Assembly: GCA_017480495.1 (NCBI GenBank)
Contig: JAFVAQ010000026.1
Location: forward strand, 1-64,000
DNA length: 64,000 nucleotides
From: Eubacterium sp.
GTDB taxonomy: Bacteria > Bacillota > Clostridia > Lachnospirales > Lachnospiraceae
Direction of reading: 5' to 3'
The notes under the pieces are model-generated. The model ran no database searches and had not been told where the DNA came from. It saw only the letters and a list, made by a program, of their open reading frames with translations. The translations under genes and the position numbers were made by a program. This document shows, one piece after another, positions 1 through 64,000 of the stretch; position 1 is the first letter of the stretch, and each line of letters starts with the position of its first letter.

Positions 1-126
1 AGAGATTTGCTTACAGCTTCCTTCAGATTCCACCTCACGATGGACACCCTTGCTGTTCAGCTATACACTTCCCACTATCTGGGCGTGTTCGGGACTTGCA
101 CCCGTTAGAGCGCGCCCATGGCGCGC
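1..126 (-). mobile_element. Probable group II intron, 5' part (domain I), runs off left edge
   Basis: Read on the minus strand, this stretch has the self-complementary GCGCGCC/GGGCGCGC segment, then GGGTGCAAGTCCCGAAC, then GTGAGGTGGAATCTGAAGG and AAGCTGTAAGCAAA. These blocks match my recollection of the domain I region of bacterial group II introns of Firmicutes that encode an LtrA-type reverse transcriptase. The maturase gene and the 3' domains V and VI would lie left of the window. It starts immediately downstream of the Rho-independent terminator of the VWA gene, a common landing position for bacterial group II introns. No coding capacity is visible here. The exact 5' splice site cannot be placed. 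Identification rests on pattern memory only. Confidence 0.55.
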
Positions 127-130
127 AAAC

Positions 131-162
131 ATAAAAAAGAGCGGAGTTATTCAACTCCGCTC
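131..162 (-). terminator. Rho-independent terminator of the exopolysaccharide/VWA operon
   Basis: A perfect 10-bp stem (GAGCGGAGTT with AACTCCGCTC) with a 4-nt loop is followed on the minus strand by six T residues. It lies 25 bp beyond the stop codon of the VWA gene and closes the leftward operon. Confidence 0.9.
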
Positions 163-186
163 AAACTATTTCTATATCTCTTTACA

Positions 187-1830
187 TTACATCTGCGAAT
201 TAAACAGACTCTTTATCTTATAAACGATATCTTCGCTATCTGCATTGATGGTAGCCGCTTCGTTTACTTCAGAAAGCTTTCTCATAGCATCTGTATCCGC
301 CTCAGCTGTGTAGCTGATTGTATAAACAGGGATGTTAGATTCCTTAAGTGCAGGTGTTATGGTGCTTAGATCATAACCTACATTCTGGTATCCATCACTC
401 AGAAGGAAGATCATCGCCTTCGCATCAGGATGATTAACCTTCTCCTTCTCTATCATATCCATAGCAACTACAACTGCATCGTAGCTGGCAGTTGAACCAT
501 TTGCTGTCAGGCCATTGATACCGCCCTGGAAATATGACTTCTGGTTCATATCGAACTTAGCAATTGGAACCTCTATAGTTACATCATCGCTGTAGCTTAC
601 AAGTCCAACGTAGTTATTCTCGTTGATATACTGCATACCATTTGAAAGCGATTCCTTCAGCTGGATGATAGGATCACCATACATACTTCCGCTGCAGTCT
701 GCAACGAATACAGCAATAATATCCTTACCATTATCCTTATTAGCCTTATACATCTCCAGAGCCTTGTTAACCTCTGAACCTGTAAACTGTCTATCACTCT
801 TATAATCATCGTTGGCGTTGAAGCCGTATCTAGTAGCTATACTCTGGCTAGAAGAATCCATACAATAATCATTGAATATCTTAATAGCGTCCTTCTCGCC
901 GTCGCTCAGCAGATCCTCATTAACTATATAAAGAGGATTATCATGTCTGATACCAAATGGAATGAAGTTATAAAGCTTATTAACATTTGGCTCATTTATA
1001 TATGTCTGGTACTCGAGGATCATACCATCAAGGGTACCCTTCTGAGCACTGTCTCTCATCTGCATTGTATTATAAGCAACAAATGGAATGTTGTTCTGGA
1101 ACTTATTAAACGACTCAATCGCTTTATCACTGAATGGATTCTCTGAATCACCATAAACTAAGATTGACAGGAGCATATTCATACCTGTTGAACTAGTCTG
1201 TGGGTTTGTATAACCAATGTTGATCTTTCCTTCCTGAACAGCACCAACTATATCTTCAAAGGTTTTATACTCACTATTCTTATCAATAAGGAGTCCAGCT
1301 GTATTACCTACCAGTCTCTCATTATACATAGTTACATTTCCGCCGTTAGCATTTACATACTCCCCCCAAAGATAGTTTGATGGTGTGAATAGCTGTGGTG
1401 TATGCTTATTGGAAATGATATAGTCCGCAGCAAGTCCTGAAGAAACAGGTCTCACCTGAATTCCTATAGTTTTTCCGTCGTCCGTAGTCACATTCGACTT
1501 GTTGAATTCTTTCGCAACATCTATCAGCCATGACTCATAATCATCGCCCGCCTTCTCAGGGGATGTCATAACCTCAAGAACGATGTCTGCGTTAGCATCA
1601 ACTGCCAGAGGATACTTTGTTATCTCTGGGAGCTCGTCGTAAAGGGTGTTATCATCTAGCGATATAGACGCCTTAGTTGGCTCATTCTCCTTTACCTTGA
1701 TATGCTTCAGCATAGACTCTGTTGTTCTACCCTTTGAAGAAGATTTGATGATTGCAAAAACTCCCAAGAGGAAGACTATAACAACCGCAAATACAACTCC
1801 TACAATTATTACTGAATTACTCTTTTTCAT
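187..1830 (-). CDS. Membrane-anchored binding-protein-like + von Willebrand factor A domain protein
   Basis: A 547-aa protein with an N-terminal uncleaved membrane anchor (about residues 7-28), so the rest is probably outside the cell. Residues about 75-350 resemble a bacterial extracellular solute-binding fold. From about residue 370 there is a von Willebrand A domain with an intact metal-ion-dependent adhesion site: DCSGS near residue 378, the later GSTASYD threonine and the LLSDGY aspartate. VWA domains bind protein or matrix ligands through Mg2+; the ligand here is unknown. The start codon overlaps the upstream gene's stop (ATGA), so the two are translationally coupled. It ends the exopolysaccharide operon, which suggests a role at the cell surface or in matrix organisation, but that is inference. 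Confidence 0.8.
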   Translation of the reverse strand: MKKSNSVIIVGVVFAVVIVFLLGVFAIIKSSSKGRTTESMLKHIKVKENEPTKASISLDDNTLYDELPEITKYPLAVDANADIVLEVMTSPEKAGDDYESWLIDVAKEFNKSNVTTDDGKTIGIQVRPVSSGLAADYIISNKHTPQLFTPSNYLWGEYVNANGGNVTMYNERLVGNTAGLLIDKNSEYKTFEDIVGAVQEGKINIGYTNPQTSSTGMNMLLSILVYGDSENPFSDKAIESFNKFQNNIPFVAYNTMQMRDSAQKGTLDGMILEYQTYINEPNVNKLYNFIPFGIRHDNPLYIVNEDLLSDGEKDAIKIFNDYCMDSSSQSIATRYGFNANDDYKSDRQFTGSEVNKALEMYKANKDNGKDIIAVFVADCSGSMYGDPIIQLKESLSNGMQYINENNYVGLVSYSDDVTIEVPIAKFDMNQKSYFQGGINGLTANGSTASYDAVVVAMDMIEKEKVNHPDAKAMIFLLSDGYQNVGYDLSTITPALKESNIPVYTISYTAEADTDAMRKLSEVNEAATINADSEDIVYKIKSLFNSQM

Positions 1831-2465
1831 GATCCCAATGTCGCCTTTCCTGTTTTTTTCATTTCTTCAAGTGCCTCTATCATATCGTCTATCTCTCTGG
1901 TGTCGTTATCCAGAGTAGTATCGTCAAATGTAACTGATAGTTCTACTAGCTTATTAAATTTATTTAGTAACTCCTGCGAGGAATCGCACATCTGATTGAT
2001 ATATCCGGAATCAACTCCCGCTACATAATCAAAGGTTTCTATATATTCAGCAGAATTATTAACATTTCTTATCATCTGTGTTCTAGTCAGAAGATAGAGT
2101 TCTCTCAGCTTGCTATCCTGTTCAAGGGCCAGAAAATATTTCTTTCTATTTTCCAGACTATCCAGCATATTCAGAAGGTGTGTTCTCTGCTTTACAAAGA
2201 ATCTCTTATTTCCTGCTGAAATGAGTCGAGCCTTGACATTAGCTATATCATCAAGATCTGACTCCTTCAAAACTGTCATATTGGAATATATCGCATAAGC
2301 AACCCACAGCGCACCCATTCCAATAGTTATAAATCCCACCAGGGTCTGCATGGCACCTTCACTCGAATCTCCGAAGATAGCTTCCGACGCAAAATAGAAT
2401 CCAACTATCAGTCCTAGAATAACCAGATTAACTATATTCACTTTTAATAGCTTCTTTAAATCCAT
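1827..2465 (-). CDS. Hypothetical membrane protein, two N-terminal TM helices
   Basis: About 212 aa from the ATG at 2465; a TTG six codons upstream would give 218 aa, and neither has a strong ribosome binding site. Two hydrophobic helices lie near residues 8-30 and 40-60, followed by a soluble, helical, charged domain of about 140 residues. I recognise no family motif. The stop overlaps the start of the VWA gene, so the two probably act together, perhaps as an anchoring or partner subunit. Some firmicute two-TM proteins beside VWA genes have this layout, but no function can be assigned. Confidence 0.7.
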   Translation of the reverse strand: MDLKKLLKVNIVNLVILGLIVGFYFASEAIFGDSSEGAMQTLVGFITIGMGALWVAYAIYSNMTVLKESDLDDIANVKARLISAGNKRFFVKQRTHLLNMLDSLENRKKYFLALEQDSKLRELYLLTRTQMIRNVNNSAEYIETFDYVAGVDSGYINQMCDSSQELLNKFNKLVELSVTFDDTTLDNDTREIDDMIEALEEMKKTGKATLGS

Positions 2466-2519
2466 ATAGTCACACTCACACAAGTATTAAATCTCAAGTC
2501 CAACAAACACTTTTATCTG

Positions 2520-3680
2520 TCACATGCTTTCATACAATTCCTTCATGATACTGTTAGCATAGTGATAGTCGTACTTTTCAGCTCTTTCGATATTCTTTCT
2601 TCCAACGCTTTCGCACCAATCCGGATGATCCGCCAAGTACTCTATTCCATCCGCAAAACCATCAACATCCTCTGGTCCGTAGCTGAAGCCTGTCTCGCCA
2701 TTAACGGAATACTCATTTATTCCATTTATGTTAGAAGTAATGATTGGAAGTCCTGCCGCCATCGCCTCGATTCCGGCCAGCCCCAGTCCTTCTCTTCTAG
2801 ATGGAAATGCCACTGCATCCGCTGCTGCATAGAGATCATTTACATCTTCTCTAAATCCAAGAAGTCTAACTCTATCCTGCAGATCATAGTCAACGATCAG
2901 TCTCTTCAGTTCATCTTCCTCATTATCCTTACCCATTCCTTTACCAGCAATGAAGTACTTGATATCACTTCTATCTAACTGGTGAATAGCCTTGATAATG
3001 GTCTCGTGATTTTTTCTACCTGAGAGCTCCCCTACTGAAAGCAGGAAGAAGTCCTCCTCCTTTAGTCCAAGCTCTTCTCTGATTCTCACCCTAGAATCAG
3101 CATGTCTAGCTATCTCCTTAGTATCTATTCCGATACCTGGCACAATCACTACTCTCTTCGCATGGAACTTCTTATTGACGAGGTTAAAGTCCTCATGATT
3201 TATCAGGACCATTACATCCGTGAACTTACTCAGGTACTTCTCAACCGGATAGAAAACTATCCAGCTGCTAAGTGGCGAACCCTTAAAGAAATGCAGTCCA
3301 TGCGCAGTATATATAATTGGAGTTCCTGTCTTCTTTGCAGCAAGACGTCCTATAACCGAACCTATAGGAGTGTGGCAATGAATGAAGGAATACTTCTCCG
3401 TCTTAATAAGCTTTATTATCTTCTTCAGAGCAACGTAATTATTGATAATATCATATACCTTCCTGGTCGAAGGTATCTGGAAGCATTTACCGCCGTGCTC
3501 CTTAACCCACTTATAGAAGTCTCTGATGGCCTTATCCGGAATAGGATTACCCTTCCTAAAGTTTCCAGCAACATGGACCTCATAGCCCATTTCTTCTAGG
3601 ATAAGAATATTATTAATATTAAATTGTGCCGACATTGCTGCCGTTGTTGCAAGCATTAATACTTTCTTCTTATCAGCCAT
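2520..3680 (-). CDS. Glycosyltransferase family 4 (GT-B fold), exopolysaccharide synthesis
   Basis: 386 aa, full length for a GT4 enzyme. The N-terminal half starts with VLMLATTAAMSAQF and has the HCHTPIGSVIGRLAAK segment typical of EpsD/CapM-like acceptor domains. The C-terminal nucleotide-sugar domain has SVGELSGRKNH and the EX7E motif (Glu297 and Glu305 in REGLGLAGIE). Such retaining transferases add one sugar from a nucleotide donor to a lipid-linked oligosaccharide on the cytoplasmic face. The ATG overlaps the stop of the upstream GT2 gene (TAATG). Donor and linkage cannot be told from sequence. Confidence 0.9.
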   Translation of the reverse strand: MADKKKVLMLATTAAMSAQFNINNILILEEMGYEVHVAGNFRKGNPIPDKAIRDFYKWVKEHGGKCFQIPSTRKVYDIINNYVALKKIIKLIKTEKYSFIHCHTPIGSVIGRLAAKKTGTPIIYTAHGLHFFKGSPLSSWIVFYPVEKYLSKFTDVMVLINHEDFNLVNKKFHAKRVVIVPGIGIDTKEIARHADSRVRIREELGLKEEDFFLLSVGELSGRKNHETIIKAIHQLDRSDIKYFIAGKGMGKDNEEDELKRLIVDYDLQDRVRLLGFREDVNDLYAAADAVAFPSRREGLGLAGIEAMAAGLPIITSNINGINEYSVNGETGFSYGPEDVDGFADGIEYLADHPDWCESVGRKNIERAEKYDYHYANSIMKELYESM

Positions 3681-4567
3681 TATTTGTCACGACCTCTAAA
3701 CTGTTTGGAATCTCTTATTCCATCCTTCACGCCTCGGAAGACTGAGCTAAGCTTATTCTTCTTATCTTCCTCGTAACAAAGGATGAGAACTATTGTCTTA
3801 ACAATTCCAACTATATTTCTAAATCCAAATCTTCTGTAATATTTATACGAACAATATATTCTATTTCTAGTTATATAATATTTCCTCATAGCGGAGTGAT
3901 TCATCACTCCCACCTTCTTGAAGAGGAATCTATGAACCTCGGTATTACCAACCTCGTGTTCCATTATTATCTGGTTGCACTGCAGTATTCTATATCCAGA
4001 CTTTCTAAGCCTTATTGAATAATCAAAATCCACGTAGTCCATGAAGAGATATTCATCATATCCGCCTACAATATTCCAAGCCTCAAGATTTATCATGCTT
4101 CCTGCAGTAATGCATGAATGTAGAGTCTGGTACTTCTTATCATTCTTCGAAGTATCCTCACCAAAATTCACAAGTATACGACCTGAATTGATATCCTTTA
4201 TTCTAGGACATATAATACCTATCCTCTCAAACTTGGCGCCCCGGCTTAGTCCTTTAACCAAATCCTTATCTGGACAAGAATCCTGATCGAGAGTCAGAAC
4301 CCATTTCTTACCCTCTTCGGATGCCGCCTTCATTATTCTATTAAGGCCACCGGCAACACCTGTATTAGTCTCGCCCGGCATCAGCTTCACGCTGCTTCCT
4401 TCACTACTGAGTGCAGCAATCATATCAGCTATATCCGAATAATTATCAGAAGCATTATCTGCTATATATACGCAGTCCACCTGAGGGCTAAGTAGCATAA
4501 GTGTACTTTTCAGTTTATCTATATCAGGATTAAATGTAACTATACCTGCACCAATACTCAGCTTCAT
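3680..4567 (-). CDS. Glycosyltransferase family 2, rhamnosyltransferase-like
   Basis: 295 aa GT-A fold enzyme. It opens with GAGIVTFNPDIDKL, then IADNASDN, a nucleotide-binding LTLDQDSC segment carrying the DXD-type motif, and GGYDEYLFMDYVDFDYSIR, a block typical of WbbL/RfbF-like dTDP-rhamnose transferases. It would add a sugar to an undecaprenyl-linked repeat unit at the inner membrane face. It has its own ribosome binding site (GAGGG) 17 bp after the neighbouring GT2 gene and overlaps the GT4 gene by one base. The rhamnosyl call is by similarity of motif pattern only. Confidence 0.88.
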   Translation of the reverse strand: MKLSIGAGIVTFNPDIDKLKSTLMLLSPQVDCVYIADNASDNYSDIADMIAALSSEGSSVKLMPGETNTGVAGGLNRIMKAASEEGKKWVLTLDQDSCPDKDLVKGLSRGAKFERIGIICPRIKDINSGRILVNFGEDTSKNDKKYQTLHSCITAGSMINLEAWNIVGGYDEYLFMDYVDFDYSIRLRKSGYRILQCNQIIMEHEVGNTEVHRFLFKKVGVMNHSAMRKYYITRNRIYCSYKYYRRFGFRNIVGIVKTIVLILCYEEDKKNKLSSVFRGVKDGIRDSKQFRGRDK

Positions 4568-4584
4568 AGAACCCTCGCATCAAA

Positions 4585-5511
4585 CTAATAATTACCAAGG
4601 ATAATCTTGACCTTAGTTTCTATATCTCCTATCGGAACACCCGACTTCATCATCTTATTATTAAGCAGCCTCAGTTTACCCTTTTTAGCAGTCTTATAAT
4701 CTGCCACCTCTGTGAGAAAGCTTTTAGCCTCTTCTAGCAGTTCTCCGTCACATCTATCTAGAAGTTCTGCCGCCATTCTACTCTGTACGCCACGTCTTCC
4801 AAACACAAGGTTAGCTTCTACCTTGATACGCTGCATTATTCCATTTCCACCACTTGTGGCACTTACGTTCGTACGTCTGTGATATATATATGCATTATCA
4901 TCCAGAATCATCTTGCCACAGCCAAGAGCTATACTACCTAGAACAAAATCATGATCTGGAACTTCTCTCTTCATATATTTGATACCAGTGAATCTTTTAG
5001 CTAGCTCCATGCAAGGCGCTGTAAAAACATAAGTACATCCCGCTAGTCTCGCTCTTGAGAAAAAGCTCTGTATATTTACAGGCATATCCGATACTTCGTG
5101 TTTTCCGATAATATTCAGATTCTCATCCGTGATAATATCCCCTGATGCGTATAAACAGATATCATCCTTACTGGACCTATCTTCAATAAGCTTTATCGCC
5201 ATTTTAGTCTTCTGTTCAAACCACACATCATCCTGATCCGAGAAGGCATAGAAGTCAGCTTCTGCGGCGTGTTCAAGGAGTTTCATGAAGCTTCTCTTGT
5301 AACCTATGTTGCCTCCCGAATAAACCTTGATCCGATTACCATATTCACGAGACAACTCTCGCAGCAAGTTAACTGTACCATCAGAAGAACCGTCATCACG
5401 AACAGTAAGGAGTATATCAACTTCCTCCTGATTCATTATAGATTCTACCTGCTGTCTCAAATATCTCTCGCCATTACAGGTTGACATAAGTACATTGACT
5501 CTATACATCAT
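4585..5511 (-). CDS. Glycosyltransferase family 2
   Basis: 308 aa. The N-terminus VNVLMSTCNGERYLRQQVESI and RDDGSSDGT are classic GT2 nucleotide-sugar binding blocks; AFSDQDDVW carries the DXD metal site; EVPDHDFVLGSIAL fits the acceptor/catalytic-base region. It resembles the alpha-1,3-rhamnosyltransferase type found in firmicute polysaccharide clusters. The start is overlapped by the stop of the priming transferase gene (TAATG), showing tight coupling in the operon. The sugar specificity is not determined. Confidence 0.9.
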   Translation of the reverse strand: MMYRVNVLMSTCNGERYLRQQVESIMNQEEVDILLTVRDDGSSDGTVNLLRELSREYGNRIKVYSGGNIGYKRSFMKLLEHAAEADFYAFSDQDDVWFEQKTKMAIKLIEDRSSKDDICLYASGDIITDENLNIIGKHEVSDMPVNIQSFFSRARLAGCTYVFTAPCMELAKRFTGIKYMKREVPDHDFVLGSIALGCGKMILDDNAYIYHRRTNVSATSGGNGIMQRIKVEANLVFGRRGVQSRMAAELLDRCDGELLEEAKSFLTEVADYKTAKKGKLRLLNNKMMKSGVPIGDIETKVKIILGNY

Positions 5512-6956
5512 TATTCACCTAATGCCTTATCCGGCACTTCATCGTATTCATATTCCTTACCGAGGGAATATGCAAAGCTGCTATAATCCTTCTGAGAATC
5601 CTGACCTCCTGGATTCTTCTCATTATCAAATGCCTCTGTTGAACTATTCTTGAAAATAACGATGAGGGTCTGGAATATAAGCTTTATATCCATCCAGAAG
5701 CTATACTCTTCTATATACATGAGGTCGAGTATCAGCTTGTCCTTAGGCGACGTATTGTACTTACCTGCTATCTGAGCATAACCTGTAATACCCGCCTTAA
5801 CACGGAGTCTATATTCAAATTCAGGAAGATCATTTGTATAGTTAAAGATATTTGCCAGCATCTCTGGTCTAGGACCAACGACTGACATATCTCCCTTTAT
5901 AACATTTATAAACTGTGGTATCTCATCTATTCTGAATCTTCTCAGAACCTTACCAACAGATGTAACTCTTTCATCATTTACAACAGACAGATAATTATCT
6001 ACGTTTTCCTTCATAGTACGAAGCTTATAAACGGAGAATATCTTTCCATCTCTGGTAGCTCTGTTCTGCTTGAAGAATATTGCGCCACCATCATTAAGCT
6101 TTATAGCTATAGCAGCAATCAGAAGTATAGGTGATGTTACAACAAGCGCTATGATAGAGATAACAAGATCAGATATTCTCTTCACAAATCTCTGCTCTGC
6201 ACGGAGTCCCTTTGAAGACATATTCAGAAGGGAAACATCATCCAGCATTATATGATGAGCATTCAGCTCAACTACATCCGCCATTTCAGGATTGATATAT
6301 ACATTCTTCATATTCTGATAACAGAACTCAACTATCTGAGTACGTTCCTTAACGGGAACATCATAAACAAATACTGTATCGTACTTAGTTATCAGATCCT
6401 TGAGAGACTCATTTCTATAGTCTACATTTCGGCATATCTTGTACTGAAGCTTGTATTTGCGAATACTCTTACATATCTCATTCAGCGATCTCTGAGAAGA
6501 AGTCACTATAAGACATCTGGCTGGATCATATATCTTGAAATATATATAGTTTCCGCCATAAACAGCTATATTGATTATGAGCATCTGAATTGCAAGGATA
6601 ACAAGAAGTAACCAAGGCTGCTCCAGAGTAAACTTCTGGTTATTAACCTGGTTAGTATTCATGACGCAGAGCATGATATAGGCAACAATGTCAGTCATTG
6701 CTGCTGCAAGGCTCACGGAAATGATTATTGGCTTACTCTTCCTCTTTCCTACATCATATCCTCCATATATCTTGAGGAACAGGTAGCCGGAAATGAGATA
6801 ACTGAGCACTGTTACGGCTGCAGTTCTGGAGGCATTCAGCAGCTGCCAGTTTCTGATGGCAAAAAGTCTGTAGAAAGTCCAAAATACACAGAAATATAGA
6901 ATTATCTTAAACAAGAACATTATTAAATATTCACACTGTCTAAGCTGTTCTTTCAT
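5511..6956 (-). CDS. Polyprenyl-phosphate sugar-1-phosphate transferase (priming enzyme)
   Basis: 481 aa, the usual length of WbaP/WcaJ-type enzymes. Four TM helices lie at about 9-31, 47-65, 76-100 and 116-135, then a degenerate Rossmann-like domain, then a fifth membrane segment (about 266-290) leading into the bacterial sugar transferase domain with the SPILLIAAIAIKLNDGG, FFKQNRATRDGK, YKLRTM and MSVVGPRPE blocks. It transfers a hexose-1-phosphate from UDP-sugar to undecaprenyl phosphate, the first step of repeat-unit assembly. It is the first gene of the leftward operon, with a GGAG ribosome binding site 9 nt before ATG. No flippase or polymerase is visible, so the pathway is completed elsewhere. 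Confidence 0.93.
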   Translation of the reverse strand: MKEQLRQCEYLIMFLFKIILYFCVFWTFYRLFAIRNWQLLNASRTAAVTVLSYLISGYLFLKIYGGYDVGKRKSKPIIISVSLAAAMTDIVAYIMLCVMNTNQVNNQKFTLEQPWLLLVILAIQMLIINIAVYGGNYIYFKIYDPARCLIVTSSQRSLNEICKSIRKYKLQYKICRNVDYRNESLKDLITKYDTVFVYDVPVKERTQIVEFCYQNMKNVYINPEMADVVELNAHHIMLDDVSLLNMSSKGLRAEQRFVKRISDLVISIIALVVTSPILLIAAIAIKLNDGGAIFFKQNRATRDGKIFSVYKLRTMKENVDNYLSVVNDERVTSVGKVLRRFRIDEIPQFINVIKGDMSVVGPRPEMLANIFNYTNDLPEFEYRLRVKAGITGYAQIAGKYNTSPKDKLILDLMYIEEYSFWMDIKLIFQTLIVIFKNSSTEAFDNEKNPGGQDSQKDYSSFAYSLGKEYEYDEVPDKALGE

Positions 6957-6999
6957 TTTCTTTCACTCCACTTTACACCGAAAAATATCTCGGCACATA

Positions 7000-7035
7000 G
7001 TTACGAATACTATAACATATTTTCACAAAATATGA
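7000..7035 (-). promoter_or_regulatory. Candidate promoter of the exopolysaccharide operon
   Basis: On the minus strand a TATAGT -10 box is followed by about 50 nt of leader to the priming transferase start. The -35 region (TTTCAT, 17-bp spacer) is weak. It lies just after the terminator of the lipid kinase gene, where a new transcript is expected. Confidence 0.4.
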
Positions 7036-7061
7036 AAGTATTACAGGACCTGCCCAATTAA

Positions 7062-7093
7062 ACGCAAAATTCCCAGGATATTATCCTGGGAAT
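7062..7093 (-). terminator. Terminator of the queDE-folE-queC-kinase operon
   Basis: A 12-bp inverted repeat (TCCCAGGATA on both arms) is followed on the minus strand by TTTTGCGTTT. The stop codon of the lipid kinase gene sits inside the 5' arm of the stem. Confidence 0.85.
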
Positions 7094-7998
7094 GCACTCT
7101 TATCCTTAAGTGTAAGCGACACTGCTTTTCTAATATTTGATATTCTTGTAGTTTTAAAGCTGCCTCCGTATTCTCCATCAACAGTCCATGGTAACTCCTC
7201 GGCTGCCTGAACCACAACTCTCGAGGATTTTCTGAAGACAATCATTTCGTCATTTAGGTCGTCCACCAAAAGGGAGTTGATTATTCTCTGCATTTCCATA
7301 GGGTTTTCCGGAGTCTTGATAAGTACAGTCTCAAACTTACCATCTGAGAAGGACATATCCTTAGAACCTATATTCTTGAAGCCACCTATCGAAAGAGAAT
7401 TGGTAACCTGACCATAGATGAAGTCACCTGTCACTTCCTCTCCATCAAACAGCACCTTCAGTCTGTAGGTCTTCATATTAAACATGGATTTACCTGCTTC
7501 CAGAACATAAGCAGCATGCCCCAGAGCATTCTTTAAGTTTTGTGGAGTCGAATAAGATATCTCTGTAAATGCACCAAACGCTGCAACATAGATGAAAAAT
7601 GTATTCTCCAGCCTTCCTACATCTACATGACAGATATCTCCGTCCATTATATCTCTCGCCGCCTGAAGAGGCTCCATACTCATTCTAAGACTTCGAGCAT
7701 AATCATTAGTACTTCCACATGGTATATAACCCATATGAATTCTCTTCTTGATTTTTCTCTCAAGTCTCATTATTCCGCCGACTGTATTGTCCAGTGTTCC
7801 ATCACCACCAGCACATACAACCATGTCGAACTTCTCCGCATTTTCGTATACATAGCGCTCAGTATCCTCCTGACTCTTAGTAGGATATACCTCAACCTTG
7901 TAGCCACCTTTGGAGAAAATTTCAATTATATTGATTAGATCAGCCTTTATTACAGTTCTTCCGGCTTTTGGATTTACTATAAAAAGCAGATTTTTCAT
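7081..7998 (-). CDS. Diacylglycerol/lipid kinase family protein (YegS/BmrU type)
   Basis: About 305 aa from the ATG at 7998, which has a GGGGG ribosome binding site 8 nt upstream; a GTG two codons earlier overlaps the queC stop. The nucleotide-binding motif GGDGT is near residue 65 and the start has IVNPKAGRT, both diagnostic of the DAGK catalytic domain. It phosphorylates a membrane lipid, probably diacylglycerol released by polymer synthesis, at the cytoplasmic face. It is the last gene of the queuosine-precursor operon and its stop codon lies in the terminator stem. Nothing links it chemically to queuosine; the grouping may be chance. Confidence 0.88.
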   Translation of the reverse strand: MKNLLFIVNPKAGRTVIKADLINIIEIFSKGGYKVEVYPTKSQEDTERYVYENAEKFDMVVCAGGDGTLDNTVGGIMRLERKIKKRIHMGYIPCGSTNDYARSLRMSMEPLQAARDIMDGDICHVDVGRLENTFFIYVAAFGAFTEISYSTPQNLKNALGHAAYVLEAGKSMFNMKTYRLKVLFDGEEVTGDFIYGQVTNSLSIGGFKNIGSKDMSFSDGKFETVLIKTPENPMEMQRIINSLLVDDLNDEMIVFRKSSRVVVQAAEELPWTVDGEYGGSFKTTRISNIRKAVSLTLKDKSAFPG

Positions 7999-8000
7999 TT

Positions 8001-8663
8001 TCACATCCCCCTACGTGATAAATAATTATCTAATCCTCTTTTTCTAAGCTTACATGCAGGGCAGTCCCCACATCCATCTCCTATTATTCCATTATAGCAG
8101 GTAAGAGTTTTCTCTCTTACTAGATCAAAAACACCTAGGCTGTCTGCCAGTTCCCAGGTTTCTTCCTTGTCGATCCACATAAGTGGAGTTATCAGGCAGA
8201 AGCCATAGTCCATAGCTAGATTCAGCGTAGTATTCAGAGACTTGATGAATACGTCTCTACAGTCAGGGTATCCTGAGAAATCACTCTGAGATACACCTGT
8301 TATTATATCAGTAACGCCGTGAGTTTTAGCGAAGATTGCTGCGTATGTAAGGAAGAGCATATTTCTTCCTTCTACAAAGGAGTTTGGAGGTCCTTCTTCA
8401 GGAGCTTCCTTATCTACCTCTATATCCTCTCTTGTAAGCGAATTTGGTGCAAGCTCATTTAACTCCTTAAGGTTTATTATATGATGCTCAACTCCAAGTT
8501 CTTTTGCTATCTCCGCCGCACACTCCAGTTCCTTCGAATGTCTCTGTCCATAATCAAAGGAAACGGCATAAACCTTTTCATATATCTTAAGTGCCCATGC
8601 CAGGCAGGTGGTACTATCCTGTCCACCACTAAATACAACTACTGCTTCTTTCTTGTTCTTCAT
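8001..8663 (-). CDS. queC: 7-cyano-7-deazaguanine synthase QueC
   Basis: 220 aa, full length. The PP-loop ATP pyrophosphatase motif SGGQDS is at residues 12-17, and the zinc site is in [10 protein letters not shown] near the C-terminus with an upstream Cys. It converts 7-carboxy-7-deazaguanine to preQ0 using ATP and ammonia, the last step of preQ0 synthesis in the cytoplasm. It stands with folE, queE and queD, so the whole route from GTP to preQ0 is in this operon. It should be repressed with them through the preQ1-I riboswitch at 10511-10550. Confidence 0.97.
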
Positions 8664-8672
8664 CTCGGCTCC

Positions 8673-9269
8673 TTATATATCTTCTCTTGATACACGTAGA
8701 TCTATCAGTCTAAGCACACGCTCCTGCAGATCCATATCATCTGCAAATGCCCCTCTAAAGGTTGTAGTCAGCGTAACTGCTGGTGTATTCTTGATTCCAC
8801 GTGCTGTCATGCAGCTATGCTTTCCTGTAATGATAACTGCAACATCTGGAGAGAGTGTAGCCTTCTCCATGATATAGGCTATGTCAGTGCCTATCTTCTC
8901 TTGAAGCTGAAGTCTTTTTCCAACCATATCAGCGATACGAGCTATCTTGCTAAGTCCGATAACTCTGTCTCTAGGTATATATGCAACACTGACCTTCATA
9001 TCATACATAAGGGCCATATGGTGCTCACAATAACTGAATATCTCAATATCCTTAACTACTACCATATCATTATTGATAGGTGCATCAAAGGTTTTATTAA
9101 ACATTTCAGCTATCTCATCATTTGAATACTGAATCCCTTCAAAGATCTCGCTATACATCCTGGCTACTCTGTCCGGAGTTTCGCGAAGTCCCTCTCTATC
9201 TGGATCTTCACCAATTGCCTCAAGTATCCCTCTGATATGTTCTCTTATTTTTTCCTGGTCTACTGCCAT
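8673..9269 (-). CDS. folE: GTP cyclohydrolase I FolE
   Basis: 198 aa, normal length. The zinc/catalytic block [22 protein letters not shown], the GLSKIARI segment and the HSCMTARG C-terminal cysteine/histidine block are all present. It makes 7,8-dihydroneopterin triphosphate from GTP, which is used by QueD here and by folate synthesis. Being inside a preQ1-controlled operon suggests it is the queuosine-dedicated copy; a folate copy could exist elsewhere. Confidence 0.97.
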
Positions 9270-9310
9270 CTTCTTCTCTCCATTATAAATATTTAATCAT
9301 CTTTTTATCA

Positions 9311-9988
9311 TCAAACGCCTCTGGCGTTAGGGTCCCATATAAACTTATGCTGTTGCAATTGATGTGTGACACCATTCATTTTATGCTCCAGCATATATTC
9401 AACTATTTCGCGTGGTGTGATCTTACCAAACACAGCACTTAGATATACTGCGCATCTATCTATCAGATCATACTTCTCAATTATCTCACGTGCCTTATCT
9501 AGGTCAGCCTTATCACCAACTACAAACTTTACTGTATCGTAGCTTCTTAGCACATCATAATTTTCCATCACCATGAAGCTCTCCATGCCACTGCTTGGAC
9601 ACTTATAGTCAAGTGTTATGCTTAGCTCATCCTTTATAGAAAGCCTTGCAGCGGTATCCAGCAAAGGTCTTATATCTACCGCTCCATTTGTCTCGATTTC
9701 CACTCTATGATTATGACCTATCAGCTCTATTATCAGTTCCTCTACCCCTTCTGAAAGGAGAGGCTCGCCTCCTGTTAGAGTTACATTTTTAATTCCGGTC
9801 TGTTCTACATATGCTATTATCTCGTCTAGGCTCATCTCTTTATGTGGTGCAGCCATGCTGATAGCCCACGCTGTATCGCAATATGTACAGCTAAGATTAC
9901 AGCCCACGAATCTGACAAATACAGCAAGCTCACCCGCTAGTCTGCTCTCACCATTTATACTTGTAAAAATCTCAGCTACTTTATACAT
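9311..9988 (-). CDS. queE: 7-carboxy-7-deazaguanine synthase QueE (radical SAM)
   Basis: 225 aa from the ATG at 9988; a GTG four codons upstream is also possible. Both overlap the end of queD. The radical SAM cluster CNLSCTYC (CX3CX2C, about residues 30-37) binds the 4Fe-4S cluster, and TLTGGEPLL is the SAM-binding GGE motif. It rearranges 6-carboxytetrahydropterin to 7-carboxy-7-deazaguanine. The oxygen-sensitive cluster is no burden in an anaerobe. Operon position between queD and folE supports the call. Confidence 0.96.
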   Translation of the reverse strand: MYKVAEIFTSINGESRLAGELAVFVRFVGCNLSCTYCDTAWAISMAAPHKEMSLDEIIAYVEQTGIKNVTLTGGEPLLSEGVEELIIELIGHNHRVEIETNGAVDIRPLLDTAARLSIKDELSITLDYKCPSSGMESFMVMENYDVLRSYDTVKFVVGDKADLDKAREIIEKYDLIDRCAVYLSAVFGKITPREIVEYMLEHKMNGVTHQLQQHKFIWDPNARGV

Positions 9989-10400
9989 AGTATTCTGCAC
10001 AGTTTTCCGGAGTCTCGTATACTCTTGCTCGGATAACGTGGTATCCCTTCTTAGACATTATCTCATAGAAATACTTAGCTAGATTTTCTGCAGTTGGTCT
10101 AAAGTCCAGCTCTACCATAGTGAAGCCCTCTTCCTTCATAGCTTCCACTGTAGTACTCTTAAGACTTCCTTTTTCCAAAATAAGAGTGTGATCCAGCTTA
10201 TGAGTTTCTTCCCTCAGATCATCCTTAAGTTTTCCAAAATCCACAACCATTCCACTGTAAGGTCCTTCCTCCAGAACAGTCTCGGAGCCGACCTCTATAG
10301 ACACTATCCATCTATGACCGTGAATATTTGCACATTTTCCATCATACCCCTTAAGGAAATGAGCACTATCAAACTCTGATTTTGTTTTTAATACATACAT
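9981..10400 (-). CDS. queD: 6-carboxytetrahydropterin synthase QueD
   Basis: 139 aa. Zinc ligands His14, His27 and His29 lie in FDSAHFLKGYDGKCANIHGH, with the catalytic Cys23 between them, and the KLDHTLIL block is present. It converts dihydroneopterin triphosphate to 6-carboxytetrahydropterin. It is the first gene after the preQ1-I riboswitch leader. The ribosome binding site AAAGGAG lies a few nt before ATG. Confidence 0.96.
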   Translation of the reverse strand: MYVLKTKSEFDSAHFLKGYDGKCANIHGHRWIVSIEVGSETVLEEGPYSGMVVDFGKLKDDLREETHKLDHTLILEKGSLKSTTVEAMKEEGFTMVELDFRPTAENLAKYFYEIMSKKGYHVIRARVYETPENCAEYYV

Positions 10401-10440
10401 TATTTTCTCCTTTGCTACATTTCACATCCTGTTTTCTAGA

Positions 10441-10489
10441 GAAAACAAAAATGGAGATAGTATTCGCCCATTTACGCACCATCTCCATT
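10441..10489 (-). terminator. Intrinsic terminator of the preQ1 riboswitch expression platform
   Basis: On the minus strand AATGGAGAT (10481-10489) pairs with ATCTCCATT (10450-10458) across a large loop, then TTTTGTTTTC follows. Its 5' arm overlaps the GATGGTGC segment (10476-10483) that can pair with the aptamer loop, giving a terminator/anti-terminator choice upstream of queD. Confidence 0.75.
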
Positions 10490-10510
10490 AACATGCTACC
10501 CATGTAACGG

Positions 10511-10550
10511 CCCTAGTTTTGATAAAGTAGGATGGTGCCAACGAACTACT
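10511..10550 (-). promoter_or_regulatory. preQ1-I riboswitch aptamer
   Basis: On the minus strand a 5-bp stem AGTAG/CTACT (10546-10550 with 10526-10530) closes a 15-nt loop beginning TTC and containing GGCACC. It is followed by the A-rich tail TTATCAAAACTAGGG. This matches the class I preQ1 aptamer plan known from the B. subtilis queC leader (stem, loop starting UUC, tail AAAACUAAGG that forms the H-type pseudoknot). The tail CTAG can pair with TTGG in the loop. Its position upstream of queD-queE-folE-queC is exactly the known context. Expected logic: preQ1 bound, terminator on, genes off. Confidence 0.85.
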
Positions 10551-10589
10551 ATTATTTATTTTTTATACAATGCAATGATTATTTCAAGC

Positions 10590-12077
10590 CTATATTCCAA
10601 GGAACTTCTTGACTACTGCTTCCATCTCTTCCTTGTCGCATACTGTGTCATGAACAACTGGTGCAGTTCTTATCTCCTCAACAGCCTGAGGAATCTTAAC
10701 CTGTGATACCTTCTCAAGCTCATCTACAAGCTCAAAGTCTTCCTTTGAATCAAGAGTTGGATCAATAGCCGTCATAACACTTCTAGTAAACTTGTATGGA
10801 CTTGCTGTAGAAGCAATAATTGTTGGAAGAGTATCGCCTGTTTCTTCCTTGTACTTATCATATACTGCAACTGCAACTGAAGTATGTGTATCAAGTACAT
10901 ATCCATCTTCATCATAAACCTTACGGATAGTATCTGATACTTCCTCTGTTGTAGCATAGTTACCGTAGAACTGATACAGATTCTTCTTCATTTCATCTGT
11001 GATCTCATACTTACCGGTCTCAGAGAGACTCTTCATAAGCTCTGCATTCTTTGTTGCATCATTTCCAGCTATTCTATAGATAAGTCTCTCAAGGTTACTT
11101 GAAATAAGGATATCCATAGATGGTGAAGTTGTAAGAATGAAATCACGATTTCTATCATATTCACCTGTTGTGAAGAAATCATACAGAACCTTATTGTCAT
11201 TTGATGCGCAAATGAACTTATTAACAGGAAGTCCCATTAGTGATGCATAGTAAGCTGCAAGGATATTTCCGAAGTTACCTGTTGGAACAACAACATTTAT
11301 CTTGTCTCCTGCCTTGATTGTTCCAGCAGCAACAAGTCTTGTATAAGAATATACATAGTAAACCATCTGAGGAACAAGTCTACCAATATTGATAGAATTT
11401 GCAGATGAGAACTGGAAGCCATTAGCTGCAAGTTCCTCAGCAAGAGCCTTGTCAGAGAACATCTTCTTAACTCCTGTCTGTGCGTCATCGAAGTTACCTG
11501 TGATACCAGCCACAAATGTATTCTTGCCCTTTTCTGTAACCATCTGCTTTTCCTGAATAGGACTAACCCCGTTCTTAGGATAGAATACTGCTATTCTAGT
11601 TCCAGGAACATCAGCAAAGCCTGCCAGCGCAGCCTTTCCTGTATCTCCTGATGTAGCTGTAAGTATAACTATCTCATTATTTATATTATTCTTCTTAGCT
11701 GCTGTAGTTAAAAGATATGGAAGAATTGAAAGTGCCATATCCTTAAATGCTATAGTTTTTCCATGGAACAGCTCTAAGATATAAGCTCCATGATGATACT
11801 TAACAGGTGCGATAAGCTCTGTATCAAACTTGCTATCATAAGCACCATTTATACAATATTTAAGCTCTTCCTCTGTGAAGTCTGTAAGCATGCGGCTCAT
11901 AACCTCGTAGGCTACGCCCTTATAATCCATCTCTGCCAATGTTTCAAAAGGAACATCCAGCGCAGGAATCTCATCAGGAACAAAGAGTCCGCCTTCCTCA
12001 GCTAAGCCCTTAAGTATAGCTTCACTAGCCGTTGCTGTTTCATTTTCATTTCTAGTACTTCTGTAAAGAAAACCCAT
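10590..12077 (-). CDS. thrC: Threonine synthase ThrC
   Basis: 495 aa from the ATG at 12077 (MGFLYRST...), which fits the usual long-form threonine synthase; the open frame extends 56 codons further but that part overlaps the upstream gene and has no family similarity. Key blocks: ARNEN-like YRSTRNENETATAS start, IAFKDMALS with the PLP lysine, and ILTATSGDTGKAALAGF for phosphate binding. It converts O-phosphohomoserine to threonine. It follows the 3D-domain gene by 22 bp and is probably on the same transcript. The next downstream element is the preQ1 leader with its own promoter. Confidence 0.95.
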   Translation of the reverse strand: MGFLYRSTRNENETATASEAILKGLAEEGGLFVPDEIPALDVPFETLAEMDYKGVAYEVMSRMLTDFTEEELKYCINGAYDSKFDTELIAPVKYHHGAYILELFHGKTIAFKDMALSILPYLLTTAAKKNNINNEIVILTATSGDTGKAALAGFADVPGTRIAVFYPKNGVSPIQEKQMVTEKGKNTFVAGITGNFDDAQTGVKKMFSDKALAEELAANGFQFSSANSINIGRLVPQMVYYVYSYTRLVAAGTIKAGDKINVVVPTGNFGNILAAYYASLMGLPVNKFICASNDNKVLYDFFTTGEYDRNRDFILTTSPSMDILISSNLERLIYRIAGNDATKNAELMKSLSETGKYEITDEMKKNLYQFYGNYATTEEVSDTIRKVYDEDGYVLDTHTSVAVAVYDKYKEETGDTLPTIIASTASPYKFTRSVMTAIDPTLDSKEDFELVDELEKVSQVKIPQAVEEIRTAPVVHDTVCDKEEMEAVVKKFLGI

Positions 12078-12099
12078 ATAACTATCTCGCTTTCTATAA

Positions 12100-12984
12100 T
12101 TATTCCCCACCCTCTTCATTACTATCAGAGGAGCTGTCACTGCTGCTGTCGGAGCTACTTGAACTAGCCTCGCCAGTATAGAGATATACATCTGCATACT
12201 GTCTACCAAAAGCAAGTGCCTCTGCATGAGTATTAAAGAATACATCTATATGATTACCCTGTATTGCACCACCACGGTCCTCAACAGTGTAAACCTGTCC
12301 ATTTATTACAAGCTGTGTACCGAAGGCATATCTACGGTCTGCAGCGATTGTATGATTTGAAGTAGCCAGACTACCACTAGCTGTTATACCATTTGTCTTA
12401 CCACAGCAGATAGCACATGGACAATAACCTGTCAGCAGGAACTGTCCCTGATAAGAACCATTTGAACTGGTAAATACAGCTGAGCCAACACCTGAATTAC
12501 CAAAGGAGGCATTAGGAGTAAAGGAAACGGAAATGTTATCATTAACCTCTTTGATTTGGTTAACCTTGTACTTTTCATTTCTATCCTTAGCGTAGTCGCC
12601 GGCGGTTCCTCTTGTATTACTAGCAAGAAGAGCCTCCAGGGCCGCCTTATCCTTCTGCTGCTGTTCGGTCAGCTTCTTATTACCACTATAAGCACCCACT
12701 GAATCTCTGATGCCCTGACTATTCTCAGCCCTCTTTGCCGCCTTTGAATCAGCAATGGTTGTATAGGCTATCTTATCATACCTAGGTGCCATAACCGGTT
12801 CATCATAAAGTGGCGTGATGGCTATCAGTCTTCCCATTTCGTCAGTGCGGGTAGTATTTCTTTCTATAACTGTAGCAAGACACGCGATAAGTAGCGCCGC
12901 TACAACTATAACGGAACCAATAGTTTTGAGATTTTCACTAAATACTTTTTTGAGCTTATTTAGTTTCTTCTTCAATACATTCAT
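12100..12984 (-). CDS. Membrane-anchored 3D (Asp-Asp-Asp) domain protein
   Basis: About 294 aa. One N-terminal membrane helix (about residues 22-43), a spacer, then a C-terminal 3D domain: GYCPCAICCGK, NHTIAADRRYAFGTQLVING, VEDRGGAIQGNHIDVFF, where the conserved aspartates of the double-psi beta-barrel are seen. Such domains act on peptidoglycan (lytic transglycosylase-like) or resemble resuscitation factors. The tail is Ser/Asp/Glu rich. The start is uncertain: a promoter at 13008-13036 rules out upstream starts; GGGAG abuts this ATG, so TTG at 12975, 9 nt past GGGAG, may be the true start. Confidence 0.85.
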   Translation of the reverse strand: MNVLKKKLNKLKKVFSENLKTIGSVIVVAALLIACLATVIERNTTRTDEMGRLIAITPLYDEPVMAPRYDKIAYTTIADSKAAKRAENSQGIRDSVGAYSGNKKLTEQQQKDKAALEALLASNTRGTAGDYAKDRNEKYKVNQIKEVNDNISVSFTPNASFGNSGVGSAVFTSSNGSYQGQFLLTGYCPCAICCGKTNGITASGSLATSNHTIAADRRYAFGTQLVINGQVYTVEDRGGAIQGNHIDVFFNTHAEALAFGRQYADVYLYTGEASSSSSDSSSDSSSDSNEEGGE

Positions 12985-13007
12985 CTCCCGAATAACAGAT
13001 ATTTGCA

Positions 13008-13036
13008 ACTATAACACTAGAGCTAATTTAGGTCAA
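13008..13036 (-). promoter_or_regulatory. SigA-type promoter for the 3D-domain gene and thrC
   Basis: TTGACC, 17-bp spacer, TATAGT on the minus strand, predicting transcription from about 13000 and a leader of only about 16-25 nt. Confidence 0.8.
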
Positions 13037-13071
13037 GGTTTCGGCATAAGATTTAACATACTATACATATT

Positions 13072-14085
13072 TTATATTTCTATCGTTCCAAGCTTACTCA
13101 CTACGTCTATCAGCTCTTCAGCCTTCTCTATTTCGCATACTCTTCTTCTAAGCTTTGCGCTGTTGTAAATACCTTCCGTATACCAGGCAACGTGCTTTCT
13201 CATTTCTCTAACACCTATATATTCGCCCTTCTGCTCTAGCATTAGATCAATATGTCTAAGCATCATATCTCTTACCTCGTCCAGCTCCGGTCTTGCCGGC
13301 ACCTGATCCAGTCCCTTTTCCAGTCCGGCCTTTATCTCTCTAAATATCCACGGATTACCCTTCGCCGCTCTAGCAACCATCACGCTGTCGCAGCCGGTTT
13401 CTTCCTTCATTCGAAGCACATCCTCAGCTGAACGTATATCTCCATTTCCTATAACCGGAATACTGACCGCTTCCTTAACCTGTTTTATTATAGACCAGTC
13501 TGCCTTTCCACTATAATACTGTTCTCTTGTTCTGGCATGAACTGCCACTGCAGCAGCTCCCCCATCCTCTGCAGCCTGTGCAACCTCCGGAGCATTTAAG
13601 GTGTCCTGACTGAAGCCTGCACGCATCTTGACTGTAACAGGAACAGCTTTTATTCCCTCTTCCTTTGAAGCATACTCCTTTATAGCGTCTACGATTGCCC
13701 TAACTATTTTTTCAACCAGCTCAGGTTTCTTCATCAGGGCGGAGCCTTCACCATTATTAACTATCTTCGGAACCGGGCAACCCATATTGATATCTATGAA
13801 ATCATAGCCTCTATCCAGCAGCTTCACTGTTTCCCCAGCCATTATCTCCGGTTCACTTCCAAAGAGCTGAAGTCCTACAGGCTTTTCTCTCTCGTCCGTT
13901 GCGAGCAGGATATCTGTTTTAGGGCTTCCATAATATAATCCTTTCGCAGATACCATTTCCGTAACCATCACGTCCGCTCCCTGTTCCTTGCAAAGAATGC
14001 GAAAAGGCAGGTCTGTCACGCCTGCCATTGGTCCTAAGAATATTTTATTGTTAAATAAATCGTTATACATATTACTGCTTGTCAT
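13072..14085 (-). CDS. dusB: tRNA-dihydrouridine synthase DusB
   Basis: 337 aa TIM-barrel flavoprotein. FMN-binding [12 protein letters not shown], catalytic Cys103 in [11 protein letters not shown], and [14 protein letters not shown] near the phosphate site are diagnostic of DusB. It reduces uridine to dihydrouridine in the D loop of tRNAs using NADPH. The start overlaps the end of coaX by 14 bp. It is the last gene of the lysine-riboswitch operon. No clear hairpin terminator follows; the next promoter lies about 35 bp downstream. Confidence 0.95.
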
Positions 14086-14836
14086 AAATTATTCTGAGTC
14101 CGTGAAGGGTTAGCTCAGGATTATATATATCTATTTCGTCTGTTGCTTCTGAAATCATTTTACCAAGACCACCAGTTGCAACAACCTTGATATTTGAAAG
14201 ACCTGATTCCTTCTTCATAGTTTTAACTATATATTCTGTCTGTCCTATGTATCCATAGTAGATACCCGCCTGCATGCTCGAAACTGTATCCTTGCCAAGT
14301 ACTGTATCAACCTTCTTAATCTCAACCTCCGGCAGCTTAGCTGTTCCAGTCCAGAGAGCATTTGCCGCAAGTCTTATACCAGGAGATGTAACACCTGCTG
14401 CAAATGTACCATCCTCAAGAACCAGATCATGCGTAGTAGCTGTTCCAAAATCAACTACTATAACCGGTCCACCATACAACTCATAAGCTGCAACTGCATC
14501 TACAAGTCTGTCTGCACCTAATTCCTTTGGATTTGGAATAGCAAGTCTGATTCCGGACTTGATACCAGGTGCAACTATCAGTGGATTTACATCAAAATAC
14601 TTGATTATAGAACTTGTAAGTGAATGCATTATATTTGGAACAACTGATGATATGATGACCGCATCTATCTTCGCTTCAGGTCCCACATTTATATCGAGCC
14701 ATTGTCTGAGGAAGACACCGTATTCATCAGAGGTTCTGGATGTTTGTGTTATCATACGAAACTGTTTGATGAGCTTCTCTCCGTCAAACAGTCCAACTGT
14801 AATATTTGTATTTCCAACATCAATTGCAAATAACAT
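14072..14836 (-). CDS. coaX: Type III pantothenate kinase CoaX
   Basis: 254 aa, normal length. ASKHA-fold signatures: [17 protein letters not shown] (phosphate 1), [29 protein letters not shown] (phosphate 2/catalytic region) and [10 protein letters not shown] near the C-terminus. It phosphorylates pantothenate, the first step of coenzyme A synthesis; type III enzymes are not feedback inhibited by CoA. It lies in the dapA-dapB-hypothetical-coaX-dusB operon and may therefore respond to lysine through readthrough of the upstream riboswitch. Confidence 0.96.
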
Positions 14837-14865
14837 GTGTTTTATTCTCCTTGGGTAAATCCCTC

Positions 14866-14893
14866 ACTCCCTCTGGTCGTTCAGGATGACAAT
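14866..14893. repeat. Copy of dispersed GTCATYCTGA-type intergenic repeat
   Basis: Minus-strand reading GTCATCCTGAACGACCAGAG followed by GGGAGTGAGGGAT matches the widespread GTCATTCTGAgcgaagcgaAGAATC type of intergenic repeat. Related copies are at 16082-16111 and 32840-32870, with a degenerate one near 20207. Only pattern similarity supports the grouping. Confidence 0.45.
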
Positions 14894-14896
14894 CTA

Positions 14897-15238
14897 CTAT
14901 TCTTTGTTAACAGCACCAGGGTTCATCATGATCATTAGTTCATAATATTCTTCCAGTTGTTCAAAAAGCTCTCTCTTCTCGTTTCTCAGCTGGTTGACCT
15001 TAAGTCCACTGCCGATCTCATCATAAAGAAAATCATTTTCCTCATGATCTGTCGCTATAGAGAGACCGCCTTCATCATCATAGTATAGGAATATCTCTCC
15101 ACCTATTTCTTCTGTAAAGATTACGAGAGCTATCTGAAGCTCATCCTTAATCTTCTGAGGAAGGTTTGAATATTTAGGATTGAAGTAGAACTTCTTAGTG
15201 TACTTTGAAGCACTACATAGAATCTGTTCCTCTGTCAT
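14897..15238 (-). CDS. Conserved hypothetical protein (DUF6145-like, Lachnospiraceae type)
   Basis: 113 aa, acidic, soluble, no signal peptide or TM segment. Features are YTKKFYFNPKYSNLPQKIKDELQ near residue 13-35, an EIGGEIFLYYDDEGGLSI strand-rich segment and a C-terminal helical ELFEQLEEYYELMIMM. I recall small proteins of this kind as a family largely limited to Lachnospiraceae, with no known role. It sits between dapB and coaX under the lysine riboswitch. Confidence 0.75.
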   Translation of the reverse strand: MTEEQILCSASKYTKKFYFNPKYSNLPQKIKDELQIALVIFTEEIGGEIFLYYDDEGGLSIATDHEENDFLYDEIGSGLKVNQLRNEKRELFEQLEEYYELMIMMNPGAVNKE

Positions 15239-15284
15239 CTATATACTCCTTAGTCTGTTACCGATATGTATCCGGACAAAAGTC

Positions 15285-16061
15285 TTACTTAGCAACTGTC
15301 AACTGTTCTGCAATGACATCCTTCATATCATAACGTCCTGCCGGCTTTCCTGCCAGGAACTTAGCTGCACTGATAGCTCCATTTCCGAAAACAGCTCTGG
15401 AATAAACTGTATGCTTTATCTCTATAACTTCATCAGGACCAGCGAAGATAACATCATGGATTCCAGGAATAGAACCAGCTCTAACAGCAGATATTCCTAT
15501 TTCCTTTGCATCTCTCTTCTCTCTCTTCTGACTTCTATCATAGATATATTCATACTTACCTTCTGCCGCTTCATTTATAGCGTCTGCAAGCGCAAGTGCT
15601 GTTCCTGAAGGAGCATCCAGTTTGTTATGATGATGCTGCTCAACTATCTCAATATCGAATCCTGCGCCTCCGAAAACAGTTGTTGCTGTTTTTAGGAGTT
15701 CCATAATGGTATTGATACCAAGGCTCATATTTGCAGATTTAAGTATAGCAACCTTCTTGCTGGCTTCTTCTATATCCGCTAGCTGTTCCTCAGAATATCC
15801 TGTAGTACATAGAACTACAGGAACCTGCTTCGTGATAGAATACTCCAGTGTATCACTTAAAGTACTTGGATTTGAGAAGTCGATAATAGCATCTGCTTCC
15901 TCTTTAACGTCTGCGATACTTTTATATACAGGGTAGCCAAGTGTACCATCGTCGAAAACATCAACTCCGGCAACTATCTCAGCACCCTCGGTGTCTTTAA
16001 CTAATCCGGTAATCATACGGCCCATACGACCGCTACAACCGCTCATTATTATTCTTGTCAT
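15285..16061 (-). CDS. dapB: 4-hydroxy-tetrahydrodipicolinate reductase DapB
   Basis: 258 aa, usual length. NAD(P)-binding GCSGRMGR is at residues 8-15; the catalytic block EIVEQHHHNKLDAPSGTAL carries the HH and the lysine; FGNGAISAAKFLAGKPAGRYDM closes the protein. It reduces the DapA product in the lysine/meso-diaminopimelate pathway, feeding peptidoglycan as well. It follows dapA by 46 bp, a gap that contains a dispersed repeat copy. Confidence 0.97.
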   Translation of the reverse strand: MTRIIMSGCSGRMGRMITGLVKDTEGAEIVAGVDVFDDGTLGYPVYKSIADVKEEADAIIDFSNPSTLSDTLEYSITKQVPVVLCTTGYSEEQLADIEEASKKVAILKSANMSLGINTIMELLKTATTVFGGAGFDIEIVEQHHHNKLDAPSGTALALADAINEAAEGKYEYIYDRSQKREKRDAKEIGISAVRAGSIPGIHDVIFAGPDEVIEIKHTVYSRAVFGNGAISAAKFLAGKPAGRYDMKDVIAEQLTVAK

Positions 16062-16081
16062 TTCCTTTTCCTCGCTATAAG

Positions 16082-16111
16082 ATTCTTAACTTCGTTCAGA
16101 ATGACATTTAG
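16082..16111. repeat. Copy of dispersed GTCATTCTGA-type intergenic repeat
   Basis: Between dapB and dapA the minus strand reads GTCATTCTGAACGAAG then TTAAGAATCTTA, the best match in the window to the widespread GTCATTCTGA...AGAATC repeat. Confidence 0.5.
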
Positions 16112-16995
16112 AACTTTATACCATAATCTCTCATAGTCTTTTCGAGATATGCAGTATGCTCTGGCTCCATCTCTGTAAGTGGAAGTCTAACCACCCCATT
16201 TGTCATACCCATAAGCTCTGTAGCCTTCTTAACTGGAATAGGATTAACCTCGCAGAAAAGAGCCTTGCAAAGCTCAATAGCCTTCAGCTGAAGTGCGCGA
16301 GCTCCCTCGATATCTCCCTCGAAGAACTTCTGGCACAGGTCATGTGTATCATCAGGAATGATATTTGCTGTTACAGAGATTACACCGATTCCGCCGAGGG
16401 ACATAAGTGGAAGAATCTGATCATCATTTCCTGAATAAATGTCGATGCATCCATTAGCAAGTGCAGCAAGCTCTGCAACCTGTGAAATATTTCCTGATGC
16501 TTCCTTAATAGCTACGATATTATCAACTTCCTTAGCTATCTTAACAGCTGTTGCTGGAAGAATGTTACAACCTGTTCTACTTGGAACATTGTACATGATT
16601 ATAGGAAGATCTGTTGACTCAGCAACCTTAGTATAGTGCTGAACAAGTCCACCCTGTGTACACTTGTTATAGTAAGGAGTAACTATGAGAAGTCCATCAA
16701 CTCCACACTTCTCTGACTCCTGTGATATCTCGATAGCTGTGTTTGTATCATTTGATCCTGCTCCGGCAATTACTGGTATACGACCATTTGCCTGCTCAGC
16801 TACTACACTGATACTCTCAAGATGTTCTTCAACTGATTGTGTTGCAGATTCGCCTGTTGTACCACAAACTATGATAGCATCAGTCTTATGCTCTACATGA
16901 AAATCAACCAGTCGTCTTAGTCCTTCATAATCTACATCACCATTCTGAAGAAATGGTGTAACGAGTGCAACACCCGAACCCTTAAATATAGCCAT
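16108..16995 (-). CDS. dapA: 4-hydroxy-tetrahydrodipicolinate synthase DapA
   Basis: 295 aa TIM-barrel aldolase. GVALVTPF start, CGTTGES phosphate/pyruvate site, MYNVPSRTG with the catalytic tyrosine, and VAIKEASG with the Schiff-base lysine are all present. It condenses pyruvate with aspartate semialdehyde, the committed step to lysine and diaminopimelate. It is the first gene after the lysine riboswitch, with a GGAGG ribosome binding site, so it is controlled by lysine at the transcript level. Confidence 0.97.
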   Translation of the reverse strand: MAIFKGSGVALVTPFLQNGDVDYEGLRRLVDFHVEHKTDAIIVCGTTGESATQSVEEHLESISVVAEQANGRIPVIAGAGSNDTNTAIEISQESEKCGVDGLLIVTPYYNKCTQGGLVQHYTKVAESTDLPIIMYNVPSRTGCNILPATAVKIAKEVDNIVAIKEASGNISQVAELAALANGCIDIYSGNDDQILPLMSLGGIGVISVTANIIPDDTHDLCQKFFEGDIEGARALQLKAIELCKALFCEVNPIPVKKATELMGMTNGVVRLPLTEMEPEHTAYLEKTMRDYGIKF

Positions 16996-17035
16996 AATAC
17001 ATTATCCTCCTTCAATTTAAACAACACTATATTTA

Positions 17036-17072
17036 CAAAGAAAATGGACCAAAACGGAGTTTCGGTCCATAG
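17036..17072 (-). terminator. Lysine riboswitch terminator
   Basis: On the minus strand ATGGACCGAAAC pairs with GTTTTGGTCCAT and is followed by TTTTCTTTG. It directly follows the aptamer and precedes dapA, so it is the expression platform. Confidence 0.85.
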
Positions 17073-17077
17073 ATAAT

Positions 17078-17258
17078 CCTATACCGTAGCACTCCATCCT
17101 GTTATCCGGATGACAGTCCTTGAATTATTCATCCAAGTCCCAGCCCATGAAACTGCGTGGAATTTCATCGCTTCGGCGACTCATCCTTTCACAGATCGTC
17201 TATTGGGCCAGCCCCATCAGAAATGCTACTGATAATCGTCGCGTCCTCTACCTTAGAA
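17078..17258 (-). promoter_or_regulatory. Lysine riboswitch (L box) upstream of dapA
   Basis: The minus strand carries the conserved core in order: AGGTAGAGGACGCGA, ATTATCAGTAG, GATGAGTCGCCGAAGCGATG, GGGCTGGGACTT, CTGTCATCCGGATAACAGGATGGAGTGCTACGG. These are the hallmark blocks of the lysine aptamer (five-helix junction). With the terminator at 17036-17072 it should stop transcription when lysine is bound. It fills the 348-base gap between dapA and the amidase gene together with its promoter. Confidence 0.97.
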
Positions 17259-17259
17259 G

Positions 17260-17288
17260 ACTATAACACTATACAGAAGGGGTGTCAA
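17260..17288 (-). promoter_or_regulatory. SigA-type promoter of the lysine-riboswitch dap operon
   Basis: Consensus TTGACA, 17-bp spacer, TATAGT on the minus strand, placing the transcript start right at the first base of the aptamer. Confidence 0.92.
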
Positions 17289-17343
17289 GCTATCGCTCTT
17301 TTGTTATGCAAAACGTATTGTTTTTTTATACCTAATAAGTAAT

Positions 17344-18951
17344 TTATTTCCACTCTTCATATACTTTCTGGGAAACTTTCTTTATTGCTTCTACACCTTC
17401 GCTCGTACTACTCAGTTGACTCATCAGAACGCAGAGGATATAGTCACTGTCTTCACCATATACAATGGCTACATCATGCTCCACATCTTCAAGCTCTCCA
17501 GTCTTATTAGCTACCGCAACACCTGAAGGAAGCCCTGCAGGTATCTTACCTGTACGCTCCTGCTTCTTCATGTAACCTACTATCTTGTCCGCTCCCTTTA
17601 CATCTCCGTTATAGAGCTTTTCTAGATAGTCTCCTACTTCTGCAACTTCTACATAATTTTCATTTTCAGAATCAAAGTCGAGCATTAGTCTTCCCATTTT
17701 GCTCTCAGTATATCCCAGAGACTGGATATATTCATTCACAAATGCCATACCCTTATCAGCATCTTCAAGTCCAAGTATTCTGACCAGCTGATTAGCACTG
17801 TCATTATCACTTGCAGAGATCATCTTCTCCACTAGAGCATCGAGATTACTTTCTGAATAGCCCGCTCTTTTCAGTCTGTCCATATCCTCATAAACCTTAC
17901 CGGCTATGAAGAGCTTGATAACACTTGCTGCGCGGTGTGTTGCTGTAGATAGGTTTATAGTTTCGCCTGTCTTCAGATTCTTTATAAAGGCTGAGCATAC
18001 CGCTCCTTTATTCCTCTCACTGTCCAGTATGTCATTTACAGACTTCTCTAGCTCAGATGCCTCGTGAGGCGCCTCAACTGGAATAGTGTAGTAACCATTA
18101 TCGAGTCCGAAATATTTATTGATACCAAATACTATTCCTTCGACCATCTTCGCCTGATAATCTTCATTCTGCATATTTGTATCATCCGTCTGATTGGTCA
18201 TATAGCCCATCTCGAGAATCATTACCGGCACCTGACTCCAGTTGATTCCTGTCATAGTATCAGTGGTCTGTACGCCCTGATTTGACATGCCTGTATTCGC
18301 ACAGTATTCATCTAGAACGTTTGTTGCAAGAGCGTAGCTATCATCATACAGAACTCCAACATTCGGATTACTAGAAGAACCAACCATCGCAAGAGCTCCA
18401 CTTATACTAGAGTCGTCGCTTCCATTAGCATGAATTCTGATGCTTATATCCGCTCCCGCATCATTCGCAAGACACGCTCTCTCCATATTGCTGATGGCGG
18501 TGTCATTATCCTCTCTAGTCATAATGACGTTGTAGCCTTCTTCCTCAAGCTTGTCACGAAGCTTGAGTGATATATCGAGGTTCAGCTGATATTCTGGAAC
18601 CCCCGTGAATCTTCCTGTAGTTCCTCCAGTAGCTTTTGCCTTCATCTCTGAAGAGCCTGGTGCATTTGGCTCCAGAGCACTCATATCTACTCTTTCACTT
18701 TGATGTCCTGGATCAATAGAAATAAGAATATCACTCTTTGGATTAATCATCACTTCCGCTTCCAGTTCAGTAGCTTCAAGGGCTGTAGCCTCCGTTGCTG
18801 TCGCTACGCCGCTATCCTCCACATCATTAACAGAAGCTTCCTCCTCGGAAGCTTCTGTAGTCATTTCTGAAGTTTTCTCCTCTGCCTTTCCACAGGACGT
18901 AAGCCCCAGAAGCAGAGAACATATAAGTATGGCACTTACTATTTTCTTCAT
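17344..18951 (-). CDS. Lipoprotein fusing N-acetylmuramoyl-L-alanine amidase and class A beta-lactamase-like domain
   Basis: 535 aa. Lipoprotein signal with lipobox LTSC (Cys20), a Thr/Glu/Ala-rich spacer to about 70, then an Amidase_3 domain (about 75-283) with zinc ligands His83 (DPGH), Glu157 (NMERA) and His174 (RIHAN) and the catalytic Glu247 (ILEMGY). From about 303 there is a serine-hydrolase domain with Ser343-Val-Ile-Lys346, SDN 381-383 and KTG 483-485. No clear class A Glu166 equivalent (ExxLN) is seen, so beta-lactamase activity is doubtful; a carboxypeptidase or sensor role is as likely. It should act on peptidoglycan outside the membrane. Confidence 0.85.
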   Translation of the reverse strand: MKKIVSAILICSLLLGLTSCGKAEEKTSEMTTEASEEEASVNDVEDSGVATATEATALEATELEAEVMINPKSDILISIDPGHQSERVDMSALEPNAPGSSEMKAKATGGTTGRFTGVPEYQLNLDISLKLRDKLEEEGYNVIMTREDNDTAISNMERACLANDAGADISIRIHANGSDDSSISGALAMVGSSSNPNVGVLYDDSYALATNVLDEYCANTGMSNQGVQTTDTMTGINWSQVPVMILEMGYMTNQTDDTNMQNEDYQAKMVEGIVFGINKYFGLDNGYYTIPVEAPHEASELEKSVNDILDSERNKGAVCSAFIKNLKTGETINLSTATHRAASVIKLFIAGKVYEDMDRLKRAGYSESNLDALVEKMISASDNDSANQLVRILGLEDADKGMAFVNEYIQSLGYTESKMGRLMLDFDSENENYVEVAEVGDYLEKLYNGDVKGADKIVGYMKKQERTGKIPAGLPSGVAVANKTGELEDVEHDVAIVYGEDSDYILCVLMSQLSSTSEGVEAIKKVSQKVYEEWK

Positions 18952-18960
18952 CTCTTTTTC

Positions 18961-20184
18961 CTATTTATCAAGTGGATATCCATTTGGATCGAGAGCATAC
19001 TCTCTATCCTTAAGTAGCTTAGCATTTGCAAGCTCCACGTCATTTAAACTATAGTCACTGAAATCCTCTGGTTCAATGGTTCCGCTATACCAGTCTTTAC
19101 TATTGAAGTAATCTTGCAATTCCTTCGAAGCAAATTTTCTACCATGTCTTGCATAGATTTCATTCTTTGCATAGTTGAGTTCCTTAAGACTGAGATCTTT
19201 TATATCATCTTCTGTAAGGAGCTCTCTACTACTGTTTTCGATTATGTAGTCGCCATCTAGCTCCTCTGTCTCAGATATATCCTTGCCTTCATCATCTAGA
19301 ACTGTCTTCGCCTTGATATAAACCTTGTCATCCTGAGTATATCCCTGACCTGTAATCTTGATAACGTCGCCCTTTGAAGCATGGTCATTTATCTTATAAT
19401 CCAGATCACTCATATCTATTCGGACACTCTTTATATCCTCAAGGAAGGTATCTCCATCCTTGAAGCTAAGATTCTGTGCAAGCTTGATTATATAGTCTCC
19501 ACTATTACTCTCTGAAAATGTACCTTCGATTGTTATATCTGCTTTATCCGTCAGATCGTAATCAGCCTTAACTTCTTCTTTATCCTCTTCAGCCTCAGTT
19601 GTAGCTTCCGTTGCAGCCTCTGTAGTAGCTTCATCTGCCTCCGTTGACTTCTCTTCCTTCTTATCGTCATCCTCATCATCGTCGTCATCGTAATCTTTTT
19701 CGATTCTATCCTCATCTGAATTAAGGACATTATTGTAAAGGAACATGAAGCCGAGAGCACATAGGAGTAAGAAGAAGATTATTACAACTACTATAATCAG
19801 CACCTTCTTGCTAGAACCATTTGAGTCTTTTTGTTTTCCCTGTTCTTTAGCTGAACTTGTGTTTTTCTGCACTGAATTTCCAGATGATTTCTGAACAGAA
19901 GCTCTATTGGCGTCTGGCATCTGAGTCTCTTCAGCCTGAGAGGTTGGCGCCTGCTGAGTTGGTGCCACCTGTTGTGGCTCGACAAAGGCGGAATCAATAA
20001 CTTCAGTAGTCTCCACCTTAGCTCCACAGGATGTACAAAAGCCATCGCCTTCCTTCAGTTTATTACCACAATTGGTACAGAAAAGTGGTGTTATCTTCTT
20101 TACAAGCTTCTCCTGCTTCTTTCCACACGCTGTACAGAATATAGCATCGCTCTTTAGCTCTTTACCACAATACTCACATCTCAT
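18961..20184 (-). CDS. Zinc-ribbon membrane protein with C-terminal YARHG domain
   Basis: 407 aa. Two zinc ribbons at the N-terminus (Cys3/6/17/20 and Cys36/39/50/53), a Gln/Ser-rich linker, one TM helix (about 126-150), a very acidic Asp/Glu/Thr-rich stretch (about 153-207), a predicted beta domain, and a YARHG domain near 335-385 with KNEIYARHGRKF. YARHG domains occur in extracellular parts of Gram-positive proteins, probably binding the cell wall. The topology is cytoplasmic zinc ribbons, extracellular C-terminus. The gene ends 9 bp before the amidase fusion gene, so both likely work at the envelope. Confidence 0.85.
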   Translation of the reverse strand: MRCEYCGKELKSDAIFCTACGKKQEKLVKKITPLFCTNCGNKLKEGDGFCTSCGAKVETTEVIDSAFVEPQQVAPTQQAPTSQAEETQMPDANRASVQKSSGNSVQKNTSSAKEQGKQKDSNGSSKKVLIIVVVIIFFLLLCALGFMFLYNNVLNSDEDRIEKDYDDDDDEDDDKKEEKSTEADEATTEAATEATTEAEEDKEEVKADYDLTDKADITIEGTFSESNSGDYIIKLAQNLSFKDGDTFLEDIKSVRIDMSDLDYKINDHASKGDVIKITGQGYTQDDKVYIKAKTVLDDEGKDISETEELDGDYIIENSSRELLTEDDIKDLSLKELNYAKNEIYARHGRKFASKELQDYFNSKDWYSGTIEPEDFSDYSLNDVELANAKLLKDREYALDPNGYPLDK

Positions 20185-20246
20185 TTTACTTTCCTCGGTT
20201 TGTATGATTCTTAATTTCGTCTAAATAGGATTTAATAAAATAGCAT

Positions 20247-22442
20247 TTAATATAGATAATCATCGATATCTGTCAGTCCATACTGACGAGCATAAGATAC
20301 AAAGTCATCTACATCACTTGAGATCATGCGCTGCTTCTTAGCATTCTTGTAGAGATACAGCTCATCATCAGATTTATAAAGAATCTTGTCTCTCTTGATA
20401 TAGATATAATCATCTACATCTCTGATTTCGTCCTTCTTCTGTCCATCCTTGTTATAGAGCTCAAGGTCACCCTTTGAAGAATATACATATTCCTCCTGCT
20501 TTGTAACAGCAACAGTACCATCTACATCACTGAGAACCTCTTCTGAACTTGCACCATTATATTTATATAGTGTTCCTTCATCCTCCTCATCGAATCTGAT
20601 GTAGTATAGATTTCCTGACTTGAAGGTTCCACCGATTGATTCGTAGTCATCCTCAAGAAGCTCGAACCTGGAGAACTTATCACCTGATATCTCTGCATAG
20701 TAGAACTCTTTTTCATCGTCCTTGTAGGTAGAGATTGCAACCTTATCACCATCTACTGCTTCTACAAATACAGTATCTGCATCTGCTTCGAATTCCTGAG
20801 GCTCGCCATCAGCTATCTGATAATACAGCTGACTATTTGAATATATCTCAAGTATCTTGTCACCAGCAGTAGCATCTCCAAGGGATGCATAGTTGATCTT
20901 ATCCCATTCATCTGGAACATCGTTATAGATCAGAATTCCGCTTTCCGCGTCACCCATTACATGATTTACACTGTCGCAAAGTACAGTCTCATCATTTTCA
21001 AAACCTGCCAGACAAACCTTATACTTGTCTACAGCATATTCCATTTCCTTATAATTCTCAGCGGTATAAGCCATTGACTCATTATCATTATAATTATCCC
21101 AGAGTTCTGTAAGCTTATCGTCGTCTACCTTATACCACTTCTTAGAAGCATCATCGTAGTAGAACTCATAATCATACCACCAGCTATCAGTATAGTAGTA
21201 ACCCAGCTCCTCATCATAGTCGAGGTCATCATAGAACTCTGTCTTCTTTTCATCATCTATAGATTCATCAAATACTTCATCCAGTACATCCGCCTCAGAA
21301 ACTTCAACAAAAGCATCTGCCTTAGTTGGTTCCTTGAGTTCATCAAGTCCATCTGGGAAGGAAATATAGTCTGAATAATGTGTTAAATCTCTAGTATAGT
21401 AGTCGTAATATACAACGCCTGTCTTAGCATTATAATCTATTATATCGCTTACATTTTCGGCAAGCTTCTTAGCCTGCTTCTTGTTAGCTATATAGAGGTC
21501 AAATGTCTTTCTGCCGGTTTCTTCATCCTCTTCGAAGTTCTTCCTGAAGATAAACATTCCTGAAGCTGTAAGAGTATAAACATTATCTATGTCATCCTCT
21601 ATTACTACCTTCTTGCCTGCAGAAGAATCAATATATCCTATTTCTGCATCTGCATTTTCATAGCTTCCATTACTTGTATAGTAATAAACTGTGTTATCAT
21701 CCTCACTTACACAGAAATCAGCAACTTGCTTAGCAACAGTTATGCTCTTGCCCTTCTTCTCCATAACAAGCTTTCCGTTGTCATCGAGATAGAAAACATC
21801 ATCCTTAACAAACTGGAAGTAACGCACGTCCTTTGCTACTTCTTCAATATACTGCTTATTAGACCTATTCTTCTTCAGCTTGCTGACCTTTACTCTGCAT
21901 AGAGTGCTTGTATCATTTTCGTTGTCATAATCTGTGAAGAAATATATATACTTTCCATCCTCTGTAAATGCATTATTAGGAACATAGTCATCAAAAGATA
22001 GTCTGTCTATTTCCATTGCATTCTGAGGCTTATTAACATCCTTCAGATAATAGAGCTTGTCATCTGATTTGAACAGAATAGCATTTTCCTTTTTGTAAGT
22101 AAGCTTTGGAATGATCAGACAGAATAAAAGTAGAAGCAGAACTATTGCACCTACTGCCGAACCTGCTATGATTGCTATCTTCTTAACATTGATATTACTT
22201 GGTGTTTTCTGCTTAGGAACTGCTTGCTGTACTGGTGTTGCCTGTTGCACTGGAGCTGCTTGCTGTGCCATTTCTGGTTGTACAGGCTGTTGCACTGGCT
22301 GCTGTACTGGCTCTGGCTGCACTGGCTGCTGCACTGCTTCCGGTTGTGCCGGTGCCGGTTGTACATCCTCTACTGGCGCTCCACACGCTGTACAGAATCT
22401 TGCTCCCTCTTCTATGGGACTTCCACATTTACTACAAAACAT
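20247..22442 (-). CDS. Zinc-ribbon membrane protein with large extracellular domain
   Basis: 731 aa. A zinc ribbon (Cys3/6/17/20), then a Pro/Gln/Val/Ala repeat (about 29-78), one TM helix (about 90-112) and roughly 600 extracellular residues rich in Tyr, Asp and Glu. That region contains many short YYxxD and KLYY-type strands that suggest a beta-propeller similar to DUF5050 proteins. I cannot assign a function. It shares the N-terminal design with the next gene and lies just upstream of it, so the two may be partners or sensors at the cell surface. Confidence 0.8.
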   Translation of the reverse strand: MFCSKCGSPIEEGARFCTACGAPVEDVQPAPAQPEAVQQPVQPEPVQQPVQQPVQPEMAQQAAPVQQATPVQQAVPKQKTPSNINVKKIAIIAGSAVGAIVLLLLLFCLIIPKLTYKKENAILFKSDDKLYYLKDVNKPQNAMEIDRLSFDDYVPNNAFTEDGKYIYFFTDYDNENDTSTLCRVKVSKLKKNRSNKQYIEEVAKDVRYFQFVKDDVFYLDDNGKLVMEKKGKSITVAKQVADFCVSEDDNTVYYYTSNGSYENADAEIGYIDSSAGKKVVIEDDIDNVYTLTASGMFIFRKNFEEDEETGRKTFDLYIANKKQAKKLAENVSDIIDYNAKTGVVYYDYYTRDLTHYSDYISFPDGLDELKEPTKADAFVEVSEADVLDEVFDESIDDEKKTEFYDDLDYDEELGYYYTDSWWYDYEFYYDDASKKWYKVDDDKLTELWDNYNDNESMAYTAENYKEMEYAVDKYKVCLAGFENDETVLCDSVNHVMGDAESGILIYNDVPDEWDKINYASLGDATAGDKILEIYSNSQLYYQIADGEPQEFEADADTVFVEAVDGDKVAISTYKDDEKEFYYAEISGDKFSRFELLEDDYESIGGTFKSGNLYYIRFDEEDEGTLYKYNGASSEEVLSDVDGTVAVTKQEEYVYSSKGDLELYNKDGQKKDEIRDVDDYIYIKRDKILYKSDDELYLYKNAKKQRMISSDVDDFVSYARQYGLTDIDDYLY
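22220..22358. repeat. Low-complexity in-frame repeat coding for Gln/Pro/Val
   Basis: Tandem, degenerate CTGCTGyACTGG-type units code for the QPVQ repeats of the zinc-ribbon protein. All six frames are open here because of the repeat, producing many false ORFs. Length variation between strains would be expected from slippage. Confidence 0.75.
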
Positions 22443-22488
22443 TTTTCATACCCTCCCGGATTATTGCCATAGCTATGGCATAATTTAT

Positions 22489-23322
22489 TTATAAGAAAAA
22501 CATATCACTCTTACCTATGCGCTGTCTGAGACTCTCATATGAAATGATCGTCGCTGACGCAGCGGCATTTAGACTCTCAACCTTACCGAGCATCGGAATT
22601 CTTAGTAACTTATCTGCCTTTTTACTTACTTTCTCAGATAGACCCGCTCCCTCGTTTCCTATAAGATACGCCGAAGGAATAGTCAGATCTTCGTCATATA
22701 TAGAACGACCATCCAGGTGCATTCCAAATATCTTAATTCCCGCTTCTTTCATCCTATCTATGTCACCTAAAATATCATAGGTTATAACAATCTTTTTTCT
22801 GAAGATTGAGCCCATCGTTGATCTAACAACCTTTGGACTATAGATATCAACGGAATCATAGCTCACAAGGATTCCAGTAACTCCGGCTCCCTCTGCGGTA
22901 CGAATTATAGTACCCATATTACCTGGGTCCTGGAGTCTCTCAACTATAAGGATAAATGGTGTCTCGTCCTTTGTCCCGATTATATCCTCCAGCTTATACT
23001 CCTTCATATTTACCAGAGCAACTATACCCTGAGGCTTCTCGGTTTGAGCTATCTTCCTAAGTACAAGCTCTGAAACTATGAAGCTCTGTCCCCTATCTAC
23101 AGCTCTATTCACCAGCTTCATCATACGTGGATCTGTTGCAACATGTTTGTCAAAAAAAGCTTGTGTCATAAAAAGTTGATCCAAATCATTTGATGGAACT
23201 TCTCTTACCATTCTGAGCCCTTCAACCAAGTACTTTCCGGAATACCGTCTCTCCTTGGCGCTGCTCATGATTTTATTTACCCTTTTAACTTTTTCATTAT
23301 TCACAGATGTGATAGTTTCCAA
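22489..23322 (-). CDS. TrmH/SpoU family RNA 2'-O-methyltransferase
   Basis: 277 aa. The N-terminal substrate-binding domain begins ITSVNNEKVKRVNKI and has YSGKYLVEGLRMV; the SPOUT catalytic domain has VERLQDPGNMGTIIRTAEGAG (motif 1), AYLIGNEGAGLS (motif 2) and IPMLGKVESLNAAASATI (motif 3, the AdoMet trefoil knot). It methylates a ribose in rRNA or tRNA; the exact target (23S rRNA RlmB-like or other) cannot be fixed. It starts 14 bp after the dnaE stop and is probably co-transcribed with it. Confidence 0.92.
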   Translation of the reverse strand: METITSVNNEKVKRVNKIMSSAKERRYSGKYLVEGLRMVREVPSNDLDQLFMTQAFFDKHVATDPRMMKLVNRAVDRGQSFIVSELVLRKIAQTEKPQGIVALVNMKEYKLEDIIGTKDETPFILIVERLQDPGNMGTIIRTAEGAGVTGILVSYDSVDIYSPKVVRSTMGSIFRKKIVITYDILGDIDRMKEAGIKIFGMHLDGRSIYDEDLTIPSAYLIGNEGAGLSEKVSKKADKLLRIPMLGKVESLNAAASATIISYESLRQRIGKSDMFFL

Positions 23323-23335
23323 GCTTCCACCTCCA

Positions 23336-26300
23336 CTACTTTTTAACCCTTACTAGAACTCTATCTCTTCCATATTCCAGAATGAGTGCCTCTTCTATTC
23401 CAGTATCCAGATCAACGTTTGCAGGGCACCTAAATCCTTTCTTCTCCTCGCCTAACTGTACATACACCGGTGTAAAGCCTCTATGCTCACCTAGAACAGT
23501 TTCAAAATCCCCTTTGTTCTTTGTGTATTCAGCCTGATTCTTAAATAATACCCAGAGCTCCTTGCTCTCAGCATTTCCCTTCTGCACAAAACTCTCCATC
23601 GAGTAAATGTCTGACGCTATCAGTTTACTCTCATCATCAGAGACCTGAGCACGTCCCTTTATAATGACTGCATTATTTACCTCGAGAAGTGATCTATATT
23701 TCTCATACGCCTGAGGGAAAACTATAACCTCCATCGAACCATATAGATCCTCGACACTAAGGATAGCCATATTCTCTCCCTTACGGGTTATCCTTGTATT
23801 AATGGATTCGATCAGACCACCCAGTGTATAGTTTCTTCCATCAACGGCACTAACGAGTCCCGTTTCCTCATCGATCTCAAAATCAGAGGTTTTGATATTT
23901 GTCTGTTTCTCAAGTAGCTCTCTAACATTATCCAGTGGGTGTCCACTGATATAGAGACCCAGCATCTGTTTCTCACCACTAAGAATTATATCCTTAGAGA
24001 ATTCAGGAACATCTGGGTAGTCTACCTGGAACTGTTCACTATCCTCCTCCGACATAAAGTCTAGCAGTGACATCTGACCACTTGCATTTTTCTTCTTCTC
24101 TGCTGATACAGCAGAAGCTATATCAGGATAAGCTGTCATCATCTGTTTTCTGTTGGCACCAAAAGAGTCAAATGCACCCGCGAGTATAAAGCTCTCTATA
24201 GTTCTCTTGTTGGCTTCTTTTCCAGACATTCTGGATATATAATCCTTCAGATCCTTGAAGAGACCATTTGCGCGTCTTTCTTCAACGATAGCATCTACTA
24301 CTGCATCTCCAACAGACTTGATAGCGGACATACCATATCTGATTCCATCCTCGGCAACTGTGAATCTGCCTTCTCCGTAATTAACGTCTGGCGGCAGGAT
24401 CTTGATTCCCATCCTACGAACAGCCTCGATATAAGTCTTCAGCTTCTCTGATTTATCTCTAACAGATGTAAGCAGTGCAGCCATATAATCCAGCGGATAA
24501 TATCTCTTGAGGTAAGCTGTCTGATATGTGATTACACAGTACGCCGCAGCATGTGACTTGTTAAATGCATAACTAGCGAAGTCTGTCATTTCATCAAATA
24601 TCTTATTAGCTACTTCCTCGCTTATTCCATTCTTGATACATCCCGGAACGCCTAGTTCTTCATTTCCATAAACGAAGTACTCTCGTTCCTTCTCCATTAC
24701 GCCAGCCTTTTTCTTAGACATAGCACGTCTAACCTCATCAGACTTGCCCATGCTATAACCTGCCAGCGACATAACTATCTGCATTACCTGTTCCTGATAA
24801 ACAATACAACCATAGGTTGGTTCAAGAATAGGCTCCAGCTCTGGAGTATCATACTTGATAGGACCAGTGGTATTCTTCCCCTTTATATATTGAGGGATGA
24901 AATCCATTGGGCCGGGACGATACAGGGATATACCTGCCACTACATCCTCTAGACTGTTTGGTTTTAGCTCCTTCATGAAGGACTGCATTCCGCCACTCTC
25001 TAGCTGGAAGACTCCCGCGCAGTCGCCAGAAGATATCAGCTCGAATACATTTGGATCGGCCATATTGATGTTATCTATATCTATGACCTCACCGGTTCTT
25101 TCCTCTATATTCTTCAGCGCATCCTTAATAACCGTAAGGTTTCTGAGTCCCAGGAAATCCATCTTGAGAAGACCCAGCTGTTCGAGGGTATCCTTCTCAA
25201 ACTGAGTGGATATAGCATCCTCACCACTATTTTTACAAAGTGGAACATATTCAACAATTGGCTCTCTACCAATAACCACTCCCGCCGCATGCTTTGAAGG
25301 ATGATTTGGAACTCCCTCTAGCTGAAGCGACATATCAACGAGATATTTTACATCCGAACTCTCGTTATAATATTTTATAAAATCAGGACTTTCCTTTAGT
25401 GCCTGAGAAAGTGTCATTTGATTCGAACCATTAGGGATAGCCTTTGCCACCTTATCGACCAAACTTCTATTTATATCTAGCGCACGACCTACGCTTCTTA
25501 TCGCATTTCTCGCCGCCATGGTTCCGAAGGAAATAATCTGCACAACCTTCTCTGGACCATACTTTTCGGAGACGTATGCTATCATAGCCTGTCTACCCTC
25601 AGGTGCGAAATCGATATCTATATCGGGCATGCTTACACGTTCCGGATTCAGGAATCGCTCGAAAATCAGGCTATATCTGATAGGATCGATATTTGTAATC
25701 TTGAGACAATAGGATACGATACTACCTGCTGCAGATCCTCTACCAGGGCCTACAGCTATATCGTGACTCTTTGCATAATTAACGTAGTCCCAAACTATCA
25801 GGAAGTAATCCACGAAGCCCATATCTCTTATGACACCCAGTTCGTAATGGAGTCTCTCCTCCAACTCTGGTGTGACATTTTCATATCTTTCCTTAAGTCC
25901 CTTTTCACATAGGTAAGTAAGATAAGAAAAGGCATCTGGATATTCTTCTGGAACATCGTACTTAGGCAGCTTCTGCTCTCCGAAAACGATTTCTACATTA
26001 CATCTCTCTGCGATTTTATGTGTATTCTCAACCGCCTGCTTTGCATAGCTGAATAGCTTTAGCATTTCCTCCTCAGACTTGAGATAGTACTGTCCGCCCT
26101 CATATCTGAGTCTATTTTCATCGTTAATTGTATTTCCCGTCTGCATGCATAGGAGGATGTCATGAGCCTCCCAATCCTCAGCACGTACATAGTGAGAATC
26201 ATTTGTACAAACCAGCTCTATTCCTGTCTCCTCGGACATTCTAAGGAGATCAGCATTTACGATCGTATCATCAGAGAGGCCGTGGTCCTGCATTTCCAGG

Positions 26301-26815
26301 AAGTAATTACCCTCACCAAAAATATCGAGGTATTCAAGGGCCGCCTTCTTTGCCTCATCGTACAGCCTTCTCTTCAGATAAAATGCCACTTCACCCTGAA
26401 GACATGCAGAGAGACAAATGATTCCTTCATGATGCTCTCGTAGAACTTCTTTATCGACACGAGGCTTATAGTAGAAGCCCTCTGTGAAGCCCTGCGAAAC
26501 TATCTTGGTCAGATTCTTGTAACCGATTTCATTTTCCGCGAGAAGAATCAAATGATAATATCTCTCATCATTTGCGCCTGTCTCTCTATCGAATCTACTA
26601 CCCGGAGCAACATACACCTCGCAACCTAGAATAGGTTTTATCCCCTGAGCCTTGCATTCTTTATAGAACTCAATCACGCCGTACATAACACCGTGGTCAG
26701 TTATTGCAAGACTATCAAAGCCAAGCTCCTTGGCCCTTCCTACGAGGTCAGGAATCTTAGCAAATCCATCTAGCAAGCTATATACAGTATGTACGTGTAA
26801 ATGTGTGAATGCCAT
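23336..26815 (-). CDS. dnaE: DNA polymerase III alpha subunit DnaE
   Basis: 1159 aa, full length for DnaE1/DnaE3-type enzymes. N-terminal PHP domain (FTHLHVHTVYSLLDG, AITDHGVMYG), catalytic palm with SMPDIDIDFAPEGR carrying two of the metal-binding aspartates, GRGSAAGSIVSYCL, fingers with IYQEQVMQI-like VYQEQVMQIVMSLAGYS, tandem helix-hairpin-helix, and a C-terminal OB fold (about 970-1060). It extends DNA strands at the fork; Firmicutes use it beside PolC, chiefly after primers. Located downstream of the DUF5662 gene by 24 bp. Confidence 0.97.
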   Translation of the reverse strand: MAFTHLHVHTVYSLLDGFAKIPDLVGRAKELGFDSLAITDHGVMYGVIEFYKECKAQGIKPILGCEVYVAPGSRFDRETGANDERYYHLILLAENEIGYKNLTKIVSQGFTEGFYYKPRVDKEVLREHHEGIICLSACLQGEVAFYLKRRLYDEAKKAALEYLDIFGEGNYFLEMQDHGLSDDTIVNADLLRMSEETGIELVCTNDSHYVRAEDWEAHDILLCMQTGNTINDENRLRYEGGQYYLKSEEEMLKLFSYAKQAVENTHKIAERCNVEIVFGEQKLPKYDVPEEYPDAFSYLTYLCEKGLKERYENVTPELEERLHYELGVIRDMGFVDYFLIVWDYVNYAKSHDIAVGPGRGSAAGSIVSYCLKITNIDPIRYSLIFERFLNPERVSMPDIDIDFAPEGRQAMIAYVSEKYGPEKVVQIISFGTMAARNAIRSVGRALDINRSLVDKVAKAIPNGSNQMTLSQALKESPDFIKYYNESSDVKYLVDMSLQLEGVPNHPSKHAAGVVIGREPIVEYVPLCKNSGEDAISTQFEKDTLEQLGLLKMDFLGLRNLTVIKDALKNIEERTGEVIDIDNINMADPNVFELISSGDCAGVFQLESGGMQSFMKELKPNSLEDVVAGISLYRPGPMDFIPQYIKGKNTTGPIKYDTPELEPILEPTYGCIVYQEQVMQIVMSLAGYSMGKSDEVRRAMSKKKAGVMEKEREYFVYGNEELGVPGCIKNGISEEVANKIFDEMTDFASYAFNKSHAAAYCVITYQTAYLKRYYPLDYMAALLTSVRDKSEKLKTYIEAVRRMGIKILPPDVNYGEGRFTVAEDGIRYGMSAIKSVGDAVVDAIVEERRANGLFKDLKDYISRMSGKEANKRTIESFILAGAFDSFGANRKQMMTAYPDIASAVSAEKKKNASGQMSLLDFMSEEDSEQFQVDYPDVPEFSKDIILSGEKQMLGLYISGHPLDNVRELLEKQTNIKTSDFEIDEETGLVSAVDGRNYTLGGLIESINTRITRKGENMAILSVEDLYGSMEVIVFPQAYEKYRSLLEVNNAVIIKGRAQVSDDESKLIASDIYSMESFVQKGNAESKELWVLFKNQAEYTKNKGDFETVLGEHRGFTPVYVQLGEEKKGFRCPANVDLDTGIEEALILEYGRDRVLVRVKK

Positions 26816-26838
26816 AAGTTACTCTTCTCCGATGTAAT

Positions 26839-27582
26839 CTATTTCTGTCTTAAATATTTATCTTTCTTATTATGATTTATCTTGATGTCGTGTTTACGTT
26901 TTCTGTTGTACTTTCTATCTAGACTAGTACTTAGTTTTTCAGAATATTTTTTCTCTAGCTTCTTTTCTATTTTCTTCTTATACTTCTGTCTCTTAAGATA
27001 TCTCCTGTAGCCCTCCATATATCTCTTTGCATATGCAAAGGTCTCCTCCTCGCCCTTTTCAGCTAGCATGTTGAGGAGCATTTCTAGTCTCTTCTTGGTA
27101 TATGGATGAAGGATATTCTTGCTCTTACCATTCATGTAATAGTTAAGAGCGGATCTATCTGTATAATCGTCCTTATGGTATATCTTACTGGCGGCCACTC
27201 TGTCGCAGAACATTTCCACAATGTAGTTGTCCGGCATTTTCATACCAATAACACTTCCATCTCTTTTCTCTAGATTGTAATCCAGCCAATACTCGAGATG
27301 GTGCTTGTTGCGGCCCTTGTGATGGAGCCAGGAGGAGGTATAACCTATATCCTCTCGCTCGGCTTCATTCGGACTTCTATTTCCCTGATAATACTTGGCA
27401 CCAACAGAAAATTCTGTCCAGGAATATTTTGATAGGTCATGGAGTATTCCCTGCTTATAGAGTCCACATCTGAAGCAATTCTTGCCCACCTCGAGCTTAT
27501 GCTCATTGATGGTGCAAAGGTGTTTATACCATTTTTCCTGTTTGATTTTTTCTATCAGATCTTTAACAATTTGTTTATTCAT
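26839..27582 (-). CDS. DUF5662 family protein
   Basis: 247 aa, strongly basic C-terminus (Lys/Arg-rich from about 195). The core has HLCTINEHKLEVGKNCFRCGLYKQGILHDLSKYS, with an HD pair, then AKYYQGNRSP and WLHHKGRNKHHLEYWLDYN, which matches my memory of the DUF5662 family. The histidine and aspartate spacing suggests an HD-like metal fold, but no activity is known. It has an extended -10 promoter near 27666 and leads into dnaE. Confidence 0.8.
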   Translation of the reverse strand: MNKQIVKDLIEKIKQEKWYKHLCTINEHKLEVGKNCFRCGLYKQGILHDLSKYSWTEFSVGAKYYQGNRSPNEAEREDIGYTSSWLHHKGRNKHHLEYWLDYNLEKRDGSVIGMKMPDNYIVEMFCDRVAASKIYHKDDYTDRSALNYYMNGKSKNILHPYTKKRLEMLLNMLAEKGEEETFAYAKRYMEGYRRYLKRQKYKKKIEKKLEKKYSEKLSTSLDRKYNRKRKHDIKINHNKKDKYLRQK

Positions 27583-27665
27583 TATATTAATCCTATGACA
27601 ATTACGGCTATTCCAAGAACGACCATAATTATTCCATTCCTTCTGACCTTTTTACATACAAAGTT

Positions 27666-27674
27666 ATTATATCA
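27666..27674 (-). promoter_or_regulatory. Extended -10 promoter for the DUF5662-dnaE operon
   Basis: TGATATAAT on the minus strand, 84 bp before the DUF5662 start, with no good -35. The 84-bp leader contains a 14-codon hydrophobic open frame from an ATG that lacks a convincing ribosome binding site. Confidence 0.5.
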
Positions 27675-27739
27675 CCTTAGCGTAATTCTTTCATTCAAAA
27701 ATAATAATAATTTGCATATATCTTTATTTTGTAAAACAG

Positions 27740-27790
27740 AAAAATAGATGTGTAAAGAGGGGCATTTCACATGCACCTTTCTACACATCT
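27740..27790 (-). terminator. Terminator of the desulfoferrodoxin gene
   Basis: AGATGTGTAGAAAGG pairs with CCTCTTTACACATCT, then ATTTTTCTGTTTT follows on the minus strand. Confidence 0.85.
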
Positions 27791-27815
27791 ACTTATAATT
27801 TCTAGTCTCTAAGTT

Positions 27816-28190
27816 TTAAACCTCTGCCTTCCACAGACCGTGAAGATTGCAATATTCATAAGCTGCTGTAACCTTGTCACCATCAACGATAGCAAACTTA
27901 GCAACTGGCTCATCTCCAGGAGAGAGAATCTTGCGCTGTCTTCCCTGCTCTGTCTCAAGTGTAATCCACTGGATGTAATGAGCATCCATCATTGGATGTT
28001 CTACAGAACCAACCTTAACTGTAACTATATTTCCATCTATCTCAATTACAGGAACATGCTTCTCTCCTGCTGCGTCTGTTGTATTAGGAACTATTTCAAC
28101 CATAGTCTCGCCGCAGCATTTAACATCGCATGCATCCTTGTTAAGATATGTGATCATATTGCCACATTTTGTACATTTAAATACCTTCAT
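27816..28190 (-). CDS. dfx: Desulfoferrodoxin (two-iron superoxide reductase)
   Basis: 124 aa, full length. The N-terminal desulforedoxin domain binds Fe through Cys6, Cys9, Cys25 and Cys26. The catalytic Fe(His)4Cys site is given by His45 (with Glu43-Lys44 as in the active EKH motif), His65, His71, Cys114 and His117. It reduces superoxide to peroxide in the cytoplasm of anaerobes without making oxygen. It is monocistronic, with its own promoter and terminator, as expected for a stress gene. No peroxidase partner is adjacent. Confidence 0.97.
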   Translation of the reverse strand: MKVFKCTKCGNMITYLNKDACDVKCCGETMVEIVPNTTDAAGEKHVPVIEIDGNIVTVKVGSVEHPMMDAHYIQWITLETEQGRQRKILSPGDEPVAKFAIVDGDKVTAAYEYCNLHGLWKAEV

Positions 28191-28257
28191 TTGTAATCCT
28201 CCTTCGTGTTTTAAGTCTCATTTATTTGAATTTTTTTGTTTTGTTACTACAACTAAT

Positions 28258-28286
28258 ATTTTAACATAAGTACGCTTCATAGTGAA
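28258..28286 (-). promoter_or_regulatory. Candidate promoter of the desulfoferrodoxin gene
   Basis: TTCACT, 17-bp spacer, TAAAAT on the minus strand, about 60 bp before the dfx start; AGGAGG ribosome binding site follows. Confidence 0.55.
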
Positions 28287-28342
28287 ACAGAAAATCATCA
28301 TAATATTGACTAACTGGAAACAGAAAATAGTCGCAAAAACAT

Positions 28343-28371
28343 TTGAGAAAAGAGTCCCTTTATGGTATAGT
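28343..28371 (+). promoter_or_regulatory. Promoter of tRNA-Thr
   Basis: TTGAGA, 17-bp spacer, TATAGT, ending 11 bp before the mature tRNA 5' end. Confidence 0.8.
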
Positions 28372-28382
28372 ATCGCTTGTAT

Positions 28383-28455
<73 letters not shown>

Positions 28456-28527
28456 TTTTATTTTACTCTCAATTATATTTGAATTATATATTTGGATAAT
28501 TTTGAGGGGGTTGAGGAGAATCACAAG

Positions 28528-29121
28528 ATGGAATATAACTTTTTTGCTACTATATCCAGAATGAAATATATAGACAGATGGGCGCTGATGCGTAACTCTC
28601 GAAACGAGAATCTAAGTGAGCATAGCCTAGAAGTTGCTATGATAGCCCATGCACTTTGCGTTATAGGAAATGCGCGTTATGAAAGAAATCTAAATGCTGA
28701 CAGAGCCGCTCTCATTGGTCTATATCATGACTCATCTGAAATAATAACCGGCGATATGCCAACACCTGTAAAGTATTATAATCCTGAGATCAAGGATGCT
28801 TATAAACAGGTCGAGAAAATAGCTGAATATAAGCTACTCGAAAAGCTTCCAGCAGATCTTAGACCTGCCTTCGAAGAGATTTATAAATCAACTAATTCTG
28901 CCGAAGATAAATATATGCGTAGACTAGTTAAGGCTGCCGACAAGCTCTCCGCCTACATCAAATGTATCGAAGAAGAAAAAGCCGGCAACACAGAGTTTTC
29001 AACTGCTAAAGAATCTGTCGGCAAAGCAATCGAGAAGCTCAGATCCGAACTGCCTGAGGTGGATGACTTCGTAAAAGAATTCCTACCACCATACGGTAAA
29101 ACCCTCGACGAACTCTCATAA
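28528..29121 (+). CDS. YfbR-like HD-domain 5'-deoxynucleotidase
   Basis: 197 aa from the ATG at 28528, chosen because GAGGAG lies 9 nt upstream; an in-frame TTG 12 codons earlier lacks one. HD-domain metal ligands: histidine in NLSEHSLEVAMIAHAL, the HD pair in LYHDSSEIITGDMPTPVKYY, and the late aspartate in KAADKLSAY. This matches E. coli YfbR, which dephosphorylates deoxynucleoside monophosphates. It converges on ftsH, with a large hairpin repeat between them. Confidence 0.88.
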   Translation: MEYNFFATISRMKYIDRWALMRNSRNENLSEHSLEVAMIAHALCVIGNARYERNLNADRAALIGLYHDSSEIITGDMPTPVKYYNPEIKDAYKQVEKIAEYKLLEKLPADLRPAFEEIYKSTNSAEDKYMRRLVKAADKLSAYIKCIEEEKAGNTEFSTAKESVGKAIEKLRSELPEVDDFVKEFLPPYGKTLDELS

Positions 29122-29137
29122 TGAGTATTTTGGGTCG

Positions 29138-29210
29138 GATGAGTATATAGGGACGGTTCTCATTTACTCATTAAAAATGAGTAAATGAGAACCGTCCCTA
29201 TATACTCATC
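29138..29210. repeat. 35-bp perfect inverted repeat with GAACCGTCCC core
   Basis: Arms 29138-29172 and 29176-29210 are perfect complements around a 3-nt loop. Each arm contains GGGACGGTTCTCATTTACTC or its complement. Lying between the convergent yfbR-like gene and ftsH, the hairpin could serve as a two-way transcription stop, though long T runs are lacking. It belongs to the same repeat family as 29230-29284 and 39305-39363. Confidence 0.9.
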
Positions 29211-29229
29211 TATCATCATAAATAAAAAA

Positions 29230-29284
29230 GTGAGTAAATAAGAACCGTCCCTATTTACTCAAGAACCGTCCCTATTTACTCACT
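29230..29284. repeat. Tandem copies of hairpin repeat with GAACCGTCCC core
   Basis: Two direct copies of AGAACCGTCCCTATTTACTCA (29241-29261 and 29262-29282). The first is preceded by GTGAGTAAATA, so GAGTAAATA pairs with TATTTACTC around the AGAACCGTCCC core. They lie 10 bp before the ftsH stop codon on the minus strand. Confidence 0.9.
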
Positions 29285-29292
29285 TAATTTTT

Positions 29293-31533
29293 TTATTCCC
29301 AAGGCATTTTTGGTTTTGATTCGCCGTCCTGACTATCACTTTCGGTGCTGTCGACATTTTCCTCTTCTTTAGGCTCAGTTGTTTCATTTTCAACTGGAGC
29401 TACTGTTTCAGAAGTTGTCTCAGGAGCCGTCTCTTCTGGCTCTATTTCTTCGTCATCGTTTAGGAGCTCGTCTCTACGTTTCTCGAACTCGGCACTGGCA
29501 AATACTTTGTATTTATCCTTGTCTTTTTCTTTTTTCTTTTTGGCTTTCTTGACCTTAGCCTTTACCTTTTCCTTGGTCTTTTCAGCAAGAGACTTTACTT
29601 TGAAAGTCTTAGTAATATCTCCTGATGTAAGGGAATCTCCCTTATCGACCTTTGGCATCACACCGCCTGTTACCTGATTAAAGATATCCATGAACTCTTT
29701 ACCAGTAATAGACTCGTGATCTATCAGATAAGTAGCTATCGCATCAAGTATAGCGATATTCTCTGAGAGCAGCTTGTAAGCCTTAGCATAGCCATTATTA
29801 ATGATCTTGCGAACTTCTTCGTCAATCATGGTTGCTGTCTCATCAGAACACTCAAGCACTCTTCTACGATCCAGATACTCTCCGGTTATACCCTCGAGCT
29901 GAACCATTCCGAATCTATCGGACATACCATACATGGTAACCATTGCTCTGGCTGTCTTGGTAGCCTGCTCTATATCATTTGAAGCACCATTTGTAACTGA
30001 TGGGAACTTCAGTGCTTCTGCAGCACGTCCACCCATTGTTATAACGATATCTGCTTCCATCTCTGCCTTTGTCTGCAGATTCTTCTCTTCCTCTGGAGCC
30101 TGCCATACATATCCAAGAGAACCTTTTGTTCTTGGAACGATAGTAATCTTCTGAACCGGCATTGTATTCTTCTGAAGCATCGTAAGGAGTGCATGTCCTG
30201 CCTCATGATAAGCTACAACGCTCTTCTCATCAGCAGATAAAATGTTATTCTTCTTCTCCTTACCAGCAAATACAACCTCAATGGATTCAAGAATATCTGT
30301 CTGAGAAACAAATCTTCTGCCTTTTCTTACAGCTGTAAGAGCCGCTTCATTGATAATGTTCTCCAGATCAGCACCTACTGAACCGCTAGTTACATTTGCT
30401 ATTTCCTTTAGATCAACCGTCTCGTCGAGCTTGACATCCTTAGCATGAACCTTCAGGATATCTTCTCTACCCTTGAGATCAGGTCTCTCAACTATTACTC
30501 TTCTATCAAAACGACCAGGTCTCAGAAGTGCCTTATCCAGAACTTCAGGTCTGTTAGTTGCAGCAAGGATAATGATACCCTTAGAGGAATCAAATCCGTC
30601 CATTTCAGATAAGAGCTGATTCAGTGTCTGCTCACGCTCAGAATCTCCGCCCATGTGACGGGTATCTCTGCTTCGACCTATAGCATCTATCTCGTCTATG
30701 AAAATGATACAAGGCGCCTTCGTATTTGCCTGTTTGAAAAGGTCTCTAACACGGGAAGCACCTACACCGACATACATCTCTACGAACTCGGAACCTGACA
30801 TAGAGAAGAAGGGAACTCCAGCTTCTCCGGCTACAGCCTTTGCTAAAAGTGTCTTACCAGTTCCTGGAGGGCCCACCAGAAGTGCACCCTTAGGAAGTCT
30901 TGCACCGATTTCCAGATATTTCTTTGGCTCCTTAAGGAAGTCAACCATCTCAGTAAGAGATTCCTTAGCTTCTTCCTCGCCGGCTACATCATCAAATGTA
31001 ACTCCAGTATTCTTTGTCATATCATATAGCTTCGCGTTGGACTTTCCAACATTCATGATTCCACCAGAACCACCTGCTATACGTCTCATGATAAGCATTG
31101 TAATGAAGTACATTACAGCTATCAGTATAATGTAATACAGAACCTGACTGAGTATTGCATTTCCGCCTTCATCCACTGCTGTGAACTCAACGTCTGCCTT
31201 CTCCAGTCTGTCTACCAGACGGTAGTCATCTGTTCTAATACAATAATAAGTTACATTCTCAACATTCTTATCTTCAAATATAGGTGTGAACTTAATCTTC
31301 TTCTCATATATCTTCACATTCTTGACATTTCCGTCTTCCAGCATCTGAATGAATTCGTTGTAGTTTACCTTCTCTTCACCAGAGCTTTTATAGGTATTAA
31401 ATGCCATAAGGAAAATAATCGAAAGAATAACAGCTATAACCACGCCACCTATAATGCTATTGAAGCCACCTGGTTGTTTCTTGTTGTTATTGTTGTCGTT
31501 ATTATTATTCTGATTGTTGTTATTTTCTTCCAT
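29293..31533 (-). CDS. ftsH: ATP-dependent zinc metalloprotease FtsH
   Basis: 746 aa, about 100 longer than usual. An Asn-rich N-terminus, TM1 (about 25-46), an extracytoplasmic domain, TM2 (about 130-150), AAA+ module with [19 protein letters not shown] and the SRH region [20 protein letters not shown], and the protease with HEAGH. The C-terminal 110 residues are a charged Lys/Glu-rich, then Glu/Thr/Ser-rich tail with no domain. It degrades misfolded membrane and some regulatory proteins. It follows glyA by 25 bp. Confidence 0.97.
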
Positions 31534-31558
31534 GTCTTACTTTCTGTTTTACTAATAA

Positions 31559-32794
31559 TTACTTATAAAGTGGGTACTTATCTGTAATGCTCTTAACAAG
31601 CGCCTCAGCTGCAGCACTATCCTTATCAAGAATAGCAGCCTTAAATGCATCTGCGATAGTATACATATCTTCCTTAACTGCTCCACGAGTTGTAACTGCA
31701 GGAGTACCAACTCTAATACCACTTGTTACGAATGGTGACTGTGGATCATTTGGAACTGTATTCTTGTTAACAGTTATACGCACCTCATCAAGTGCCTTCT
31801 CAACCTCTTTACCTGTAAGTCCAAGCTTCTTAAGGTCAACGAGCATCAGGTGATTATCTGTACCACCAGATACGATATCAAATCCTCTATCCTGAAGAGC
31901 TGCTGCAAGTGTTGCAGCATTTTCAACTACTCTACCCATGTAATCCTTGTAATCCTGTGAAAGAGCTTCCTTGAAGCACACAGCCTTACCAGCGATAACA
32001 TGCATCAGAGGACCACCCTGGATACCAGGGAAAATAGCCTTGTTGAAGTTATACTTAGCATTAACTTCTTCGCTACAAAGGATCATACCACCTCTTGGTC
32101 CACGAAGAGTCTTATGAGTTGTTGTTGTTGTGATGTCCGCATATGGGATAGGGCTCATGTGATATCCTGCAGCAACAAGACCAGCGATATGTGCCATATC
32201 TACCATAAGAACTGCACCAACCTCATCTGCGATCTCACGCATCTTCTTGAAGTCTATCTCTCTTGCATAAGCTGAAGCACCAGCAACGATAAGCTTTGGA
32301 CGAGCCTCCTTAGCTATAGCAAGTACATTATCATAATCAATACGTCCCTCATCATTTACTCCGTAAGGAACACAGTTGAAATATTTACCTGACATATTTA
32401 CAGGTGAACCGTGTGTCAGATGTCCGCCGTGGTCAAGGTTCATTCCCATAAATGTATCTCCAGGATTCATTACTGCGAAGAATACAGCCATGTTAGCCTG
32501 AGCACCTGAGTGAGGCTGAACGTTAGCATACTCAGCACCAAACAGTTCCTTAGCTCTATCTCTTGCAAGATCCTCAACTACGTCCACATACTGGCATCCA
32601 CCGTAGTATCTCTTACCTGGATAACCTTCTGCATATTTATTTGTAAGGTGACTTCCCATTGCAGACATTACTGCTTTAGAAGCTATATTCTCTGAAGCAA
32701 TAAGCTCGAGATTGTCATTCTGACGATTCCACTCGTCAGTCATGGCTGCTGCCACCTCAGGGTCTACTTTCTTGATTTCCTCAAAATCAAACAT
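31559..32794 (-). CDS. glyA: Serine hydroxymethyltransferase GlyA
   Basis: 411 aa from the ATG at 32794, which sits 8 nt after GGAGG; an ATG two codons earlier abuts that site. PLP-dependent fold type [39 protein letters not shown], and [15 protein letters not shown] with the Schiff-base lysine. It interconverts serine and glycine and charges tetrahydrofolate with one-carbon units. It probably shares a transcript with ftsH. Confidence 0.97.
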
Positions 32795-32839
32795 TTTCAT
32801 TTCCTCCGTAATGATTATTTATATTTACTGTTTTATTAT

Positions 32840-32870
32840 AAAGATTCTTTGGGCGCCGCCCTCAGAATGA
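32840..32870. repeat. Copy of dispersed GTCATTCTGA-type intergenic repeat
   Basis: Between cobB and glyA the minus strand reads GTCATTCTGAGGGCGGC then GCCCAAAGAATCTT, an imperfect hairpin with the GTCATTCTGAG...AGAATC ends of the common repeat. Confidence 0.5.
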
Positions 32871-32905
32871 CATTATATCTTGCTACTAATCTTAGATAGA
32901 GCTTA

Positions 32906-33676
32906 TTATACTTCTATCTGAGATAGAACTTCTCCTATCTTGTCATGTATGACGATGTCCGCCTGAGCATCTCTACCCGTTGATGCCATATTCAGAACTG
33001 CCAGGTGCTTGCCCCCAAAGTAATTAACGAAGCTTGCTGCGGGATAAACAACAAGTGAAGTTCCTCCAATAATCAGCATGTCCGCCTTGGAAATGTGCTC
33101 AATGGCGCGACTGATAACATAGTTATCAAGTCCCTCCTCATAAAGAACAACATCTGGTCTAACCAGACCACCGCAGACCTTTCCATCCACTACATTGTCA
33201 CACTTTGGAACACCCTCTGAAGCAAGTATATACTTCACCCCGGCATGAACATCTTCTTCCGTACTACTGTACTCTTTCCCGCACTTAGTGCAGTAGTTTC
33301 TAAGCACAGACCCGTGAAGCTCAAGAACCTCTTTGCTTCCAGCTGCCTGATGGAGCCCATCAATATTCTGAGTTATGACCGCCTTCAGCTTTCCTGCCTT
33401 CTCCATCTCTGCCAGCTTATAATGCGCAGCATTTGGCTTTGCATCTGGCGCCAGCATCTTGTCCTTGTAGAACTCATAGAAATCTTCAGTCTTATGCACC
33501 AAAAATGTATGACTAACGATTTCTTCTGGTGGATACTTATATTTCTGATTATATAGTCCATCCTGACTTCTGAAATCAGGAATTCCGCTTTCAGTAGAAA
33601 CTCCCGCCCCACCAAAGAATACTATATAATTAGATTCATTGATTGCATCTTGTAACGCCTGTATATTCTCCGTCAT
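32906..33676 (-). CDS. cobB: NAD-dependent protein deacylase (sirtuin) CobB
   Basis: 256 aa. GGAGVSTESGIPDFRS (NAD binding), TQNIDGLHQAAGS, ELHGSV with the catalytic histidine, a zinc ribbon (CTKCGK, then CDN and VCGG cysteines), and GTSLVVYPAASF are all present. It removes acyl groups from lysines with NAD. The start overlaps the cdaR stop (ATGA), which is an unusual neighbour: the cda locus is more often followed by glmM. A functional link with c-di-AMP is only a guess. Confidence 0.95.
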   Translation of the reverse strand: MTENIQALQDAINESNYIVFFGGAGVSTESGIPDFRSQDGLYNQKYKYPPEEIVSHTFLVHKTEDFYEFYKDKMLAPDAKPNAAHYKLAEMEKAGKLKAVITQNIDGLHQAAGSKEVLELHGSVLRNYCTKCGKEYSSTEEDVHAGVKYILASEGVPKCDNVVDGKVCGGLVRPDVVLYEEGLDNYVISRAIEHISKADMLIIGGTSLVVYPAASFVNYFGGKHLAVLNMASTGRDAQADIVIHDKIGEVLSQIEV

Positions 33677-34923
33677 TCTACTTTACTCACCTCGACCTTC
33701 ACACTATATGAATCATTGATCTCATATATATCCTTCGTGTCAAAATCAACAGTCATTTCATTTTCGCCTATATTCAAATCCTTAACGTTGATGCGAGGGT
33801 TGATATCATCAATTGTAAGTCCTGTTATATCCTCTTCAAAGCCGTTTAGCTTAACCTTGATGTTGTCAGGAGAAACGATGTCATAATTATAATCTGGATT
33901 TCCACCTATGATGCGTATCTTATTCTTTGCAACAGTAATATCCAGCTCCTTCATCGCCTCGATCTCCACATTGACCGCAAGATCACTTACGCTCTCATCC
34001 GCAAGGAATATGTCATTAGACAGATAATTAGTAAGATCAATATTCTTCTCAATATTTGTATCTGCATCAGTTACTATAATATCATTGATATCTATAGAAT
34101 CAATACTTTCCAGGTCTTCTGGAGCACCTGCAATAACGATTGAGGATGGCTCATAATTAATAGCCTTTATTCCATATCCATCCTTAAGCTTGCCGGCTGT
34201 ATTTACATTTATATTTACAGTCTTCGTCTGGTATATAGGTACATTTACGCTTACTGTGCTTGCTGAAAGGGAAATGTTATCCTTCTGAACAGCTGAACCG
34301 TAACCATCTATGCATCCAAGATTTACTATCTCGACTATGTCTTTCTCTGCACCAGAAACATCAATTACTGCCCTGGCTTCAACTATGTTTGCCAGCACCG
34401 ACTCAGGGCCTGTAACAGTGACCATATTTGGAGTAGGAACAGGGTTTCCTGCAGCATACCCCTCCTTGGCGTCGCCTGTAGTAATAACTCTGACCGGAAT
34501 ACTCTTCTCCGATTCCTCCTCTATACTGAGTGTTACGTACTGATTTACAGGAGTAATTGTCAGCTTCTTAGCTGAAGAGTTAGGTATATTCGAATTGGTA
34601 ATTACATCGATAGTTGTTGAGTTAGTAACCGAGAGATGTGACAGATCCGCGGTCGCCACGAAGTCATTTGCCTCAAGATTCTCCACTATCGATCTTGGTC
34701 CACGAACTATTATTTCAACAGATTCACCATCCGTTACATTATAGAGATTGCCATTTGCAATAATGGAATCCCCATTTATCATCTCAACCGGAATATCCGA
34801 AATAGTTTTTGTGACAACACCATCCTCGTAGTTCATTACTACAAACCACATGAGAAATGCAATCAGCAGAGCCAGCAGCTTCAGTCCGATATTGTCAAAA
34901 ATGTTTTTCTTCTTTTCCTTCAC
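33673..34923 (-). CDS. cdaR: CdaR (YbbR-domain regulator of diadenylate cyclase)
   Basis: 416 aa. One N-terminal TM helix (about 12-30, LKLLALLIAFLMWFVVMN), then four repeated extracellular YbbR domains, visible from repeated V-P-V and V-x-G-P-E-S motifs (SDIPVEMIN, EIIVRGPRSIVENL, VTVTGPESVLANI, SIVIAGAPEDLESI). It binds CdaA and tunes c-di-AMP production. It starts 3 bp after cdaA, matching the usual order. Confidence 0.93.
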   Translation of the reverse strand: MKEKKKNIFDNIGLKLLALLIAFLMWFVVMNYEDGVVTKTISDIPVEMINGDSIIANGNLYNVTDGESVEIIVRGPRSIVENLEANDFVATADLSHLSVTNSTTIDVITNSNIPNSSAKKLTITPVNQYVTLSIEEESEKSIPVRVITTGDAKEGYAAGNPVPTPNMVTVTGPESVLANIVEARAVIDVSGAEKDIVEIVNLGCIDGYGSAVQKDNISLSASTVSVNVPIYQTKTVNINVNTAGKLKDGYGIKAINYEPSSIVIAGAPEDLESIDSIDINDIIVTDADTNIEKNIDLTNYLSNDIFLADESVSDLAVNVEIEAMKELDITVAKNKIRIIGGNPDYNYDIVSPDNIKVKLNGFEEDITGLTIDDINPRINVKDLNIGENEMTVDFDTKDIYEINDSYSVKVEVSKVE

Positions 34924-34925
34924 TG

Positions 34926-35792
34926 CTACTGCCCTCCCTTCTTCAGGATGTTGGTCACAGCAGGTCTGTCATCTTTTGGAGGTTCCAGCTTGGACAGCTG
35001 ACGTCTAAGTCCATCCTCATCAAGATCCTGATAAAGCTGACCCTTGTATGCAACAGATATACCGCCTGTCTCTTCTGAAACTATGATAGTCATACTATCT
35101 GAAACCTCACTAATTCCGAGACCAGCTCTATGTCTGGTACCCAGAGACTTGGCTATATTCTTATTATCAGTAAGTGGCAGGTAGCAGGTAGCCGCTGCAA
35201 CTCTATTCTTCTGAATAATAACCGCACCATCATGAAGCGGTGTGTTCTTCTCAAAAATATTGATAAGAAGCTGCTGAGATACAACCGACTCCAGCTTGAT
35301 ACCTGTATCAATATATTCACCCATTGGTGTATCGTGTTCTATAACTATCAGCGCACCCGTCTTATCCTTTGCGAGCTGAACTGATGTTTTTACCAGCTCA
35401 TATATGGTCTTGTCGTTAAGAGCCTTTTCATCATTATTCTTACTTGCAAATGAACTAAAGAATCTGGAAATAATATTCTTTCTACCCAGCTCGTCCAGCG
35501 CACGTCTAAGCTCTGGCTGGAACAGAACAACGATTGCGAGCAGGAATACATTTATCAAGTTCTTGGCAATCCACAGAATGGTATTCAGCTTTACGATGGC
35601 CGCAAAAATGAGAAAAAGAGCCACCACAACTACACCCTTTACCAGGGTCCATGCTCGGCTCGTTTTCACCCACAATAACAAGTGGTAAATAATATATGCA
35701 ATTATGATGATATCCAACACATCTGTCCACTTAAGGTCTGGGAAATATATCCCGCTCAGATATGTATGGATAAAGGTACTAATTGCTTCCAT
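34926..35792 (-). CDS. cdaA: Diadenylate cyclase CdaA
   Basis: 288 aa from the ATG at 35792, which has GGTGGG 7 nt upstream. Three TM helices (about 25-45, 50-70, 75-95) precede the DAC domain with the two signature motifs: LHDGAVII (DGA) and GTRHRAGLGISE (RHR). It makes c-di-AMP from two ATP, controlling potassium, osmotic balance and the cell wall. It is second to last of the envelope-type genes in this operon before cdaR and cobB. Confidence 0.96.
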   Translation of the reverse strand: MEAISTFIHTYLSGIYFPDLKWTDVLDIIIIAYIIYHLLLWVKTSRAWTLVKGVVVVALFLIFAAIVKLNTILWIAKNLINVFLLAIVVLFQPELRRALDELGRKNIISRFFSSFASKNNDEKALNDKTIYELVKTSVQLAKDKTGALIVIEHDTPMGEYIDTGIKLESVVSQQLLINIFEKNTPLHDGAVIIQKNRVAAATCYLPLTDNKNIAKSLGTRHRAGLGISEVSDSMTIIVSEETGGISVAYKGQLYQDLDEDGLRRQLSKLEPPKDDRPAVTNILKKGGQ

Positions 35793-35812
35793 CAACTACC
35801 CACCTTTATTTA

Positions 35813-36733
35813 TTACTTATCCTCTTTCGCTGTCTTCTCTGAATCTATCTTCGGTACAGCCTTGACATAATAGTAATAGTCATCATCCTCAAACTGTACC
35901 CTTTCTGTATGCTGATAATCCAGGATACCCTGTCCAAATCTAACGATCAGTGCCAGGATTCCACCTACTATACTACCAACTAAAACCATCTGTATAGCAA
36001 CATCATGATGTGTAATATAGCCCGCCAGGATTGCTCCGAGAATATTCACTACGACACCCGCAGCCATAGCTATATAAAGCGCATAGCTATATGTGAACTT
36101 AGCAAGCACGCCAATAACAATGATTGTTATCACAAATGCTATAACTGTTGTATAAAGTTCCTTGTTACTTACGAGAACACCTGACAGCTGCTTAACTGCC
36201 TCGATCTCATTTTCAGCTGATTCTGTTTTCAGAAGCTCATGCACCTCAGCTGCACAAACTGAGAAGAAGTAAAGTACAACTCCACAAGCTGCAGGAATAG
36301 CACCGGCCAGACCTGCTATAACACCGATAATTATCGGAGCAGCAAATGGTATATGAAGCACATAGAAAACAGGAACCAAAAGTACTAAGTATGAATACTT
36401 AGGGAAGAATCTTGCAAATACGGCATAAATGATTACAAACAGAACCACAAATACTGCTCCCAGCTCTAAGGATACAGAGAAGGAATGAAGTGTCATAACA
36501 ACTCCCGCCATAAAGAACATGAAGCCGTCTGGCAGAAGTGCGCATAAAACAGCTAGAAGTATAGTAACCTCTGGCTTGGATGCAAGGCTGTTATAGCCGA
36601 ACATCTTCTGTATTGAAATGAATACTATAAGTGCCCAAACGAATCTGAGGATAGGAGTAATTATTTCATCCTGCTTCCTGCAGATATCTCTAAGCTTATT
36701 CTTCGCGTTGATTATCGCCTGCACTATCCTCAC
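35813..36733 (-). CDS. Conserved hypothetical polytopic membrane protein
   Basis: 306 aa with about eight hydrophobic segments between residues 28 and 265 (for example ILRFVWALIVFISIQ and TVIAFVITIIVIGVL) and a short charged C-terminus. No transporter signature is recognised. It overlaps the preceding small membrane protein gene by 38 bp and precedes cdaA by 20 bp, which suggests the two are linked to the c-di-AMP locus. The function is unknown. Confidence 0.8.
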   Translation of the reverse strand: MRIVQAIINAKNKLRDICRKQDEIITPILRFVWALIVFISIQKMFGYNSLASKPEVTILLAVLCALLPDGFMFFMAGVVMTLHSFSVSLELGAVFVVLFVIIYAVFARFFPKYSYLVLLVPVFYVLHIPFAAPIIIGVIAGLAGAIPAACGVVLYFFSVCAAEVHELLKTESAENEIEAVKQLSGVLVSNKELYTTVIAFVITIIVIGVLAKFTYSYALYIAMAAGVVVNILGAILAGYITHHDVAIQMVLVGSIVGGILALIVRFGQGILDYQHTERVQFEDDDYYYYVKAVPKIDSEKTAKEDK

Positions 36734-37217
36734 TCCTTTCTACTGGCATCTCTTCATCTAATTCATCGAAATCTCCACCGATACTACTGTAAACCTTTAC
36801 ACGTCCCTTAAGTACATCACTGTGGGCATCTTCCTTTTCATACAGCTTGATCAGTTTTCTAAGCATCCTGTTGTATTTAACAAGTCCCGGTCTAGCCTTC
36901 GAATATTTATAATTGTAAACAATAAAACCATATATATAGAATACAACCATTACTATTACATAACCGACCATGAGTCGTGAGATTAGTTTGAAGTAATCAA
37001 CGTGATTCAGATCCGCCATAATCTTCTCAAACTTAAGCAGTATATATACCGCAACTGTCAGCCAGTAAGCAAAGGTCGCAACAATAAGAGTCTTCAGGCA
37101 GCCATACTTAACGTAATCCTCTTTGTAGAAGTTACTCATAGCCAGGCCATCAAACTCTTCGTTTTGCTCATATATAGTGACTTTCGTCATTAGTTTTATC
37201 TTTTCTTCATCTAGCAT
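36696..37217 (-). CDS. Hypothetical small membrane protein
   Basis: 173 aa with two TM helices (about 36-60 and 80-105) and soluble ends; the C-terminus is acidic. It is the first gene of the operon that leads to cdaA, with GGAG before the start and a promoter at 37253-37281. The end overlaps the next membrane protein by 38 bp in another frame. No family recognised. Confidence 0.78.
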   Translation of the reverse strand: MLDEEKIKLMTKVTIYEQNEEFDGLAMSNFYKEDYVKYGCLKTLIVATFAYWLTVAVYILLKFEKIMADLNHVDYFKLISRLMVGYVIVMVVFYIYGFIVYNYKYSKARPGLVKYNRMLRKLIKLYEKEDAHSDVLKGRVKVYSSIGGDFDELDEEMPVERSEDSAGDNQREE

Positions 37218-37252
37218 TCTATATCTCCTAAAGGAACACCATACACGTCAAT

Positions 37253-37281
37253 ATGATATTCCATCTAGAGTTAAAAATCAA
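37253..37281 (-). promoter_or_regulatory. Promoter of the cdaA-cdaR-cobB operon
   Basis: TTGATT, 17-bp spacer, TATCAT on the minus strand, about 35 bp before the first gene. Confidence 0.65.
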
Positions 37282-37304
37282 GGGGCGAGGGCGTTCTAGT
37301 TTGA

Positions 37305-39116
37305 CTAAATAGTATCAATAAGGTCCAGAGTATGCTCCTCTATCTGCTTCTTACAAAGCTGAACAAATGTATCCAGTGGAACTCCATTCATCTGCTTGTT
37401 ACCTCTGACATTGACAGAAACTGTATTCTCCTCAGCTTCCTTATCTCCAAGTACCAGAATATATGGCTCCTTGAACTTCTTGAAGCCCTTTATCTTTGTC
37501 TTCATATTTTCATCTGAATAGTCAGCCTCAACTCTTATCCCGGCCTTTCTCAGAGTCTTCTCAACCTGCTTAGCATACTCATTATGCTCAGGACGAATAG
37601 GAACTATACCAACCTGATAAGGTGACATCCAGAATGGAAATGCTCCCTTGAAGTTCTCGATAAGGATACCAATAAATCTCTCAAAGGAACCGAAGATAGC
37701 TCTGTGAATCATAACAGGTCTCTTCTGTGTTCCATCTGCTGCAACATATCTAAGGTCAAAGTTAAGCGGAAGCTGGAAGTCAAGCTGAATAGTACCCATC
37801 TGCCACTCACGGCCAATGCAGTCCTTCATCTTAAGGTCGATCTTAGGACCATAGAAAGCTCCATCACCTTCATTTATCTCATATCCGCCTTCACCGTACT
37901 TCTTATCAAGTATTCTCTTAAGTGACGCTTCAGCTGTATCCCACAGTTCTGGCTCACCCATGAAGTCATCCGGTCTTGTAGAAAGCTCAGCCTCATATGT
38001 AAGACCAAAGGTTTCATAGATATGCTTAGCTATATCCATGATATCGCCGATCTCATCCTCGATCATATCCTCTGTAAGGAAAGTATGATCATCATCCTGG
38101 TGGAACATTTGAACTCTGAAGAGGCCATTTAACTCACCACTCTTCTCGCGGCGGTGAATAACCTGAGTCTCACTATATCTAATTGGAAGCTCCTTGTAGC
38201 TGTGAAGTCCATTCTTATATACATTTATTGCATTAGGACAGTTCATAGGCTTGATAGCATACTGGATGTCTGTGTCGATAACCTCTTCACCTGTCTCTTC
38301 ATCTGTAGAAGCATTTGTAACAAGGAACATATTCTCCTTGTAATGTCCCCAGTGACCAGAGGTTTCCCAAAGATTCTTGTGATTTATAACTGGAGCAAGA
38401 ATTTCCTGATAGCCATATTCCTCATGCAGATCTCTCCAGAAGCTCTGGATAGCGTTGTACATTTTGAAACCTCTTGGGAGCCAGTATGGCATACCTGGTG
38501 CTGATTCGTCGAACATGAAGAGCTCCTGCTCAGGACCGATCTTCTTGTGATCACGTTCCATTGCTTCCTTAACAAAATCAAGATGAGCCTTAAGCTCCTG
38601 CTTAGATGGGAAGCAGTACATATATATTCTCTGAAGCTGATCATTTTTCTCATTACCTCTCCAGTAGGAACCGGAAACAGACTTAATCTTGTAGGATACA
38701 TTCATAAGCTCCTGTGAGTTGGAGATATGAGGTCCACGACAAAGATCTACGAAATCCTCACCTGTATAGTAGATAGTTATCTTCTCATCTGCTGGAAGAT
38801 CATTTATAAGCTCAACCTTGTACTTCTGATCCTTGAATATCTCAAGCGCCTCTTCCTTAGATACTTCCTTGCATATCCAGTCCTCACGACGCTTCAGAAT
38901 CTCACGCATCTTATCCTCTATAGCCTTGTGATCATCATTTGTGATTGTTCTTGGGAGCATGAAATCATAATAGAAACCGTCATCTATCTGTGGTCCGATT
39001 GCTATCTGTACATTCTCCTTACCAAAGATTTCCATAACAGCCTTAGCCATTATATGTGCCATTGAATGTCTGTAAACACTCAGGAAGTACTCCTTCTTCT
39101 CATCCTTATCGCTCAT
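37305..39116 (-). CDS. thrS: Threonyl-tRNA synthetase ThrS, form without TGS domain
   Basis: 603 aa. It begins directly with the editing domain (RHSMAHIMAKAV, His17 and His21; later DLCRGPHI) and lacks the 60-residue N-terminal TGS domain of the E. coli and B. subtilis enzymes. The class II catalytic core is complete: motif 2-like RYSETQVIHRREKSGELNGLFRVQMFHQDD, the zinc Cys in PMNCPNAIN and the late His in VMIHRAIFGSFERF, then the anticodon-binding domain. It charges tRNA-Thr. Control is by the T-box leader upstream. Confidence 0.95.
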   Translation of the reverse strand: MSDKDEKKEYFLSVYRHSMAHIMAKAVMEIFGKENVQIAIGPQIDDGFYYDFMLPRTITNDDHKAIEDKMREILKRREDWICKEVSKEEALEIFKDQKYKVELINDLPADEKITIYYTGEDFVDLCRGPHISNSQELMNVSYKIKSVSGSYWRGNEKNDQLQRIYMYCFPSKQELKAHLDFVKEAMERDHKKIGPEQELFMFDESAPGMPYWLPRGFKMYNAIQSFWRDLHEEYGYQEILAPVINHKNLWETSGHWGHYKENMFLVTNASTDEETGEEVIDTDIQYAIKPMNCPNAINVYKNGLHSYKELPIRYSETQVIHRREKSGELNGLFRVQMFHQDDDHTFLTEDMIEDEIGDIMDIAKHIYETFGLTYEAELSTRPDDFMGEPELWDTAEASLKRILDKKYGEGGYEINEGDGAFYGPKIDLKMKDCIGREWQMGTIQLDFQLPLNFDLRYVAADGTQKRPVMIHRAIFGSFERFIGILIENFKGAFPFWMSPYQVGIVPIRPEHNEYAKQVEKTLRKAGIRVEADYSDENMKTKIKGFKKFKEPYILVLGDKEAEENTVSVNVRGNKQMNGVPLDTFVQLCKKQIEEHTLDLIDTI

Positions 39117-39170
39117 TTTTCTTTCCTCCTATTCTTTATCCCTATTTGCACACTCATTTGTACTGTAATA

Positions 39171-39206
39171 TAAAAATCCCTCACACATATATTTATGTGT
39201 AAGGGA
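39171..39206 (-). terminator. Terminator of the thrS T-box leader
   Basis: TCCCTTACACATA pairs with TATGTGTGAGGGA, then TTTTTATA follows on the minus strand; it overlaps the region that competes with the anti-terminator. Confidence 0.9.
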
Positions 39207-39482
39207 CGTATTATCACGCGGTTCCACCCTTATTGCTATATACAGGAAATGTCATATAGCCTCTCATTATGATTATAACGGAATCACCGTATCCATTTCA
39301 TATTATGCAAATGAGAACCGTCCCCATTTGCATATATGCAAAAGAGAAACGTCCCTATTTGCACAATTACTAAGGATCCCTCAGAGGTAGTATCCGGTTG
39401 TTATAAGTTGCGGGGTTCTCAGCCTCTCCCCACTCTCTGTAAGCTTATCAAAAACAAAGGGACATGTCCTCTTTCGACAGTT
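39207..39482 (-). promoter_or_regulatory. T-box leader (tRNA-Thr sensing) upstream of thrS
   Basis: On the minus strand the T-box sequence GGGTGGAACCGCG (39217-39229) precedes the terminator. Upstream is the stem I region with AGAGAG, GGGGAGAGGCTGAGAACCCC and GGATACTACCTCTGAGG, where the likely specifier loop shows ACT followed by ACC, both threonine codons. A stem III-like element (GATACGG/CCGTTATC-type) follows. Two hairpin repeats (39305-39363) interrupt the leader between stem I and the anti-terminator. Uncharged tRNA-Thr should allow readthrough. Together with its promoter it fills the 436-base gap upstream of thrS. Confidence 0.93.
39305..39363. repeat. Two hairpin repeats with GAACCGTCCC-type core inside the T-box leader
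   Basis: GCAAATGAGAACCGTCCCCATTTGC and a neighbour with GAGAAACGTCCC flanked by GCAAAA/ATTTGC. Each has a short stem (GCAAATG/CATTTGC type) around the same core as the repeats at 29138-29284, but with different stem sequence. A core fragment, CCCTATTTGCACACTCA, lies again at 39139-39156 next to the thrS start. Confidence 0.88.
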
Positions 39483-39488
39483 TCATAT

Positions 39489-39517
39489 ATAATAGCATTT
39501 AAGTTTCGTCTTGTAAA
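39489..39517 (-). promoter_or_regulatory. Promoter of the thrS leader
   Basis: TTTACA, 17-bp spacer, TATTAT on the minus strand, predicting a start near 39482, just before the T-box stem I. Confidence 0.72.
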
Positions 39518-39552
39518 GTTTGTTTCTTGAACAATGGAAATGCTATCAACTT

Positions 39553-40329
39553 CTAAATATCTATTTTCTTCTTCTGCTGGCCGGCCGTCATGGCTACCAC
39601 CTGTTCTCTTGGAAGTAGTCTCGTACCCCATACAGCGAGCTTCATTCTTAACGTTGGAACTATAACCACCTTGCGTTTATTAAACATCTGTTTTAAGGCA
39701 TAGGTGACGCAATCATCTGCAGATATTCCCCTAAGCGCAAATTCAACATTTGCAACCTCATTAAACTCTGTATCTACTGGACCTGGGCAGAGGCAGCCAA
39801 CATATATATCGCTCCCCTCTTCCTTCAGCTCTCTAGCAATAGCCTGAGTAATGCTGGACACATAAGCCTTCGAAGCGTAGTAGGTCGCCATATATGGCCC
39901 TGCCGGAAATAGCCCCGCCGAAGATGCAACGTTAAGTATATATCCTCCAGTCGCCTTAGACGACTTCAGCTTCTGAAGCATCATCTTCAGCAGAAGATGC
40001 ATACCCGTAACATTAACATCTATTATCTGAAGATCCTTATTAGCATCCGTCTCATAGAATCTTCCGCAGTCTCCCAGACCAGCATTATTTATAAATACAT
40101 CTATATTAAGATCAATCGTCTCAGTAATAACCCGAACGCACTCATCGCGTTTACTGAGATCAGCATCTATTATTATACTTTGGGTCCGAATAGCTTTTTG
40201 AACCTGTTCCAAACGTTCTCTACGTCTGGCTACTAAGATAAGCTTGTAGCCTCTTTCTGATAATTGCTTTGCAAATTCAAACCCCAGTCCACTACTGGCA
40301 CCAGTTACCAAAGCATATGAATCATTCAT
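39553..40329 (-). CDS. Short-chain dehydrogenase/reductase
   Basis: 258 aa classical SDR. Cofactor motif TGASSGLG near residues 9-16, NNAG block (INNAGLGD), catalytic serine in NVASSAGL and the YxxxK pair in YYASKAY, then CPGPVDTEF. These use NAD(P)H on carbonyl or hydroxyl substrates; the substrate is not predictable. It resembles the DltE/YqjQ subgroup. It lies 21 bp after the 30-aa ORF and may be read from the same transcript as the 696-aa protein, with AGAGG before its ATG. Confidence 0.9.
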   Translation of the reverse strand: MNDSYALVTGASSGLGFEFAKQLSERGYKLILVARRRERLEQVQKAIRTQSIIIDADLSKRDECVRVITETIDLNIDVFINNAGLGDCGRFYETDANKDLQIIDVNVTGMHLLLKMMLQKLKSSKATGGYILNVASSAGLFPAGPYMATYYASKAYVSSITQAIARELKEEGSDIYVGCLCPGPVDTEFNEVANVEFALRGISADDCVTYALKQMFNKRKVVIVPTLRMKLAVWGTRLLPREQVVAMTAGQQKKKIDI

Positions 40330-40350
40330 TATACTTTTACCTCTTTATAT

Positions 40351-40443
40351 TCAAAATTTACCTTTACTCTGAACTCTTTGCTTAGCATTATTTATCATTT
40401 CAATCAGCTCAGGAGTGTCTTCTTCTGCATTGTAATCTCTCAT
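40351..40443 (-). CDS. Small ORF, 30 aa, charged helical peptide
   Basis: ATG at 40443 reads 30 codons (MRDYNAEEDTPELIEM then INNAKQRVQSKGKF) to TGA at 40351. AGAAGGA lies about 11 nt before the start, one of the better ribosome binding sites in the window. It begins 22 bp after the stop of the 696-aa protein gene on the same strand and precedes the SDR gene by 21 bp. The peptide is soluble, acidic first and basic last, with a predicted helix. No family recognised; translation is inferred from the ribosome binding site and spacing. Confidence 0.6.
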   Translation of the reverse strand: MRDYNAEEDTPELIEMINNAKQRVQSKGKF

Positions 40444-40464
40444 ATTGATTTGCTTCCTTCTATT

Positions 40465-42555
40465 TTATACACGTGGACCAGCCTGAACATTAGGCTTGAT
40501 TCTTCCCTCCAGGACATCTATACGATGCTTTGTAGCCTCGTTTGATCTGCCCTCCAGAGATACTGTTTTTTCACTAAAGAGTCTATGATAAGCATTTGTA
40601 CGAACCTCATTTGTTCTATTAACAAGCTTATCAGCCAGTGCCTGTCCTATTTTACCCGTCTTGGCCAAAATAGCCAGAACATCAAGCGTCTCATTAAAAT
40701 GTTCCTGCTGCGTATCTGTCATACGCTCACTCTTACGACCCTTCATATACTTCTCTGTTTCCCTATACACCTTACCAAGTGTGTATCCCAGATTCAGAAC
40801 ATCAATATTGTCAGGATCCAGGTTATTTAGGGATTTCATGTAAGCATTGAATCTCTTATAGTCATTACTTGCGCCATTGGAGGTCGGCATTATCTGTCCA
40901 AGCTCCTTCAGCTTTCTCAGAGCCTCTCTCTGAAGATCAGGTCTCGAATCAAACATAAATGGTTCTTCCATTCTATTCAATACTTTGAAAGCTCTGTTTT
41001 TATCTGCTATATCCTTTATTTCATCACTATTCCAAACCACCTGGTCACCCTGTTTTTTAGTAAACATACCTCTAAACACAGGATTTTTAATTACATCCTT
41101 GGCAGCTTTATCTATAGAATCAGGTCGAAAGGCTGGCCTTTTCTCAGGATCTTCTATTGCCATCGCCTTCTGTTTCCACTGATATGCCGCTACCACTTTA
41201 GCCAAATGTTCAGCTCCAGACTGTCCCATACCGCTTGATACAGGAGCTGAATGAAGCGCTATATACTTTTCAAATGCATCGGCATTTTCCAGAGTTTTCG
41301 CCTGATTGGCCATTATCTTCTCAGTTTCATCAGCAAAAAGCTTGCATTGTTTTTTTAGTGGAGCTCCGATATAAGGATTATCCTGAACCTTATTTAGTAT
41401 CTGAGTTATAGTTTTTATATCATCATTAGCTCCATTATTATATGCTGAATAAAGCTTCATATAATCCTCATCTGTAGGATTCTTCTTTTCAGCCACTCTA
41501 TCGAGATTATCCATAAAAAATGTAACACGGTTCAGAATACCCTCGCCATATTCATTTGAAATAAATGACTTAATCTCCTCCTCATGCTCCAACATACCAG
41601 GATTATCATTTATCTGCTTTTGCAGATTAGTAAGTTCCTGCTTAAACTGCCTCATCTTTTGTATATATGGACCATTATTCTTAGCCTCCTGAACCATAGC
41701 TTTCATAGAATTAAGCGTTACAGCCTTTGAAAGCTCGTTCATTCTATTCGGCTCTATATTCACACCCTCTATTGGTTCATCTAATATTTCTCCGATCATG
41801 CCCTTCTTGAATCTTCCGGCCTGCGGCTGGGCATTTACAATATTAATCTGATTGTTAGGCGCAGCATTCTGATTATTTGCATTTCTTCTAACCGGTCTAG
41901 CATGGTTAGGAACCTTAACAGGAACAGGATCATCACTATCAAAGGATCTTCTTTGTGCTCCCGGATTATCAAAATACAACCTCTGTTCATATAAAGGCAG
42001 ATTATTGGTTTTATCGAACTCTTCCACCGCCACATTGTTGTTTTCATCGAACAGATATGAATTGATCATCTCCTTACCGCCGACGATCCTGCCATTATCT
42101 ATGAAAAATTTCTTTATACTATCAGGCTGAAAAAAACCAGTTGCACCCATATGATTGATCTTAGGATCTACAATGTATATCTTGTTGTCATACATTACCT
42201 GCATAAGCTCCTGAAGCTTTTTCATCAGCTTGGTTGCATCGATGATAATATCTCTCATTTTTTCAGGATCTGAGCTTCTATTTCTAATTGCCTTTACATT
42301 AATAAGGTGATCAAACTCTGCCGCTGCACTGACAGCCTGTTTGAGAAGCTCATACTCTGGGTCAGGCTGACCATTATTTCTCCTAAAATTTTCTTTATAT
42401 TTATCATCAGCTATCTTGTTTAATCTATTTTTAAAAGTCGACCAATAATTCCTAAGCTCATCTGCCAGGGGGTCCCCTTTTACCCAAAGCGTCATTTGAG
42501 CTACCATTTGAGATGTTGGATCATTTTTAAAATTTATCAGTTCCTGTCTTGGCAT
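40465..42555 (-). CDS. Large orphan soluble protein, mostly helical, unknown function
   Basis: 696 aa with a clear ribosome binding site (AAAGGAG, 8 nt before ATG). No signal peptide, TM segment or lipobox. It begins MPRQELINFKNDPTSQM; residues about 1-130 are helical, about 222-260 are an Asn/Gln/Ala/Pro-rich linker (RRNANNQNAAPNN), and the rest is long charged helices ending in RIKPNVQAGPRV. A single cysteine is seen. I cannot place it in any family. It is not coupled to the core operons around it, and its promoter shares a 15-bp element with that of the 747-aa orphan at 48976-51219. A structural, secreted effector-like or defence role would all be guesses. Confidence 0.85.
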   Translation of the reverse strand: MPRQELINFKNDPTSQMVAQMTLWVKGDPLADELRNYWSTFKNRLNKIADDKYKENFRRNNGQPDPEYELLKQAVSAAAEFDHLINVKAIRNRSSDPEKMRDIIIDATKLMKKLQELMQVMYDNKIYIVDPKINHMGATGFFQPDSIKKFFIDNGRIVGGKEMINSYLFDENNNVAVEEFDKTNNLPLYEQRLYFDNPGAQRRSFDSDDPVPVKVPNHARPVRRNANNQNAAPNNQINIVNAQPQAGRFKKGMIGEILDEPIEGVNIEPNRMNELSKAVTLNSMKAMVQEAKNNGPYIQKMRQFKQELTNLQKQINDNPGMLEHEEEIKSFISNEYGEGILNRVTFFMDNLDRVAEKKNPTDEDYMKLYSAYNNGANDDIKTITQILNKVQDNPYIGAPLKKQCKLFADETEKIMANQAKTLENADAFEKYIALHSAPVSSGMGQSGAEHLAKVVAAYQWKQKAMAIEDPEKRPAFRPDSIDKAAKDVIKNPVFRGMFTKKQGDQVVWNSDEIKDIADKNRAFKVLNRMEEPFMFDSRPDLQREALRKLKELGQIMPTSNGASNDYKRFNAYMKSLNNLDPDNIDVLNLGYTLGKVYRETEKYMKGRKSERMTDTQQEHFNETLDVLAILAKTGKIGQALADKLVNRTNEVRTNAYHRLFSEKTVSLEGRSNEATKHRIDVLEGRIKPNVQAGPRV

Positions 42556-42617
42556 ATTTTTAACTCCTTTGTAAATACAATAACTCTTTTTAACTCTTTT
42601 GTCACATTGTAGTTATC

Positions 42618-42651
42618 ATTATAAACTCTAAATAGCAACAAGAGCGCAACA
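42618..42651 (-). promoter_or_regulatory. Unusual promoter of the 696-aa orphan (shared element A)
   Basis: On the minus strand TGTTGCGCTCTTGTT (42637-42651), 13-bp gap, TATAAT (42618-42623). No canonical -35 lies 16-18 bp upstream of the -10. The element is 14/15 identical to the one at 51292-51306, with the same gap to the -10. Confidence 0.65.
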
Positions 42652-42672
42652 CATAAAAAAATATTTATAATT

Positions 42673-42709
42673 AAAAACCCCCGACCAGACAATTAGTCCA
42701 GCCAGGGGT
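42673..42709 (-). terminator. Terminator of the amino acid ABC importer operon
   Basis: CCCCTGGCTGGAC pairs with GTCTGGTCGGGGG (one or two mismatches), then TTTTTAATT on the minus strand. Confidence 0.85.
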
Positions 42710-42759
42710 ATATATCCTGTTATTTTATAATATATTTAAGACCACATAATATCAAAGCC

Positions 42760-43569
42760 TTATTCAGCATCAGAGCCAGATGCATCCTCTTCTGTATCTA
42801 CATCCAGATACTTAGCTGATAGTTCTGAAACTGTTCCATCGTCAAGCATCTTCTGTACTGATGCATTTATCTGATTTAGAAGCTCTGTGTTACCCTTCTT
42901 AACTGCGATAGCATATTCCTCAGCTTCGAAAGCCTCTGGATCCTCAACTATCTTAAGACCTTCGTTATCACCAACGAACTTCTCAGCTGTAGCAGAATCG
43001 ATAACTACAACATCACACTTTCCGTTAACAAGCTCCATGATAGCCTCTGTACCCTTCTTGAATGCCTCATAGTTGTATCCCATTTCCTGAACACAAGTCT
43101 CACCTGTGTAACCCTGAATTACAACAATCTTCTTATCCTTCATATCTGAAGCCTTTTGGATATCAGAATCGCTTTTAACGATCATTACCTGTGTAGCTGT
43201 GTAATAAGGAGTAGAGAAATCATATGCCTGCTTTCTCTCATCTGTAACTGTCATACCAGCTATAACTGCATCAACCTGACCGTTATCAAGTGCAAGAAGA
43301 AGTGAATCAAACTCCATGTTGTTGATCTTAGCTTCCTTGCCCTGATCCTCAGCTATCTTCTGAGCGATTGCAATATCGATACCATCGAACTCTCCGATTG
43401 TACCCTTTGATGTAACATACTCAAATGGAGGGAACTCAGCATTTGTTCCAAAAACGATAACATTCTTGTCAGCTGAATCTGTCTCCTTTTCATCTGATCC
43501 ACAGCCTGCGAATCCAAGAACCATTGCTCCTGCCAGAAGCATTGCTAAAACCTTCTTAAACTTTTTCAT
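42760..43569 (-). CDS. Amino acid ABC transporter substrate-binding lipoprotein
   Basis: 269 aa from the ATG at 43569, which has AAAGGAG 7 nt upstream; the ATG six codons earlier overlaps that site. Signal peptide ending in lipobox GFAGC (Cys23). The body is a SBP_bac_3 protein: FGTNAEFPPFEYV, GEFDGIDIAIAQKIAEDQG, FDSLLLALDNGQVDAVIAGMTVTDERKQAYDFSTPYY. It captures a polar amino acid (glutamine, cystine, arginine or similar) outside the membrane. Last gene of the permease-ATPase-binding protein operon. Confidence 0.94.
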   Translation of the reverse strand: MKKFKKVLAMLLAGAMVLGFAGCGSDEKETDSADKNVIVFGTNAEFPPFEYVTSKGTIGEFDGIDIAIAQKIAEDQGKEAKINNMEFDSLLLALDNGQVDAVIAGMTVTDERKQAYDFSTPYYTATQVMIVKSDSDIQKASDMKDKKIVVIQGYTGETCVQEMGYNYEAFKKGTEAIMELVNGKCDVVVIDSATAEKFVGDNEGLKIVEDPEAFEAEEYAIAVKKGNTELLNQINASVQKMLDDGTVSELSAKYLDVDTEEDASGSDAE

Positions 43570-43637
43570 AATTTTTCTCCTTTTCATTAAGATAAATATC
43601 CTATAACTTTTTATATTAACGCAATCATCTCTGACGC

Positions 43638-44360
43638 TTATAGAACCTTACTGAGAAATTCTCTTGTTCGGTCATTCTGAGGATTTTCAAATATTTCTAC
43701 CGGCGAGCCCTTTTCCATAATGACGCCCTCATCCATAAACAGGATTCGGGTTCCGACCTCTCTCGCAAAGCCCATCTCATGGGTTACAACAACCATTGTC
43801 ATTCCACTTTTTGCCAGGTTCTTCATAACTTCTAGAACCTCACCAACCATTTCAGGATCTAGCGCCGAGGTTGGCTCATCAAACAGCATTATTTCCGGCT
43901 CCATCGCAAGGGCTCTTGCTATTGCTATTCTCTGCTGCTGTCCACCAGACAATGACTTAGGATAAACATCCGCTTTATCCTCAAGACCTACTATCTTCAG
44001 AAGCTCCATTGCTTTCGCATCTGCCTCTTCCTGAGTGAACTTCTTCAGCTTAACTGGCGCAAGCGTAATATTCTTCTTAACCGTCAGATGAGGGAACAGA
44101 TTGAAATGCTGAAATACCATTCCCATTCTCTCTCTGATTTTATTAACATTTACTCCGTGAGCAGTGATTTCATCATCGTCAATCCATATTCTTCCGGAGT
44201 TAGACTTTTCAAGTCTATTGAGACATCTAAGAAATGTACTCTTACCTGATCCAGATGGTCCGATTACAACCACAACCTCGCCGTCATTTATCTGCTCATC
44301 TATTCCCTTCAGGACTTCGAGTCCATTAAAGCTTTTATGAAGGTCTTCTATTCTAATCAT
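43638..44360 (-). CDS. Amino acid ABC transporter ATP-binding protein (GlnQ type)
   Basis: 240 aa. Walker [11 protein letters not shown]-loop [15 protein letters not shown], signature [15 protein letters not shown], Walker [15 protein letters not shown] and the switch histidine in [12 protein letters not shown]. The [10 protein letters not shown] stretch is typical of polar amino acid importers. It powers uptake with the neighbouring permease. Confidence 0.96.
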
Positions 44361-44372
44361 ATCCAGTCCCTC

Positions 44373-45071
44373 CTATCTGCTATCCGACTTACGAAGTCTC
44401 TTCTCAACCTTGCCAAGCGCAAGAGTTAAGAGTTTAATAAGTACAAAGTATATAATCGCTGTTGCAATAAGTGGCATGAACGCCTCATATGTAGCACTCT
44501 TAATGAAGTCACCAGCCTTCTGAATATCTACAAGACCAACGTAACCTACAATCGCTGTCTCTTTGATAAGAGTGATAAACTCATTACACATAGCTGGGAA
44601 GATATTCTTAACCGCCTGCGGAATAATGATACTCATCATTGTCTGCGCCTTGCTAAGTCCAAGCGATCTACCCGCTTCAGTCTGACCTTTATCTATAGAA
44701 AGAATACCCGCACGGATAATCTCCGATACATAAGCACCGGAATTAATAGAAAATGCTATCGCCGCGATAATCCATTTTGGCCAATCAACAGTCTTGAATA
44801 CAACGAAGTATATGATCATCAGCTGGGTAACTGAAGGTGTACCTCTGATTATATCGGTATAAACCTTTCCTATGACATTAAGCGCCTTCTTCTTCGAAAG
44901 GTTACATAGAGCGATAAGAAAACCTATCAAAAGCCCCATAATAGCCGCCAAAATGGACACCTTGATAGTAACCCCTATACCATTAAGGAGAAGCAAATAT
45001 CTATCATCTTTGATAAAACATTTCTCAAATGTTTCTGATAAGTTAGAAAAATAGGCACTTGCCAATAACAT
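44373..45071 (-). CDS. Amino acid ABC transporter permease
   Basis: 232 aa, five TM helices. The HisM/GlnP-type motifs include IIRGTPSVTQLMIIYF and the EAA loop (EAGRSLGLSKAQTMMSIIIPQAVKNIFPAM). First gene of the operon, with AGGAGG before ATG and a promoter at 45102-45130. It forms a homodimeric channel with the ATPase. The substrate is not fixed by sequence. Confidence 0.95.
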   Translation of the reverse strand: MLLASAYFSNLSETFEKCFIKDDRYLLLLNGIGVTIKVSILAAIMGLLIGFLIALCNLSKKKALNVIGKVYTDIIRGTPSVTQLMIIYFVVFKTVDWPKWIIAAIAFSINSGAYVSEIIRAGILSIDKGQTEAGRSLGLSKAQTMMSIIIPQAVKNIFPAMCNEFITLIKETAIVGYVGLVDIQKAGDFIKSATYEAFMPLIATAIIYFVLIKLLTLALGKVEKRLRKSDSR

Positions 45072-45101
45072 ATCGATTACCTCCTATGTAGTCAAAGGTA
45101 A

Positions 45102-45130
45102 ATGTTAACCTATATTTCACAATATTTCAA
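45102..45130 (-). promoter_or_regulatory. Promoter of the amino acid ABC importer operon
   Basis: TTGAAA, 17-bp spacer, TAACAT on the minus strand, divergent from the glycerate kinase promoter. Confidence 0.7.
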
Positions 45131-45140
45131 GACAAAAATG

Positions 45141-45168
45141 TTGAATTCACTTGTCTATCTGCTATAAT
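45141..45168 (+). promoter_or_regulatory. Promoter of the glycerate kinase gene
   Basis: TTGAAT, 16-bp spacer, TATAAT on the plus strand, about 57 bp before the gene; AAGGAG ribosome binding site follows. Confidence 0.75.
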
Positions 45169-45224
45169 TTTGTCATGTATCATATATGTAAATATCAAAA
45201 TAACTAACTAAGGAGTACTGAGAT

Positions 45225-46400
45225 ATGAAGGTTGTATTTGCTATTGATTCAATGAAGGGCTGTCTCTCCTCTATGGAATGCGGAAATGCCGCAGCCAAAG
45301 GACTTATGAGAGCCATTCCTGATGCAGAGTACGAAGTAAGGCCTCTAGCCGATGGCGGCGAAGGAACTGTTCAGGCAGTCACAGTAGGCTGTAATGGTTC
45401 TTTTGAGAAAATAGATGTGACCGGTCCACTAGGGCAGAAAGTAACCGCCACCTATGGAATAATTGAAAATCCTAATAAAACAGCTGTAATTGAAATATCC
45501 GCAGCTGCTGGAATCACACTTATATCTCCCGTTGATATGGATCCATTCAAGACTACCACTTACGGAGTCGGAGAAATAATAAAGGATGCTATTAATAAAG
45601 GCTGCAGGCATTTTATAGTCGGACTAGGCGGAAGCGCCACAAATGATGTAGGAATAGGAATGCTGCAGGCTCTTGGAATTAGGTTCTACGACAGTCAAAA
45701 GCAAGAACTAAAGGGAGATGAGGGATTTCTAACAGGCGGCGATCTCGAGTTTATCCATTTTATATCTACAAAACAAGTTCTACCAGAACTTTCAGAATGT
45801 AGTTTCAGGATAGCCTGCGATGTAAATAATCCTTTAATAGGTCCTACCGGAGCATCTCATATATTCGGTCCTCAAAAAGGACTCTTCGAATCAGAGATAG
45901 AAACTGCTGACGGATGGATGCAGAGATTTGCCACTATCTCTGAGAAGGAACTGGGCTACAGCGTAGATCCATTCTTTAATGGTGCCGGAGCCGCAGGTGG
46001 TTTGGGATTTGCATTTAAATACTACCTTGGCGGAGAACTCGAAGCAGGAAATCGAATAGTTATAGAAGAAACTAATCTTAAGAAATATATCAGTGAAGCT
46101 GACTTAGTTGTAACCGGCGAGGGAATGCTGGATAGACAAACAGCTATGGGCAAGGCCCCTCTGGGAATAGCTCATATAGCTAAGGTTTTTGACAAACCAG
46201 TTATAGCACTTGTAGGCTCTGTGTCAGCCAGCTTTGACGGAGATGTTCTTCCGGATGTGGAAGCGTACTTCCCAGTACTAAGACGTGCCGTTTCCCTTAA
46301 GGAGGCTATGGAGCCGGCTACTGCTAAGACAAATATTGCTGCAACCAGCGAACAGGTATTTAGACTGGTGAATAGTATTCTCAAGATAAATAATGATTAA
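45225..46400 (+). CDS. Glycerate kinase (GlxK/GarK family)
   Basis: 391 aa, full length. VVFAIDSMKGCLSSMECGNAAAKG start, RPLADGGEGTVQA, GLGGSATNDVGIGMLQALG, and NGAGAAGGLGFAFKYYLG plus VVTGEGMLDRQTAMGKAP are all hallmark blocks of this family. It phosphorylates D-glycerate, at position 2 in GarK-like enzymes, linking serine/glycerate catabolism to glycolysis. It is monocistronic and ends in a bidirectional terminator facing rplA. Confidence 0.95.
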   Translation: MKVVFAIDSMKGCLSSMECGNAAAKGLMRAIPDAEYEVRPLADGGEGTVQAVTVGCNGSFEKIDVTGPLGQKVTATYGIIENPNKTAVIEISAAAGITLISPVDMDPFKTTTYGVGEIIKDAINKGCRHFIVGLGGSATNDVGIGMLQALGIRFYDSQKQELKGDEGFLTGGDLEFIHFISTKQVLPELSECSFRIACDVNNPLIGPTGASHIFGPQKGLFESEIETADGWMQRFATISEKELGYSVDPFFNGAGAAGGLGFAFKYYLGGELEAGNRIVIEETNLKKYISEADLVVTGEGMLDRQTAMGKAPLGIAHIAKVFDKPVIALVGSVSASFDGDVLPDVEAYFPVLRRAVSLKEAMEPATAKTNIAATSEQVFRLVNSILKINND

Positions 46401-46430
46401 AAAAAGCCGAGGCATTTGCCTCGGCTTTAA
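46396..46430. terminator. Bidirectional terminator between glycerate kinase and rplA
   Basis: AAAGCCGAGGCA/TGCCTCGGCTTT, 12 bp with a 2-nt loop, followed by T7 on the minus strand (rplA side) and a short T run on the plus strand. Confidence 0.9.
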
Positions 46431-46447
46431 TATGCTTTAAGTAAGTA

Positions 46448-47152
46448 TTACTCTGTCTGTCCTGTAAACTTCTGTGGATTAAGCTTGATTCCAGGACCCA
46501 TTGTAGAAGTGATTGTAACACTCTTAAGGTACTGTCCCTTTGCGCTTGATGGCTTAGCCTTAACTACTGCATCCATAAGTGCCTTGTAGTTATCAGCGAT
46601 CTGTTCAGCTGTGAAAGAAGCCTTTCCAACTGGAACGTGGATGATGTTAGCCTTATCAAGTCTGTACTCGATCTTACCAGCCTTAACATCTTCAATAGCC
46701 TTAACAACATCAGGTGTAACTGTACCAGCCTTTGGATTTGGCATAAGTCCCTTAGGACCAAGTACACGTCCAAGACGTCCTACAACACCCATCATATCAG
46801 GTGTAGCAATAACTACATCGAAGTCAAGCCATCCATCATTCTGGATCTTTGGAACGAGCTCATCACCACCAGCGTAATCAGCGCCTGCCGCAAGAGCCTC
46901 ATCAACCTTGTCACCCTTAGCGAAAACAAGAACCTTAACAGTTTTACCTGTTCCGTGTGGCAGTACAACGGCTCCACGAACCTGCTGATCTGCATGACGT
47001 CCGTCAACACCCAACTTCAGGTGAGCTTCGATAGTTTCATCAAACTTAGAGTTTGCTGTCTTCTTGATTAATTCAGCTGCCTCTTCAAGATCATAGAGCT
47101 TGTTCTTCTCAACGAGCTTTGCAGCCTCTAAATATCTCTTACCTTTTTTCAT
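46448..47152 (-). CDS. rplA: 50S ribosomal protein L1
   Basis: 234 aa from the ATG at 47152 with GGAGGAG 6 nt upstream; the TTG five codons earlier lies within that site. [44 protein letters not shown] and [31 protein letters not shown] are characteristic. It forms the L1 stalk of 23S rRNA and commonly represses its own rplK-rplA mRNA. Last gene of the rpmG-secE-nusG-rplK-rplA cluster; rplJ and rplL are not next to it, since the convergent glycerate kinase follows. Confidence 0.98.
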
Positions 47153-47172
47153 CTTTATCTCCTCCAAACCTA

Positions 47173-47598
47173 TTAGTCAACTACTTCAATACCCATTGAA
47201 CGAGCTGTACCAGCTATCATGCTCATAGCTGCCTCAAGAGAACCAGCATTCAAATCTGGCATCTTTGTCTCTGCGATTTCCTGAACCTGAGCCTTGGTAA
47301 TCTTACCAACCTTCTTCTTGTTAGGCTCGCCAGATGCCTTCTGAAGACCTGCTGCCTTCTTGATGAGTACTGCTGCAGGTGGAGTCTTAGTAATAAAGCT
47401 GAAACTACTATCTGCATAAACTGTGATAACTACAGGGATTATCATATCACCCTTATCAGCTGTTCTATCGTTAAACTGCTTTGTGAAGTCTACGATATTT
47501 ACACCATGCTGACCAAGTGCTGGTCCAACAGGTGGTGCTGGAGTTGCCTTTCCTGCAGGTATCTGTAACTTAATGTAACCTTTGACTTTCTTAGCCAT
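47173..47598 (-). CDS. rplK: 50S ribosomal protein L11
   Basis: 141 aa, standard length. [55 protein letters not shown] and the C-terminal RNA-binding [11 protein letters not shown] are present. It forms the GTPase-associated centre of the ribosome and mediates the stringent response. GGAGGAAATGAAAA upstream gives the ribosome binding site. Confidence 0.98.
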
Positions 47599-47688
47599 TT
47601 TTCATTTCCTCCTCTCGTGGTAAATCGCGGGGTTATTCCCCTTCCACTTATATATAAATGCCCTTAGGTTAGCAGGACAAATATACGC

Positions 47689-48345
47689 TTAATTAAGCTT
47701 CTGAATCTCGCCCAGACTTATCTCAACATCTGTTGAACGTCCAAAGAGATCTATATCTATCGTAACTGACTGTTTTGTACGATTGATAGTCTTGATGTTT
47801 CCTTCTGTTCCTTCCCATGGACCAGCGATAACCTTGATAAGGTCACCGATCTCAACATCTATCTGGATGTCGTCAACTTTAACACCAAGTCTGATCATCT
47901 CAGCATCTGTTAATGGAACTGGCTCTGATCCAGGTCCAACAAATCCTGTAACACCACGTGTATTTCTTACAACATACCATGTTACATCGTTCTTGATCAT
48001 ATGTACGAGAACATATCCAGGGAACATTTTCTTAGAAACAGTTTTCTTAGCGCCCTTCTTAATCTCTGTAACATCCTGAACAGGTACCATTACTTCAAAC
48101 ATCTGATCCTCAAGTCTACGATTCTCGATGGTCTTCATGATATCCTTTCTGACCTTCTCCTCGTAACCCGAATAAGTATGAACTACATACCAATGTGGTT
48201 CATCATCTCCCTGTTGTTTGATGTTGGCAGACTTCTGACGCTTCTCTTCCTGAACAACCTCTTCAGTCTCTGCCACCTCAGCTGCACTTACAGCTTCTGT
48301 AGCTTCTGTTAATTCTTCAGTATCTATCTTTTTTTCTTCTGCCAT
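47689..48345 (-). CDS. nusG: Transcription termination/antitermination factor NusG
   Basis: 218 aa from the ATG at 48345 with GGCGGTGA upstream; an ATG six codons earlier overlaps secE. The NGN domain begins near residue 53 (HWYVVHTYSGYEEKV), followed by VRNTRGVTGFVGPG, and a KOW domain (IKVIAGPWEGTEGNI). The first 50 residues are a Glu/Ala/Thr-rich acidic extension not found in the E. coli protein. It couples RNA polymerase to ribosomes or pausing. Adjacent to secE as usual. Confidence 0.97.
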   Translation of the reverse strand: MAEEKKIDTEELTEATEAVSAAEVAETEEVVQEEKRQKSANIKQQGDDEPHWYVVHTYSGYEEKVRKDIMKTIENRRLEDQMFEVMVPVQDVTEIKKGAKKTVSKKMFPGYVLVHMIKNDVTWYVVRNTRGVTGFVGPGSEPVPLTDAEMIRLGVKVDDIQIDVEIGDLIKVIAGPWEGTEGNIKTINRTKQSVTIDIDLFGRSTDVEISLGEIQKLN

Positions 48346-48356
48346 GTTATCACCGC

Positions 48357-48560
48357 CTACCATAAATATTGAAGACCATAGTTAAGTAAATAGTCTACGA
48401 CTACGATGATACCGCCGATAAGAGCAGCAGATACCAATACTACTATTGTCTCTTTTACGAGCTGCTTTCCTGTAGGCCAAGTAATCTTCTTAAACTCAGC
48501 ACTAAGCTCCTGGAACCAGCTTCTCTTAAGAGCAGGTGATGTCTCTTTCTTCTCTGACAT
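48357..48560 (-). CDS. secE: Preprotein translocase subunit SecE
   Basis: 67 aa. Cytoplasmic amphipathic helix with WFQELSAEFKKITWPTGKQLVKET, the SecE signature, then one TM helix. It stabilises SecY in the inner membrane. Between rpmG and nusG, the conserved order. Confidence 0.97.
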   Translation of the reverse strand: MSEKKETSPALKRSWFQELSAEFKKITWPTGKQLVKETIVVLVSAALIGGIIVVVDYLLNYGLQYLW

Positions 48561-48593
48561 ATTATCTACCTCTCTGAATAAACAATCAGTAAA

Positions 48594-48743
48594 TTACTTA
48601 GTCTCCTTGTGCATTGTATGCTTCTTGCAGAACTTACAATACTTCTTTGTTTCCATTCTATCTGGATGAAGCTTCTTATCCTTAGTCATATTATAATTAC
48701 GCTGCTTGCACTCTTCACAAGCAAGAGTTATCTTGACACGCAT
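48594..48743 (-). CDS. rpmG: 50S ribosomal protein L33
   Basis: 49 aa from ATG at 48743 ([20 protein letters not shown]...) to TAA at 48594, with GGAGG 7 nt upstream. Two CxxC pairs (CEEC and CKFC) form the zinc ribbon of the zinc-binding C+ form of L33. The gene is too short for most length cut-offs. First gene of the secE-nusG-rplKA operon, with about 130 nt of leader from the promoter at 48875-48904. Confidence 0.97.
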
Positions 48744-48874
48744 GATGTCACCTCCATAGATTTTCGTAAATTAATGTTAAAAGTTCTATACGTAACTAGG
48801 GTATACTTCCGTGTGCCAGCTGGGATAACTGTAAAATGCACACTAAAAGAAGTGCGTATAGAAACGCAAGTGTT

Positions 48875-48904
48875 AGAATAACATAGTATATAGTTACAAG
48901 TCAA
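48875..48904 (-). promoter_or_regulatory. Promoter of the rpmG-secE-nusG-rplKA operon
   Basis: TTGACT, 18-bp spacer, TATTCT on the minus strand. The leader that follows (to 48744) contains GTTTCTATACG that can pair with CGTATAGAAC, suggesting a structured 5' region. Confidence 0.65.
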
Positions 48905-48922
48905 GGGATTTTTTGAGACAGA

Positions 48923-48952
48923 TTATGTGACAGAGCGAACTCTGTCACATAA
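48923..48952. terminator. Strong 13-bp hairpin after the 747-aa orphan gene
   Basis: TTATGTGACAGAG pairs with CTCTGTCACATAA around a 4-nt loop (TTCG on the minus strand). It is 24 bp beyond the stop of the minus-strand gene, but the T run (CTATTTTTC) is on the plus strand side; on the minus strand only A-tracts flank it. It may stop transcription both ways or protect the mRNA end. Confidence 0.55.
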
Positions 48953-48975
48953 CTATTTTTCTTATTATATTAGCA

Positions 48976-51219
48976 TTACTTACCCATACCTGATGGCATA
49001 GTTGGTTTTCTGACTGTGATTGCCTTTTCTTTGACATTTGGAGTTATCTTAGTTTTCTTTTCAGCCTGCTTAAGCGGATCCATTCCCATAGCAGTCTTGA
49101 TTCCTGTCATCATCAGTAGATTTACATCCTTGTAGTTTTTCTCTGTAATAAGAGGCAATCTATATTCTGAATCATTCATCTCAACCTTAGTCATACGCTT
49201 CTCAATGGCATCCTCAAGATTAATTGCATTGGCCACCTTCTCCACATTGGCAGGGGTACATTCAAAGCCAAAGATTTCCTTGAATTTACTTGCAGCATTA
49301 TCCTGCATTTTATGATATTCTTCCTTACCAATTCGATAGGCAAATGGTTTAGATGATGTAGAGAAGCTTGTCTTGGAATGTTTAACTACTCTTTCACCAA
49401 GCTCCTGTGCTCTGTATGGATCAAGAGCTCCAATGATACCATGTGCCAATGCGGCCTCTGCTTCTTCAGGTCTCTTACTCATGGTTTTACTACTTATCAT
49501 TTCCATCATCTTATAGGTTGCATCCTTACCCAGTGTACCTATTCCAGAATCTCCTCTAAGATTAATCTGAACATCTTCATTATTTAGAGTTTTATTAATG
49601 TAGTCAGCATTTAAAACTGGAGCCTTCTCTTTAGATGCATCCATCGCATTTATCTGTTTTAATAATTCAGTCGACGCACTGGTATAATTCTTCTTCAAAG
49701 AATCAAATCTTAGCTTAGCTTTATCTACATCTGTAACAGCTTTAAACATATTCTCCTGGCGAGCCTGCTTCTCTTCTGCCTCACGATTTGCTGCACTTAT
49801 TCTATCTTTAAACTGCCTAGCGTAATTCCTTAAACTCTTACTAGTTTTCTCCATTTCAGGTTTTGCAGTTTTTACGTGCTCATCAACAGCTTTTCTAGCA
49901 TCCTGAACCGCTTTTTTCTGTTCAGTTTCTTCCTTAGCACGTAGCTCAGCGCCTGATGGAACCTTCTCAACATCTACGTCTATTTTTGAATGCTGAGCCA
50001 TCTTCTCGTCTTCGATTTGTTTTGTAAGCTCATCAAGACTCTTCGTATAAGTCTTCTGATTTTCTCTAAGACTCATCAGCTCAGACTCCCATATCTGATG
50101 ATCCGATAACTTCTGATTACGATATTCTTCCTTAATCTTATAATTTCGAGAATGTCCTCCACCTAGAGACACCCATATTCTACGGAAGAAATTAGTTTCA
50201 ACTGGAGGATCTGGAACTACTGGTTCTCTATCCTCTTTTCTTGTGATTTCATCTTGATTCTTGGTTATTTTATCTCTTCGTTCCTCGAACTCGCCAGCAT
50301 ATGTTTTATCTAGATTCTTCTCCCATTTCTTGTATTCATCCTCAAGCCTCGCTCGTTCAGTATTCTTATATTCTTCTCTTATCTCATCATCTGTTTTTGA
50401 GGCTATATTATTCTTCCATGACTCATATGCTTCTTCTTTTGATTTCACCTCATCCTCAAGAGTCTTTAATTTTTCATTATACTCTCTCTCCCATCGATCT
50501 GCGGATGCGAGGCATGAAAGCATCTCCTGGTTCCACTTTAATATTTTTTCTTCGTTCTTCAGTAATTCTCTATCTAAAGAATTAATAGTTGACTGCGGAC
50601 TATGTAAATCGTTCTCTGTGTTAACGAAATTAGAACCTACAACAGCAATAGGTGTTTTATTAGGGATAGTAATAAAGACTCTTGGAGGCTGATCAGCTCT
50701 CGACACACCAGGTGTTATCTTATTGCCCAGAAATGCCGTTTTATAAGACTCGAGCTCATCCATACTCTTCATAGATAAGAAGGCACCCATATGAACAGCG
50801 AGCAGGCTTCCGAAACTCTTTCCTGTCTTCTCACTATCAAGCAAAAAATCTATTGTACTATTATCAAAATACTTCTCCGCATAAGAAACTACTTTGCCAT
50901 CAGATTCAACAATCTTAATATTGTTGGCAATATCCATCATTGTTTTAACAGATGGTCGTACAGATGAATCAAGACCTATAGCATCCAGAAACGGTTTAGC
51001 CATTATATCTATAAATGCTTTATTGCCATCCTTATTCGAATAGAGACTACTGACTTCCCTAATCGCATTCTTATTACCTCGAACATTGCCATGAAAACTA
51101 AGCATTACATTATTTAATGAATCTAATGCTTTATTGTACTCCCAGCTGTTTGTATTAAACCCAGATATTGGTGACTCAAAACATGCAAAATTAATCTGTT
51201 CTTTTTTCTTAGGTGACAT
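48976..51219 (-). CDS. Large orphan coiled-coil protein, unknown function
   Basis: 747 aa from the ATG at 51219, which has GGAGGGG 5 nt upstream; a TTG seven codons earlier is in the same frame. It begins MSPKKKEQINFACFESP. No signal peptide or TM helix. Residues about 225-330 and 370-520 are long charged coiled coils (Glu/Lys-rich), separated by a proline and aromatic patch (EPVVPDPPVETNFFRRIWVS). The C-terminal 200 residues are globular and end in a basic tail, VRKPTMPSGMGK. No family recognised. Like the 696-aa orphan it stands alone between core operons and has the same unusual promoter element. Confidence 0.85.
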   Translation of the reverse strand: MSPKKKEQINFACFESPISGFNTNSWEYNKALDSLNNVMLSFHGNVRGNKNAIREVSSLYSNKDGNKAFIDIMAKPFLDAIGLDSSVRPSVKTMMDIANNIKIVESDGKVVSYAEKYFDNSTIDFLLDSEKTGKSFGSLLAVHMGAFLSMKSMDELESYKTAFLGNKITPGVSRADQPPRVFITIPNKTPIAVVGSNFVNTENDLHSPQSTINSLDRELLKNEEKILKWNQEMLSCLASADRWEREYNEKLKTLEDEVKSKEEAYESWKNNIASKTDDEIREEYKNTERARLEDEYKKWEKNLDKTYAGEFEERRDKITKNQDEITRKEDREPVVPDPPVETNFFRRIWVSLGGGHSRNYKIKEEYRNQKLSDHQIWESELMSLRENQKTYTKSLDELTKQIEDEKMAQHSKIDVDVEKVPSGAELRAKEETEQKKAVQDARKAVDEHVKTAKPEMEKTSKSLRNYARQFKDRISAANREAEEKQARQENMFKAVTDVDKAKLRFDSLKKNYTSASTELLKQINAMDASKEKAPVLNADYINKTLNNEDVQINLRGDSGIGTLGKDATYKMMEMISSKTMSKRPEEAEAALAHGIIGALDPYRAQELGERVVKHSKTSFSTSSKPFAYRIGKEEYHKMQDNAASKFKEIFGFECTPANVEKVANAINLEDAIEKRMTKVEMNDSEYRLPLITEKNYKDVNLLMMTGIKTAMGMDPLKQAEKKTKITPNVKEKAITVRKPTMPSGMGK

Positions 51220-51272
51220 ATCTACCCCTCCAATCTTCAATCATGCTACTGTTATATTAAAATTCCATTCTC

Positions 51273-51306
51273 ATCATACTATGTATATAATAACAAAAGC
51301 GCAACA
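51273..51306 (-). promoter_or_regulatory. Unusual promoter of the 747-aa orphan (shared element B)
   Basis: On the minus strand TGTTGCGCTTTTGTT (51292-51306), 13-bp gap, TATGAT (51273-51278). Same arrangement as the promoter at 42618-42651. Confidence 0.65.
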
Positions 51307-51333
51307 AAACGAAGCTACTTTTGCACTTATCTT

Positions 51334-52098
51334 TTAATAAATATCTTCCCTTTTTATAGCCTTATATTCGCCCAGCTTCAGATTCATATCAAGTTCAAGT
51401 CTACCCATAGCGTATCGTTTTAGATACTCCACCTTGCAGTTAGTGGCTTCAAACATCCTCTTGATCTCGTGATATCTTCCTTCTGTTATTATTATCTCGC
51501 AAATGTGATCTGTATCTCTGCAGTGTTCCAGGAGATACTCATCACGTAATTCTTTGGAGATACTCTCCAGATATTCTTTCTTTGTATCATATACCTTAAG
51601 TCTGGCCGGCTTCGTCAACTTATCATCACCTATATCCAGTCCTGCTTCGAATAGGGCGGTTGCATCATTTGGAAGCTCCCCTGAGATAACAGCCATATAT
51701 TTCTTATCTACATGCTTTCCCGGAGCAAGGAGTCTATGTGCAAGGTCACCGTCATTAGTTATTAGAAGTAGTCCCTCTGTATCCCTATCAAGTCGTCCTA
51801 CCGGGAAGAGGTCTCTTCTCTTCTTTGAATCGATAAGATCTACTACAGTTCTTTCTCTCTTATCGGATGACGCAGTTATCACACCTGCCGGTTTATGAAG
51901 CATATAGTATTCATATTCACTATATGATACAGCTTTCCCTCTAACCTTAATCTGATCCTTTTCAGAATCGATTCTCAGTCCTGCATCCTTTATAACTTCT
52001 TCATTTATAGAAACAGACCCGGACTTTACCAAGGAGCGAACTTCGCTCCTTGTACCAAAACCCGAATCTGCAAGATACTTATCTATTCTAATAATCAT
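51334..52098 (-). CDS. 16S rRNA pseudouridine synthase (RsuA family)
   Basis: 254 aa. N-terminal S4 RNA-binding domain (IRIDKYLADSGFGTRSEVRSLVKSGSVSINE), catalytic aspartate in VGRLDRDTEGLLLITNDGD, then HKPAGVITASSDKRERTVVDL earlier in the chain and the LTEGRYHEIKRMF-like IITEGRYHEIKRMF block. It isomerises uridine in 16S rRNA, as RsuA does at position 516. It stands after uppP with a long hairpin in the gap. Confidence 0.94.
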   Translation of the reverse strand: MIIRIDKYLADSGFGTRSEVRSLVKSGSVSINEEVIKDAGLRIDSEKDQIKVRGKAVSYSEYEYYMLHKPAGVITASSDKRERTVVDLIDSKKRRDLFPVGRLDRDTEGLLLITNDGDLAHRLLAPGKHVDKKYMAVISGELPNDATALFEAGLDIGDDKLTKPARLKVYDTKKEYLESISKELRDEYLLEHCRDTDHICEIIITEGRYHEIKRMFEATNCKVEYLKRYAMGRLELDMNLKLGEYKAIKREDIY

Positions 52099-52152
52099 TT
52101 TTATTCCCTAATTAAATGAGGAAATCATCTCTATTTTAACGAGAAAGTCTAC

Positions 52153-52232
52153 CATACCCAGGAATCACATATATAGTATAAATCTTTAAAATCTTAGTGT
52201 GTTTTATACTATATATCGTGATTCTGGGTATG
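52153..52232. repeat. 80-bp imperfect palindrome between uppP and rsuA
   Basis: CATACCCAGGAATCACATAT...ATAGTATAAA and TTTATACTAT...CGTGATTCTGGGTATG are inverted copies of about 30 bp with small bulges around a 20-nt centre. It could be a MITE-like element or an mRNA-processing hairpin. The arms do not match the GAACCGTCCC repeat family. Confidence 0.85.
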
Positions 52233-52246
52233 AAAGAATTATTCAC

Positions 52247-53155
52247 TTATGAGATGATTGCCTTGATTGTGAAAATAACAATCACTAGAAGACCAAGTGC
52301 TATTCTGTAGTAACCGAAGATCTTGAAATCGTTCTTCTTGATGTAGCCCATCAGGAACTTGATAACAAATACTGATACGATAAACGCAACTATCATTCCT
52401 ATCAGCAGCTCAAAGAACTCCAGTACTGAATAATGGAAACCAAACTTAATAACCTTGATAAGACTCCATCCAAACATGATAGGTATACTCATAAAGAATG
52501 AGAATTCGGCAGCAAGCTTTCTAGATACCCCCATTGTAAGTGCTCCAACAATCGTAGCTCCGGATCTTGAGGTTCCAGGAACGATAGCCAGTGTCTGGAA
52601 CAGTCCCATTTTCAGAGCATCCAGATAGGTTAGCTGACTAAGCTTTGTTATCTTAGGCGGTCTCTTCTTATTTCTATCTTCTATAAGAATGAAAAGTACA
52701 CCATATACTATAAGTGCTACCGCAATAACTGCAGGTGTATGCGCATATTTATCCATCCAGTCATCTAGGAGAAGTCCCAGCACAGCAGCAGGAAGTGTTG
52801 CCACAATAACCTTTGCCCATATCAGAAGAATAGGTCTACTGATTCCGATGCTTCCTATCTTGATCTCATTCTTCCATCTGGAATCTCTCTTCTTCTTACG
52901 AGGTCTACTCTCCTCTATAAGTTCCTGTCTAATTATTCTAAATGGCCACAGCTTGCCCCAGTACATATAGATAACCGCGATGATTGCACCAAGCTGAATG
53001 ACAACAAAGAACATTTCCTTGAAGTCTGCATCCGCCTTCAGTCTGATAAACTGATCCACCAGAAGCATATGTCCGGTACTACTAATTGGCAGCCATTCAG
53101 TTATTCCTTCAACTATACCAATGAAAATAACCTTGAGTAATTCGAGAAATGCCAT
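52247..53155 (-). CDS. uppP: Undecaprenyl-diphosphatase UppP (BacA)
   Basis: 302 aa, about eight TM helices. EGITEWLPISSTGHMLL (catalytic Glu and His region) and IVPGTSRSGATI are the diagnostic blocks. It dephosphorylates undecaprenyl pyrophosphate, recycling the lipid carrier for peptidoglycan and surface polymers, and confers bacitracin tolerance. A charged cytoplasmic insert (EESRPRKKKRDSRWKNE) is longer than in E. coli. It follows the polysaccharide ABC exporter genes, which release that carrier. Confidence 0.96.
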   Translation of the reverse strand: MAFLELLKVIFIGIVEGITEWLPISSTGHMLLVDQFIRLKADADFKEMFFVVIQLGAIIAVIYMYWGKLWPFRIIRQELIEESRPRKKKRDSRWKNEIKIGSIGISRPILLIWAKVIVATLPAAVLGLLLDDWMDKYAHTPAVIAVALIVYGVLFILIEDRNKKRPPKITKLSQLTYLDALKMGLFQTLAIVPGTSRSGATIVGALTMGVSRKLAAEFSFFMSIPIMFGWSLIKVIKFGFHYSVLEFFELLIGMIVAFIVSVFVIKFLMGYIKKNDFKIFGYYRIALGLLVIVIFTIKAIIS

Positions 53156-53173
53156 CCTTTACCCCCTCGCACT

Positions 53174-53914
53174 TTACTTTCCAACAAGTTCCTCATAATG
53201 ATTAGTCACCGACTCAACGTCTCCACTATCTATCACCTTACCCTTATCAAGTATTATAGCCTTATTGCAGAGGCGTCTCACCTGATCAGTATTATGTGAT
53301 ACGAAGAGCACAGTAACATCCTTTTCAAGAAGCGACATCAGCTTCGCTTCACTCTTCTTCTTAAACTTAGCATCTCCAACCGACAAAACTTCATCAAGTA
53401 TAAGTATATCAGGTTCTACGATTGTAGCAATCGCAAATCCAAGTCTAGCCTTCATACCAGACGAATAATTTTTCAGTGGAACATCTATAAAGTCCTTAAG
53501 CTCCGAGAAATCTATTATATCCTGAAGCTTTTCATCTATAAACTTATGACTATATCCCAGGCAAGCTCCATACAGATAAATGTTCTCCATTCCAGTATAC
53601 TGAGGATCAAAGCCCGCTCCAAGCTCAATAAGTGGAGCCAGCACACCTGTTCTCTCAACACTACCCTTAGTAGGACGGAAAACTCCTGCAATAACCTTGA
53701 GAAGTGTAGACTTTCCGGCACCATTAAATCCAAGAATACCAAGTCTGTCTCCCTTTTCAAGTTCAAAGGAAACATCTGTTAGAGCCCAGAACTCATTGAA
53801 GATCAGTTCTCTTCTCATCAGTGCAATGAAGTATTCCTTCAGAGAATCATGCTTTTCTTTACTTAGGTTGAATCTCATGCTAACATCTTCAACCCTTAAT
53901 ATAGTATCACTCAT
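53174..53914 (-). CDS. Polysaccharide/teichoic acid ABC exporter ATPase
   Basis: 246 aa. Walker A GFNGAGKST, signature YSSGMKARLGFAIA and Walker B ILDEVLSVGDAKFKKK are typical of TagH/Wzt/RfbB-type ATPases; the extra C-terminal carbohydrate-binding domain of some Wzt proteins is absent. Paired with the permease gene 3 bp upstream. It drives export of an undecaprenyl-linked polymer. The substrate is unknown. Confidence 0.93.
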   Translation of the reverse strand: MSDTILRVEDVSMRFNLSKEKHDSLKEYFIALMRRELIFNEFWALTDVSFELEKGDRLGILGFNGAGKSTLLKVIAGVFRPTKGSVERTGVLAPLIELGAGFDPQYTGMENIYLYGACLGYSHKFIDEKLQDIIDFSELKDFIDVPLKNYSSGMKARLGFAIATIVEPDILILDEVLSVGDAKFKKKSEAKLMSLLEKDVTVLFVSHNTDQVRRLCNKAIILDKGKVIDSGDVESVTNHYEELVGK

Positions 53915-53917
53915 CTA

Positions 53918-54688
53918 CTATATCTCCAAAATAAACTTATCTTCATTTTTCTTAAATGCAACTACACCTATTATTATAGAAATAATACTGAAGCCTAGTG
54001 CATAAAGTAGATACTTCATATTCATCATCTCACCGAAAATGGCACTACGGAAAGTCTGAATAACGCAGAACAGCGGATTCGCCTTCAGCACAAAGCCCCA
54101 TTTACTTGTGAGCAGTCTATTTGCACGGTAGAAAATAGCGCAGGTATACATTATCAGCATAAGCGCTACTGTCCAGAGATATTCCATATCACGGAAGAAT
54201 ACACCTATAGTAGAAAGAATCAGTCCACAGCCTAGACTAAGTAAAAGCAGAACTATAAGACTAACTACGACCTGAATCAGATAAAATGTAGGATAAACTC
54301 CCAGCACCACCGAAACAAACGCAAGCACTATAAGTGATATCATAAATATTATAAAGTTAAATAATATCGAGGATAGAGGGTATAACATTTTAGGAACATA
54401 TACCTTCTTGATAATAGAGCTATTTGCCCTAATAGATTTAAGCGCCGCTGTTGTGGACTGAGAAAAGAATCCATACAGCAGTCTTCCTGATAGGATATAA
54501 ACAGGGAAGGACCTATCATGCTCTCCCATAAGAGTACCAAATACTATAGTCAGCACTATCATCGTAAGAAGCGGTTCAAGTAGCGACCAAAGTATACCAA
54601 GATATGATCTTCTGTATTTAAGACGTATTCCTTTTTTAATAAGCTCAGATAGAATAAATCTATTCTGAAGCAATCTATCTTTATTCAT
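53918..54688 (-). CDS. Polysaccharide/teichoic acid ABC exporter permease
   Basis: About 256 aa from the ATG at 54688 (AGGA 11 nt upstream); in-frame ATGs 4 and 12 codons earlier lack ribosome binding sites. ABC-2 type permease with six TM helices and the start-region motif LKYRRSYLGILWSLLEPLLTMIV typical of TagG/Wzm. Together with the ATPase it exports a lipid-linked polysaccharide. Confidence 0.92.
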   Translation of the reverse strand: MNKDRLLQNRFILSELIKKGIRLKYRRSYLGILWSLLEPLLTMIVLTIVFGTLMGEHDRSFPVYILSGRLLYGFFSQSTTAALKSIRANSSIIKKVYVPKMLYPLSSILFNFIIFMISLIVLAFVSVVLGVYPTFYLIQVVVSLIVLLLLSLGCGLILSTIGVFFRDMEYLWTVALMLIMYTCAIFYRANRLLTSKWGFVLKANPLFCVIQTFRSAIFGEMMNMKYLLYALGFSIISIIIGVVAFKKNEDKFILEI

Positions 54689-54735
54689 TAGTAAGTTCAT
54701 CCTACTATATTTATTATGAAACAAATGTAAATATG

Positions 54736-55248
54736 TTATTTATCAAATACAACTGAGTCCGCTGATTCGAAGAAATCCTTCTCATATGAAGAATACAGTT
54801 CCTTGTAACAAGCGAAGCTTACAAGCCAAAACTCGTCATCGTTATCATATACACAGTTCAGATATGAATAATCTGTTCCTGATACCTTACGGTTATATTT
54901 GAAATATACATAATTACTTTTACTTTTAACCTTTGGAGAGCCAGGTATACTATTAGCTTTGATATATGCCTCCGCATAGTCCTGAACAGAGTTGGCCTCC
55001 AGGCCACTCTTCTCCACGTCGTTCTTCATAGAACGAATACCCATAGCAAGTCCATCCGGACTGGTGTAATACCAGGTAGCATTTGCAAGGGTAGCCTTCT
55101 TGTACTCTTTGCTAAGAGTAATCTCCATTCCTTCTGACTTTACGACCTGTGTTGCCTCACCACAAGAAGTAGCAAACCCCATCAGAACTGCCATCATAAG
55201 AAAAAGTGCTATATATTTTATGAAATTGCTTTTTCTACTCTTTTTCAT
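54736..55248 (-). CDS. Hypothetical lipoprotein
   Basis: 170 aa from the ATG at 55248 (AGGG 8 nt upstream); an ATG two codons earlier abuts the site. Signal peptide with lipobox FATSC (Cys29). The mature part is about 140 aa, beta-rich, with KSEGMEITLSKEYKKATLANATWYYTSPDGLAMGIR. It resembles small extracellular lipoproteins of Clostridia without known role. First gene of the operon with the polysaccharide exporter and uppP. Confidence 0.82.
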   Translation of the reverse strand: MKKSRKSNFIKYIALFLMMAVLMGFATSCGEATQVVKSEGMEITLSKEYKKATLANATWYYTSPDGLAMGIRSMKNDVEKSGLEANSVQDYAEAYIKANSIPGSPKVKSKSNYVYFKYNRKVSGTDYSYLNCVYDNDDEFWLVSFACYKELYSSYEKDFFESADSVVFDK

Positions 55249-55277
55249 ACGCATTTCCCTAAAAAATAATCAGTTCA

Positions 55278-55306
55278 ATAATAAATACATCTACTACTTT
55301 TGTCAA
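55278..55306 (-). promoter_or_regulatory. Promoter of the lipoprotein-ABC exporter-uppP operon
   Basis: TTGACA, 17-bp spacer, TATTAT on the minus strand, about 30 bp before the lipoprotein start. Confidence 0.85.
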
Positions 55307-55330
55307 GAAAGAGCGTCTTTTTACCTGATA

Positions 55331-55371
55331 TCAAAAATGACTGATGCAGATTATATCCACACCAGTCATTA
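55331..55371 (-). terminator. Terminator of ilvE
   Basis: AATGACTGGTGTGG pairs with GCATCAGTCATT (one bulge), followed by TTTTTGATATC on the minus strand. Confidence 0.85.
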
Positions 55372-55414
55372 TCTTTTCTTTACATAATAGTAAGTTTCTT
55401 ATACGAAGCGACTA

Positions 55415-56440
55415 TTATTTAATTACATGAACCCAACCTTCAGGTCCTTCGATCTTGTGCATCTGAATACCTGTAAGTGTATCATAAAGCTTCTTAATCT
55501 TTGGTCCAACCTCACCATTTGCGCTTCCAGGGAATACGATTTCCTTACCGTGATCATTGATTGCACGTACTGGAGAGATAACAGCTGCTGTACCGCAAAG
55601 TCCACACTCATCAAATGATGGAACCTCATCAAGGAATACTTCTCTCTCTTCAACTTCCATACCAAGATAATCCTTAGCAACAACCTCGAGAGATCTTCTT
55701 GTAACTGAAGGAAGAATACTGCCTGACTTAGGTGTGACGAACTTGTTATCCTTAATGAAGATAACATTTGCTCCACCAGTCTCCTCAATCTTTGTTCTAG
55801 ATGCCGGATCCAGATACAGGTTCTCGTCAAAACCATTCTTATGAGCATCAACAATAGCATGAAGTGACATAGCATAGTTAAGACCAGCCTTGATATGACC
55901 AGTTCCGTGAGGAGCTGCTCGATCAAAATCACTTATACGAATTGTAATTGCCTTAGCTCCACCCTTGAAGTAAGGACCAACCGGTGTAGTAAGGATTCTG
56001 AACTGATATTCATCAGCAGGCTTAACACCAATAACTTCATTTGAGCCAAACATTAATGGTCTGATATATAATGTAGCACCGCTACCAAATGGAGGAACCC
56101 AATCCTCGTTAGCAAGTACAACCTTATCAACAGCATCAAGGAATCTCTCCTCAGGGAAAACAGCCATCTCAAGTCTCTTAGCAGTGTCTACCATTCTCTG
56201 AGCGTTAAGGTCAGGACGGAATGTTACGATATGACCATCCTCTGTTTCATAAGCCTTCAGTCCTTCAAAACATGACTGAGAATAGTGAAGTACACATGCA
56301 CACTCACTAATTGTAATAGTATGGTCTGGTGTAATGACACCGTCATCCCACTTACCATCCTTAAAATTTGAAACATAGCTGGCATCAGTCTCTACATAAC
56401 CGAATCCGAGGCTTCCCCAATCAATATCCTTCTTTGCCAT
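55415..56440 (-). CDS. ilvE: Branched-chain amino acid aminotransferase
   Basis: 341 aa fold-type IV PLP enzyme. SQSCFEGLKAYETEDG, LYIRPLMFGS, GTGHIKAGLNYAMSLHA with the Schiff-base lysine, and ETGGANVIFI, PSVTRRSLE and DECGLCGTAAVISPVR near the PLP phosphate-binding site. It catalyses the last step of leucine, isoleucine and valine synthesis. Monocistronic, with strong promoter and terminator. No leader attenuator is seen. Confidence 0.96.
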   Translation of the reverse strand: MAKKDIDWGSLGFGYVETDASYVSNFKDGKWDDGVITPDHTITISECACVLHYSQSCFEGLKAYETEDGHIVTFRPDLNAQRMVDTAKRLEMAVFPEERFLDAVDKVVLANEDWVPPFGSGATLYIRPLMFGSNEVIGVKPADEYQFRILTTPVGPYFKGGAKAITIRISDFDRAAPHGTGHIKAGLNYAMSLHAIVDAHKNGFDENLYLDPASRTKIEETGGANVIFIKDNKFVTPKSGSILPSVTRRSLEVVAKDYLGMEVEEREVFLDEVPSFDECGLCGTAAVISPVRAINDHGKEIVFPGSANGEVGPKIKKLYDTLTGIQMHKIEGPEGWVHVIK

Positions 56441-56505
56441 AACGAATCACTCCTTTGCACTATTACTACTGTTATAGTAATTAATTTTCGAAAATAACTC
56501 CTTTA

Positions 56506-56533
56506 ATTTTACCCCTCTTATTTATAATGTCAA
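56506..56533 (-). promoter_or_regulatory. Promoter of ilvE
   Basis: TTGACA, 16-bp spacer, TAAAAT on the minus strand, about 65 bp before the gene; AAAGGAGTG ribosome binding site. Confidence 0.75.
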
Positions 56534-56571
56534 GATTTTTCGAAAAACAATTAATAAACTTAAGTCTAAAC

Positions 56572-56600
56572 TTGATTCCATCATACAATAGGGGTAAAAT
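56572..56600 (+). promoter_or_regulatory. Promoter of murC
   Basis: TTGATT, 17-bp spacer, TAAAAT on the plus strand, about 64 bp before murC. Confidence 0.65.
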
Positions 56601-56663
56601 GACATAAGTGTCAAAAGTCGAGAGTAGGCTTTTAGCAAGAAAAAACGTAAAGAGGAAATGACA

Positions 56664-58055
56664 ATGTACAAGGTTGATTTTTCAAAACCATGTCATGCGC
56701 ACTTCATCGGTATAGGTGGTGTAAGCATGAGTGGTCTTGCCGAAATACTCAAGAAGGAGGGCTTCACTGTATCAGGTTCTGATATGAAGCAGTCCGATAC
56801 CACTCGCTCCCTTGAGTCAAATGGCATAAAGGTTTATATAGGTCAGGTTGCTTCTAATATAACAGACGATATAGACTTCGTAGTTTATACTGCTGCTATT
56901 CATCCTGACAACGAAGAATATGTAGAAGTAAAAAACCGTGAGATACCAATGCTTACTAGAGCTGAGTTTCTCGGTCAGGTAATGGACAACTATAAATATA
57001 GTGTTGCTGTAGCTGGTACACATGGTAAGACTACAACAACTTCTATGATGGCTCATATCATGCTCGAGGCTAAAACAGATCCTACTATTTCTATTGGTGG
57101 TCACCTCGAGGCTATCAACGGAAATATCAAGGTTGGTTCTTCAGATTATTTCGTAACAGAAGCTTGTGAATACACAAACAGCTACCATGAATTCAAGGCA
57201 TATGCCAGTATCATTCTTAATATCGATAACGATCATCTTGATTTCTTTAAGAATATCGAGAATATAGCTGCTTCCTTTGCAACCTTTGCAACTAAGACTC
57301 AGGACGGCGGAGCTCTTATCGTAAATGGCGATATGAAATATAGGGACCAGGTCATCGATGCTGTTAAGGATAGAAATATAGAAGTAATTACATTTGGTAA
57401 AGAAGATGGCAACAAGTATCAGGCTAAGAATATTCATCTCAATGAACTCGGTCAGCCAACCTACACTCTTTATATAGATGGAGAGGACAAAGGGGAAATA
57501 AGCCTATCTGTTATGGGCGAACATAACGCTATCAACTCACTATCTGCTATCGCCGCTTCCCAGTATATCGGAATAGATATGGATAGTATCCGCGAAGGAC
57601 TAAAGAAATGTCATAGTGCCGACAGAAGATTCCAGTACAAGGGTACCACTTCAAAAGGCGCTACTATAATAGATGACTACGCTCATCACCCAACAGAGAT
57701 CAGTGCCTCCCTTGCTGTAGCAAAGGCTGTTGTTAAGAACAAGCTGTGGGTTGCTTTTCAGCCACACACTTATTCAAGAACCAAGGCTCACCTAGAGGAT
57801 TTCGCCAAGGCACTATCTGTTTCTGACCACGTACTACTTGCTGATATCTATGCCGCAAGAGAAAAAGATGACGGTTCAGTTTCCTCAAAAGATCTCGAGA
57901 AAAAGCTTCTCGAACTTGGATGCGATGCAGTTTATCTAGGCGACTTTGATAGCATTGAAAAATATTTTGAAAAAAATTCAGAAAACAATGATATGTTAAT
58001 AACTATGGGTGCCGGAAATATAGATTCTGTGGGTGTCGAACTACTATCAAAATAG
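56664..58055 (+). CDS. murC: UDP-N-acetylmuramate--L-alanine ligase MurC
   Basis: 463 aa from the ATG at 56664, 6 nt after AGAGGAA; an ATG two codons earlier abuts it. Mur-ligase domains in order: Rossmann HFIGIGGVSMSGLAEIL, central P-loop AGTHGKTTTTSMM, ACEYTNSYHEF, IDDYAHHPTEI and FQPHTYSRTKAH. It adds L-alanine to UDP-MurNAc, the first peptide-stem step in the cytoplasm. It begins the plus-strand run leading to dnaD, dnaI and prs, but a terminator separates it from them. Confidence 0.97.
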   Translation: MYKVDFSKPCHAHFIGIGGVSMSGLAEILKKEGFTVSGSDMKQSDTTRSLESNGIKVYIGQVASNITDDIDFVVYTAAIHPDNEEYVEVKNREIPMLTRAEFLGQVMDNYKYSVAVAGTHGKTTTTSMMAHIMLEAKTDPTISIGGHLEAINGNIKVGSSDYFVTEACEYTNSYHEFKAYASIILNIDNDHLDFFKNIENIAASFATFATKTQDGGALIVNGDMKYRDQVIDAVKDRNIEVITFGKEDGNKYQAKNIHLNELGQPTYTLYIDGEDKGEISLSVMGEHNAINSLSAIAASQYIGIDMDSIREGLKKCHSADRRFQYKGTTSKGATIIDDYAHHPTEISASLAVAKAVVKNKLWVAFQPHTYSRTKAHLEDFAKALSVSDHVLLADIYAAREKDDGSVSSKDLEKKLLELGCDAVYLGDFDSIEKYFEKNSENNDMLITMGAGNIDSVGVELLSK

Positions 58056-58056
58056 T

Positions 58057-58205
58057 TTATCAACAAAATCCACAAATTTTAAACAGTGGTTATGTAAACC
58101 AAATTACATCATTTATCAACTTTTACTTAGGACGTTTTCCAATCGGAAAACGTCCTATTTACTTGAGTCTGATTTTGATACAAAAAGAAGTCCACATTAT
58201 CAACA
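58057..58205. other. Cluster of DnaA-box-like sites between murC and the dnaD-like gene
   Basis: TTATCAACA at 58057-58065 and 58197-58205 and TTATCAACT at 58113-58121, each one or two bases from the DnaA box TTATCCACA, all in the same orientation and in a 149-bp AT-rich gap before replication genes. They may be a DnaA-responsive control region for the dnaD-like gene. AT-rich chance occurrence cannot be excluded. Confidence 0.4.
58129..58161 (+). terminator. Terminator of murC
   Basis: AGGACGTTTTCC pairs with GGAAAACGTCCT around AATC, followed by ATTTACTT. Confidence 0.85.
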
Positions 58206-58250
58206 TTTTCAACACACCCCTAAACCTCCCAATATAGGCCCCTAGGGTGT

Positions 58251-58279
58251 TTGCAAATCATTTTGCGTTTTGTTACAAT
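58251..58279 (+). promoter_or_regulatory. Promoter of the dnaD-dnaI-prs operon
   Basis: TTGCAA, 17-bp spacer, TACAAT, 63 bp before the start of the dnaD-like gene; it overlaps and so excludes an upstream GTG start. Confidence 0.7.
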
Positions 58280-58342
58280 GCATCTGCCAGACAAAAATTA
58301 CGTGATTTTTATGCTGGAAAAGTAGTGAAGAAGGATGGCAAA

Positions 58343-59437
58343 ATGGGTGCAATTTCTATAACCTCCGAGAAGGAAGGTTTTACTAATATTTCAAATAATT
58401 TCATCAAGTATTATATGACTGATGCCAATGGGGATTTCGTTAAATTATACCTGTATCTGGCAATGCTCTGTTCAACAAATATCCAGATATCAGTAAGTGA
58501 TATAGCTGACAATCTGAGTTGTTCAGAGAATGACGTATGCAGGGCTATTAGATACTGGATAAAAGCTGACGCTCTGAGTCTCTGCTACAATGATTCTAAG
58601 GAAGTAACCGGAATCATTCTTAAGAGTCTCAAGAGTATGGATATAGATGTTACTTCGGATCTGAAGGTCGTAGGCTCCAGCCTGTCACTTGGTAATGATG
58701 AGTCCAGGAAGACTAAGTCAGCTTCCTCATATGCTGGTGACGAAGAGGCTACAGAAGACAAACAAAAGGCGCCAAAGAAAAAGCAGCCTACACCTCAGGA
58801 TCTGGAGAAACTACAGAGAGACCCAGACATTGAGAATTTAATAAGCGAAGCTAAGGCTTACTGTAATAGAGATCTGGGTCCAAAGGAAATGAACTCACTT
58901 ATTTATATCAAGGACCAGCTAAGCTTCTCCTTTGATCTATGTGAGTATCTGCTTGAATACTGTGCTTCCGTTAAGAAGACAAGCTTCGCTTATATTGAAA
59001 AGGTCGCTCGTAACTGGTATGAGGAAGGAATCACAACCAGGGACGAAGCTGAAGAATATACAGAAAGATATATGACTCTTTATGGTAAGATTCTGAAATC
59101 ACTCGGTATTACAAACCGCATATCTCCTGCTCCTATCGAAAAGAAATATATCGATACTTGGACTAAGGAGTATGACTTCTCAACTGAGATCATTATCGAG
59201 GCATGTAACAGAGCTATCTCACAGAAGCCAAATGATGTTACATTTCCATATGTAAATGGTATCCTTGAAAACTGGCACAAGCATGAAATACATACCTTCA
59301 GTGATATCAGCAAGCTAGATGAGAATCACTCTAGGAAGACTAAGAAAAATACTTCTGGTGATCCTATGACTAGAAATAATAAGGATAAGTTAAAAGCACT
59401 TGAGGACTTCTACTTAAAGAAGGGTAACGACGAATGA
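58343..59437 (+). CDS. DnaD domain replication protein
   Basis: 364 aa from the ATG at 58343, with AAGGA 7 nt upstream; the open frame extends 32 codons further but that part overlaps the promoter. N-terminal winged-helix part (GFTNISNNFIKYYMTDANGDFVKLYLYLAML, DIADNLSCSENDV), a charged linker, and one or two C-terminal DnaD_2 (DnaB_2) domains with a YxxxIxxxWxxxGI-type YIEKVARNWYEEGI motif and a second copy, FPYVNGILENWHKHEI. It helps load the replicative helicase. The gene is coupled to the dnaI-like loader. Confidence 0.9.
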   Translation: MGAISITSEKEGFTNISNNFIKYYMTDANGDFVKLYLYLAMLCSTNIQISVSDIADNLSCSENDVCRAIRYWIKADALSLCYNDSKEVTGIILKSLKSMDIDVTSDLKVVGSSLSLGNDESRKTKSASSYAGDEEATEDKQKAPKKKQPTPQDLEKLQRDPDIENLISEAKAYCNRDLGPKEMNSLIYIKDQLSFSFDLCEYLLEYCASVKKTSFAYIEKVARNWYEEGITTRDEAEEYTERYMTLYGKILKSLGITNRISPAPIEKKYIDTWTKEYDFSTEIIIEACNRAISQKPNDVTFPYVNGILENWHKHEIHTFSDISKLDENHSRKTKKNTSGDPMTRNNKDKLKALEDFYLKKGNDE

Positions 59438-60429
59438 TAATCAGAGATTTAGAAAAAATAGATAGCAGAGACTATCTTAGCAGGATTCGACTTAAGAATG
59501 AAAACGAACATAAGAAAAGACTAGAAGAAATATATGAAAAGCTTCCTGAGTATAAGGAGCTGGAAGATTCTATCTCTACTATCGCATTTAACGAAGTCCG
59601 CAAGAGACTAAATAAGAATAAACAGGATTATTCAACTGATTATGAGTCTAAGATCAGTGATATATCCGCGAAGAAGATAAAGCTACTTACCGATCATGGG
59701 TTTGCAGCAGATTATCTCGATCCTATCTACGACTGCCCTATCTGTCAGGATTGGGGAGAAATCGACGGAAAGGTATGTTCCTGCGTGATGAAACTACGTA
59801 TACAGGAGCTATACCAGAAGTCAAATCTATTTAGTATTCTCGAGAAGGAAAACTTCGAAACCTTCTCTTTAGAACCTTATAGTCAGGAAAAATATAAGGA
59901 TAGAGACCTCACTCCATACGAAAATGCCGAAAGACAGTATAATAAAGCCAAAAAGTTTGTGGAAAATTTTGAGACAAATCATGGCAATATATTAATGTAT
60001 GGAGAAACAGGACTGGGTAAGACATTTCTATCCAACTGTATAGCTAAGGCATTGCTGGACAAAGGGCACACTGTTCTATACCTTTCAAGCAACGAGCTAT
60101 TTGAAGATGTCCTGTCCAACTTCATAATGTCGGGCAGCTACACGGATAAGGCGGCTCTGGAACCAATCTATGAATACATATATACAAGTGACCTACTTAT
60201 AATAGATGATCTTGGTTCCGAAGTACTTAGTTCCTTTGTAAAATCTCAGCTGTTTGAAATAATAAATAAAAGAATTATCACAAACCGTTCTACACTCATT
60301 ACTACTAATCTCAGTCTTGAAGTCCTTCAGGACAGATACACAGAACGAGTTATGTCCAGGATTGCTGATAAATATATACTCTATCCATTATATGGAGATG
60401 ATATAAGATACCATGGAGGAAAAAGATAA
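59434..60429 (+). CDS. Helicase loader DnaI/DnaC
   Basis: 331 aa. N-terminal helicase-binding region with a zinc site (CPICQDWGEIDGKVCSC, four cysteines, as in DnaI), then an AAA+ ATPase: Walker A GETGLGKT, Walker B LLIIDDLGSE, and sensor 1 in TLITTNLS. It delivers the DnaB-type helicase to the origin. ATG overlaps the dnaD-like stop by 4 bp, and the gene ends overlapping prs. Confidence 0.95.
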   Translation: MIIRDLEKIDSRDYLSRIRLKNENEHKKRLEEIYEKLPEYKELEDSISTIAFNEVRKRLNKNKQDYSTDYESKISDISAKKIKLLTDHGFAADYLDPIYDCPICQDWGEIDGKVCSCVMKLRIQELYQKSNLFSILEKENFETFSLEPYSQEKYKDRDLTPYENAERQYNKAKKFVENFETNHGNILMYGETGLGKTFLSNCIAKALLDKGHTVLYLSSNELFEDVLSNFIMSGSYTDKAALEPIYEYIYTSDLLIIDDLGSEVLSSFVKSQLFEIINKRIITNRSTLITTNLSLEVLQDRYTERVMSRIADKYILYPLYGDDIRYHGGKR

Positions 60430-61637
60430 TGCCTGATCAAAGCAAACTCATCACAGTCCCTGCAGGTAAACTGGGAATAATAGCGCTTAAAAGTAGCGAA
60501 AAGCTCGGCAACAAGGTAAATGATTACCTGGTAAGATGGCGCAAAGAAAGAGAGCATTTTGACACCGAGCACCTGATGTTCAACGGCTACACCAGAGACA
60601 CCTACCTACTTGAGTCTGACTGCCCTAGATTCGCTTCCGGAGAAGCAAAAGGAACACTTTCTGATTCAGTGAGAGGTACAGATCTGTATATTCTTGCAGA
60701 TGTAACTAACACCGGAATTGAATACAATCTAGGTGGTAGAATGGTTCCAATGACTCCAGATGAGCACTATGCTGACATAAAGAGAGTTATAGCAGCCAGC
60801 GCTGGAAAAGCTCACAGAATCAATGTTATAATGCCTTTCCTATATGAGTCCAGACAGCATAAACGTACCAGAAGAGAATCTCTTGACTGCGCTATGGCAC
60901 TTCAGGAGCTGGTTTCTATGGGAGTTTCAAATATCATAACATTTGATGCTCATGATCCAAGAGTTCAGAATGCTATACCAACTGTTGGATTTGAGAATCT
61001 GATGCCAACATATCAGTTCATTAAATGTATACTTAAAACCACCCCTGATCTGGAGCTTGATAATGAGCACATGATGGTTATAAGCCCTGATGAAGGTGCT
61101 ATGCATAGAGCTATCTACTTTGCAAACCACTTTGGAGTAGATGTAGGTATGTTCTACAAGAGAAGGGACTATTCAAAGGTTGTTAATGGAAAAAATCCTA
61201 TTGTTGCACACGAGTTCCTGGGTGACTCTGTAGAAGGAAAGGATGTTTTCATCATTGATGATATGATAGCTTCCGGCGAAAGTATGCTGGATGTATGTCG
61301 TAAGCTTAAGGCACGTAAGGCAAGAAGGGTATTCTGTATAGCAACATTTGGTCTCTTTACTGCCGGACTTGATGTATTTGACAAGGCTTATAAAGAAGGA
61401 GTCTTCGACAGAGTTATATCCACAAATGTAACTTATCAGAATCCTGAGCTCTTTAATAGAGAGTGGTATAGTTCTACTGACCTAAGCAAGTATATAGCTA
61501 TAATAATTGATCATTTAAATCATGATTCATCTATCAGTGAGCTACTGGACCCAGTACTTCGTATTCAGACAAGAATCAACGAGTATAAGGAGAAGCATAC
61601 AATCTCTGATAATTATGACAGACCTTCTATTTCATAG
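60429..61637 (+). CDS. prs: Ribose-phosphate pyrophosphokinase, extended form
   Basis: 402 aa, about 85 longer than the typical 315. The PRPP-binding motif FIIDDMIASGES and the ITFDAHDPRVQNAIP region identify it as a PRPP synthase. The classic ATP-flexible loop has RRES (HKRTRRESLD). Extra residues are spread over the N-terminus and a C-terminal tail. It makes PRPP for nucleotides, histidine and tryptophan. Stop of dnaI and start of prs overlap by one base, so prs is co-translated with replication genes. A strong terminator follows. Confidence 0.85.
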   Translation: MPDQSKLITVPAGKLGIIALKSSEKLGNKVNDYLVRWRKEREHFDTEHLMFNGYTRDTYLLESDCPRFASGEAKGTLSDSVRGTDLYILADVTNTGIEYNLGGRMVPMTPDEHYADIKRVIAASAGKAHRINVIMPFLYESRQHKRTRRESLDCAMALQELVSMGVSNIITFDAHDPRVQNAIPTVGFENLMPTYQFIKCILKTTPDLELDNEHMMVISPDEGAMHRAIYFANHFGVDVGMFYKRRDYSKVVNGKNPIVAHEFLGDSVEGKDVFIIDDMIASGESMLDVCRKLKARKARRVFCIATFGLFTAGLDVFDKAYKEGVFDRVISTNVTYQNPELFNREWYSSTDLSKYIAIIIDHLNHDSSISELLDPVLRIQTRINEYKEKHTISDNYDRPSIS

Positions 61638-61645
61638 TAAAAGCA

Positions 61646-61679
61646 ATAGCTCCATGACTAAGTCATGGAGCTATTTTTG
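61646..61679 (+). terminator. Terminator of the dnaD-dnaI-prs operon
   Basis: ATAGCTCCATGAC pairs with GTCATGGAGCTAT, then TTTTTG follows. It lies between convergent genes and could also stop the minus-strand vanY-like gene. Confidence 0.9.
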
Positions 61680-61703
61680 TATGTTAATAATATTAATTTT
61701 TAA

Positions 61704-62507
61704 TTAGTTAGTAACACCCAAATACTCTTCTAGGCACTGTCCGCTCTCATGCATTGCTGTAGCGGCATCTACGCCCACATATCTGAGGTGCCATGGCTCA
61801 TTGGATATTCCTGTAATATCTATCTTGTTTTCAGGATATCTTATAATGAATCCATACTTATGAGCATTTTCGCTAAGCCAAGTCCAAAGTGCATTCTGAG
61901 CCTCTTCGCCAACATCAGAACCAACATCTATAGCAAGTCCTGTCTCATGCTCACTGGTTCCCGGCTGGGCTACAAGAGTTGCAGCCTCTGCTCTTGCCTG
62001 TTCCTCAGTTTTTCCTTCAGCAAGAAGCTCATTTATCTTCTTGTTCATCTCTTCCTGCTGCTGAGCATTTGTTCTATACGAGGAGGTAATATATGGTGAA
62101 TGTCCCTCTGCTCTTGCATCATCAAACATAGCCTGAAGCTCTGGATATATTCTACTATCTACACGCTGATCATTTCTAAGTTCAGTAAATTCTGGAACTG
62201 TGTATCCATCTGGAATAGGATTACTCGAGTTAACAAGCATAAGCATCCATGCATTTGCATCTGTTACAGTAGCAACCGGCGCATCTGTTTCCGTTGCAAC
62301 AGCCTCGGTTGTGACCTGCTCTTTCTTTTTCTTAGCAGCCTTGGTTTTCTTGTTTGATGCAGCAGTTACGCCTGCACTGATAAGTACTGTAATAAGAGTA
62401 ATCGAAATAGCTGTTATCCAAATAAACTTAAAAAATTTGGTATCACTGACTCTTATCATTTTCCAACGATACTTTAGCCAATCTAGAAAGCTCCCCTTCT
62501 CATTCAT
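61704..62507 (-). CDS. D-alanyl-D-alanine carboxypeptidase, VanY-like (M15)
   Basis: 267 aa. One N-terminal TM helix (about 24-47), a Thr/Glu/Ala-rich linker, then an M15B domain with SSYRTNAQQQEEMN, the zinc motif SEHETGLAIDVG (His and Asp) and EPWHLRYVG (Glu and His). It trims the terminal D-Ala from peptidoglycan stems outside the membrane. AAGGGG ribosome binding site before ATG. No vancomycin-resistance neighbours are present, so this is a housekeeping enzyme. Confidence 0.94.
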   Translation of the reverse strand: MNEKGSFLDWLKYRWKMIRVSDTKFFKFIWITAISITLITVLISAGVTAASNKKTKAAKKKKEQVTTEAVATETDAPVATVTDANAWMLMLVNSSNPIPDGYTVPEFTELRNDQRVDSRIYPELQAMFDDARAEGHSPYITSSYRTNAQQQEEMNKKINELLAEGKTEEQARAEAATLVAQPGTSEHETGLAIDVGSDVGEEAQNALWTWLSENAHKYGFIIRYPENKIDITGISNEPWHLRYVGVDAATAMHESGQCLEEYLGVTN

Positions 62508-62607
62508 TCTGAACCCCTTTCATTGCTCAACCTTACTTAACCCTATATCACTTTTTTACAGCCTCGTTCTTGATGGTCTGTTTTTTATTTTTATTATTGT
62601 ACTTAAA

Positions 62608-63033
62608 CTATTTCTGAAGCATTTCCTCAAGAGTACGCCATCCAAGTACAGCGCACTTAACACGAGAAGGCATATGTGATATATCCTGAAGAGCACCCGC
62701 CTCTTCAAGCATTTCCAGCTCCTCTTCTGTAACTTTATCCTTAATCATCTTAAGGAAGATTTCTTTTAGAGACAGTGCCTCTTCTACACTTCTTCCTATA
62801 ACCAGATCCAGCATCATATCTGCACTAGCCTGAGAGATAGCACATCCATCTCCATGAAATGCTCCATCTGTGATTATACCATCATCAGACACATTCAGTT
62901 CAAGTGTTATATCATCTCCGCAGGATGGATTAACACCACGATGACTCTTCTGTGGTTCAATCATCTTAGTCTTATGCATTGGACGTATGTTGTGCTCTGT
63001 AAGTATTTCGTTGTAGAAAGTTCTGTTCTCCAT
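62608..63033 (-). CDS. sufU: Fe-S cluster assembly scaffold/zinc sulfur carrier SufU
   Basis: 141 aa. The three conserved cysteines and aspartate are in NPSCGDD, GDGCAISQASADMM and VKCAVLGWRTL. In Firmicutes SufU is a zinc protein that takes the persulfide from SufS. It follows sufS by 28 bp, the usual order, with other suf genes expected beyond the right edge. Confidence 0.96.
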   Translation of the reverse strand: MENRTFYNEILTEHNIRPMHKTKMIEPQKSHRGVNPSCGDDITLELNVSDDGIITDGAFHGDGCAISQASADMMLDLVIGRSVEEALSLKEIFLKMIKDKVTEEELEMLEEAGALQDISHMPSRVKCAVLGWRTLEEMLQK

Positions 63034-63061
63034 TTATTTATCCTATCTATAAATCTTTTTT

Positions 63062-64000
63062 TCAGTCTTTATATCCCATGTAGCCTCTTATCTGTCTCAT
63101 AACATCAAGAAGTCTCTCAACTTCTTCCTCTGTATTATAGAACATAAGGCTCGCTCTTGTAGTTGATGGGATACCTATAAAATGATGTAAAGGTTCCGCA
63201 CAGTGATGTCCTGCTCTAACTGCTACATTTGCATCTGCTATTATTGCAGCTATATCATGCGGATGAACTCCTTCAATTTTGAAGGTCAGTATTCCGTGAT
63301 GATCCTCTGCTTTATCTGAACCAAGGACCTTGATATTAGGTATCTTCTTCATACCCTCAAGCGCTATTCTAGTAAGCTCTAGCTCTCTGGCCTGTATCTC
63401 ATCCATACCAATTGATTCTATATAGTCAATCGCAGCTGCTAGTCCAACTGCACCACTTGCATTAACTGTTCCTGCCTCAAACTTGTGAGGTGGCTCGGCA
63501 TAGGTAATATCCTCGAAGGTTACATATTCTATCATTTCACCACCAGATAGAAATGGTGGCATTTTCTTAAGTAGGTCGAGTTTACCATACAAAACACCTA
63601 TTCCCATAGGAGCAAGCATTTTGTGTCCCGAAAAAGCCAGGAAGTCTACATCTGTATCCTGAACATCTGTCTTGCTATGAGGTACACTCTGAGCACCATC
63701 AGCTACGAAGTAGGCCCCCACCTTATGAGCCTCAGCAGCGAAGCTCTTAACATCAACACTACATCCGAATATATTCGATGTGGCCGTCATAGCCACCACT
63801 CTAGTTTTATCAGTAAGAAGATTCTTAAATTTCTCTAGCGAAAAGCTTCCATCCTCTTCACACTCGAGGTACTTTACAGTTGCACCATATTTCTTAGCAG
63901 CAAGTCTCCATGGGAGCATATTGCTGTGATGTTCAACAACAGTTGTTATGATCTCATCGCCTTCTGAAAGCTTTCCTTCAGAATGAAGCATTTCACATAG
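63062..64000 (-). CDS. sufS: Cysteine desulfurase SufS, partial (N-terminus beyond right edge)
   Basis: 312 residues are inside the window and the frame is open through 64000; about 95 N-terminal residues are missing compared with a full SufS. VEHHSNMLPWRLAA, DGAQSVPHS, FSGHKMLAPMGIGVLYG with the PLP lysine, and RAGHHCAEPLHHFIGIPSTTRAS with the catalytic cysteine are all present. It removes sulfur from cysteine and passes it to SufU. The chain looks intact; the truncation is only the window edge. Confidence 0.96.
   Translation of the reverse strand, partial: LCEMLHSEGKLSEGDEIITTVVEHHSNMLPWRLAAKKYGATVKYLECEEDGSFSLEKFKNLLTDKTRVVAMTATSNIFGCSVDVKSFAAEAHKVGAYFVADGAQSVPHSKTDVQDTDVDFLAFSGHKMLAPMGIGVLYGKLDLLKKMPPFLSGGEMIEYVTFEDITYAEPPHKFEAGTVNASGAVGLAAAIDYIESIGMDEIQARELELTRIALEGMKKIPNIKVLGSDKAEDHHGILTFKIEGVHPHDIAAIIADANVAVRAGHHCAEPLHHFIGIPSTTRASLMFYNTEEEVERLLDVMRQIRGYMGYKD

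What the first reader, a model, noticed from the sequence alone, without database searches (positions are those of the whole stretch)
42618..51306. Two orphan giant genes share an unusual promoter: 15-bp TGTTGCGCTYTTGTT element, 13 bp, then TATRAT
Upstream of the 696-aa gene (42618-42651) and the 747-aa gene (51273-51306) the minus strand carries TGTTGCGCTCTTGTT and TGTTGCGCTTTTGTT (14 of 15 identical), each exactly 13 bp before TATAAT or TATGAT. A normal -35 is absent. The rest of the two upstream regions is not similar, so this is not a simple duplication. I did not notice the element elsewhere in the window. The likely reading is a shared activator or an alternative sigma factor that switches on a small regulon of undescribed proteins.
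Basis: partly seen in the sequence, partly recalled or inferred. Interest (0 to 1): 0.8.

Follow-up and report, generated by a model that had tools for sequence, protein, structure and literature searches.

The report
Switch for a bacterial injection regulon
The repeated promoter sequence is real and marks dozens of genes in rumen bacteria, apparently a type IV secretion machine and its large cargo proteins switched on together by a nearby response regulator, which would make an open question about Gram-positive bacteria testable.

Summary
Both sites are there. In 61 genomes of the genus the 15-mer (at most 1 mismatch) occurs 584 times against 9 for the reversed control. Aligned sites show two 11-bp direct repeats, 8 bp, then a TATAAT-like -10: the geometry published for SARP activators (PMC10936776, passages), not an alternative sigma promoter. 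Genomes with the SARP-like response regulator RR267 have a median of 17.5 sites, the others 1. RR267 lies beside a chromosomal type IV secretion (T4SS) cluster whose pilin gene has the element. Many other targets are scattered giant orphan genes, including both window genes. These proteins share N-terminal starts, basic C-terminal tails and, in 17, a module; a few carry Fic, kinase-like, calpain or ADP-ribosylglycohydrolase domains. Best reading: a T4SS effector regulon in Gram-positive commensals. Regulation is well supported by sequence; secretion is inferred. Against it: G012 and G013 carry elements and giant genes with no apparatus or regulator found, and no experiment was possible.

The parts
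42632..42653 (-).
   Evidence: Exact match; box limits from the profile of 84 sites; element before 7 of 7 full-length homologues, own included
42618..42623 (-). -10 hexamer TATAAT
   Evidence: a hexamer with at least 4 of 6 matches lies at this spacing in 70 of 84 profiled sites
40465..42555 (-). 696-aa candidate T4SS effector gene (starts MPRQ, tail ends QAGPRV)
   Evidence: ORF; homologues over most of the length in 7 of 61 genomes, own included, element before all 7
40597..41289 (-). Residues 423-653 of the 696-aa protein: module found in 16 other proteins of the set, no known family
   Evidence: Iterated HMM search (one of its 18 strong rows is a duplicate), alignment A3 of 17, no convincing Pfam or PDB match
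51287..51308 (-). 22-bp operator (RR267 box) of the 747-aa gene; contains the 15-mer 51292-51306
   Evidence: Exact match; profile; element also before the G040 homologue
51273..51278 (-). -10 hexamer TATGAT
48976..51219 (-). 747-aa candidate T4SS effector gene (starts MSPKKK, tail ends RKPTMPSGMGK)
   Evidence: ORF; one homologue at E up to 1e-6 among 60 other genus genomes (G040, 64%); no Pfam or NCBIfam family at the curated cut-off

Best explanation
The element is the binding site of a SARP-like two-component response regulator (RR267, own genome C31:86098-86898), encoded beside a chromosomal type IV secretion cluster. Two monomers bind two 11-bp direct repeats that replace the -35 and recruit sigma-A RNA polymerase to a TATAAT-like -10 eight bp further on. 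The regulator switches on the secretion pilin and the cluster behind it, accessory secreted proteins, and a set of giant proteins scattered over the genome, among them the window's 696-aa and 747-aa proteins. These are most likely substrates (effectors) carried out by the machine, recognised by a short basic C-terminal tail and in some by a shared C-terminal module. Shown by sequence: operator, regulon, co-occurrence, target types, tail bias. Inferred: that RR267 is the binder, that the machine exports the giant proteins, and that targets are other cells, perhaps rumen eukaryotes.
For: Element 584 vs 9 reversed control in 61 genomes; RR267 orthologue present (30 genomes) median 17.5 sites, absent (31) median 1, U-test p 2e-10, not corrected for kinship. 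Operator geometry as published for SARPs. A profile of the RR DNA-binding half matches 6 PDB sequences at E up to 1, of which 3 are AfsR (first, E 0.031) and one EmbR; all weak. In five loci of other Clostridia found by the pattern alone, the element lies next to an RR267-like gene, 36-44% identity. In 4 of 10 other genera with a 61-79% coupling protein the same layout appears with half-sites TGTTGGA or TGTTGTA (2-13 sites); two of the four supplied the pattern; 1 of 15 genomes without that coupling protein has one site. The element precedes the own pilin (T4SS_pilin and NF045849 over cut-off) and all 7 full-length 696-aa homologues. Tail charge +3.65 (78) vs +0.06 (232); MP start 31/78 vs 9/232; [MVL]K[ED] start 25/78 vs 12/232. 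Domains over cut-off: Fic with full motif, kinase-like (2 proteins), calpain, ADP_ribosyl_GH. No PF03432 relaxase on the contig of the cluster (in single-contig G006 more than 370 kb away), and none at all in G005, G015, G028, G040. G004 kept RR267 and pilin but has no coupling-protein or VirB4 match, and none of its 6 elements precedes an ORF of 450 aa or more, the largest being 448 aa with a membrane-like start.
Against: No binding, transcription or secretion data. Seven genomes without an RR267 orthologue have 3 or more elements: G009 10, G025 9, G012 6, G013 5, G023 4, G018 3, G060 3. G012 and G013 (84% and 97% complete) carry elements before giant ORFs, yet no RR267 orthologue, VirB4 or specific coupling protein was found in them. 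Some T4SS genomes have few elements (G035 and G046 3 each, G034 5, G033 6). 23 of 82 sites are not within 300 bp before a same-strand gene, 7 of them inside genes. No BTAD domain was found in RR267 or its kin. 6 of 13 coupling-protein genomes have no site of the TGTTGGA/TGTTGTA pattern. Most candidate effectors match no family; 3 of 5 kinase-like matches lie under the cut-off. The R/D difference in the helix has exceptions. Genomes are related, so counts are not independent.
Confidence: 0.74

Rival explanations
1. The secretion cluster is a conjugative element and the giant proteins are its cargo or helper proteins, such as polyvalent proteins sent along with DNA; no dedicated protein delivery.
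For: The four core proteins match families named after conjugation or ICEs (NF045973, NF045848 and NF045849 over cut-off, NF045975 below it). Giant multidomain proteins of phages and conjugative elements are in print (PMC5512222, start of abstract seen in the listing only).
Against: No PF03432 relaxase on the contig of the cluster and none in 4 of 11 genomes scanned; in the single-contig genome G006 the relaxases lie at 0.51, 0.62 and 2.27 Mb, the cluster at 0.99-1.01 Mb. The own cluster sits beside ORFs that read like housekeeping genes (by eye). The giant genes are scattered over many contigs.
Confidence: 0.1
2. The giant proteins are intracellular or envelope proteins that only share timing with the secretion cluster; they are not its substrates.
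For: No export was tested; most match no family; the regulon also contains a STAS protein, lipoprotein-like and signal-peptide-like proteins.
Against: Basic, aromatic-poor C-terminal tail bias against 232 control ORFs, effector-type catalytic domains, and the G004 case in which apparatus and giant targets are both missing.
Confidence: 0.12
3. Effector regulon as proposed, but aimed at competing bacteria rather than at eukaryotic cells.
For: A T4SS that kills bacteria is known (Souza et al. 2015, cited in PMC12857230, passage); the rumen is dense with bacteria; Fic and ADP-ribosylglycohydrolase domains also act in bacteria (recalled).
Against: Little sign of immunity genes: of 44 candidate effectors with at least 400 nt of downstream DNA, 7 have a same-strand ORF within 60 bp and 4 of those are 250 aa or less. 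Calpain, PI3/PI4-kinase-like and Fam20C-like matches are of eukaryotic type.
Confidence: 0.2
4. The element is the promoter of an alternative sigma factor.
For: A partner-switching set (STAS, HATPase_c_2, SpoIIE phosphatase) lies in the same cluster, and such sets often control sigma factors (recalled).
Against: The -10 is TATAAT-like; the upstream part is an 11-bp direct repeat whose half-site varies between genera, with a different type of response regulator in the one locus where both were seen; no sigma gene was seen among the ORFs of C31:45-105 kb (by eye).
Confidence: 0.04
5. Chance, duplication or a mobile repeat.
For: A few sites lie inside genes (7 of 82); 0-5 sites in the other genera of the family scan.
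Against: 584 vs 9; position bias; little information outside the repeats and -10 in the profile, so no longer repeat travels with it.
Confidence: 0.01

Closest known systems
SARP activators of Streptomyces (AfsR and kin)
   Same: Direct repeats one helical turn (11 bp) apart, 3' repeat 8 bp from the -10, box over a poor -35 (PMC10936776 passages; own profile); AfsR is the best PDB match of the RR DNA-binding profile, at a weak E of 0.031.
   Different: RR267 and RR272 carry a receiver domain in front and only a short tail after the winged helix; no BTAD match. Different bacteria, half-site and targets.
Streptococcus suis 89K T4SS with SspA-1
   Same: A Gram-positive T4SS reported to secrete a protein (PMC12857230 section 22).
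   Different: There a pathogenicity island and one secreted protease; here a chromosomal cluster in commensals with a regulon of up to 35 sites per genome and many giant candidate substrates.
Clostridial CD1115-type and mycoplasma ICE T4SSs
   Same: Coupling protein NF045973, VirB6-like NF045848 and pilin NF045849 over cut-off; VirB4 nearest NF045975, below cut-off.
   Different: No PF03432 relaxase on the contig of the cluster; accompanied by giant orphan genes, partner-switching genes and a SARP-like two-component system.
Effector regulons of Gram-negative T4SSs run by response regulators (for example PmrA and Dot/Icm; recalled, no call)
   Same: Logic: one response regulator, one machine, scattered effector genes.
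   Different: Homology of the parts was not tested; monoderm envelope, different regulator family.

Membership tests
SARP regulators | Operator of direct repeats 11 bp apart, 3' repeat 8 bp from -10 | tested here: met
   Profile of 84 sites, repeats at -2..8 and 9..19, -10 at 28-33; rule read as a passage in PMC10936776
SARP regulators | OmpR-type winged-helix DNA-binding domain | tested here: inconclusive
   Trans_reg_C in 5 of 12 C-terminal halves at E up to 0.1, best 4.9e-6; own two RRs 19.6 and 24.8 bits, cut-off 26.2; best PDB match AfsR at E 0.031
SARP regulators | BTAD domain after the winged helix | tested here: not met
   No BTAD match for the two own RRs or among the families listed for 12 C-terminal halves; hence SARP-like, not filed as SARP
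Type IV secretion system | VirD4/T4CP ATPase | tested here: met
   674 aa, T4SS-DNA_transf E 3e-54, NF045973 over cut-off
Type IV secretion system | VirB4 ATPase | tested here: met
   1383 aa, P-loop_TraG over cut-off; NF045975 539 bits, cut-off 590
Type IV secretion system | VirB6-like membrane protein and VirB2-like pilin | tested here: met
   NF045848, NF045849 and T4SS_pilin over cut-off
Type IV secretion system | VirB8-like protein and VirB1-like cell wall hydrolase | tested here: inconclusive
   Cell wall hydrolase PF07486 just upstream of RR267; no VirB8-like match among the cluster proteins scanned, VirB8 profiles were not searched on their own
Conjugative element (ICE) | Relaxase with the T4SS | tested here: not met
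   PF03432 only: none on the contig of the cluster, or over 370 kb away (G006), and none in 4 of 11 genomes; other relaxase families not tested
T4SS effector translocator | Substrate proteins leave the cell through the T4SS | not testable with these tools
   Needs culture
T4SS effector translocator | Candidate substrates share a C-terminal signal | tested here: inconclusive
   Net charge of last 25 aa +3.65 (78) vs +0.06 (232), p 2e-17, at least +4 in 64% vs 16%; aromatic residues depleted; whether the tail is a signal was not tested

The most novel reading that the evidence does not exclude
A widespread, relaxase-free, chromosomal type IV secretion family in gut and rumen Lachnospirales commensals is a dedicated protein injector, with dozens of giant effectors per genome (Fic, kinase-like, calpain, ADP-ribosylglycohydrolase and many unknown folds) aimed at eukaryotic cells such as rumen ciliates, fungi or the animal host. 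It is controlled by a two-step cascade of SARP-like response regulators (RR272 on TGTTGGA, then RR267 on TGTTGCG).
Probability: 0.45. Interest if true: 0.93.

Novelty: new variant of a known kind. Interest (0 to 1): 0.86.

Why it matters
[quoted passage not shown] suis 89K (PMC12857230, section 22 read). This regulon gives a concrete test in cultured commensals: a machine, a regulator, an operator that lists the candidate substrates by sequence alone, and a shared tail. It also gives a search pattern for many giant proteins that match no family.

Tried and rejected
Alternative sigma factor, chance and mobile repeat were considered and rejected (see rivals). Autoregulation of the regulator in other Clostridia was my first reading of five loci (L156, L168, L175, L184, L193); one search showed the element lies after the RR267-like gene and before the next gene, so it was dropped. 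A regulator cascade (TGTTGGA before the RR267 gene run) is seen in 10 of 26 parsed loci; 4 of the 30 loci were not parsed, and a TGTTGGA hit was seen in one of those, L118, and before the RR267-like gene of G062 (L385); 16 of 26 had none in the DNA held, so it stays a hypothesis. The shared module gave no convincing Pfam or PDB match (best PDB E 0.0017 over 61 positions). The random control counted internal starts and was replaced. Papers: ten searches, eight on T4SS or secretion and two on SARP (63, 69), listed nothing that I recognised by title or abstract start as a T4SS effector system in Lachnospiraceae; several lists were capped, the library is open-licence PMC only, no preprints. Read in part: PMC10936776 and PMC5930380 (passages), PMC12857230 (outline, passages, section 22).

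Limits: the controls are ORFs from the same loci and may include operon neighbours of regulon genes; the 84 ORFs behind the 78 include a few from genera outside the own one; start codons and gene calls are my own greedy ORF calls; signal peptides were judged by a hydrophobic-run rule; 61 genomes are not phylogenetically independent; structure prediction gave no result. For the 82-site set the sites of G002, G004, G005 and G006, 1 of the 13 sites of G003 and the one G017 site in the fetched stretch were used. For G012, 5 of 6 sites were looked at, for G013 5 of 5, for G025 1 of 9.
Full report
Observation. They lie before a 696-aa gene and a 747-aa gene.

It is a genome-wide element. The own genome (1.89 Mb draft, 65.6% complete) has 24 places with at most 2 mismatches, the reversed control 1. 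In 61 genomes of the genus, at most 1 mismatch gives 584 places against 9 for the control; 48 of 61 genomes have at least one and the top three have 35. Among 299 family genomes, one per genus but for one, only the own genome (14), its genus mate G015 (34) and G062 of another genus (23) exceed 5; the rest have 0-5. A scan of genome contigs for the element plus -10 gave 115 stretches; 95 of the 115 record titles name Lachnospiraceae or Eubacterium, many of them rumen isolates or MAGs (counted by eye). Of 94 sites there with at least 1.4 kb downstream, 58 precede an ORF of at least 400 aa, 28 one of 80-399 aa, 8 none.

Anatomy. Aligning 84 sites (82 from the fetched loci of G002-G006 and G017, 2 from the window) without any condition on the -10 shows two 11-bp units, TTTGTTGCGCT and TTTGTTRYGCT-like, then 8 bp, then TA...T at positions 28-33. 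A hexamer with at least 4 of 6 matches to TATAAT lies at spacing 13 in 70 of 84; with at least 5 of 6 there are 69 of 84 at any tested spacing (65 at 12-14) against 22.4 (4.6) expected from shuffles. The flanks carry little information, so this is not a longer repeat. The published SARP rule is direct repeats 11 bp apart with the 3' repeat 8 bp from the -10, the box overlapping a poor -35 (PMC10936776, passages; heptamers with 4-bp spacers in PMC5930380, passages). The geometry agrees.

Position. 59 of the 82 sites lie within 300 bp upstream of a same-strand gene and 41 of 82 before a gene of at least 450 aa; random positions in the same loci give 6.1% and 2.9%. Seven sites fall inside genes and five face a convergent gene. 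Only 1 of the 13 G003 sites and 1 G017 site are in this set.

Targets in the own genome: a T4SS pilin at the head of a cluster with coupling protein, VirB6-like and VirB4 genes; a 1852-aa and a 670-aa protein with signal-peptide-like starts; 605-aa and 349-aa proteins; and, scattered over other contigs, proteins of 714, 566, 744, 1007, 1679, 1129, 696 and 747 aa, a STAS protein and a lipoprotein-like protein. The T4SS calls rest on Pfam and NCBIfam: coupling protein, VirB6-like protein and pilin are over curated cut-offs; VirB4 is over the Pfam cut-off for P-loop_TraG but below the nearest NCBIfam cut-off.

The regulator. Upstream of the pilin lie a gene that reads like a histidine kinase, a 231-aa membrane-like gene and RR267, a response regulator (receiver E 4e-19) with a weak Trans_reg_C match; a second one, RR272, lies 1.3 kb further upstream behind a cell wall hydrolase gene (kinase by eye). 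RR267 orthologues (429 bits or more) occur in 30 of 61 genomes; these have a median of 17.5 elements (3-35), the other 31 a median of 1 (0-10), p 2e-10; 28 of 61 have the specific VirB4 (one, G011, by a fragment), all of them with RR267. The two with RR267 but no VirB4 are telling: G017 has the pilin and an 84% coupling protein about 1 kb before its contig ends; G004, a single-contig genome, keeps RR267 and pilin, but no coupling protein or VirB4 was found, and none of its 6 elements precedes an ORF of at least 450 aa, though one precedes an ORF of 448 aa with a membrane-like start. Against this, seven genomes without RR267 have 3-10 elements (G009, G012, G013, G018, G023, G025, G060). Of these G012 and G013 carry elements before giant ORFs without any detectable RR267, VirB4 or specific coupling protein.

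Links between regulator type and half-site. (1) In five loci of other Clostridia (one titled Lachnospiraceae) found only by the DNA pattern, an RR267-like gene (36-44% identity, about as close to RR272) lies directly next to the element; in L207 the element heads a gene run that contains one. (2) Of ten other Lachnospiraceae genera with the same coupling protein (61-79% identity), four show the same layout with TGTTGGA or TGTTGTA half-sites, 2-13 sites each; two of the four (G304, G174) supplied the pattern, two (G135, G274) are fresh; six have none; 1 of 15 genomes without that coupling protein has one site. Several of these sites precede proteins starting MP or a pilin. (3) The G304 pilin has a TGTTGGA site and the RR beside it is of RR272 type. 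At one place in the putative recognition helix the RR272-type proteins have D where most RR267-type and the five TGTTGCG-linked regulators have R; exceptions are H in G033 and Q in L232 and L373 (the helix assignment is mine). (4) A TGTTGGA box lies within 1.5 kb upstream of RR267 in 10 of 26 parsed loci. This suggests a cascade, not proven. A profile of the DNA-binding halves matches six PDB sequences at E up to 1: AfsR three times, EmbR, and two others, all weak. No BTAD match, so I call it SARP-like.

The giant proteins. From all sites with at most 1 mismatch in fetched loci, 84 complete ORFs of at least 300 aa without a signal-like start reduce to 78 at 70% identity. Against 232 other ORFs of at least 300 aa from the same loci: start MP 31/78 vs 9/232; start [MVL]K[ED] 25/78 vs 12/232; mean net charge of the last 25 residues +3.65 vs +0.06 (p 2e-17); Y, W, C, F depleted in the last 12; median length 809 vs 430. 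They are mosaics (20 homology groups, 11 single). The C-terminal part of the window's 696-aa protein (residues 423-653) occurs in 16 other distinct proteins of the set at strong scores, two of them its full-length homologues; in 16 of the 17 it ends 38-70 residues before the C-terminus, ahead of the tail (one search lists one protein twice). It has no convincing known family. Of 46 candidate effectors scanned, 5 match PI3_PI4_kinase (2 over the cut-off, 3 under), 2 Fam20C (1 over), and one each ADP_ribosyl_GH, Peptidase_C2, Fic, Nif11 and three DUFs; most match nothing. The own 566-aa Fic protein has the motif HSFGDGNGRSCR, the own 744-aa protein a DRHxxN and a DND motif, the G002 calpain-like protein keeps a cysteine motif (catalytic roles recalled).

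The promoter is conserved with the gene. All 7 full-length 696-aa homologues (own included, down to 32% identity) and both 747-aa homologues have the element with at most 2 mismatches and spacing 12-13. Of 19 further loci that match only the shared segment, 9 show a site upstream of the matching protein in the DNA held; several others are cut before the start codon, but L338 and L345 hold short proteins without one.

Mechanism. Most likely RR267, once phosphorylated, binds both repeats, replaces the -35 contact and switches on the secretion machine together with its substrates. The cell wall hydrolase encoded next to RR267 would open the wall. The coupling protein would take the giant proteins by their basic tails. 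Binding, export and targets are inference. Protein delivery is preferred to conjugation because no PF03432 relaxase accompanies the cluster, because of the domain types, and because the giant genes are scattered. Eukaryotic targets are preferred only slightly: few adjacent small genes that could be immunity genes (4 of 44) and eukaryote-type domains.

Reach. Close homologues of the coupling protein (E at most 1e-150) are in 24 of 392 genomes of the order, in four families.

Novelty. A T4SS with effectors is a known kind; a Gram-positive, commensal, chromosomal one with a large operator-marked candidate substrate set would be a new variant and bears on a question that a 2025 review calls long-standing (PMC12857230, section 22). 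The paper searches listed nothing that I recognised as this system; preprints and most subscription papers were out of reach.

Noticed in passing
Own genome C31:65055-67175 and 73792-74091 (L026): Partner-switching set (SpoIIE phosphatase, HATPase_c_2, STAS) inside the T4SS cluster with no sigma-factor gene seen nearby; kin genes recur beside the coupling protein in several other genera. It may control the machine itself.
   Followed up: partly
L157, L197 (Ruminococcus MAGs): The same element lies before short proteins (107 and 98 aa) that read like Nif11-type peptide precursors, so the operator type may also control peptide genes elsewhere.
   Followed up: no
L156, L168, L175, L184, L193 (other Clostridia): Element between an RR267-like gene and a second receiver-like gene of 330-409 aa, followed in three loci by a 194-251-aa gene and a gene of about 1290-1430 aa (two cut by the locus end); a possible related system.
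   Followed up: partly
Own genome C31:88144-88160 (-) and C12:91842-91858 (+): Second operator type TGTTGGA-N4-TGTTGGA, the first before the cell wall hydrolase gene next to RR267, the second before a lipoprotein-like gene.
   Followed up: partly
Own genome C31:68123-73678 and L309:8797-14646: Giant protein (1852 and 1950 aa) with a signal-like start, PLAT match in the own copy, element in front, kin beside the T4SS in other genera; perhaps a surface part of the machine.
   Followed up: no
window 40465-42555: Residues 310-375 of the 696-aa protein match DUF3829_2nd just under the cut-off (E 6e-6).
   Followed up: no
G004:C1:1430449-1436331 (L277:5450-11332): In the genome that lacks the coupling protein, a 1961-aa ORF with a signal-like start sits behind the pilin, where the coupling protein would be expected.
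   Followed up: no
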